IMG/VR virus record: IMGVR_UViG_3300033145_000951
Coordinates: 1-32,004 of that record
Source: a virus
Reading direction: 5' to 3' (one strand)
DNA: 32,004 nt
This document shows, in pieces, positions 1 to 32,004 of this stretch. Numbering within the stretch: the stretch's first letter is position 1; each line of letters opens with the position of its first letter. The notes under the pieces are model-generated. The model worked only from the letters and a program-made list of their open reading frames with translations. It made no database searches and was not told the origin of the DNA. The translations under genes were made by a program, and so were the position numbers.

Positions 1-233
1 CCAAGACCAGGATCGTTATTTATAATCCTTGTATCCTTATCAATTAAGTCGCTTATATCTTCATCTTCAAGACCACCATTGTTTATCAATGTTAATCTAT
101 ATGGAGTTTTAACAGTATCTTTGATATGAGTGAGACACTTTCTCATCAATCCCTCATGATAATTCATGATTCCAATATTAACTAAGTCTCGTTGTGACTT
201 CGGCACTCCGTTAAGTACATTTGAACCAAGCAT
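1..233 (-). CDS. Glycosyltransferase family 2-like protein, N-terminal part (runs off left edge)
   Basis: About 77 codons are visible before the window ends. The N-terminus reads like a GT-A (family 2) fold: a first beta strand VNIGIMNY, then a helix with LMRKCLTHI, then RLTLINNGG and a later IINNDPGLG, the usual order of strand, nucleotide-binding loop and NDxG-like turn. Such enzymes move a sugar from a nucleotide-sugar to an acceptor. The ATG at 233 is chosen because GGAGGG lies six bases upstream; it overlaps the end of the radical SAM gene by 23 bp, so the two are probably translated together. The DXD metal site would lie outside the window, so catalytic competence cannot be judged. Likely substrates are host surface glycans or a virion protein (inference). 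Confidence 0.65.
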   Translation of the reverse strand, partial: MLGSNVLNGVPKSQRDLVNIGIMNYHEGLMRKCLTHIKDTVKTPYRLTLINNGGLEDEDISDLIDKDTRIINNDPGL

Positions 234-1290
234 TATGTTCCCTCCATTTCATACAAGATGCACAACATATATCAATAGCACCAACATTTTTATTATTTCT
301 TAGTTGCATCATTTCTAATCCATTCCATATATCTTCAATGTTATCATTATTTAAATCCCCAACATAATGTTTCTCCATATTGGGACAACAACTAACATAT
401 CCCTCGTTAGAGATAGTAATCATACTCCATGGATCATAACACATACTATCCTGAATTGTTTGCCATAGAGATTCTTCGTCAATTGATTCATAAACTAGCT
501 TGCCACATATAGGTATATCTAGTTTCTTAGATAGTAACTCAGCATTTAGAATAACATCCTTAACTTTATCAGGATCTGTTTTACATATATTCTCAGCATC
601 AAATTCTTTAGTATATTTACCCATCCATACATCATAAGGTTTAATTATACTGAAGTAATCAACATTGTAATTTGATGCCATCTTTATAAGATCTAATAGT
701 TCATCAATGTTTCGTTTAAATAAAACAATAACAAATCCCAAAACGCAATAGTCATCATTTGGATTGATCTCTCTAAGACGCTTTATCATTTCAATGTTCT
801 TTATTAATAAATCAAAGTTGCCATTCTTTCTTATATCTTCATATGTTTCTTTTGTAACACCATCTATTGAAATAGATAGGGTTATTCTGTTATCCAAAAT
901 GAATTTAATTCGTTTTTTTGTAAGGGGAATATTTAAATTTGTACAAGCAACTATACTTGCATTAGGAGCATACTCTCTTAATAATCCTAGAAATTTCTCA
1001 GGATCTTTATGAAGAAATGTCTCGCCTAGTCCACTTACTGAAATTGACTTTGCAGTATATAAATAATCTTTTAATTTATGGATTAAATCAAATGATATAT
1101 CTCCTGCAAATTTATATCCATCGTTTGCCATTATCGTTCTAGGACAAAAAATACATTTAAGATTACATGTAGTTGTAGCAGCAATCGCCCATTGAGTCGG
1201 TGGTAATGCAGTATGTGACTCACTTCTTTGAATACAATCTTCAAGAATCTCTTGATAAAACGGACTTTGTCCCTTCCTTATAATGCTCAT
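211..1290 (-). CDS. Radical SAM protein with SPASM/twitch-type C-terminal cysteines
   Basis: 359 residues. The radical SAM CxxxCxxC motif is at C42, C46 and C49 (CNLKCIFC), and a GLGET segment near residue 100 fits the SAM-binding GGE-like motif. The C-terminal 80 residues hold SPASM-like cysteines: one C about 13 residues before a GYVSCC turn, a later CCASC, and a final C near the terminus, expected to bind auxiliary 4Fe-4S clusters. The family does radical chemistry on peptides, sugars or tRNA; the substrate here is unknown. The start codon overlaps the stop of the upstream 118-residue gene (ATGA), indicating translational coupling, and the glycosyltransferase start lies inside its 3' end. 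It sits directly downstream of the tail-tip genes, an unusual place for such an enzyme. Confidence 0.85.
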   Translation of the reverse strand: MSIIRKGQSPFYQEILEDCIQRSESHTALPPTQWAIAATTTCNLKCIFCPRTIMANDGYKFAGDISFDLIHKLKDYLYTAKSISVSGLGETFLHKDPEKFLGLLREYAPNASIVACTNLNIPLTKKRIKFILDNRITLSISIDGVTKETYEDIRKNGNFDLLIKNIEMIKRLREINPNDDYCVLGFVIVLFKRNIDELLDLIKMASNYNVDYFSIIKPYDVWMGKYTKEFDAENICKTDPDKVKDVILNAELLSKKLDIPICGKLVYESIDEESLWQTIQDSMCYDPWSMITISNEGYVSCCPNMEKHYVGDLNNDNIEDIWNGLEMMQLRNNKNVGAIDICCASCMKWREHNAWFKCT

Positions 1291-1643
1291 TTCTCATCCT
1301 TATACTTATATTTTAATTTCTTGCAACCAGTGTCTTTATATATTTGATTAATTGGTGTGTTCATTAGATAGTCATTCAACCACTCATGAATCTCTTTACA
1401 TGCTATTAATTTAACTGATGTAGTACCCGTATCAAAATCTATTTCTCCAGTACTATATTGCCACGGTGTATGTAATACAGCAATTGAATCATAAGACTCA
1501 TCATCTATTTCAGGGAGTTGAGGAATTAAATCAAATATAGGAACAACACATATCGGATCGCTTATATCTCCAACAATCTTGCTTTTTGATTTCCATTTCC
1601 CTGTTAATGGTAATATATAATTCTTTTCTATTAAATCTATCAT
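1287..1643 (-). CDS. Hypothetical protein, 118 aa, coupled to tail-tip and radical SAM genes
   Basis: I do not recognise this protein. It is acidic in the middle and lysine-rich at the C-terminus (KKLKYKYKDEK), has no signal peptide or membrane segment, and looks like a small mixed alpha/beta protein with TPWQYSTGEIDFDTG as a notable motif. It starts two bases after the tail-tip gene stops (stop at 1645) and its stop overlaps the radical SAM start by four bases, so it is an integral member of the late operon. By position it could be a tail-tip accessory or chaperone, or a partner of the radical SAM enzyme; nothing in the sequence separates these. Confidence 0.7.
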   Translation of the reverse strand: MIDLIEKNYILPLTGKWKSKSKIVGDISDPICVVPIFDLIPQLPEIDDESYDSIAVLHTPWQYSTGEIDFDTGTTSVKLIACKEIHEWLNDYLMNTPINQIYKDTGCKKLKYKYKDEK

Positions 1644-1644
1644 T

Positions 1645-4600
1645 TTAATCTCCAGGTACTAATATTTTAGTTATTAACCAATTCCTTGAAAATGTTGCAT
1701 CTACCATATGAGCTGATGGAGCAGATGTATTATGAGCTGCTTTCAGTTCTACCGTATAGTTAGCTGAATTTTTGGTCACATTATAATTCCCTGTTTTTTG
1801 AGCCCACCAATTACCAGTATGACTTAGTTGAACCTTCTCAACTGCATCCTCTAATAACCTCGCATAAGCTATATATCCTGCATCGAATGAAAACAATCGT
1901 GCTGTAAAAATTCCAAAAGCATATGCGTTTGGATAACTTATAATTGATAATGATCCAAAATCAGCAACCTCTGCCCATGTTGTATTATTTGATGAATGAA
2001 TACCAGCTGCTGAATCATCACCAAGTATTTCATCAACTGTCCATAAAGGTTCTGCTAATACTCCAAAATACTCACTAGCACCAACATCATTTGATAATCG
2101 ACCTTTTACATTATATAGTCCTTCTGATTGATCCCATCTAGCACCACCAACAGTATCATAACGACCCACTGTAACATCACCATCATCTGGTCCATCAACC
2201 ATTACTTCAAATACTGAATCACCTGATGAATCCTCAGCTGACAATCCTACATTTTCATCTTTGAATATCTTAACTTTAGATCCAGAGTCAGATGTAAACT
2301 CAGCTTCGATACCAGTAACTGCTCCTACATTCAATGAGATAGCTGATAGACTTTCAATTGCCGCTAACTCAGATATGATAATTCTTGAAGGAACCAATTC
2401 ATATATAGTTTGCGACCACGTACCTGTCATATAGATACGAACTTTATTTGCTATACGGTTATTTGGGAACAGAGCTATATTAATACCTTCATTTAATTCC
2501 CAATAGTTTGATTTTGCATCTGCTTGGTTTGTTGCATCTACTAATTCGTTATTGCTATCTGGAACATGACCTGAATCGCACTTTAGATATGACCAAGTTG
2601 ATCCAGCATCATTTGAGTATGCAATATAGATATGAGCAGACGAATCACTCATCCATATTCCTACTCTATCAAAATAGTTAGTTATTTCATATTCATAATC
2701 TATATATTTATCTACACCAGATATAGTATATGAGACACCATCTGTAGTTGTATTTCTATCATATAACTTAGATAGTGTTGCTGCACTATTTGAATCTGAA
2801 TCTGTTATAGTTATTGATTGTGATAATTCAACATCAACATTAACAGATGGCATTTGTAATGGAGTACCTGTCTCAGCTTGTGATTGTGTTCCAACTCCAA
2901 ATAAATCATATGGTTTAACTCTAATACTATAGTTAGTTTCATACTCAACATTATTATATTCAGTATCTGTCTCAGGATATGCAATAGTTTGAACTGCCAC
3001 ATCATCAACAATTAATTCATAATATGCCATATCATTGTCAGTAACACTATTCCACTCAACAAGAATAGATGCAAACCTAGATGTAAGTGTTGGAGTTTGT
3101 CCTGACATATCAGGTGCAGGATTTGATACTGTAAGAATGGCAGGACTTGATTCACCATCATCAAAATTAACAGCATACACTTTGAATTTGAATGATCTAA
3201 GTGGTGAACCCGAATTGTCCTCATGATTCTTCTCATATGTATAAGTGTAGTTTGTATCTATATTACTTTTCGTGTATTCAGTCCTTAGCAATGAATCACT
3301 AGTTGTATATACTTCTACTTTATAACGCTTGATATTAACATTACCAACATCAATAAGCGATGTATCATATACACCAGTTGTATCTTGAACAATATAGTTA
3401 GATCCAGTTGAATCCAACCAATCTATAACACAATGTTTGCCATCAAATACAGTTCCACCACCCTCAACTTCTAATCCTTCAGGAGATGCTGGTGCCGTTA
3501 CTTCTGTAGTTATATCTATTCTATTTGAATATGCCCATGTTGATGCTTGATCTGGTGCTACTGCACGTACTGCATATGTATAATTGCCTGATATTAAGTC
3601 TATGTGATCATATGATAATTCAGATGTTGTCCCAAGAGGAACAAATGTACCTGCATCAAAAGCAACTTCAACTTCGTAATGAGTTACACGCCTGTCAGTT
3701 GATGCTTGCCATGACAGAAATATACCATATATTAAATTATCTTTATCACCTTGAGCGTGAGTATATGGTTGTAATGTTATATGTGATGTAGGACTAACTG
3801 ATCCTGTATCAACATTTGCATAAACAGGAGCTTCAACAGATATACCGTTTTCAATTTCATCATATTTACTTGGATAGTATTGAACTCCTGATACTTGATA
3901 TTCAATCCCATCTTCTTCTTTCACATTGACAATTTGAAAATCCCTTATTGGAACATCAGATGTATTCAACATAAATACATTTCCATTGTCTGGTAGATCA
4001 TTCAAAGGAGTTGCCCAAGTAAATGTATTGGTTGTTTCAGGTGAGTTGTTTAATTCTCTCTCAATCAACACTCTGTTTGTTGAATCTTGAATATAGATTG
4101 TATATGTAACTCCATCCTCAAGTTCTATAGTTTTGTCAGCAATAACACATGATGTACTGTCACATGAAAGTATTCTGCCTGATAAATCTTTATCTGCATC
4201 ATTCGGATCTTGAATACCAACTATCTCACCAGGGAATGTATCTGCCCATTCTAATCCACCCTTGAATGTAACTATATCGTTCTGATGAGTATTTGTATAA
4301 TTTACATATTTAGCTTTTCTCATCGCCATACTTCTAGAATTACATCCAATAGCAATCAATTCAACTGGATTTTTACCATTTATTTCAATTGAAGCATCAT
4401 CTTGGAAAACTACTGTATTTGCTTCACCAAAATTATCCATGTCATGATAAGACATTTTAATTATATTTGTCTGTTTATCATTACCTGTACCTTGATATGC
4501 AAACCAACCATTTGATACATTTGCAGGTGTTGCTCCTCTGTTTCTATCTTTTGGTGAGTCTTGAACTATAGATGCCTTTTGTTCTACCCAAATTGGATAA

Positions 4601-6252
4601 CCTTGCATATTCGAAGCTATATCAGTAACTACCGCATAAGCTTGATCTGCATCTTTGATTTGACCATTGAATGTAAATCGTGGTTCCGTACCTTCCTCGC
4701 TCGTATATGATCCATCGTCATTTCTGACTTGTGTTTTATAACTCATCGAAGTGTCACAATAAGCACCGATTGAATATAAAGCCCATTTGTCAATTTGACT
4801 TGCATTTATATACTCACCCAAACCATATCTATTATGTGATAAGATATCATAGTAAACCCAAGCAGGGTTATTTGAATATTCTTTTTTAAATGTTTCTCCA
4901 TCCCAAATACCAACATATATTCTTGCTGTTGTATCATAATTTGAAGGTACTAGTATCTTTTGACCTTTGATTTTAAAGATAATTGAAGGTATTCTTGGAA
5001 AATCTCTAGCATCAAATTTAACACCAACAACGGCAGTATCAGGATATCTCATCTTGATATTTTTCTGTGTTGTATATAATTGCCAGTTAAAAGTTGAATG
5101 TATTTGAGGATGTTGATCATGATCTTGTGTTACTCTATATACTTTTACTAACCAAGGAGCAACACCATACTGAGATATGTTCTCAATTTTCTTTTGAACA
5201 TCAAATGGAGCTTGCGTCTTTTTAATTACCCTTCCAAAATCTTCTTCTTCTTCTGTATATTCATATCCTTCCCAATATTTAACTAATGTTGTTATGACAT
5301 CTTGTTCAACACCACCACCATTATCAGGAGTAACTGTAATTCTATAGTCACAATTTTGATATCTCATAGAACCAGAATCACCTGTCTTAAATAAAGATGC
5401 CCACCTTAGAGTGATTTTAACATCGTCAACCTCTGTATCATTAATAGTTCTTGAGATTGCTCCACCAGCTTGAGTTACTTCTGTTGCTACATTTGTTACA
5501 CTTTCAACTGGATCAAACCCCGTTAGAGCACTTTGATCTGATGTTCCAACATTAGCTTCTATAGTAACATTCTTAAAATTCATTTCACCGGTATCACTCA
5601 TTACTGGTGTTCCATTCAAATAAGTTGATTTATACCAATTATCATCATTCGCAGGACCTTCAATTTCTCCTGTACTTATAACATGAACTGTGCTTAATAT
5701 TTGTGTTGTTCTATTATTTCCTAAATCGAGTGTTTCTGAACCTGACGAAACTATTATTGATCCACCATAGTTATCACCATATGTAATAGGTATTGGAGTT
5801 TCAGCTTGACTTGTATTTTGAGGCTTATCAAATAAGAATGCACTACTTGCATTTTTGGTATCAGGAGATCCAGGAGGACTAGGAGCTAATAGATATGAGA
5901 TCGCATAAGTAACAATCAGTTGAACACCAAACCATACAATATCGGCAACAAGAATGCCAAATATAACAACATCCATATCGCCTTCAACATAAGGAATAAG
6001 ATACCAATTTTCAGAATCAAAGATTACATCGCCTTCATCTAATTCAATTGCTTTAGAATCCTTTATGTTACTACCATGTCTAATCATATACTTGGGATAC
6101 TGTTTTAATAAATCCGAGAATCCTTTGAATTGTGATTCTAATGCTGATATTAATTCACGTAAAGATGACACTTTAATATTTATATTATCAGGTGAATGAT
6201 TATACTTTTCTTTGAATTGCTTCTGTAAATTGTTGCCATAAATGCTTATCAT
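1645..6252 (-). CDS. Tail tip / host specificity protein: natural fusion of lambda gpI-like and gpJ-like proteins
   Basis: 1535 residues. Residues 1-180 match lambda gpI in layout: a ubiquitin-like start with a GF turn (SQFKGFSDLL), a hydrophobic helix pair around 95-122, and the SAFLFDKPQNTSQAETPIPI / YGDNYGGSIIVSSG segment that ends gpI proteins. From about 180 the gpJ body follows (hub and tail-tip barrel, DDASIEINGKNPVELIAIGC), then three FnIII-like domains at roughly 825-1130, a discoidin-like beta sandwich at about 1140-1280 and the GDVTVGRYDTVGG...WD motif near 1370 typical of J fibres. The last 150 residues would bind the receptor. It builds the tail tip and chooses the host. The start abuts the gpK stop. 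The upstream SD is weak (AGGCGG), so expression may rely on coupling to gpK. Confidence 0.92.
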   Translation of the reverse strand: MISIYGNNLQKQFKEKYNHSPDNINIKVSSLRELISALESQFKGFSDLLKQYPKYMIRHGSNIKDSKAIELDEGDVIFDSENWYLIPYVEGDMDVVIFGILVADIVWFGVQLIVTYAISYLLAPSPPGSPDTKNASSAFLFDKPQNTSQAETPIPITYGDNYGGSIIVSSGSETLDLGNNRTTQILSTVHVISTGEIEGPANDDNWYKSTYLNGTPVMSDTGEMNFKNVTIEANVGTSDQSALTGFDPVESVTNVATEVTQAGGAISRTINDTEVDDVKITLRWASLFKTGDSGSMRYQNCDYRITVTPDNGGGVEQDVITTLVKYWEGYEYTEEEEDFGRVIKKTQAPFDVQKKIENISQYGVAPWLVKVYRVTQDHDQHPQIHSTFNWQLYTTQKNIKMRYPDTAVVGVKFDARDFPRIPSIIFKIKGQKILVPSNYDTTARIYVGIWDGETFKKEYSNNPAWVYYDILSHNRYGLGEYINASQIDKWALYSIGAYCDTSMSYKTQVRNDDGSYTSEEGTEPRFTFNGQIKDADQAYAVVTDIASNMQGYPIWVEQKASIVQDSPKDRNRGATPANVSNGWFAYQGTGNDKQTNIIKMSYHDMDNFGEANTVVFQDDASIEINGKNPVELIAIGCNSRSMAMRKAKYVNYTNTHQNDIVTFKGGLEWADTFPGEIVGIQDPNDADKDLSGRILSCDSTSCVIADKTIELEDGVTYTIYIQDSTNRVLIERELNNSPETTNTFTWATPLNDLPDNGNVFMLNTSDVPIRDFQIVNVKEEDGIEYQVSGVQYYPSKYDEIENGISVEAPVYANVDTGSVSPTSHITLQPYTHAQGDKDNLIYGIFLSWQASTDRRVTHYEVEVAFDAGTFVPLGTTSELSYDHIDLISGNYTYAVRAVAPDQASTWAYSNRIDITTEVTAPASPEGLEVEGGGTVFDGKHCVIDWLDSTGSNYIVQDTTGVYDTSLIDVGNVNIKRYKVEVYTTSDSLLRTEYTKSNIDTNYTYTYEKNHEDNSGSPLRSFKFKVYAVNFDDGESSPAILTVSNPAPDMSGQTPTLTSRFASILVEWNSVTDNDMAYYELIVDDVAVQTIAYPETDTEYNNVEYETNYSIRVKPYDLFGVGTQSQAETGTPLQMPSVNVDVELSQSITITDSDSNSAATLSKLYDRNTTTDGVSYTISGVDKYIDYEYEITNYFDRVGIWMSDSSAHIYIAYSNDAGSTWSYLKCDSGHVPDSNNELVDATNQADAKSNYWELNEGINIALFPNNRIANKVRIYMTGTWSQTIYELVPSRIIISELAAIESLSAISLNVGAVTGIEAEFTSDSGSKVKIFKDENVGLSAEDSSGDSVFEVMVDGPDDGDVTVGRYDTVGGARWDQSEGLYNVKGRLSNDVGASEYFGVLAEPLWTVDEILGDDSAAGIHSSNNTTWAEVADFGSLSIISYPNAYAFGIFTARLFSFDAGYIAYARLLEDAVEKVQLSHTGNWWAQKTGNYNVTKNSANYTVELKAAHNTSAPSAHMVDATFSRNWLITKILVPGD

Positions 6253-6966
6253 TTAATTTGTCCGCCTATATATGCTGTGTAATGAATCCCGAAATATTTT
6301 GATTGGATATGTTGCTGATAATCTATTCACAAATTGATGTAAAGCTAGTCCACCATCTAGTAATATACCACAATGGTTTATATATTTACCCACACTATTG
6401 TATAATAGAATGTCTCCTTCTTCTGCTTCGTGTAGTTCTATTATGTGTATCTGTTTACTATCTTTCAAGAAACCTTCAAACATTGGGATATCATCTTCCC
6501 AAAATCCCCATTTCTTTGGTGGATCAGGTAACAATATATCATAATTAATTCTGTAATAATCTCTGACTAATGTTAAACAATCAAAAGCTGCCCAGAAATA
6601 TGGTCTGCCTTTCAATGGTTCAATCTCTAGTGTATCTCCAAAGAATATTACGTGCTTAGTTATCTCATCTTTGAAATTAATTATGCCATATGGAATACCC
6701 ATGTTTTGTTGATTTTCTTTATCTCTATAACTACATGCTGGACTATCATTGTGAGAATGAATAATACATTTAACTTCGTCATTTGAATATAGATCTTCTT
6801 CGATACGAAATGATGTTAATCTATCTTCAGCTACATTCTCATATGGTATAAATTCATCATCTGTAAATATACCACACGCCTCATATGGCAATTGACTTCT
6901 GCAATATTCTACTGCCTGATTAATTAATTTGTGATCAAAATGTTTAATTAAATTAGTTGTGTACAT
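6253..6966 (-). CDS. Tail tip assembly protein, gpK-like: JAB/MPN plus NlpC/P60 peptidase
   Basis: 237 residues with two peptidase modules. The N-terminal JAMM motif is visible as E29 plus H70-S-H72 and S79-x-x-D82, so the zinc site looks complete, although the spacing between the second His and the Ser is six residues where seven is usual. The C-terminal NlpC/P60 half has the nucleophile C130 in FDCLTLVRDYYR, H198 in NHCGILLDGG and H210 as a possible third residue. In lambda-like phages this protein processes tail-tip components and can open peptidoglycan during DNA entry. SD AAGGA precedes the ATG at 6966. The gene overlaps the zinc-ribbon ORF upstream by 14 bp and abuts the tail-tip gene. 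Confidence 0.93.
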   Translation of the reverse strand: MYTTNLIKHFDHKLINQAVEYCRSQLPYEACGIFTDDEFIPYENVAEDRLTSFRIEEDLYSNDEVKCIIHSHNDSPACSYRDKENQQNMGIPYGIINFKDEITKHVIFFGDTLEIEPLKGRPYFWAAFDCLTLVRDYYRINYDILLPDPPKKWGFWEDDIPMFEGFLKDSKQIHIIELHEAEEGDILLYNSVGKYINHCGILLDGGLALHQFVNRLSATYPIKIFRDSLHSIYRRTN

Positions 6967-7147
6967 TTAAATTCCTTTTGGATGTCATACAAGTTATACA
7001 CATTGGCCAGTCAGGAAATGACAATATTGGTTTTCCACATATAGGACATAACTTATATTTAACTATACAATCGCTTAACCTTGTATTATCTTTTAAATTT
7101 TTATTATATTTTAAATTTTTATTTCTATAATAATCTTTTATATACAT
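6953..7147 (-). CDS. Small zinc-ribbon protein between gpL and gpK
   Basis: 64 residues: a basic, lysine- and asparagine-rich N-terminal half, then CPICGKP and CITCM, two CxxC knuckles 13 residues apart, fitting a structural zinc ribbon. GGAGG lies six bases before the ATG at 7147, and the gene starts two bases from the gpL stop and overlaps gpK by 14 bp, so it is translated as part of the tail module. Lambda has no gene here. It may be an assembly factor or a DNA- or RNA-binding regulator carried in the late operon; function unknown. Confidence 0.7.
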   Translation of the reverse strand: MYIKDYYRNKNLKYNKNLKDNTRLSDCIVKYKLCPICGKPILSFPDWPMCITCMTSKRNLNVHN

Positions 7148-7149
7148 AG

Positions 7150-7878
7150 TTAACCTCCACTTAGATCAAGTCCAACCCCTGGAAATGCTTTCATCGGTAA
7201 TTCATTAGTTGTACCAAACCGCAATTTACAATCGACTAATTTCTTTCCACATTTATCATTCTCTTCTGTTGTTTCTACACCTTCAACTGTATAGAAAGAA
7301 GTCGAATCAGTATTTATATATGGGCAAGAAGCATTAGTATATACAAATTCACCATCTACCCATACTCTATATGTTTGACTACATATGGTGGATACTCTTT
7401 CTCTTGGTAATGTAATATGTTCAAGATCAAAAAATACCGTTACTTCAAACGAGACTTCACTTGGATCTCTATTCGTTACTCGATTAATCCTGAAGGTTTC
7501 ATAATTATAATGAGCATTTATATCTGCTTTTGATTCACCATCTAAGTATTTTTTGAATAATCTTGTTACTGTAACTGTGCAATTTGAGAAATTATTATAA
7601 GTTTTCAAATGAGGCACCAACGATCTCGTTACGTTTGATACTGTAAGAGTTGGTCTTGGTAACTGGCCATCTGCTGATCGTTCCATACCTTCGATTTTAA
7701 TTGGAATTGGTGTATATGAATTTCCATCATATACAATATTACTTCCATCCAACGTACCATCAGCAAAATAATGAGTTGTTCCGCCCTGTTTACTCAAATC
7801 AACCTCAAACAGCTCAATATATGGACTGTCTGTTATTAATTTCTGACTATCTCTTATTATTTTTGAATTAGTTGCCAT
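7150..7878 (-). CDS. Minor tail protein, gpL-like
   Basis: 242 residues. It matches lambda gpL in order and shape: an N-terminal beta domain with IELFEVDLS and LPRPTLTVSN, and a C-terminal part with four well-spaced cysteines (STICSQTYR, ASCPYI, DKCGKKLVDCKLRFG). In the gpL family these cysteines bind an iron-sulphur cluster at the tail-tip hub. It should form the ring between gpM and the I-J tip. The neighbouring genes M and K are in the lambda order. The coding end MKAFPGVGLDLSGG resembles the usual FGGFP-type terminus of the family. Confidence 0.9.
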   Translation of the reverse strand: MATNSKIIRDSQKLITDSPYIELFEVDLSKQGGTTHYFADGTLDGSNIVYDGNSYTPIPIKIEGMERSADGQLPRPTLTVSNVTRSLVPHLKTYNNFSNCTVTVTRLFKKYLDGESKADINAHYNYETFRINRVTNRDPSEVSFEVTVFFDLEHITLPRERVSTICSQTYRVWVDGEFVYTNASCPYINTDSTSFYTVEGVETTEENDKCGKKLVDCKLRFGTTNELPMKAFPGVGLDLSGG

Positions 7879-7888
7879 TTAATTATCC

Positions 7889-8245
7889 TTATAAAATTGG
7901 GAATTGTCGCTCTAAAGTGCAGGATATTTGATAGAGATCTATTCCAACTGTATCTTTAATTATACCGTTAGCTATATAATACTTTGCAGATGATTCACCG
8001 AGTGGAGTGTATGATAAAATATTTGCTGTACCATCAACGCTATTCAATAATATTGTTTCTAATGCTAATGACGTTGCTGCATCCACAGGTACAAATTCAA
8101 TATTAAATGTTTCTCGATCATAGTTAATACCATCAACTACAATTTGTGCATATCCATCACCATATTGTACTTTCTTAATATGTGTTTCTGGAGATTTACT
8201 TTGAAACACAATCTCATATGTGCCTGTGTTAAGCGTGACTGACAT
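7889..8245 (-). CDS. Minor tail protein, gpM-like
   Basis: 118 residues, the usual size for lambda gpM. The features EIVFQSKSPE, VQYGDGYAQIVVDGI and FNIEFVPVD fit the distal-tail fold built from two beta sheets, with the YGDGY turn typical of these proteins. It would form the distal ring connecting the tail tube with the tip proteins L, I and J. The start codon shares one base with the stop of the tape measure gene (TAATG arrangement), so translation is likely by re-initiation. Confidence 0.88.
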   Translation of the reverse strand: MSVTLNTGTYEIVFQSKSPETHIKKVQYGDGYAQIVVDGINYDRETFNIEFVPVDAATSLALETILLNSVDGTANILSYTPLGESSAKYYIANGIIKDTVGIDLYQISCTLERQFPIL

Positions 8246-10158
8246 TAATTGAGTCTCCTTGATCTACCTGAAGTATTTAATTGTCCACCGAATCTCATTT
8301 GTTGAGCAATAACTTGTTTGACTCTTTGTTCGATATCTTTTGATATTTTTGCAGATGCTCTTTCTTGATCTTCTTTTGTCCCTGAATCACCGTTGAATGT
8401 AATGTTATTATTGACAACAATATTACTACTACCGGCCATTTTTTTCATATCTGAATCACCAACCATCCATTCTCTTTCTCCACCATCACCAACCATTGCT
8501 AATGTAGGGGAATCTACATATCCACCACCAGCAAAAGAAGGGTATTTTCCAAGATTCATTACATTGTCATATGCAGATGTGTACAGTGGTCCACCATTTG
8601 TAAATACTGAACTGTTATCAATTACACTCGATGTAGCTCCTGTACCAGCAAGACCACCACTAGCAGCTCCACCTGCTACACCACCAATCAACATAGTTGC
8701 AAATTTACCAATCAATCCTTCACTTGAAGATGCACCCTGTAAAGCATTAAATATTTGTTGTTGAACAATCATTCTCATTAGATCGCTTATAATAGATTTC
8801 GCCATATCTTTAAAAGCTTCACCCGCAGATTTTGATCCATCAGCCATTGCCATGAAACCATCAGTCATTTCATTTGTGATATTACTTTGTATATGTTCAG
8901 CCATTTGTGCATGATCTTTAGCGTATTGTCTAAGAACATCATACTTAGCATCTTCAATTTCAATTTCGGCATCAGCTATTTGTTGTCTCCAAGCAAGATT
9001 CTTAGCGGCTATTTCTTTAGCATCTTTAACAGCTTCTTCTTTTAGTTCTTTAGCTTTCTTTGCTGCTTCAACAGCATCATTTTCTCTACCAATACGAATC
9101 TGCTCTTCTAAATCACTTGCACTTGTAAATTCAGGAGATGTTGCAGCTCCACTTTTTCCACCTCCAAGTGATCCTTCACTTGTACGTGAGGTTTTAGGTG
9201 TTCTAGGCATTCCTCTTTTCTTTACATTATAACCATGCTTATCTCCATACATCTTACGTTCATCAACCCACGATTGTCTGTCTGTGTATGATTTAGCTCT
9301 CCATTCATCCATAGGCATACCAAGCTTACCTTCTTTATCAAGTTCAGCAGCTTCAAAATATGTACCGGATATACTTCTTAGATTCGCAGCAGAAGCTAGT
9401 TTAATTAATGCGGAAGCAAGTTTTGTTGCTCCACCAACAATTTGATCTGAGTTATCAACAAAAACATCAACCAAGACATCTCTAAGTCGTTGTAGTTCAT
9501 CATTGAACTCTGCCATCTTCCTTGCTTTTTCATCATCAAAAGAAGATTTCGTTTTATCAAGTTCGCCACGTAAGTTTTTAAACATTGATATTAATAAAAC
9601 ACCTGACCGTCCTAGTATTTTATTTGCAGCAGCACTTTTTAAAGTTGGATCTTCTATACTGTCTATAGCTTCGGCAATATCGAGAAATTGATCTTCAGGT
9701 GACATTTTAATTAATTTATTAATATCAATACCAAGTTCTTTAAAAGTATCAGCAGCTTCCCCAGTACCTTTTCTTGCCATATCAATATTACGTTGCATTC
9801 TAATTAATGATGTTGAAATATTACTTAATGATACACCAGCTAGCGCTCCAACCTTTTTCAATTTATCAAGCATCTTGACACTAATGCCTAATCTCAAGTT
9901 CATCTTATTTAATGTATCACCATAATCAATTATTGACTTTCCGGCAGACATTGCTTTATGAACTGCAACTACAGCAATAGTAACACCCGCCAACGCACCC
10001 GCCACCTTCTTAAAGTTATTCGTCATAGATGTGGATGTTGTTTTTGCTTTTCTTGCGGTTTTTTCTAACTCTGCCCGCATTTTCTTGGAGGCATTTTTGA
10101 TAACAATAGTACCATTATCTTTAACCTTAAAATTCATGGTTACGTCATTTTTTGGCAT
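8245..10158 (-). CDS. Tail tape measure protein
   Basis: 637 residues. The N-terminus is basic and helical, followed by a hydrophobic segment (GALAGVTIAVVAVHKA, about residues 52-67). The middle is a long charged helical stretch (about 350-420, rich in A, E, K). The C-terminal part has the FMAMADGSKSAGEAFKDMAK region of lambda-type tape measures, a second hydrophobic glycine-rich stretch (LIGGVAGGAASGG) and a tail ending in QLNTSGRSRRLN. The protein sets tail length and is ejected into the host; at roughly 0.15 nm per residue this predicts a tail near 95 nm (inference). It overlaps the end of the GT reading frame by 14 bp. It is shorter than lambda gpH (853 aa). Confidence 0.93.
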   Translation of the reverse strand: MPKNDVTMNFKVKDNGTIVIKNASKKMRAELEKTARKAKTTSTSMTNNFKKVAGALAGVTIAVVAVHKAMSAGKSIIDYGDTLNKMNLRLGISVKMLDKLKKVGALAGVSLSNISTSLIRMQRNIDMARKGTGEAADTFKELGIDINKLIKMSPEDQFLDIAEAIDSIEDPTLKSAAANKILGRSGVLLISMFKNLRGELDKTKSSFDDEKARKMAEFNDELQRLRDVLVDVFVDNSDQIVGGATKLASALIKLASAANLRSISGTYFEAAELDKEGKLGMPMDEWRAKSYTDRQSWVDERKMYGDKHGYNVKKRGMPRTPKTSRTSEGSLGGGKSGAATSPEFTSASDLEEQIRIGRENDAVEAAKKAKELKEEAVKDAKEIAAKNLAWRQQIADAEIEIEDAKYDVLRQYAKDHAQMAEHIQSNITNEMTDGFMAMADGSKSAGEAFKDMAKSIISDLMRMIVQQQIFNALQGASSSEGLIGKFATMLIGGVAGGAASGGLAGTGATSSVIDNSSVFTNGGPLYTSAYDNVMNLGKYPSFAGGGYVDSPTLAMVGDGGEREWMVGDSDMKKMAGSSNIVVNNNITFNGDSGTKEDQERASAKISKDIEQRVKQVIAQQMRFGGQLNTSGRSRRLN

Positions 10159-10812
10159 CTCTGTTATCTCCTATGGTTTGCTTTGCAGTCTTATAAAACG
10201 CTATGATTAATTTTAATGTTATTAAGTTTTCTTCCTTATCATCACTGTCCATCTCAATTACATCTTTAATCAATTGGGTATTTAATCTCCCCTCACCATC
10301 TATAAATATTAATCTGTTTTGTTCAATCAATGAAAATGCATGAACATTCTCATTTAACAGAGCTACTCGTTTTTTAGGACAGGTAGTTTTACAAGGTGGT
10401 TTTTTATTATCTTTACTTTTGAGATATAATTTTTCGCAGATGTCACATCTAGTGTGAGTAGTATTAAAAAGATATCGAGCTACTTCTTCGATGTTTCTTT
10501 GACGGTAAGGGGTTTCACTTTTTTTAAATCTTCAGCGCTTAATTTAACAAACTCAACTATATCCGAATAAAAATTTAACAAATATTTTTTATTATCTTCA
10601 GTATATTTAAACTCACTTCCATCTTCACCTTTCAATCCCTTCCAATCACAAAGACAATATTCACATACTTTCATACCTAAGACTTGTACATGATTGAATG
10701 CTTCATCTGAAAGCAACGCAATATTTTCAAGTGGAAAACTACGAATTTTCAGATCAACAGTTTCGTTAAATTTAAACCATTGCCCATCTTTTAATTTAGT
10801 ATTAATTTGCAT
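10145..10812 (-). CDS. Tail assembly chaperone GT, -1 frameshift product of G and T frames
   Basis: The T frame is open from a TGA just upstream of position 10530 down to the stop at 10145 and has no good start of its own; only a TTG at 10330 could begin a 61-residue piece. It is in the -1 frame relative to G. Slippage at TTTAAAA (10522-10528) would give 97 residues of G plus about 125 residues of T, a 222-residue GT protein, the arrangement of lambda G/GT. The T part contains a CDIC ... CKTTC cysteine cluster that may bind zinc, and a helical C-terminus. GT recruits tail tube protein to the tape measure during assembly and is absent from the virion in lambda. The T end overlaps the tape measure start. 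Confidence 0.82.
10480..10812 (-). CDS. Tail assembly chaperone G
   Basis: 110 residues between tail tube and tape measure, the conserved place of lambda gene G. The segment CDWKGLKGEDGSEFKYTEDN has the W.G..d.dG..y..en pattern of siphophage tail assembly chaperones. A CEYCLC cluster at residues 50-55 is unusual and may bind metal. It coats the tape measure protein while the tail polymerises. The in-frame stop is reached only if ribosomes do not slip at 10522-10528. The gene starts 20 bp after the tail tube gene ends, with an AAGGAT sequence upstream. Confidence 0.85.
   Translation of the reverse strand: MQINTKLKDGQWFKFNETVDLKIRSFPLENIALLSDEAFNHVQVLGMKVCEYCLCDWKGLKGEDGSEFKYTEDNKKYLLNFYSDIVEFVKLSAEDLKKVKPLTVKETSKK
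10519..10528 (-). promoter_or_regulatory. Programmed -1 ribosomal frameshift site of G/GT
   Basis: On the minus strand the G frame reads GAT TTA AAA AAA GTG. This contains the canonical X XXY YYZ heptamer T TTA AAA (10522-10528) and, one codon on, a second A-rich slippery run. The -1 frame is closed by a TGA only two codons upstream and then stays open to 10145, so the heptamer sits at the very beginning of the usable window. I did not identify a downstream pseudoknot by eye. Confidence 0.85.
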
Positions 10813-10831
10813 TATATTTTATCCTTATTTA

Positions 10832-11248
10832 TTATGAAGTTCTATTACATGGTCCAGAACATTGAAAATCAAATGATACTTCAATGATTTCATCTTGAGT
10901 TACTGAAATCGGTTTGGATGTAATATAAATACCTGCATCTGCATCCTCTGCCGTATCTGGAGCATAATAATTAGTACTATCAATATATAGTTTTAAGTCT
11001 GTTATTTTTTCCCCAGCTTTATAAACAGTTTCAATTGCTACTTGTCCTGTAGTATCATCAATATTCAGATATCCAGTTATACTACCACTTTGATCTCTAG
11101 AGCCCATACCATGTACTTTAGTACTCGTGTTTCCAAACACCGCTCCTTTTTTTGCTTCTCTTGTATCATTTAGTGACCAAGATCCTATATCAAGTATTGT
11201 ATAACTACCAATTTGAACAGATCCATCAATTCCTGTCATTGTTGCCAT
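10832..11248 (-). CDS. Major tail (tube) protein
   Basis: 138 residues. The pattern DGSVQIGSYTILDIGSWSLN, then a loop with GMGSRDQSGSITGYLN, a helix and a closing strand IIEVSFDFQC is that of the beta-sandwich tail tube proteins of short siphophage type. It polymerises as hexameric rings around the tape measure. Its position between the tail terminator and chaperone G is the standard one. The SD is GGAG, nine bases before the ATG (GGAGACACAACT, then ATG). The last residues CSGPCNRTS carry two cysteines of unknown meaning. The assignment rests on pattern and position rather than on a single diagnostic motif. Confidence 0.8.
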   Translation of the reverse strand: MATMTGIDGSVQIGSYTILDIGSWSLNDTREAKKGAVFGNTSTKVHGMGSRDQSGSITGYLNIDDTTGQVAIETVYKAGEKITDLKLYIDSTNYYAPDTAEDADAGIYITSKPISVTQDEIIEVSFDFQCSGPCNRTS

Positions 11249-11263
11249 AGTTGTGTCTCCTAT

Positions 11264-11701
11264 TTATCTTTTATATCTTACAAAAAACTGGATTTGAGCT
11301 TGAAGTGCATTATCATTTTTAACTCCAAAATATTGTGTTGATGATATAAGCACCGTATCTGCTCGATATGTCCAATCCGTACTCTTTGTTAAAAAACTTT
11401 CTACATCGTTTTTAAATTTTAATAGTTCTTCATGACCATCAAAACCCGGTTGATAGTCCATAAATAAATCAATTATAAATATTAATTTTCTTATATATGT
11501 ATTCCCAAGCATGTGTTTTTCTATTTCTTCCTCAAATGTATTAAAAGCTATAGACGGTTTTATCTTCATATCTTCCCAATCAAATGAACCAATCTTAACT
11601 TCACTAACATCTGTATCATAAGAATTTGCTCTATTAAGTTTTCCATCTAGTTCTGATTTAAGGGTATCAATAATTGTTATATCTGTTGTTGTTTGTGGCA
11701 T
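11264..11701 (-). CDS. Putative tail terminator / head-tail joining protein (gpU-like position)
   Basis: 145 residues. An N-terminal helix with ITIIDTLKSELDGKL is followed by alternating strands (PSIAFNTFEEEIEKH, YIRKLIFIIDLFMDYQP) and a late helix LLKFKNDVESFL, the alpha/beta layout of tail terminator proteins. It ends in a strand IQFFVRYKR, again typical. It should cap the tail tube and join it to the head. It overlaps the stop of the gp10-type neck gene by one base and lies directly before the tail tube gene, which supports the call. No catalytic motif is expected. Confidence 0.65.
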   Translation of the reverse strand: MPQTTTDITIIDTLKSELDGKLNRANSYDTDVSEVKIGSFDWEDMKIKPSIAFNTFEEEIEKHMLGNTYIRKLIFIIDLFMDYQPGFDGHEELLKFKNDVESFLTKSTDWTYRADTVLISSTQYFGVKNDNALQAQIQFFVRYKR

Positions 11702-12102
11702 TACTTTGTCTCCCTTAAAACATTCTTGACTATTTCACTTTGGTATTCTTTTAAATGTTTGTCCTCAAAAGCAGGTGTTATGAATGGTCGCTTTGGCATT
11801 TTGATATGTTTGCTTCTTGGATGAAGTCCCCCGAACTCGTGTATTGCCGAATAAATTGTATTTGATGAAACTGTACCTATGATTTCTCGACCCTGATCCT
11901 TAACTGTACTGAAAATACTACGTCTTAAATGACCAGTTTGAACTTGTAATTGACCTGAACCACCAAAGTTCTTTTTTGCATGTGCCTCTGCCATAAACAT
12001 TGCTTGCCTTACACCCTTAACAAGTCCTCTGCGAACTTCCTTGGACTTCATATCAATTTTAGCAAGTTCTTTGTCTGGTATATTAATTTCGATTGAAAAC
12101 AT
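11701..12102 (-). CDS. HK97 gp10-like neck / tail completion protein
   Basis: 133 residues with the family marks: an N-terminal helix RRGLVKGVRQAMFMAEAHAKK, the segment LQVQTGHLRRSIFSTVK (TGxLRxSI), TIYSAIHEFGG, and RPFITPAFED near the end. Proteins of this family sit in the neck between connector and tail. The start and stop overlap both neighbours by one base, typical of a tightly packed head-tail module. Confidence 0.9.
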   Translation of the reverse strand: MFSIEINIPDKELAKIDMKSKEVRRGLVKGVRQAMFMAEAHAKKNFGGSGQLQVQTGHLRRSIFSTVKDQGREIIGTVSSNTIYSAIHEFGGLHPRSKHIKMPKRPFITPAFEDKHLKEYQSEIVKNVLRETK

Positions 12103-12674
12103 TAATAAACTCCGTTAACTTTATATTTGCGAAGTATATTAATTGTTGATGTTAATAAGTAATTCGGATCATAAGATAATGAACTTCCAACACCACTAGA
12201 TTTTGAAGTAATTCCTTGCTCACCTTTAGTGTTGTAAATTCGTGAGACTTCTAGAGTACATGCATGTTTTAAATCTTGTGGTATAGTTGCATATCCACCT
12301 GAATAAACTATTTTTATATTTTGATCGCCCTTATAAAAACTATCATCTTTCAAAACAACATATTTTGAATCAACTATCATATAATCAGTAGCAGCGATTA
12401 ATTCAGTAGCACCCCATGACCAATCTGTATCATCATGTAATGAAGTAATTGAAATGATAGGCGGATTATCCACATATAAAAATCTATCATTGTTTCCACC
12501 GTAATATTCAGTATATGTTTTCTGCTTGAATTGATCGACACCACAATAACTATGAAACCAATCAGTTACTTTTGTTATTAAAGATTCAAATAAATTATCA
12601 TCTTTAGTTACCGAACCATCTATACCCATGAAGTCCTTTATTTCCTCAAGTGAGCAAATATCATATGTTGCCAT
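12102..12674 (-). CDS. Head-tail connector protein, gp6-like
   Basis: 190 residues. It opens with CSLEEIKDFMGIDGS and FESLITKVTDWFHSYCG, the helical start of HK97 gp6-type adaptors, then a beta-rich middle (YTEYYGGNNDRFLYVDNPPI), IVYSGGYATIPQDLKHACTL and a C-terminal helix TINILRKYKVN. It should form the ring attached to the portal through which DNA leaves. AGAGGG precedes the ATG at 12674. The zinc miniprotein gene lies 12 bp upstream. Confidence 0.88.
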   Translation of the reverse strand: MATYDICSLEEIKDFMGIDGSVTKDDNLFESLITKVTDWFHSYCGVDQFKQKTYTEYYGGNNDRFLYVDNPPIISITSLHDDTDWSWGATELIAATDYMIVDSKYVVLKDDSFYKGDQNIKIVYSGGYATIPQDLKHACTLEVSRIYNTKGEQGITSKSSGVGSSLSYDPNYLLTSTINILRKYKVNGVY

Positions 12675-12686
12675 TAGTTAACCCTC

Positions 12687-12806
12687 TTATTTTGTTACGA
12701 TTGATCTGCGGATTATAAATTCCTTACATCCACATTTACATTCAGTATGTTTATTATGTGGTTTCCCACATTTAGTACAAACATATATATGTTTGTTTTT
12801 TAACAT
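12687..12806 (-). CDS. Zinc-knuckle miniprotein, 39 aa
   Basis: A 39-residue ORF with a good ribosome site (AAAGGAG, six bases before the ATG at 12806). It contains CTKCGKPH and then ECKCGC, enough cysteines and histidines for one zinc site. It sits between the connector gene and the terminator behind the capsid gene. The CxCGC element resembles the CKCGC start of the HNH protein at 29310 and the C-terminus of the protein at 22397, so it may be a mobile or shared zinc module. Function unknown. Confidence 0.6.
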   Translation of the reverse strand: MLKNKHIYVCTKCGKPHNKHTECKCGCKEFIIRRSIVTK

Positions 12807-12823
12807 GTAGAACTCCTTTCAAT

Positions 12824-12858
12824 AAAAAAAGGTGTACCCCATTTCTGAGATACACCTT
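12824..12858 (-). terminator. Rho-independent terminator behind the major capsid gene
   Basis: On the minus strand AAGGTGTA (12851-12858) and TACACCTT (12829-12836) form a perfect 8-bp stem around a 14-base loop, directly followed by seven T residues (12830 down to 12824). It begins about ten bases after the capsid stop codon. Because connector and tail genes lie downstream in the same direction, read-through or a second start is needed; it probably lowers expression of these genes relative to capsid. Confidence 0.8.
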
Positions 12859-12868
12859 CTATTAGCTA

Positions 12869-14080
12869 TTAAGCTGTTTTGACGTTTACAAAATGATCTG
12901 TAAAGATCGGTGCGCCTGCCATACGAACAGCAAATCTAAACAATACTTGGTGAGCTTTAAACTCTGTACCAGCATAAGGATTAACCTCAATAGATTTACT
13001 CTCTGAACGAATACCAAGAGCATAATTCTGTAAGTTTCCAAACAGAATAAAATCACTTGATGTTGCATCAGTTCCGGATAGAGCTTCAATTTCAGCAAAT
13101 GAATATCCAGCAATAGCACTTGGATTTAATGACATTAATGCAGAATCAGAAGCACCATATTTCAGGTTCATGATATAAGGCATTAACGCTTTGTCTAAGT
13201 ACCATTTTGCGCCTCTACGTCTAACACCAGTTAAGCTATAAATTGCATCAAAATAGTTCCTTGATACCATATCTTCATAACTATTTGCGGTATTAGATGC
13301 ACCAAATATAACATCTGTAGTTCCACAACCTAAAGCAGCTGTAAACGGAGCAGATGTTCCATTAAATACTTCATCATCAATTGTCTGACCACATTCTTCA
13401 ACGGCATCTCTTGTAATATAAGAAACCATATCAATCATTGCATCGTCTAGTAACTCTTGGGAAATAGTTCCCCAAAGTCCAAAACGACCAGCAGTCAAAT
13501 CAACATCTGCACTTCCAGGTTCACTCTGACTTGAAGCAGCTTCTTCAGCAGCATAAGTCATTGATACTGAAGATCCTTGACTCGGAATATGTAGAACATT
13601 TCCAGTCATTGGGAATCTACGACAATCTTGAAGAGCAATAGAAACTAATCTAGCTTTTTCAATTACAGAATTATACCATAGTTCAGGTACATAGTCTGAA
13701 CCTTCGCCAGATGTTCCTTCTTGCATTGCAGCTTTTTGAATCTTAGGATTAGTTGAATATTTTGCAAATACATCAATAACCTCTTTAATAACTGCATCTT
13801 TTTCTTTTTCATTTGAAGGTAAGTATTCTGGTGCGTCTGTACCTTGTTTCTTAAAATTGAAACCCTTATATGTATCTGGTCTTCCAACTTCAATACCTGA
13901 AGCAGTCAAACCCTTTGCGATTTTAACAGAAGCTTCTTCGAGCTTTGAAACCTTATTTTCAAGATCTGTAATCTTAGCATCTTTTTCAGCTTCTTTTGTT
14001 TCTACATCTTCGGCAGCTTTTTCAACTGCATCTCTTTTCTTGAACTCTTTATATAGTTCATCTAATGCGTTCTTTTCCAT
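12869..14080 (-). CDS. Major capsid protein, HK97 fold
   Basis: 403 residues. The first 110 form a charged coiled coil (KRDAVEKAAEDVETKEAEKD, ITDLENKVSKLEEA), the delta or scaffold-like domain normally removed by the prohead protease. The capsid body begins near AAMQEGTSGEGSDYVPE, with VLHIPSQGSSVSMTYAAEEA (E-loop region), GRFGLWGTISQELLDDA, the spine helix region SYITRDAVEECGQTIDDEVF, and a C-terminal ILFGNLQNYALGIRS ... FRFAVRMAGAPIF typical of HK97-type capsids. AGGAG precedes the ATG at 14080. A terminator directly follows the gene, consistent with its need for high expression. Confidence 0.95.
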   Translation of the reverse strand: MEKNALDELYKEFKKRDAVEKAAEDVETKEAEKDAKITDLENKVSKLEEASVKIAKGLTASGIEVGRPDTYKGFNFKKQGTDAPEYLPSNEKEKDAVIKEVIDVFAKYSTNPKIQKAAMQEGTSGEGSDYVPELWYNSVIEKARLVSIALQDCRRFPMTGNVLHIPSQGSSVSMTYAAEEAASSQSEPGSADVDLTAGRFGLWGTISQELLDDAMIDMVSYITRDAVEECGQTIDDEVFNGTSAPFTAALGCGTTDVIFGASNTANSYEDMVSRNYFDAIYSLTGVRRRGAKWYLDKALMPYIMNLKYGASDSALMSLNPSAIAGYSFAEIEALSGTDATSSDFILFGNLQNYALGIRSESKSIEVNPYAGTEFKAHQVLFRFAVRMAGAPIFTDHFVNVKTA

Positions 14081-14150
14081 TAGTGTTGTCTCCTAAAAGG
14101 ACCAACACCGACTATTCAATTTATTTAATTATTCACATTTGTTGACCTTA

Positions 14151-14939
14151 TTAATTTAATTGTTTTAATGCTTCTGCAATTAGCTGCTCATTAGGATCAA
14201 CACTTTGGGACTCTTTTTGGTCCGTGTTATCATCAAACAACCCTTCATAAAGATTCTTCTCAGCATTTAAAGATGAATCTTCGATTTTATTTATACGATC
14301 TTCAAGAGTATCAATCTTTTGTATCAACTCTTTAATCTCATCATTTGTAGTTTGTTCTGCTTTTGTAGCAATGACTTCGTCTTCAACTAGCAATTCTTTC
14401 ATGTAGTTTTTGATTTCGTCAGCTTCTTTTTCATCAATAATCTTATCAGTTATCGCTTTATCTATTGATCTATTTATTACCCTTGCACCAGAATTAGCAG
14501 GTACATTAACAATACTTGTCTCTAGCAATTCTGATTTATAAAAGTCATACCCTTGTCTCTTATCATTATATTTAGCTTCCTTATAATCAGGTTGAAAACG
14601 AATAGATAAATTGTTTATATATCCGCCCTTAATTAGTTTATACGTTGTATATCCGAAAGGGTTTTCATCTTCAGATGTAAATTGAATTTTCATTACAAGA
14701 TTCTTACCATCAACCTTTGTTTGAATTGCCTTACCAACTGGATGTTGTTTTGCGTCATGGCTCCATAATATTGGACCTTTATTCTTCTTAAAGTTTTTAA
14801 GATTCAAACCATCAAGATGAACAACATCATTATCTCTATCTACTGCCTCATACGAAGCAATTGCTGTAATTAATCTTTTATCTTCATCAGATGATTTTAT
14901 TTCTAGGTTAAAATTTTTATAAATGTCTTTATTTTCCAT
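14151..14939 (-). CDS. Prohead maturation protease, HK97 type (S78)
   Basis: 262 residues from the ATG at 14939, chosen because GGAG stands seven bases upstream; the longer reading from 14990 would add 17 residues and overlap the HNH gene. Family marks are ASYEAVDRDNDVVHLDGL, the catalytic His region ILWSHDAKQHPVGKA and the Ser region INNLSIRFQP, followed by LETSIVNVPANSGARVI. It cleaves the delta domain of capsid protein inside the prohead. The last 100 residues are charged and coiled-coil-like, perhaps a scaffold extension. It lies between the inserted HNH gene and the capsid gene. Confidence 0.92.
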   Translation of the reverse strand: MENKDIYKNFNLEIKSSDEDKRLITAIASYEAVDRDNDVVHLDGLNLKNFKKNKGPILWSHDAKQHPVGKAIQTKVDGKNLVMKIQFTSEDENPFGYTTYKLIKGGYINNLSIRFQPDYKEAKYNDKRQGYDFYKSELLETSIVNVPANSGARVINRSIDKAITDKIIDEKEADEIKNYMKELLVEDEVIATKAEQTTNDEIKELIQKIDTLEDRINKIEDSSLNAEKNLYEGLFDDNTDQKESQSVDPNEQLIAEALKQLN

Positions 14940-14955
14940 GTTTAGTCTCCATTGT

Positions 14956-15486
14956 CTAATACGAATGATGCCAAAATTCATGACAATCATTACAAATACA
15001 TCTCAAATTATAGTGTTCATTATTATCTCTATTATTATCTAAATGATGACATTCAACTCTGTATTTAGATCCACATAGATAGCAGGTATAGTTATGTCTT
15101 TGTTTTGTATATTGACTCCAATAACCCGTACAACCGCCTGTCCAGTTAGGAGCATCAACCCCTTTTAATGGTTTCCATTCTTCTGAATTGAAATATGAAT
15201 CTGGATCATTCCATACTTTTTTCAATGATGTTGATATTTGTAATTTAATTTCGTCAGAATGAGGTATACCTTTTCGATATTGGTTTCCCTTCATTATATT
15301 ACTATTGTTTATTTTCCACATTTCAGAATGATGTTTCCCATACATTCCATTTTGTTCACCATATAAATATACTGTGGTTTTATCTATTATAGCGGGACAT
15401 CTTTGATATTTTTCTTCACAACACCATTTTCCTGATGTCATTTGATATTTTGCTTCTCTTCCACAACCATAATCACACATTTTCAT
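14956..15486 (-). CDS. Free-standing HNH homing-type endonuclease inserted in the head operon
   Basis: 176 residues. An N-terminal zinc-like module CDYGCGREAKYQ ... WCCEEKYQRCP is followed by a helical linker with NUMOD3-like GKHHSEMW and KGIPHSDE pieces, then YTCYLCGSKYRVECHHLDNN and CICNDCHEFWHH, the HNH nuclease with its zinc-binding CxxC pairs and catalytic HH. Such genes spread by cutting DNA at sites lacking them. It separates the portal from the protease, which are normally adjacent, and both neighbours look intact, so it is an intergenic insertion rather than an intron gene. Upstream hairpin and AGAACAAAC motif are listed separately. Confidence 0.9.
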   Translation of the reverse strand: MKMCDYGCGREAKYQMTSGKWCCEEKYQRCPAIIDKTTVYLYGEQNGMYGKHHSEMWKINNSNIMKGNQYRKGIPHSDEIKLQISTSLKKVWNDPDSYFNSEEWKPLKGVDAPNWTGGCTGYWSQYTKQRHNYTCYLCGSKYRVECHHLDNNRDNNEHYNLRCICNDCHEFWHHSY

Positions 15487-15519
15487 TGTTAATTATCTCC
15501 TGTTTAGATATTTAGGGTA

Positions 15520-15540
15520 GGGAATGAAACAGGCATTCCC
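15520..15540 (-). promoter_or_regulatory. Hairpin in the leader of the HNH gene
   Basis: GGGAATG and CATTCCC form a perfect 7-bp stem around a 7-base loop, between the portal stop (15578) and the HNH ATG (15486). There is no T run, so it is not a simple terminator. It may hide or shape the HNH ribosome site in long late transcripts, as is known for phage homing endonuclease genes (inference). Confidence 0.5.
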
Positions 15541-15577
15541 CTTTTAAACCGTCGTCCCTATTATTTGTTTGTTCTTA

Positions 15578-17530
15578 TTATTCCGTTACAGGAATTATGC
15601 AACAACGGCAGTTTACGGCAGAAGGAAATTCAAGACCATTTGAAAATGTTTGATTTATTGGTATCGGTCCTTGTGCGTCTGCATTTCTACATTCATCCCT
15701 GACTCGTTCATCGTCTGCACTTGCCCACTGTTTTCTTTGAACTCCATTATGTTTATATTCTTCTAAACTTGCCTCAGATAGGAGTGAACTCGTTTCTGTG
15801 CGAGCTATTAATCGTGCTCTATTTGAAGTTGTATTATAAACTCCCTTAATTCTCTGAGTAATATTTTCGATTGTTTCGCCAGCATTAATGCCATCATTAA
15901 TCTGTTTCTTTATTTGATTGAATACAGTATCTACAACTCCACCAATCATGTTTGATCTCTTGAGAATGATATTTGTGTTTAATATATATTCACGTTCAGT
16001 TAATCCGAGTGTTTCTAAAGCAAATTCACCACCCTCTTGAACCACTTCCTTGTATAAAGGAACCATTGTCTCAACTAATCGCTTTGTTTCAGCGTCTTGA
16101 ATATTAATTTTATTGATAAGCATATGAACATCTACTGCTTCCTTGTCTTTATCACTTAAAAGACTTAAAACTTTCTTACGCTGAACATAAAAATAGTTCT
16201 TCAACTTTCCATACATCTGCTTTTCTAAAACACCTTGTTTTCTTAGAAAGTTTCTGAGAATACGTCTTGATCTTACGTTTTTATGTTCAATTTCCTTTGT
16301 AATTGGTGTTTCAAATGACTTATCATCATCTGTAGTATCAGGAACTTCACTGTATGTTGGAAGTGGTTCCATCATTTGATCTTCAGGTAGAACGGTAGAT
16401 GAAATATATCTATTATTACTATCTTCACTTTCTTCATAACCAAGATTTAGTCGTTTATTTGTTTCGTTTCTTGAAAACCCTATACCTTGTAATTTCACAG
16501 CTTGCTCACATCGTTTTGAATAATCATCTTGAAGTTCAACAATATTCCCAAGATCAAAATCAATTTTGTAACCAAATGCAAAGCGGTCCAATAAATCATA
16601 ATTCAATGCTTCAGCAAATCTATTACATATTGGTGTAATTGTATGACTCCAGAATGATCTTAGTGCTTCAGGTAATGTATTCCAAATACCTTTAGAATCA
16701 TAACCAACTAAAGGAGCAGGAACGCCCATAGCTGTTGATATTTGGTTTCTTGAGAATGTTCGACCTTGTATAAAGTCCATATCCGTTTGACTTAAACCAA
16801 TTGGTTTATAATCCATCCCATTTTGTAGTATTGCTGTCTTTTTTGCATTGGGTGTTCCACCATGTTCACTATTCCACATACTCAAAAATTTTCTTAATTC
16901 AGCTTGAGATGAATCATCATCTTCGCCAAGTGTTATAATTCCAGAAGGCATTGCAGAGTTTTGAAAGAAGTTTTTATTGTATTCTTCAGCAGATTTATCG
17001 GAATCTAATGCTGTTTGAAGTGCTAGTATTGGAGACATGCCCCTATAATGGTTAAATGTATTTGAAGTTTTGATTTGAATGACTTCATCTAACGCTAACG
17101 GAACCTTGTTGTTGTATCTCCATCCTATTAAGTTGTGTGAAGCATCAAGAATAGCATCAATGTTCTTACCATCTAATATCATTAACTCTCCCGGTAATGT
17201 TGATGTACCTGCAACCTGACCAACAGAAGGAACGATATAAAAGAATACTTCGCCCCTTAAAGAAAACAACATTGATGATCTTTCCCAAAAAGGATATCTT
17301 AACTTACGAATAAACCTATATACCGGATCATTCATATCTTTTATTTTATGATCGTCTTTATATAAATTGACAGGAACACCAGCAAAATTCTCAGATATAA
17401 GTTTTAAGCATATGTATATAAGAGATGAATCTTTTTGAGGTTCGACTACATTTTTTCCACCTGTACCAATATCAAGCAATCCTTTCTTCCATTTGTCATC
17501 CCATGACTTGTTAATAGTTTGAATTTTCAT
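15578..17530 (-). CDS. Portal protein fused to MuF-type head morphogenesis domain
   Basis: 650 residues from ATG 17530 (AGGAG eleven bases upstream); an open frame continues upstream to 17593 inside the terminase gene but has no good ribosome site. Residues 1 to about 390 are HK97-type portal: SSLIYICLKLISENFAGVPV, a long clip/wing region, MSPILALQTALDSDKSAEEY, and RTFSRNQISTAMGVPAPLVG. The last 130 residues match the MuF head morphogenesis domain: INAGETIENITQRI, RARLIARTETSSLLSEAS, KQWASADDERVRDECRNADA and a closing CRCCIIPVTE. The portal is the DNA gate and motor dock; MuF proteins ride in the capsid. The two are often separate genes, so this is a natural fusion. Confidence 0.93.
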   Translation of the reverse strand: MKIQTINKSWDDKWKKGLLDIGTGGKNVVEPQKDSSLIYICLKLISENFAGVPVNLYKDDHKIKDMNDPVYRFIRKLRYPFWERSSMLFSLRGEVFFYIVPSVGQVAGTSTLPGELMILDGKNIDAILDASHNLIGWRYNNKVPLALDEVIQIKTSNTFNHYRGMSPILALQTALDSDKSAEEYNKNFFQNSAMPSGIITLGEDDDSSQAELRKFLSMWNSEHGGTPNAKKTAILQNGMDYKPIGLSQTDMDFIQGRTFSRNQISTAMGVPAPLVGYDSKGIWNTLPEALRSFWSHTITPICNRFAEALNYDLLDRFAFGYKIDFDLGNIVELQDDYSKRCEQAVKLQGIGFSRNETNKRLNLGYEESEDSNNRYISSTVLPEDQMMEPLPTYSEVPDTTDDDKSFETPITKEIEHKNVRSRRILRNFLRKQGVLEKQMYGKLKNYFYVQRKKVLSLLSDKDKEAVDVHMLINKINIQDAETKRLVETMVPLYKEVVQEGGEFALETLGLTEREYILNTNIILKRSNMIGGVVDTVFNQIKKQINDGINAGETIENITQRIKGVYNTTSNRARLIARTETSSLLSEASLEEYKHNGVQRKQWASADDERVRDECRNADAQGPIPINQTFSNGLEFPSAVNCRCCIIPVTE

Positions 17531-17544
17531 TAAAATGTTAACTC

Positions 17545-18939
17545 CTATATCCACATTAGTGATTCTGTCGCTTTTACTCGACCTTTCTGCCAAAATGTAA
17601 AACTCAAAGCATCTGCAAGGTCAGGTGATTCGTCATTATTACGTTTTCTATAATGAAGTTTCTTCTCAACCATCTGACGACCATTAGAAGCAATATCACC
17701 TCGTACTGTATAAAGTTGTTCAGCTAGTTTTGTGTCATTCGGCATATCTGGTTCTTCATCTCTAAACCAATCTGCCATTGCATACCAAGATTCAGCTTTA
17801 GCATTTTCGTATTGTCTTTTGTTTCTTGCTTTGTTGGCAGAGTTGCAGTTTACGATGGGAAAATTTAATTCACGAAGACGATCTGCGGGACCTTTTCCTA
17901 TTGCTATTGAATCAATAAATATTTTCTTTGGTCTTTTCTTTTTCGGTGTCTTGTTGTATTCATTAACTATCTTACCAACGACTTTCATCATGTCTTTGTC
18001 GTCTATCTTAATTATATCAGGGAATATCTTGTTACCTTGACGTTTAATGAGAATAGTTAAATCTTTTCCGCCACCAATATCTATACCCCAAAAAACATCA
18101 CCTTCTGGTTCTTCAACTGTTCTTGTCATTGAACTTCTAACCCAATTTGGCAATATTATTGAACTTGTTTCAGCAGTTGGAAATTCTCCTAACACTTCTA
18201 TTCTAAATCCGTTTGTATTTTTGCCACCATATTGTTTTAGTTTATCATCAATTGATTTCTGTGTTACAAAATTGCTTTTGTAGCATGACATATGAATCTG
18301 TTTATATACATCAGCGTTTTGAGGTAAGTGAGTGTCATAAAAGAAACCAGATATATGATTAGGGTTACCTAATATTAATAAATAATTATCTTCTTCTGTT
18401 AATGTGGCATTTATTGCATAAAAATTCTCATTAGGGACACCAGACGCTTCTTCTATTATATAAAGGAGATTTGGATCATGTGCTCCATATAATGATTCTG
18501 GATTTTCTCGTCTTGCTGTTTTTGTTGCACAGAACCATGACAGTGGATATTTTTTATTTTTAATGGATGTTGATGATAACTCCCAATCCTTCTTATATTC
18601 CTCATTCATATTGTTATAGACTTTGGCAATGTTCGGCCATATTGTTTGCTTCAACTGAGTTTCAGAAGGAGCGGTTAAAACGACTCTGCTATCAAATCTT
18701 GTAATTAGAAAGTGGAATATTACACATGCTGTAACGTATGTCTTACCTGGTCCCTTACCCGATCTTACTGTAACCTTTTTATGTTTATATAATGATTCAA
18801 CTATCTCTATCTGTTGCTCATCTAGTTCTATATTCAACACATCTTTAATAAATTCGACTGGATGATCTCTGTATATCTCTAATAACTCTACTCTTGCCTG
18901 TGTTTCTGATGAATATATAGAATTATTGCTAATATCCAT
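17545..18939 (-). CDS. terL: Terminase large subunit
   Basis: 464 residues. ATPase domain: Walker A SGKGPGKT at 60-67 and Walker B LLYIIEEA at 158-165. Nuclease domain of RNase H fold: D287 and D293 in GIDIGGGKD, D343 in IFIDSI, and D440/D443 in ESPDLADALS. It pumps DNA into the prohead and cuts the concatemer. It starts one base inside the stop of the small subunit gene (TAATG). The sequence alone does not tell whether packaging is by cos or headful. Confidence 0.97.
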   Translation of the reverse strand: MDISNNSIYSSETQARVELLEIYRDHPVEFIKDVLNIELDEQQIEIVESLYKHKKVTVRSGKGPGKTYVTACVIFHFLITRFDSRVVLTAPSETQLKQTIWPNIAKVYNNMNEEYKKDWELSSTSIKNKKYPLSWFCATKTARRENPESLYGAHDPNLLYIIEEASGVPNENFYAINATLTEEDNYLLILGNPNHISGFFYDTHLPQNADVYKQIHMSCYKSNFVTQKSIDDKLKQYGGKNTNGFRIEVLGEFPTAETSSIILPNWVRSSMTRTVEEPEGDVFWGIDIGGGKDLTILIKRQGNKIFPDIIKIDDKDMMKVVGKIVNEYNKTPKKKRPKKIFIDSIAIGKGPADRLRELNFPIVNCNSANKARNKRQYENAKAESWYAMADWFRDEEPDMPNDTKLAEQLYTVRGDIASNGRQMVEKKLHYRKRNNDESPDLADALSFTFWQKGRVKATESLMWI

Positions 18940-19547
18940 TATTTTATTATTTCCTCTACATCAATGATATCTTCATCCTTTCCGCCTGATAGAAGTTTAA
19001 GTTTCTGTTTCTTTTCATGTAGAAGTTTAGCAACATCAGTGAAGTTATCTCCAATCTCAAGCGTTTCTTTCTTGTCAATCTTCTGTGTTGGTGTTCCTAC
19101 CTCATATGCAGCAATCATCTTAATTGCTTCCATTTTAATTGAAGGTGTTATCCAAGGTCTGAATGTAGGAGGTGGGGATTTGTCTTTGTTACGGTCTTTG
19201 AATTGTTCTTCTGCAAGTTCAGGATCATATAATGCCATTTTCCATAGTTCATCTATGAGGCGATCACCACCGCCCTGTACCTTCATAGTCATGTATGCTT
19301 TAAGTGCTTTTCTTTCTTTTACTGCTTGTCTTGGATTGGCGGTTCCTTTGACTAATTGATATTTACTATCTCTCTTAACTCCATACTCGTCTGTAGTTAC
19401 TCCATTCTCATCTGTGTGAATGATCTTCGCCTTCTTATTAGGTTCTGCACCTGTTATTTCATCCAGCGAACGAGGGTCATCGGATAATTTGATTCCATCA
19501 TTTGCAGGATCATTAACACCTGTATTAAGAAAAGGATTATGTGTCAT
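18939..19547 (-). CDS. terS: Putative terminase small subunit
   Basis: 202 residues, first gene of the leftward virion operon and adjacent to the large terminase. The middle is helical (ADPRQ-like AVKERKALKAYMTMKVQGGG, IDELWKMALYDPELAEEQF), followed by ITPSIKMEAIKMIAAYEVGTPTQ, the region that in related small subunits oligomerises. The N-terminal third is acidic and may be disordered. The call is mainly from position and helical composition; I see no clear helix-turn-helix. GGTGGG stands six bases before the ATG. Upstream lies the divergent control region 19548-19700. Confidence 0.7.
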   Translation of the reverse strand: MTHNPFLNTGVNDPANDGIKLSDDPRSLDEITGAEPNKKAKIIHTDENGVTTDEYGVKRDSKYQLVKGTANPRQAVKERKALKAYMTMKVQGGGDRLIDELWKMALYDPELAEEQFKDRNKDKSPPPTFRPWITPSIKMEAIKMIAAYEVGTPTQKIDKKETLEIGDNFTDVAKLLHEKKQKLKLLSGGKDEDIIDVEEIIK

Positions 19548-19700
19548 ATATTACCCACCAGTATGAAGTTACGTTTCAAATGTTTGTTCTGAAAAAAATA
19601 GATTGAAGTTTTTGACTAAAAGATGTTGACATCAGACACTAACTGCATTATATTGACAATAAGTAGTCAAACATTAACTTTAACATGAAAGGAGATCGAA
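19548..19700. promoter_or_regulatory. Divergent control region between late leftward and early rightward genes
   Basis: This 153-bp gap separates terS from the first HTH gene. It contains the rightward promoter 19626-19654, an inverted repeat TTGACTA (19612-19618) / TAGTCAA (19664-19670) that brackets the promoter, and a copy of the motif AGAACAAAC (minus strand, 19582-19590) with ATTT behind it, facing terS. A second TTGACA is at 19653-19658. The layout suggests a switch where a phage regulator controls both directions. I could not find a convincing leftward sigma70 promoter, so the late operon may need a phage activator (inference). Confidence 0.55.
19626..19654 (+). promoter_or_regulatory. 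Sigma70-type promoter for the first HTH gene
   Basis: TTGACA at 19626-19631, a 17-bp spacer, and TATATT at 19649-19654. The -35 is perfect and the -10 matches four of six. It lies about 45 bp before the ATG at 19701. The transcript would end at the terminator 19998-20030. Confidence 0.8.
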
Positions 19701-19982
19701 ATGAAAAAAGCAGAAGAAAAGGCAGTTAATGAGAATGTAGAAGTGAAAGATGATGTTGCTAGAGGAAACATTACTGAAGAGAATGTAGTAATGATGATTG
19801 ATGAGTGGGATAATTTCACTCAAGACGAATTTGCAGAAAAGTTTAAAGTTAAACTTTCAACAGTTGCTAATACTGCTGCATCTTTACGAAAAGAAAGTGG
19901 TGGAAAGGCATGTCCTGTGAAAAGAGTCAAAAAAGTAGATATGTTCAAAAAGGTATTGGAATCGAAAGGATTGTTGAAGTGA
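19701..19982 (+). CDS. Small helix-turn-helix protein, paralogue 1 of 3
   Basis: 93 residues. A lysine/glutamate-rich start is followed by VMMIDEWDNFTQDEFAEKFKV and KLSTVANTAASLRK, which reads as a helix-turn-helix, then KACPVKRVKK and a short helix. The same pattern (WD, four residues, EEFA, a V, then TI or TV, IRK, CPxK) recurs in the proteins at 23241 and 28673. It has a strong SD (AAAGGAG) and its own promoter and terminator, so it is probably made alone and early. The likely role is a DNA-binding regulator; no known family name is certain. Confidence 0.75.
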   Translation: MKKAEEKAVNENVEVKDDVARGNITEENVVMMIDEWDNFTQDEFAEKFKVKLSTVANTAASLRKESGGKACPVKRVKKVDMFKKVLESKGLLK

Positions 19983-19997
19983 TGTGTGTGAATTGAA

Positions 19998-20030
19998 AAA
20001 GGGTTGCACTTAATTGTGTAACCCTTTTTT
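19998..20030 (+). terminator. Rho-independent terminator after HTH paralogue 1
   Basis: AAAGGGTTGCAC (19998-20009) pairs with GTGTAACCCTTT (20016-20027) with one G-U pair, closed by a 6-base loop and followed by a T run to 20030. It begins 15 bp after the stop codon at 19982. Confidence 0.9.
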
Positions 20031-20048
20031 ATTTGGAGGGTATTAAAT

Positions 20049-20249
20049 ATGAAAACGACTTTTAAAATTATCAAGAATGATTGGGACGAATATGAAGTTC
20101 AGGTATTCGAAGGTGGGAAAATAAATCACGCCAGGACTTATTTCACTGATGATAAAGAAGACGCACAATTAACAAAGCAAGCGATGATTGATGAAGATAC
20201 CGAATATAAGAGGCATAAACATGAAGTTCATCATAATTGTCAGGTCTAA
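20049..20249 (+). CDS. Hypothetical protein, 66 aa
   Basis: Unrecognised. GGAGGG eight bases before the ATG supports it. The sequence begins with KTTFKIIKNDWDEYEVQVFE, a likely beta hairpin, and continues with a charged helix; the end is histidine-rich (RHKHEVHHN). It follows the terminator 19998-20030 by 19 bp and its 3' end overlaps the next gene by 29 bp, so the two are probably coexpressed. No promoter is obvious, so it may rely on read-through. Confidence 0.6.
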   Translation: MKTTFKIIKNDWDEYEVQVFEGGKINHARTYFTDDKEDAQLTKQAMIDEDTEYKRHKHEVHHNCQV

Positions 20250-20382
20250 TAATGAAACAATAGAATGGTTTGAATTGTTAGAAGACGCTGAAAGGTATCT
20301 TAAACGGTTTTATTACCTATATAATGATGGTTTAAGAATTGAAGATGAATATGGTATTGGATATTATGTATATCAAGGTTAG
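20221..20382 (+). CDS. Hypothetical protein, 53 aa
   Basis: Start taken at the ATG at 20221, which has AGAGG eight bases upstream; a longer reading from 20188 would add 11 residues. The sequence begins MKFIIIVRSNNETIEWFELL and continues with a helix (DAERYLKRFYYL) and a strand ending GYYVYQG, a small alpha/beta protein resembling its neighbour in general style. It overlaps the previous gene and its stop lies directly before the SD of the transposase orfA, so all three form one reading unit. Function unknown. Confidence 0.55.
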   Translation: MKFIIIVRSNNETIEWFELLEDAERYLKRFYYLYNDGLRIEDEYGIGYYVYQG

Positions 20383-20393
20383 GAGGGTTGGGA

Positions 20394-20717
20394 ATGACTG
20401 CAAATATACGAAAGATGGAACCGATTGAGACAAGAATTAGAAAATACACTCAGAAACAGAAATTTGACATTGTAAAGGAAGCACAGGACATGAAAGACTT
20501 CGTCACTGTTGCCAAAAAATATAATGTTGATCATACAACAGTATATAAGTGGAGACAGGCGATAAACAAACAACCTGAAAAGTTTTTAGCGAGAAAGAAG
20601 GATGTGAAAAGAGATAGGGAAGTACATGGACTGAAGAATGAGATTGATGAACTTAAAGATGTGATAGTAGGGCAGGCAAAGGAGATTGAACTGTTAAAAA
20701 AAGAACGCAGGTCTTAG
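20394..20717 (+). CDS. IS3-type transposase OrfA
   Basis: 107 residues from ATG 20394, which has AGGAGGG six bases upstream; an in-frame TTG at 20388 is less likely. RKYTQKQKFDIVKEAQ followed by VAKKYNVDHTTVYKWRQ is the helix-turn-helix of IS3-family OrfA, and the C-terminal third is a leucine-zipper-like coiled coil (LKNEIDELKDVIVGQAKEIE), also standard. It binds the element ends. The stop is only reached when ribosomes do not slip at 20696-20702. Its SD lies immediately behind the stop of the preceding phage gene, unusual for an IS. Confidence 0.88.
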   Translation: MTANIRKMEPIETRIRKYTQKQKFDIVKEAQDMKDFVTVAKKYNVDHTTVYKWRQAINKQPEKFLARKKDVKRDREVHGLKNEIDELKDVIVGQAKEIELLKKERRS

Positions 20718-21703
20718 GGTTAGCTACCCGGAGAAAGCATTCTTCGTTCACACCTAATCAAAGGACGGAAATTTTAAGACTTGTTGATGAATATTCAAAG
20801 AAAGGAGTCTCGAAGCTAAAAATATTTGAAATATTAAGGATAAATTCTACAACTTACTATAATTGGACACAAAAAATACCTAGTGACACAAGACAATCCT
20901 CAAAATTGAAAATAACTCCCATTGAAAAGACAAATCTAATTGATTTAAAGAAATATCACCCTGAATACGGTTGTGGGATGATATCAGGTATGCTTCGTAT
21001 TGATGGGACATCGGTTTCACCGACAACTTGCTATAATTACCTTAAACGTGCTGGTTTGATCATTCCATTGAAGAATAGAAAACCACCAGACAAGTATCCG
21101 AAGTATATGCCCTATATGCCTCTTAAAACAATTGGACTTGATTGGTCATATTTTAAGATTGCTAATGAGAGGTATAACCTTGTTACTGTAATTGATTATT
21201 TTAGCAAGTATCTACTTGGGCATGTGATTGTTAAGAATGTTAATGGTGCAGTAATTCGGAATCTAGTAGCTGGAGTATATCTTGAACAAGGAATTGAACG
21301 TGATAATGCTCCAATGTTATCACTTGATCAGGGAACACCTAATACAGCAAAGAAAACAAAAGACTTCTTACGAGACTTGGGATTTAAATTGAATTACGGA
21401 GAGGCAGCAAGACCGACAACGCATGCTGTTCAGGAAAGATTCTATAAAACGTGGAAACAGGAATTGGTATATCACTTTGAGGCAGATGGTTTCTATGACT
21501 ATGAACATGCAGAGGACTTAATCTCGGACTACATCTATGGATACAATAATAACCGACCTCATAGTTCAATTTATAATTTCGTGCCACATGATGCTCATTA
21601 TGTGTATCAGAATATGTCTTTGATGTTGTCTATATATAGAGACTTAGTACAGAAAGCTAGATTGAGTAGAATTACTTATTGGGAAGAATCATTAGCGGCG
21701 TAA
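20394..21703 (+). CDS. IS3-type transposase OrfAB (-1 frameshift product) with DDE integrase core
   Basis: The OrfB frame is -1 to OrfA, opens after a TGA at 20687-20689 and runs without stop to 21703. Slippage at A AAA AAA G (20696-20703) gives 103 residues of OrfA plus about 333 of OrfB, 436 in all. OrfB begins with an HTH-like part (RRKHSSFTPNQRTEILRLVD), then KYHPEYGCGMISGMLRIDG, and the DDE core: D in LDWSYFK, D in LSLDQGTPN and E in VQERFYKTWKQE, with the family-typical GYNNNRPHSSIYN. All three catalytic residues are present, so it may be active. I found no terminal inverted repeats or target duplication nearby. Confidence 0.82.
20694..20703 (+). promoter_or_regulatory. Programmed -1 frameshift site of orfA/orfB
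   Basis: The OrfA frame reads CTG TTA AAA AAA GAA. A seven-A run followed by G (20696-20703) is the classical IS3-type slippery site, and the -1 frame opens two codons before it. The core TTAAAAAAAG is also present at the phage G/GT site (10519 upward on the minus strand). Confidence 0.8.
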
Positions 21704-22139
21704 AATAGTTATCGAATAAGACACATAGATTTTGACGTAGGGTGTTAATGAGATGGTGAGCGTTTTGACACATATAAGGATACGTTTTTATGTCAAAAAA
21801 AATTCAAAAAATTTTTAGAACAGATTTTGTCAGCAGGCAGGTTCAGATATCCGACGGGGGCACTTTTTTGAGCATGGGCCACCCTCTCGGGATACAATAC
21901 TGTCTGTGAATCATTCAAATTAATTCTGGACACCATCTTGCTCACCTTCTCAAACACAGTCTCAGTCATAATACCGGACACTATATCAGATGAATAAGCA
22001 GACAAGCAAGCACACCAACCAAGATTCCATCCTAGACAGAAAACCAGTTGACATTCAGTCGGCAAGTCAATATCCTTATCATTATCAATATCTTATACTT
22101 AGACGATTAGCAATCTAAATATAAATTCCTACTATGGAC

Positions 22140-22220
22140 GGTAAGCAGTTCTCTTTTCAGTACGAAGGGGACAGGGAACCTGAACTTAAATTGAGTTGAG
22201 CGACACAGGAACTGCCTTCC
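22140..22220 (+). ncRNA. Candidate structured RNA or imperfect palindrome
   Basis: GGTAAGCAGTTC (22140-22151) pairs with GAACTGCCTTCC (22209-22220), leaving a 57-base interior with smaller pairings such as AACT/AGTT. It lies in the gene-free island. There is no clear promoter or terminator of its own, so an RNA is only one reading; a protein-binding palindrome or a dead element end are others. Confidence 0.25.
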
Positions 22221-22329
22221 TTAATATTATTATGTATCTGGAGCATGTGAATGAGATGGTTTCTTAGATGTGAGCGAGTAGGATTGTGCTAGGGATGTTG
22301 GAGATATTAAGTAAAACCTGATTGCATTT

Positions 22330-22359
22330 TTGCAATGGTATATATTAACAAGATAAAAT
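22330..22359 (+). promoter_or_regulatory. Possible promoter with operator-like repeat before the RHH/zinc gene
   Basis: TTGCAA (22330-22335), an 18-bp spacer and TAAAAT (22354-22359) form a plausible promoter 38 bp before the start at 22397. The -35 overlaps a perfect palindrome ATTGCA-TTTT-TGCAAT (about 22321-22336), and a copy of the AGAACAAAC motif lies just behind the -10 (22364-22372). Both could be regulator sites. Confidence 0.4.
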
Positions 22360-22396
22360 CCCAAGAACAAACTCTAAAATATGGAGGAATAAGACC

Positions 22397-22813
22397 TTGG
22401 GTAATATAAATACTGAACAAATAACTATATGTTTAACTCCATTGTTAAAAGAAACAATACATGCCATGGCAACTAAACAACGTACATCAAGACAGTGGAT
22501 ATATCGAGACTTATTATATGATGGGCTTGCTCATAGATATGGAGTTGTTGTTGAACCTGAAGATGAAATAGAAGCTACCAGAGAATGTTGCTGGAAAGGC
22601 AAGAAACGTCCTGATCATAGTGAAGCTCTTACAGGAAAGAAATATGATATAAGTGATCCGTCAACACATCCAACTTCAAATCCATTATGTAAATGTGGGT
22701 GTGGACAGCATGTAAGGTATCCTGAAAACAAATATATAAATGGTCATCAATTCAGAATGGGAAGGGTAAAAGAAAAGGAAATGAAAGCTGCGGAGGAATC
22801 TAATGATAAATGA
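22397..22813 (+). CDS. RHH-like N-terminus joined to NUMOD3 and zinc-knuckle modules, 138 aa
   Basis: Starts with TTG at 22397, nine bases after GGAGG; the next ATG would cut off the first strand. Residues 1-45 (QITICLTPLLKETIHAMATK, SRQWIYRDLLYDGL) look like a ribbon-helix-helix domain. Then follow WKGKKRPDHSEALTGKK, a NUMOD3-type DNA-binding piece, and CKCGCGQHVRYPENKYINGH, the zinc knuckle that begins the HNH protein at 29310. There is no nuclease domain, so it may be a regulator assembled from homing-endonuclease parts. It overlaps the next gene by 11 bp. Confidence 0.65.
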   Translation: MGNINTEQITICLTPLLKETIHAMATKQRTSRQWIYRDLLYDGLAHRYGVVVEPEDEIEATRECCWKGKKRPDHSEALTGKKYDISDPSTHPTSNPLCKCGCGQHVRYPENKYINGHQFRMGRVKEKEMKAAEESNDK

Positions 22814-23180
22814 TACAACTAACCTTATATATAATGAACCTGTAATTGAGGAACTTGATTTCAACATTCATAATGAACATTTGCTTAGTCTTAAACCTGA
22901 ACGCAATGGTCAACTGAATGATAGATCAGGAACACTTATTGTTCGACCTGGTATGTGGAGAGGGAATGAAGTTTATAAAACATGTAGTGTATGCAGGTGG
23001 AAAGGATTTACCCATAAGAAGCAGACTATATGTCCTGGTGATCAATGTTATAGTGTGAGATTGAAGTCATGGGAAGAAGAAATGGAAATATTTGAGGATT
23101 TTAAACAGGCGTTTTCTAATCCTGATACTCTGCATATGTCAGATGAACCTATTGTTGAATCCCCTATATATTCTGACTAA
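22803..23180 (+). CDS. Hypothetical protein with zinc-ribbon cysteines, 125 aa
   Basis: GGAGG six bases before the ATG at 22803 and an overlap with the previous gene support it. Residues 1-50 are acidic and lack clear motifs; the centre has TLIVRPGMWRGNEVYKTCSV, C.WKGF and TICPGDQCY, giving four cysteines in a CxxC ... CxxxxC pattern that fits a zinc ribbon; the C-terminus is acidic. No family recognised. It is the last gene before HTH paralogue 2. Confidence 0.6.
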   Translation: MINDTTNLIYNEPVIEELDFNIHNEHLLSLKPERNGQLNDRSGTLIVRPGMWRGNEVYKTCSVCRWKGFTHKKQTICPGDQCYSVRLKSWEEEMEIFEDFKQAFSNPDTLHMSDEPIVESPIYSD

Positions 23181-23240
23181 AGTCTTTGGATCAATCGACC
23201 GATACTAGTTTAAACAAACTTTAACATAGGGAGATTGATC

Positions 23241-23474
23241 ATGACTAAAAAGAATATGCAGACCGAAGATTTTAGAGAAATAGCAGGGATGTGGGATGAT
23301 AATACTATTGAGGAGATGGCAGAGCATTTTGGTGTTAAACCTCTGACTATCATTAAGGCAGGTAAAGACATCCATAAATTTGATTCACGTAGATGTGAAC
23401 CTAAACCAAGCAAGAGAATGAGCAGAGATGAAAGAATAAGAGCTGCATTTGAAGATGAGGATGAACCTGCATAA
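23241..23474 (+). CDS. Small helix-turn-helix protein, paralogue 2 of 3
   Basis: 77 residues from ATG 23241 (AGGGAGA six to seven bases upstream); the TTG at 23235 is less likely. DFREIAGMWDDNTIEEMAEH followed by FGVKPLTIIKAGKDIHKF aligns with the HTH of the proteins at 19701 and 28673, keeping WD, the TIEE turn, V and TI. The region CEPKPSKRMSRDER replaces the CPxK motif. The end is acidic. It is followed 20 bp later by a strong terminator. Function is probably DNA binding; the family is not known to me. Confidence 0.7.
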   Translation: MTKKNMQTEDFREIAGMWDDNTIEEMAEHFGVKPLTIIKAGKDIHKFDSRRCEPKPSKRMSRDERIRAAFEDEDEPA

Positions 23475-23493
23475 TTGTGATTGATGTGAATAA

Positions 23494-23537
23494 AAGTCCC
23501 GGTTATGATCTAGCAAGTGATCTGGCCGGGATTTCTA
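23494..23537 (+). terminator. Terminator after HTH paralogue 2, probably bidirectional
   Basis: AGTCCCGG (from 23495) and CCGGGATT (23526-23533) form a GC-rich stem, with GATC copies at 23507 and 23520 allowing inner pairing. T residues follow on the plus side (ATTTCTATTT) and, read leftward, ACTTTTATT follows on the minus side. It could stop transcription from both the HTH gene and the convergent primase gene. Confidence 0.75.
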
Positions 23538-23539
23538 TT

Positions 23540-23831
<292 letters not shown>

Positions 23832-26504
23832 TTAGAAGCTAATCGTCTTACCATCGCCCAGGTCAAAACTTGTCTCTTTACTGTTTTCGAGTATAATATC
23901 ATGTCCGCTAACCGTCTCATCTGTATTCTCATTCAGCATTTCGGATTCAACCTTCAAACTTCTATCTGAGTTATCATCTTGTACGCTTTCCCATTTATAT
24001 TTAAAACCGCCGAAATATACACGTTCAAAATGGTATCTACATTCATCAAGTGACGGCATTTCATAAAACTTTCTTTGTACTTTTTGTTGAACCCCTTTTC
24101 TATCTTCAATTGTCACCCATTTACGAAGTCTCTTAGGATATTTAGTTATTCCAATATCGGGTATAAGTTCATTAAGTTCTTTTGCGAATTGTCCTTCATC
24201 TGATTTATATTTCCGACCACTTTGAATTTTCTTCATATATTCAATATAATCTTCATGTAATTGGTCAAATCGAACCACACCCCAATTACCATTCACTTGA
24301 TCCAATACACCTTCTTCTAATCTATTCTTCCAAAACATTCCAATAGGTGTTAAAGATGCTAACACCTGATCATACATTGCTTCCGTCTTGGGATATTTCA
24401 TATGATCGAAACTATCTAAATTAATATTTAATAGGAACTTCAAAAACTCTCTATTCCCGCCATATTCAATCATATCATTCCACATTGCAGTAAAATATTT
24501 TGTGTCTTGTTTTCTACCTTCACCGACATCTAACACACAATACCGTCTCTCATCTTTGGTTGCAGGCACAACCCATTCATTATTGGTTGCCATCATGATG
24601 TGTAAATAGTTTGTAGCAGTGAAAGCATTTACATTCTTTGGTTCAATAATAATTGTATCTTCAGTTATGAGATTCTTTAAAATATTATCTGTCGCTTTAT
24701 TCCCACCCCAATTAGCTTCATCCGCTAACAAGAATACACAATTCATAAGATGCATATTATGCTTGCCAGTTAGGTGAGATTCATTAGTTACAGTCTTAAA
24801 ATATGGACCAAATATAGATCCAAATAATCGACCAATTATTGTTTTTCCTACTCCCTTAGCACCACGAAATACTACTGCTACTTTTGTCTTTTTCCAAGGA
24901 TATTGAACTGAGTATGACATCCATTTAATAACATACTCGAATATCTCTCTATCTCTATGGCAAACATTGTTTAATAAATGATCCCAAAATAGATAAAATA
25001 ATGAATCATCAACATCTTTAATGTCGTAATCACATGGTTTAACAGGCATACCTTTCCACATATTATAATATCCAGCAGGAACATCACCTTTTGGATCAAA
25101 GGTTATACCTTCTTCATAAGTAAGTCTTTCATCATGATTAAACCAATAACTACCAACATCTTGTTTTTTATCACCGCTTCCAGCAGTATTTTTAACTTTG
25201 GTTTTCTTATTCTTTTTCAGATTAATGAAATCCTGAACACCTAATTGTTTTAATACCTTAAAATAAGAACCATCGTCCATTTTCTCTCTACCATATGTAT
25301 GTATGTAAGTTCTTGTACCCATCGGAGCAACAAAATACCTTTTATTCATACTTTTAACTAATTTATCTTTATATTCCCAATCATAATGTTCTTTAGCTAT
25401 TCCATAAACTGAACCAACTGTTGGTTTAACACTTTTGTCTATATTAAAATCATCCCAAATGTATTTTGGTCCTCTTTTGTATGCCCCGGGTGCTTTCTCT
25501 CTCATTGCCCATTCATAAATCATATCCCAAGTTTCATCACCGAATGTATTTCTGATACCCCAAATGATATTCCTTCTTATTTCATATGTAATTGCCTTTT
25601 TATCGTATTTGATTGCATCTAGTGCACTCTTTAATTTCATTCTGTCTTGAAATCCAAGGAATTGATTACTATCATTATTAGCAGAAGATTTATTATTTTT
25701 CTTTTCTGTTTGTGGTGTAGGTAGTTTCTCAACAAAATCAAAGAAATATGTATCACCGTCAATTGTTAATGTTCTATTGATTTTATCTTTGTTTCTTATC
25801 CTACGTAATTCCGCTTCTTCTGGCGTTTCAGTATTTGCGTCATAATCTTCAAATATTGTTTTTCTTGAATCAACATTTGGATCAATAACTGGATTCTCTG
25901 CTTCATTATTTATTTTCTTTTGAATATCATCATAAATACCGAGATCTGTATTATATTCTTTACATCCACTCAATAAATTAATGATATTTAAATAATTGCT
26001 TTGATTCTCATATGTAATCTCTTTGCCGCCATAATAAAGTCTGGCAATTTCTCTACAAGCAGAGTCACTCTCAAGAAACAAATAATATAATAATACAACT
26101 ATTAACTTTGCAATCTTAGGATGACTTATTGATTCTTCAAGTTTAAACAACAATCTATATTTATCATCTCTAGTTTCTGAGGATAATGTCCTATATGCAC
26201 CAAAGGGCAACACATTATATTCTTCACATCTACTAATCACATCATCCAAACTCACACTATGTTCTTCATCTTTATTATCGAAATCAAGTGCAAATACTTG
26301 TTGCTCTTTCCAGTGATCAATATCACGTTCTCCATCAAAGATCCCACCTGACCAACTATATCCTTCTTCACCTACCAATTTAAGAAATTCAGTATCATCA
26401 ATTTCTCTAACTGCTTCAGGTAATTTTAATGCCATAGAAACAGCAGCAGGATTACAATCCTGTTTTGTTTTATATGCTAAATCTGTAAATGATAATTTTA
26501 ACAT
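23832..26504 (-). CDS. Replication protein: PrimPol-like primase, PriCT domain and SF3 helicase
   Basis: 890 residues. N-terminal archaeo-eukaryotic primase-like domain: FALDFDN with D74 and D76 as metal ligands, then DDKYRLLFKL near 114-122. Around 290-380 there is a PriCT-like helical region (YEIRRNIIWGIRNTF, MIYEWAMREKAPGAY, VGSVYGIAKEHYDW). The helicase part has Walker A GAKGVGKT (about 545-555), Walker B CVFLLADEAN (about 595) and a later MMATNNEWVVPATKDERRY, typical of phage SF3/DUF5906 helicases. It would prime and unwind DNA at the origin. The C-terminus is acidic. It lies 14 bp after the 130-residue gene and next to the repeat-rich gap 23540-23831. Confidence 0.88.
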   Translation of the reverse strand: MLKLSFTDLAYKTKQDCNPAAVSMALKLPEAVREIDDTEFLKLVGEEGYSWSGGIFDGERDIDHWKEQQVFALDFDNKDEEHSVSLDDVISRCEEYNVLPFGAYRTLSSETRDDKYRLLFKLEESISHPKIAKLIVVLLYYLFLESDSACREIARLYYGGKEITYENQSNYLNIINLLSGCKEYNTDLGIYDDIQKKINNEAENPVIDPNVDSRKTIFEDYDANTETPEEAELRRIRNKDKINRTLTIDGDTYFFDFVEKLPTPQTEKKNNKSSANNDSNQFLGFQDRMKLKSALDAIKYDKKAITYEIRRNIIWGIRNTFGDETWDMIYEWAMREKAPGAYKRGPKYIWDDFNIDKSVKPTVGSVYGIAKEHYDWEYKDKLVKSMNKRYFVAPMGTRTYIHTYGREKMDDGSYFKVLKQLGVQDFINLKKNKKTKVKNTAGSGDKKQDVGSYWFNHDERLTYEEGITFDPKGDVPAGYYNMWKGMPVKPCDYDIKDVDDSLFYLFWDHLLNNVCHRDREIFEYVIKWMSYSVQYPWKKTKVAVVFRGAKGVGKTIIGRLFGSIFGPYFKTVTNESHLTGKHNMHLMNCVFLLADEANWGGNKATDNILKNLITEDTIIIEPKNVNAFTATNYLHIMMATNNEWVVPATKDERRYCVLDVGEGRKQDTKYFTAMWNDMIEYGGNREFLKFLLNINLDSFDHMKYPKTEAMYDQVLASLTPIGMFWKNRLEEGVLDQVNGNWGVVRFDQLHEDYIEYMKKIQSGRKYKSDEGQFAKELNELIPDIGITKYPKRLRKWVTIEDRKGVQQKVQRKFYEMPSLDECRYHFERVYFGGFKYKWESVQDDNSDRSLKVESEMLNENTDETVSGHDIILENSKETSFDLGDGKTISF

Positions 26505-26518
26505 GCCATTTTATCCCC

Positions 26519-26911
26519 CTAAAAAGTCATTACTTTAATGTTTCGTTTCCATTTCGTTAAAGTGAAATGTGAATCATAAAGTTGATTATTATCGTCTAAA
26601 TATTCTTGCCATCCTAACTTATCGTATAAATTATAATCTATTTCAAAATGAGAACCATCTCTTAGAACAGCTACACATTTAGTTGATTTAGATTCAATAA
26701 TTTTATATAGATCATAACAATCTTCTGTTATCCTATATTTATTGGTATCATATTTTGAATCATACTCAATTGTTCGTGATTCTTTAAAAGTCAGAAAAGC
26801 AATTATATATTCTTTAAATATATCTATATTTTTATCACATAATTGAGAACAACATGCTTTCACAATACAATCCTTACATTCAAGAGCATTAATAAAATTA
26901 CTAAAATACAT
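26519..26911 (-). CDS. Hypothetical cysteine-rich protein, 130 aa
   Basis: The N-terminal 30 residues contain CKDCIVKACCSQLC, five cysteines close together that could hold zinc or an iron-sulphur cluster, followed by a helix (FKEYIIAFLTF) and a mostly beta C-terminal half with VAVLRDGSHFEIDY. No family recognised. The start overlaps the preceding gene by 11 bp and the stop lies 14 bp before the primase-helicase start, so it is in the replication operon and could assist replication. Confidence 0.6.
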   Translation of the reverse strand: MYFSNFINALECKDCIVKACCSQLCDKNIDIFKEYIIAFLTFKESRTIEYDSKYDTNKYRITEDCYDLYKIIESKSTKCVAVLRDGSHFEIDYNLYDKLGWQEYLDDNNQLYDSHFTLTKWKRNIKVMTF

Positions 26912-27131
26912 CAGTTTTCCTCCCTAGCATATTACATATATAATCCCATTCTTTATAATCAATATTCCATATTTCTCTTAGTTTAGCCATTCCATCATGA
27001 TCATCTAAACCAGACATAAAACTTATAATACGACATTTTAAATCTGTGTCACATTTATTTGGTACATTGATTGAGAATGATGTTCTACCCCACCAATCTG
27101 TTACTTGAACTTCTGTGTGTTTATTTTCCAT
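26901..27131 (-). CDS. Hypothetical protein, 76 aa
   Basis: Unrecognised. Begins MENKHTEVQVTDWWGRTSFS, with a likely beta hairpin, then a helical C-terminal part (DGMAKLREIWNIDYKEWDYI). AAGGAGAATAAGTAA precedes its ATG, overlapping the end of the RHH gene, so it is translated directly behind it. It overlaps the next gene by 11 bp. Confidence 0.6.
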   Translation of the reverse strand: MENKHTEVQVTDWWGRTSFSINVPNKCDTDLKCRIISFMSGLDDHDGMAKLREIWNIDYKEWDYICNMLGRKTDVF

Positions 27132-27284
27132 TTACTTATTCTCCTTATAATATTTCTTTACTATCCATCTAACCATCTGTGATATAGATCGCTCTGTATC
27201 ATCTGAATCTCTTGTCAACTTTGTATGTGTTTCCTCATCCAAATTGACCCCGACTAAATACGGGTATTTTATTTCTCTTGCCAT
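27132..27284 (-). CDS. Ribbon-helix-helix protein, 50 aa
   Basis: Absent from simple long-ORF lists but well supported: AGGAGG seven bases before the ATG at 27284 and one-base spacing to the next gene. The sequence YPYLVGVNLDEETHTKLTRD followed by RSISQMVRWIVKKYYKE is a MetJ/Arc-type ribbon-helix-helix: a beta strand that reads DNA and two helices that dimerise. It begins the block in front of the primase gene. Its promoter contains the AGAACAAAC motif, which suggests autoregulation (inference). Confidence 0.8.
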   Translation of the reverse strand: MAREIKYPYLVGVNLDEETHTKLTRDSDDTERSISQMVRWIVKKYYKENK

Positions 27285-27313
27285 TTCTTTATCCTCCTAG
27301 AATTTTATGTTTT

Positions 27314-27342
27314 ATTAAATGTTTGTTCTTAAAACATATCAA
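27314..27342 (-). promoter_or_regulatory. Leftward promoter of the RHH/replication block with operator-like motif in the spacer
   Basis: On the minus strand TTGATA (27337-27342), a 17-bp spacer and TTTAAT (27314-27319). The spacer contains AGAACAAAC (27321-27329), part of a 6-bp inverted repeat ATGTTT/AAACAT with a 7-bp centre. A protein bound there would block the promoter. Confidence 0.55.
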
Positions 27343-27387
27343 TGTTAGCATAATATAATTATAACACAATATGTTGTATCAACGTAA

Positions 27388-27446
27388 GTAGACCCACAAC
27401 TTGTAGGCATACATAGTTCAATCATATACTACAGTTGTGGATCTAC
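27388..27446 (-). ncRNA. Long hairpin in the leftward leader region
   Basis: GTAGACCCACAACTTGTAG (27388-27406) and CTACAGTTGTGGATCTAC (27429-27446) form a near-perfect stem of about 18 bp with a one-base bulge and a 22-base loop. The single mismatch would be C-A in a plus-strand RNA but a G-U pair in a minus-strand RNA, so a leftward transcript fits better. No T run follows, so it is not a plain terminator. It lies between the 27-residue miniprotein and the RHH promoter. Confidence 0.5.
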
Positions 27447-27455
27447 AATATTACC

Positions 27456-27539
27456 TTACTTCTTCTTATAAGAAATATGTTCCCTTACAATATATCCAAT
27501 TGCTATACCTATACATAATACTCCTATTAATATCTCCAT
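27456..27539 (-). CDS. Single-membrane-segment miniprotein, 27 aa
   Basis: A 27-codon ORF with GGAGG in front of the ATG at 27539. Nearly all of residues 3-18 is hydrophobic (LIGVLCIGIAIGYIV), followed by a basic tail (SYKKK), so it should sit in the membrane with the C-terminus inside. It directly follows the 117-residue gene. It resembles the miniprotein at 27897-27983 in length, hydrophobic core with glycines and charged end. Function unknown; holin-like, toxin-like or exclusion roles are possible. Confidence 0.55.
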   Translation of the reverse strand: MEILIGVLCIGIAIGYIVREHISYKKK

Positions 27540-27540
27540 C

Positions 27541-27894
27541 CTACTTTCCTCCCTTTAAATTCTTATATCGAACTAGAAACTCTTCTGTTGTATCATCACC
27601 ACCATGCTGAAAATAAGTCATCACTTCATCTAGCAATACAACACATTCTTTATAGTGTTCATCATTGTATTCAATCACTGCGTTTTCGCCGTCAGTTGGT
27701 GATTTCGAGTCACAGGCACCTAAATACAGGTCAATCTGATCTATCATCTCATAACCATCAGTCTTACGAAAACCACCTGTACTTTTCTTTTTCTTAGATG
27801 CCAATTTCTTCGCACCATTTATATAACTAGGAGTGTTCATACTCTCTTGCCAATCATCCATAAATTTTGTGAACTCATCATTATTATATGTCAT
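27541..27894 (-). CDS. Hypothetical protein, 117 aa
   Basis: Unrecognised. N-terminal half is polar and basic (KKLASKKKKSTGGFRKTDG), the C-terminal half acidic and helical (CVVLLDEVMTYFQHGGDD, TEEFLVRYKNLKGGK). GGAGGG stands nine bases before the ATG at 27894. It lies between two membrane miniproteins with almost no spacing on either side, so all three are made together. Confidence 0.6.
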   Translation of the reverse strand: MTYNNDEFTKFMDDWQESMNTPSYINGAKKLASKKKKSTGGFRKTDGYEMIDQIDLYLGACDSKSPTDGENAVIEYNDEHYKECVVLLDEVMTYFQHGGDDTTEEFLVRYKNLKGGK

Positions 27895-27896
27895 CT

Positions 27897-27983
27897 CTAC
27901 TTTCCCTCCTTACTAATATATGTACCAATTAAAAATCCAATCAACATACCTACTAATAATGCTGCGACTATTATCTCTGCCAT
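27897..27983 (-). CDS. Single-membrane-segment miniprotein, 28 aa
   Basis: A 28-codon ORF with AAGGAGG in front of the ATG at 27983. The hydrophobic part IIVAALLVGMLIGFLIGTYI contains spaced glycines (G-x3-G and G-x3-G), which favour helix packing, and the tail SKEGK is polar. It is placed between the zinc miniprotein and the 117-residue gene with only a few bases between. It looks like a relative of the miniprotein at 27456-27539. Confidence 0.55.
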   Translation of the reverse strand: MAEIIVAALLVGMLIGFLIGTYISKEGK

Positions 27984-27984
27984 T

Positions 27985-28071
27985 TTAGTTTTCCTCCTTA
28001 AAAATATCATTTCTATCAAATCCAAATGATAGTAATTTTGCTTCTTGCCCACATCCATACTCACACAACAT
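27985..28071 (-). CDS. Zinc-knuckle miniprotein related to the N-terminus of the HNH protein, 28 aa
   Basis: A 28-codon ORF with GGAGGG eight bases before the ATG at 28071. It begins MLCEYGCGQEAKLLSFGF, very like the start of the HNH endonuclease at 15486 (CDYGCGREAKYQ). Only the first cysteine pair of that module is present, so it may be a remnant of a homing endonuclease gene or a free-standing small protein. The tail KEEN overlaps the SD region of the next gene. Confidence 0.45.
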   Translation of the reverse strand: MLCEYGCGQEAKLLSFGFDRNDIFKEEN

Positions 28072-28072
28072 C

Positions 28073-28336
28073 TTATTTACCCTCCTTCTTTCCTAATATC
28101 AGATCGGTAATTACCCCATCTTGAACTTTAATATCAGGATCTTTTAACAGCTGATCCCTAATAGCTTGTATTAATTGTTCTTGAACGCTTTTCATGTTTT
28201 CTTCCTCCTCTAATATATTTCTTGCAAGTTCAGTAACTCGCTTACCTTCTTTGTCTGCTCTCTCAGTAAATGATTGATGAAAATCATCTGTAACTGAAAC
28301 TTGAATTACTTTTGTATATCTTCTGGTTTTTGGCAT
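28073..28336 (-). CDS. Ribbon-helix-helix (CopG/Arc-type) protein, 87 aa
   Basis: Start at ATG 28336 because GGAGG lies eight bases upstream; the ATG at 28342 is too close to it. TRRYTKVIQVSVTDDFHQSF followed by KRVTELARNILEE is a ribbon-helix-helix domain; the rest is a helical extension (MKSVQEQLIQAIRDQLL). First gene of the leftward block running to the primase. A truncated copy of the AGAACAAA motif lies about 34 bp upstream (28370-28377). Likely role: repressor of its own operon or of the early region (inference). Confidence 0.8.
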   Translation of the reverse strand: MPKTRRYTKVIQVSVTDDFHQSFTERADKEGKRVTELARNILEEEENMKSVQEQLIQAIRDQLLKDPDIKVQDGVITDLILGKKEGK

Positions 28337-28672
28337 ATACATATCCTCCTTGATTTTATCATTTTGTAATTTGTTCTAAAAAATTTCAGTGAAGCATTAG
28401 ATTTGTATTATATATAATGATGGGTTTTCATCTCACCACCCATTCCTGGCCCCGGTTTCGATCTCAACTGACCTGGACGAAAACTGTTTCTGTGTATATT
28501 TTATTGGCAAAAAAATCGGATGAAAGCTTTTCTTAATGATATCCGGTGCTTAAGTCCATTTTGGAACTTTTCGGTAATTATTTCCGTGACTTAGGTAATA
28601 GTAACGCTTATAATCCTAGATATAATGCTGTAGATGTGGTATTTGGTGAGTATAATGAAAGGAGATATACAT
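28337..28672. promoter_or_regulatory. Divergent control region between the leftward RHH gene and the rightward HTH gene
   Basis: 336 bp without a gene. It holds the rightward promoter 28586-28614, the AGAACAAA copy (minus strand, 28370-28377), and a GC-richer stretch 28440-28490 with CCGGTT (28452) and ATCTCAA (28461), a pair repeated with the same 9-bp offset at 29081 and 29090. A second TATAAT is at 28621-28626. I do not see a convincing leftward promoter of sigma70 type. Confidence 0.5.
28586..28614 (+). promoter_or_regulatory. Promoter of HTH paralogue 3
   Basis: GTGACT (28586-28591, four of six), a 17-bp spacer and a perfect TATAAT (28609-28614), 59 bp before the ATG at 28673. A second TATAAT follows 6 bp later. 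Confidence 0.65.
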
Positions 28673-28918
28673 ATGACTGATTATGATTATCTGACAAGTG
28701 CAGAAGTTAAAGAAATGATTATTACATGGGATAGGAAATCAATTGAAGAATTTGTTAAAGAATATGATGTGTCAACACATACTATAAATGTATGGGTTGA
28801 TCATATTCGGAAGTTAAAACCTGATGCTTGTCCAACAAAGACAATAACTGATATTGCAATAATAGAATGTGTTAAGTCATCATTGAATGATCTTGATGAT
28901 CTCGATAATAATGACTGA
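28673..28918 (+). CDS. Small helix-turn-helix protein, paralogue 3 of 3
   Basis: 81 residues from ATG 28673, which has AAGGAG eight bases upstream; a longer frame from 28634 has no such site. LTSAEVKEMIITWDRKSIEE followed by FVKEYDVSTHTINVWVDHIR and KLKPDACPTK aligns with the proteins at 19701 and 23241. The C-terminus is very acidic (LNDLDDLDNND). It has its own promoter and ends about 125 bp before a strong terminator. Probably a DNA-binding regulator. Confidence 0.75.
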   Translation: MTDYDYLTSAEVKEMIITWDRKSIEEFVKEYDVSTHTINVWVDHIRKLKPDACPTKTITDIAIIECVKSSLNDLDDLDNND

Positions 28919-29043
28919 CATGACATAACTTTCAGAACATATAAATATATACCTCCATCTGGGAGATATACTAACGCATGTAGCAAAGTCAGATAGAACA
29001 CTGACCTAGTTACAACATATCATTTTAATTTTTCTTCTTACTT

Positions 29044-29077
29044 AAAGGGATCATGAACTTTTCATGGTCCCTTTTTC
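29044..29077 (+). terminator. Rho-independent terminator after HTH paralogue 3
   Basis: AAAGGGATCATGA (29044-29056) pairs with TCATGGTCCCTTT (29062-29074) with one mismatch, loop of five, followed by T residues. The 125 bp between the HTH stop and this stem contain a small hairpin (CTCC/GGAG around 28950-28965) and no gene. Confidence 0.9.
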
Positions 29078-29167
29078 CCTCCGGTTCACATCTCAAGTAC
29101 TTCACGAAAAAAAATCAGAACATAATATAAAGGATCATATATGAATATTATATGAGGAGGTTAATAT

Positions 29168-29320
29168 ATGACTAGGAAGAAAAGATATACTGAAGTCATT
29201 TCAATAATCTTATCTAAAGAATTAAGAGATAGGTTGATTGATGTTACAGATAAAAAAGAAATATCTATATCTGAATATGTAAGAGATGCAGTTGAGGCGA
29301 GATTAGACGATGACAAATAA
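29168..29320 (+). CDS. Ribbon-helix-helix protein, 50 aa
   Basis: AGGAGG eight bases before the ATG at 29168. KKRYTEVISIILSKELRDRL followed by KEISISEYVRDAVEARLDDD is a ribbon-helix-helix domain with hardly anything else. Its end overlaps the start of the HNH gene by 11 bp, so it may control that gene or the block. CAGAACA, a relative of the shared motif, lies about 50 bp upstream. Confidence 0.8.
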   Translation: MTRKKRYTEVISIILSKELRDRLIDVTDKKEISISEYVRDAVEARLDDDK

Positions 29321-29843
29321 TTTATGTAAATGCGGATGTGCTCAAGAAGTATCAAAACCGAAAAATACATATTTGAAAGGTCATTATTTTAAAGGTAAGA
29401 AACGTCCAGATCACAGTAATGCAATAAAGGGTCATAGTGGATATTGGAAGGGAAAGAAACGACTTCATATGTCAGGTGAAAATCATTATTTCTATAACAA
29501 GAAATGTCCTGAACATAGCGAAAGAATGTTAGGTGTAAATAATCCTAACTGGAAAGGCGGGGATCAAACATACTGTGCTGTTTTCTCTGATAAAGAATGG
29601 AGAAAATATATTTTTGATAGAGATAAAAATGCATGTCAATCATGTGGAATATCAGGTCAGATGAATTTTAAATTGTTTGGTTGTAAGTTATCTATTCATC
29701 ATATAGATCATGATAAACATAATTGCAATCCGAATAATTGCACTCTTTTATGTAATAGATGTAACGCTAAAGCTGAAAATAAAATAAGTAATCGAGTTAT
29801 TGAAAGTTTGTTGAACTTAAAATTACTTATTAAGTCAATATAA
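29310..29843 (+). CDS. HNH endonuclease with zinc knuckle and NUMOD3 repeats
   Basis: 177 residues. Starts with CKCGCAQEVSKPKNTYLKGH (zinc knuckle), then three NUMOD3-like pieces (GKKRPDHSNAIKG, GKKRLHMSGEN, CPEHSERMLG), NPNWKGG, and the nuclease ACQSCG ... LSIHHIDHDKHNC ... CTLLCNRCNAK with HNH residues and two zinc-binding CxxC pairs. It differs from the HNH protein at 14956 in the N-terminal module. Likely a free-standing homing endonuclease; both flanking genes are intact. Translation is coupled to the RHH gene before it. Confidence 0.9.
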   Translation: MTNNLCKCGCAQEVSKPKNTYLKGHYFKGKKRPDHSNAIKGHSGYWKGKKRLHMSGENHYFYNKKCPEHSERMLGVNNPNWKGGDQTYCAVFSDKEWRKYIFDRDKNACQSCGISGQMNFKLFGCKLSIHHIDHDKHNCNPNNCTLLCNRCNAKAENKISNRVIESLLNLKLLIKSI

Positions 29844-29856
29844 TGGAGGTAGTATT

Positions 29857-30096
29857 ATGAGCGAATTAACAAATATCTCAATAAGTTGTTCAGTAGAATT
29901 TAAGAGGCGAGTACGAATAGAAGCATTATTAAAGGACATATCACTTTCAAAATATATTATAACCGCAGTTGATAAATATCTTGAAGAAGATGATCTTAGT
30001 GAAGATGAATCAAAAGATTTGACAACTGGAAATTCAAAAATGCAGGAATTTCTTGATGAATGGAATAAACAACATGAAGATTCAGGAGTTGAATAA
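29857..30096 (+). CDS. Ribbon-helix-helix protein with acidic tail, 79 aa
   Basis: TNISISCSVEFKRRVRIEAL followed by KDISLSKYIITAVDKYLEE is a ribbon-helix-helix domain; the remaining 35 residues are acidic and helical (SKMQEFLDEWNKQHED). GGAGG stands nine bases before the ATG at 29857. The EFLDEW piece resembles the FMDDWQES piece of the protein at 27541. It overlaps the next small gene by 23 bp. Confidence 0.75.
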   Translation: MSELTNISISCSVEFKRRVRIEALLKDISLSKYIITAVDKYLEEDDLSEDESKDLTTGNSKMQEFLDEWNKQHEDSGVE

Positions 30097-30226
30097 AATA
30101 AAAAAGTTTTTAGGGATTACAAAGAAAGAACTTATTCTATTACAGGTGTTCAAACTATATAATGTGGAGTTTGATAATACAGAGCAAGCGATAGAGTATA
30201 TACAAAAGAAGATGGAGGAAAAATAA
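30074..30226 (+). CDS. Hypothetical helical protein, 50 aa
   Basis: Starts inside the end of the RHH gene at 30074 and ends one base before the GroES-like start. The sequence is lysine-rich and helical (QELNKIKKFLGITKKELI, NTEQAIEYIQKKMEEK). Its end carries the GGAGG site for the next gene. A coiled-coil partner or small regulator is possible; no family recognised. Confidence 0.55.
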   Translation: MKIQELNKIKKFLGITKKELILLQVFKLYNVEFDNTEQAIEYIQKKMEEK

Positions 30227-30388
30227 TATGGGATCAATCCGAGCATTTGGAGATAATGTGATCTGCCGTGAAGTAGATCGAAAGGATGATACAATTATGG
30301 GAGAGGTTGTTTCAGTAGCATCGAAGAGACTCAAAAAAGGAGATATTGTATTCTATTCAGATAGAAATTATGACAACGTACATATGGC

Positions 30389-30774
30389 CTTTGACGCTCA
30401 TTTCGATTGACCCACCTATGCTCATAAAAATGAACCCATTGAATTTATTGACGATATTACATATAAAATGTTGACAAGCTAAATTATACGTAGTATAGTT
30501 CCACCAATAGTGTCAATCTGGTGGAGATGAGGTTGTTGGCGCGCGCCAACATTTAAAACGGTTACAACTTAACCAATTGATATTATTACATAACTATCCT
30601 TATCTTGTTTTTCAACTCCAAGAGCCTCTGTTTTTTTCCAATTGAAGAAAAATAATTAAATCCAAAGAAAATCAATTTTTCATTCATAAAAATTTAGTTA
30701 CATAATGAACAAGTGCGCACACCGTGGGTCAATGTTCATGAGCACAAATGGGTCAGTTTTTGTGAGCGTCGAAG
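30389..30774 (+). mobile_element. Non-autonomous IS21-like element (386 bp, MITE-type)
   Basis: The ends are inverted copies: CTTTGACGCTCA at the left (30389-30400) and TGAGCGTCGAAG at the right (30763-30774). Each end has two tandem 24-bp units with the core GCTCA-n6/7-TGACCCA: 30396-30419 and 30420-30440 on the left; 30744-30767 and 30720-30743 inverted on the right. ATGGC is duplicated directly outside (30384-30388 and 30775-30779). Several short repeats at each end plus a 4-8 bp duplication is the pattern of IS21-family elements. No transposase frame is inside, so it must have been moved by a full copy elsewhere. Inside are a strong promoter and two GC-rich palindromes. Confidence 0.85.
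30471..30499 (+). promoter_or_regulatory. Consensus promoter inside the mobile element
   Basis: TTGACA (30471-30476), a 17-bp spacer and TATAGT (30494-30499). It points rightward toward a stem CCACCA (30501-30506) / TGGTGG (30519-30524) and an 18-bp perfect palindrome TGTTGGCGCGCGCCAACA (30534-30551). No T run follows the palindrome. It may have driven the transposase genes of the parent element or may drive a short RNA. Confidence 0.65.
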
Positions 30775-30908
30775 ATGGCAGGGGATATCATATACCATGC
30801 TGTGTGGATGAACTTTATCAGGGCGGTTGCTGTTGATGAAGAACTTGAAAAGGTGATTGAAAAGGATCTGAAGAAATGTATGACTCCTGCCAAGAAAATT
30901 GGAGATAT

Positions 30909-30937
30909 TTGACACTTGGGATAAAATGTATTATATT
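30909..30937 (+). promoter_or_regulatory. Promoter of the lipoprotein gene
   Basis: TTGACA (30909-30914), a 17-bp spacer and TATATT (30932-30937), 20 bp before the ATG at 30957. The -35 overlaps the stop codon of the GroES-like frame. The hexamers are the same as in the promoter at 19626. Confidence 0.75.
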
Positions 30938-30956
30938 GAATGAAAAGGAGGGTAAT

Positions 30957-31157
30957 ATGAAAAAACTGTTGATTAGTATCATGATTGCAGCATTAGTATT
31001 AATGACGGGTTGTATTACTACTAAAGGACCGTATTACGCGCCACAAGTCAGTAGAATATATGATGACGAAGGACATTTAGTCGGTAAGATACACCATCAT
31101 AAATATGAATCAAGAGTTTATGATGACGAAGGTAGATTTATGTATAAGATAAGATGA
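30957..31157 (+). CDS. Small predicted lipoprotein with a tandem YDDEG repeat, 66 aa
   Basis: Start at ATG 30957, five to six bases after AAGGAGGG; the longer frame from 30876 crosses the promoter and is rejected. A lysine pair is followed by a hydrophobic core and LMTGC, a lipobox with the cysteine at residue 19, so it should be lipid-anchored. The mature part has two related pieces, SRIYDDEGHLVGKI and SRVYDDEGRFMYKI, like strands of a small beta fold. It has its own promoter and faces convergent genes, as expected of a gene expressed from a prophage. Superinfection exclusion or host surface change are possible roles (inference). Confidence 0.75.
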   Translation: MKKLLISIMIAALVLMTGCITTKGPYYAPQVSRIYDDEGHLVGKIHHHKYESRVYDDEGRFMYKIR

Positions 31158-31526
31158 TTATTCGTCTTCTACTTCTTCAATCTCCTCTGACCGTATGATA
31201 TATTTATCAACTTTATCATCAATGCTTAAAGTTGTAGCTCCAATGGTGAGTAATATTCCTATTATGAAGGTAGTAATCCCACCAACTATCCAACTGAACT
31301 GAGTCCAACCAACTTTATCATCAATCTTATTATAAATCTCACCTTTACAATCATCACAATTATCATCATCATGTTGCATCCTAGATTCTATTCTATCTAT
31401 ATTTCTATTGAGAGTATCAATAATTATTTTATGATCCTCTCTATTATTTTGTTCATATTTCTTTAGAGATTCGCTCATTTGCATAACTGTAGTTTCAACT
31501 TTTATCAACAACTCATTATCTGTCAT
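31158..31526 (-). CDS. XhlA/holin-like coiled-coil protein with one membrane segment
   Basis: 122 residues. The first 75 form a charged coiled coil (KVETTVMQMSESLKKYEQNN, DTLNRNIDRIESRMQ), including DDDNCDDC; then WTQFSWIVGGITTFIIGI forms a membrane segment, and the end is acidic (EEIEEVEDE). This layout is that of XhlA-type proteins that act with holin and endolysin in lysis. No endolysin is visible in the window. The stop lies directly next to the stop of the convergent lipoprotein gene, with no terminator between them. Confidence 0.6.
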   Translation of the reverse strand: MTDNELLIKVETTVMQMSESLKKYEQNNREDHKIIIDTLNRNIDRIESRMQHDDDNCDDCKGEIYNKIDDKVGWTQFSWIVGGITTFIIGILLTIGATTLSIDDKVDKYIIRSEEIEEVEDE

Positions 31527-31548
31527 CTCTAACTATCTCCTATTAATA

Positions 31549-31887
31549 TTAATTATCTTTTACAAACACACCTGGAAAATCTATTTCCGCAACCCATGCA
31601 TTATCTAAGGTCAGGACAAATTGAAATTTATATCTCCCTTCTCCAAATGCAGTTGGATATTTTACAACAACTGATATTTCATCCCCTGCTAGGGATGGTG
31701 TTCCATCAATAATTGCAGTAGTAACATTCGTACCATCTGCATCATATGCAGTAACAGTAGCACTTGATATAGACCTTCCATATGGAATTGCACCTTTTGC
31801 TGTTGCTGTACTGCAAGTTGCAAATTTAAATGTATGACCAATTTTTGTGTTTGGCTGTATTGTTATATTACCGTCTATATAAGACAT
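31549..31887 (-). CDS. Small Ig-like beta-sandwich phage protein, 112 aa
   Basis: Almost wholly beta: TFKFATCSTATAKGAIP, ISSATVTAYDADGTNVTTAI, DEISVVVKYPTAFGEGRYKF and AWVAEIDFPGVFV. The pattern of a variable-like domain with YDADGT and a closing E-D-F strand is seen in phage baseplate-upper and decoration proteins. It probably belongs to the tail or virion surface, or to an adsorption accessory. SD AAGGAG precedes the ATG at 31887. It lies between the XhlA-like gene and the partial gene at the edge. Confidence 0.6.
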   Translation of the reverse strand: MSYIDGNITIQPNTKIGHTFKFATCSTATAKGAIPYGRSISSATVTAYDADGTNVTTAIIDGTPSLAGDEISVVVKYPTAFGEGRYKFQFVLTLDNAWVAEIDFPGVFVKDN

Positions 31888-31892
31888 GTTGT

Positions 31893-32004
31893 TTACTCCT
31901 TAATCTCGAACGAGAAATCTATTTTGGGTGGATACATAAACATATATTGAATATTTGGCGATTCATGGTAATAGTCTTCATTATCGACTACAATCATATA
32001 TTCA
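31893..32004 (-). CDS. C-terminal end of an unknown protein (runs off right edge)
   Basis: 37 codons are visible, ending at the TAA at 31893: NEDYYHESPNIQYMFMYPPK followed by IDFSFEIKE. The frame is open to the window edge, and its last codons supply the AAGGAG used by the next gene five bases on, so translation is coupled. No family can be named from this much. Confidence 0.6.
   Translation of the reverse strand, partial: EYMIVVDNEDYYHESPNIQYMFMYPPKIDFSFEIKE

Follow-up and report, generated by a model that had tools for sequence, protein, structure and literature searches.

A radical SAM gene cassette packed behind the tail-tip gene of a lambda-like phage may act on a host surface sugar

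In a lambda-like siphovirus, the tail-tip gene is followed immediately by a compact cassette encoding a radical SAM enzyme with a twitch-type auxiliary domain. We favour the reading, to which we give a little less than an even chance, that this late-operon cassette was acquired and acts on a sugar, oxidising it and altering host surface glycan, the most likely target. The initial annotation had proposed a modification module acting on the receptor-binding tip, on the 118-aa protein encoded next to it or on host surface sugars. An accessory cassette is a fair description, and a surface sugar is the class of substrate best supported, by the nearest relatives of the enzyme; we found no positive evidence for the tip or the 118-aa protein as target. 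Cassettes of this kind are already known, and the present one is a compact addition to them.

The window, by which we mean the whole stretch of DNA analysed, is a complete IMG/VR record of 32,004 bases that is classed as linear, a class that often denotes a fragment. It represents a lambda-like siphovirus with a GC content of ~33% and genes for terminase, capsid, protease, tape measure and L-, K- and J-like proteins. The cassette lies at the left end of the window on the minus strand, behind genes for a gpK-like NlpC/P60 tail protein (6253–6966, minus strand) and the tail-tip attachment protein (1645–6252, minus strand). The latter matches phrog_31, 'central tail fiber J' (E = 1.3e-177), and its N-terminal part is a match to phrog_32 (tail assembly, gpI-like), so that I and J form a single ORF. 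The fused protein has 1535 aa; I and J are separate in relatives L002 and L025–L028.

Other features of the window include candidate mobile genes. On the plus strand (20388–21703), a small helix-turn-helix ORF is followed by an IS3-like transposase ORF, a pair that may represent either an insertion element or an integrase of the transposase type, and HNH endonuclease-like ORFs at 14956–15486 and 29310–29843 are candidate homing genes. Minus-strand ORFs at the right end (31158–31887), one with an apparent single membrane segment, may extend the late operon should the genome be a circle; next to them, on the opposite strand, lies a short ORF (30876–31157) that is lipoprotein-like and contains an internal repeat (YDDEG..). 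We recognised no endolysin in the window; it may sit in the missing DNA together with the remainder of the gene truncated at the left end.

The cassette consists of three minus-strand genes: one for an orphan protein of 118 aa (1287–1643), one for the radical SAM enzyme of 359 aa (211–1290), and one of which the first 77 codons are present (3–233) before it runs off the contig, putatively encoding the N-terminus of a glycosyltransferase. Their starts are at positions 1643, 1290 and 233. The first start lies 1 nt past the end of gpJ at 1645, the radical SAM gene overlaps the 118-aa gene by 4 nt, and the truncated gene overlaps the radical SAM gene by 23 nt. These coordinates bear out the earlier description of a 118-aa gene and a radical SAM gene that overlap or abut directly behind the I-J tip. 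Each of the three starts has a good Shine-Dalgarno-like sequence ahead of it (CTGGAG, AAGGATGAG and GGAGGG, respectively), that of the truncated gene being strong. On the minus strand we found no terminator-like site from the gpJ stop to the left end of the contig, and searches returned no such site above expectation, no Rfam match and no tRNA. Given the tight packing behind gpJ, the radical SAM gene is probably co-transcribed and translationally coupled. Judged from these signals, the cassette genes are real and probably co-expressed.

The radical SAM ORF scores 44.1 bits against the Pfam Radical_SAM profile (PF04055; cut-off 29.5), which places it in the superfamily, and 34.5 bits against the Pfam SPASM profile (cut-off 21.5), a model that also takes in shorter forms. 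The CX3CX2C motif is intact at C42/C46/C49, where it reads CNLKCIFC, as had been noticed from the sequence. Auxiliary cysteines are found as C284-X12-G-X4-C302 (C284-X17-C302) and C343-X2-C346, and all seven cysteines (42, 46, 49, 284, 302, 343 and 346) are invariant in an alignment of six proteins. A full SPASM motif has the form CX9-15GX4C - CX2CX5CX3C - C and supplies seven cysteines for two auxiliary clusters. The first half and the CX2C are present in the phage protein, and the CX5CX3C half is absent. At the motif level, the protein thus has the four-cysteine twitch of BtrN type rather than the full seven-cysteine SPASM, and C284, C302, C343 and C346 fit a single auxiliary cluster. The 'SPASM-like cysteines' of the initial annotation are therefore intact as a four-ligand twitch set, and not as a complete SPASM domain.

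The twitch is a shortened SPASM with one auxiliary cluster (PMC9012708), and among solved structures the closest by sequence is that of the aminocyclitol dehydrogenase BtrN (E = 1e-5, over parts of the sequence only). Both proteins combine a radical SAM core with a four-cysteine twitch of the same CX17C and CX2C spacing, and C284/C302 are in register with C169/C187 of BtrN. BtrN, which binds one auxiliary cluster, oxidises its aminocyclitol substrate by two electrons (PMC9012708). However, the match is distant and partial, and the substrate of BtrN belongs to antibiotic synthesis. BtrN-like chemistry would be plausible by analogy. Because SPASM/twitch enzymes also act on peptides, the chemistry alone does not decide the substrate.

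The nearest relatives of the enzyme point towards sugars. The closest that we found is a gene on a Brachyspira hyodysenteriae plasmid, within an rfb sugar and glycosyltransferase block ordered rfbF-rfbG-[radical SAM]-rfbC-oxidoreductase-glycosyltransferase; a plasmid block carrying radical SAM and glycosyltransferase genes has been described (PMC4267127). The identity is 28–29.5%, and the gene is on a bacterial plasmid rather than in a phage. In UC3 (WD0613) of Wolbachia phage WO, a radical SAM-SPASM region similar to almost the entire window enzyme is fused to a glycosyltransferase recognised by Pfam; unlike the window genes, this is one fused protein in the Undecim cluster, away from any tail-tip gene. 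Other relatives adjoin GT2/GT87, GT25, or a sugar-type aminotransferase with WbqC, and similar-looking genes, judged by eye, occur in large viral contigs. Across 20 bacterial neighbourhoods, GT2 was found in 4 of 102 neighbours as against at most 1 of 104 controls, a difference that is not significant. This count is weak, so the case for a sugar substrate is built on the nearest relatives and on precedent, leaving the broad statistic aside. All relatives are distant, at about 30% identity or less, so the substrate cannot be carried over from any of them. Single-sequence scans of viral and genome contigs returned no relatives of the enzyme, and a DNA pattern for CNLxCIFCPR was not found in viral contigs. 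The window enzyme sits on a long branch in our tree; its joining with the L019 enzyme was flagged as possible long-branch attraction and left unused.

The truncated gene had been called a glycosyltransferase, a putative assignment: the fragment has no sequence family match, and its fold resemblance is weak. Its 77 residues matched nothing in Pfam (at E up to 10, with GT2, PF00535, and other glycosyltransferase profiles included), PHROGs, NCBIfam, PDB sequences or plasmids, and tblastn in phages returned two chance-level matches only (E 0.7 and 7). Against a home-made GT2 profile, the fragment scored below many shuffled sequences. A single-sequence model has a mean pLDDT of 63 (low confidence), and Foldseek searches of two libraries with this model gave no match below E 0.5. 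With VIA-align, nine different glycosyltransferases align to approximately residues 13–77 of the same low-confidence model (Z 3.6–5.2), mostly at the start of their own domain, the N-terminal GT-A unit, although unrelated folds tie with them. Mostly on the strength of this fold register, of how the sequence looks and of where the gene lies, we consider that the fragment probably is a glycosyltransferase.

We found no relative of the 118-aa protein in phages, in plasmids or in 398 genomes of one phylum, no relative in a single-sequence scan of viral contigs, and no family match in Pfam, PHROGs or NCBIfam searches. Its fold model (pLDDT 39) is useless, and the idea of a methyltransferase remnant, weighed by eye, was dropped since no profile matched. 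The 4-nt overlap with the radical SAM gene, and the weak resemblance of the enzyme to many peptide-maturase models, would suit a RiPP-like pair in which the 118-aa protein is a precursor peptide and the enzyme its maturase. However, all the NCBIfam maturase matches listed fall far below their curated cut-offs, which does not make the enzyme a member of those families, and the 118-aa protein, with no family, has just three scattered cysteines. The slot itself also argues against such a pair: among 88 J-bearing loci, 45 have a small ORF of 80–160 aa starting between -30 and +60 nt from the J stop, and none of these relatives has a radical SAM gene. Thirty-three of the 45 form one linked cluster of ~100-aa proteins (loci within L034–L109), a widespread family that begins no more than a few nt from the gpJ stop and to which PHROGs mostly assigns no function, and whose tested members (L042, L046, L047 and L059) match phrog_4047 or phrog_2427, both annotated as of unknown function; the 118-aa protein scores at shuffle level against every post-J protein cluster. 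Because phages that lack a radical SAM gene there often fill this slot with an unrelated ~100-aa protein, there is no need to see a substrate in the 118-aa ORF. Its position hints at a tail-accessory function and speaks against a substrate, and is proof of neither. We conclude that it is more likely a tail-accessory protein of the usual post-J slot than the substrate of the enzyme. A RiPP-like pair is accordingly very improbable, and the 118-aa protein as peptide substrate, with the same slender chance, is the least likely reading of all.

Sequence behind J extends for at least 1 kb in 67 of the 88 J-bearing loci, at least 3 kb in 51 and at least 5 kb in 28. No relative of the radical SAM enzyme, the 118-aa protein or the 77-aa fragment was present at any of the 88, including the 51 in which this sequence reaches 3 kb or more, so that the trio sought behind gpJ in other phages was not found in these relatives. 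In the best-covered close relative, L028, the place behind J is taken by different ORFs, several of tail type and one that is large and rich in repeats, and the L028 record contains no Radical_SAM match. We conclude that this phage carries the cassette as an accessory, outside the tail module. Its absence from all 88 relatives would also suit a radical SAM gene of metabolic or cofactor function, or a passenger captured recently, in either case functionally unconnected with tail and glycan. Metalloenzyme maturases are among the best NCBIfam resemblances of the window enzyme, and the authors of the genome of Campylobacter phage CP220 suggested that its radical SAM genes may serve host metabolism when oxygen is low (PMC2853527). 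Nevertheless, the tight overlaps, the Shine-Dalgarno sequences and the GC content (0.30 for the radical SAM and 118-aa genes, against a phage average of ~0.33) argue for an integrated, expressed gene, and we regard an unconnected gene as possible but doubtful.

Placement next to tail genes is seen in two other elements. In the Paraburkholderia phage-like plasmid L006, a radical SAM gene (5779–7104) lies right behind a small ORF that follows tail-type genes, and in the IMG/VR contig L013 one (5863–7350), carried on the opposite strand, is flanked by tail-fibre and endolysin genes. The two enzymes, 46% identical to each other, form a clade of their own (support 100/100), apart from the window enzyme; this tail-adjacent clade belongs to Mu/P2-like elements and so far comprises these two. 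Searches of 388 further genomes and of phages returned no tail-linked gene of the L013 type; the Paraburkholderia plasmid has the only other one found. Radical SAM genes thus seem to have settled beside tail genes more than once, and this recurrence, together with the pelagimyophage clusters described below, means that the placement in the window may not be pure accident. The initial annotation held that its proposal would fail if such genes occurred elsewhere with no link to tail genes. This is partly so: related radical SAM genes do lie in sugar clusters without a tail link, and others adjoin tail-fibre genes.

Such placement, together with the packing of the cassette directly behind gpJ and the proposal of phage-encoded virion glycosylation for mycobacteriophages (PMC11256854), could be taken to mean that gpJ or the 118-aa protein is the target of the radical SAM enzyme and the glycosyltransferase, with a change in receptor binding or stability as the outcome. 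Against this, the separate L006/L013 clade makes the recurrence one of position and not of a shared enzyme, the cassette does not accompany J in its relatives, and no tail substrate motif was identified. We therefore consider virion modification unlikely. The narrower proposal, that the enzyme and its partner glycosyltransferase put a radical-derived modification on the phage's own tail tip or 118-aa companion and so tune receptor binding, is less likely again; we know of no such radical-derived modification of a virion.

Precedents for a cassette acting on host sugars come from large phages. The host-recognition clusters of pelagimyophages bring together tail fibres, glycosyltransferases and radical SAM cassettes, and the authors interpreted the glycosyltransferases as modifying the host O-chain (PMC7029224). 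The siting with tail-fibre genes is shared with the window, but those phages are T4-like with islands of ~45 kb, whereas here one radical SAM gene is packed behind a lambda-like gpJ. In CP220, the radical SAM gene gp087 overlaps an annotated nucleotide-diphospho-sugar transferase gene by 25 nt, and in CP220/CPt10 this arrangement is part of an exchangeable module (PMC2853527); however, these phages carry many radical SAM genes, and the tail-fibre gene is ~11 kb away. The six CP220/CPt10 radical SAM proteins that were compared showed no similarity to the window enzyme detectable with phmmer, and a possible kinship of the 77-aa fragment with gp088/gp089 was rejected, its alignment being no better than those of shuffled sequences. 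Set beside such host-recognition cassettes, the window has a radical SAM gene adjoining a tail gene and a candidate glycosyltransferase gene that is cut by the contig end. The combination had been called uncommon, which is right for this type of phage, but it is known in large ones.

In the reading that we favour, modification of a host surface sugar, an accessory cassette of the 'moron' type would have been acquired into the late operon. A 5′-deoxyadenosyl radical would form at the C42/C46/C49 cluster and abstract hydrogen from a substrate that is a sugar or resembles one; with the second electron passing to the twitch [4Fe-4S] cluster, the outcome would be a two-electron oxidation like that catalysed by BtrN. 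If the gene downstream encodes a glycosyltransferase, its product would put the altered sugar onto a glycan, the likeliest target being host surface polysaccharide; late in infection, this could limit superinfection or the re-adsorption of released particles. The cassette extends the association of phage radical SAM and sugar genes from large phages to a small lambda-like phage, with the tightest coupling to gpJ that we have seen here, and it offers a compact, testable unit for the role of phage radical SAM enzymes, in modifying host surface sugars or the virion.
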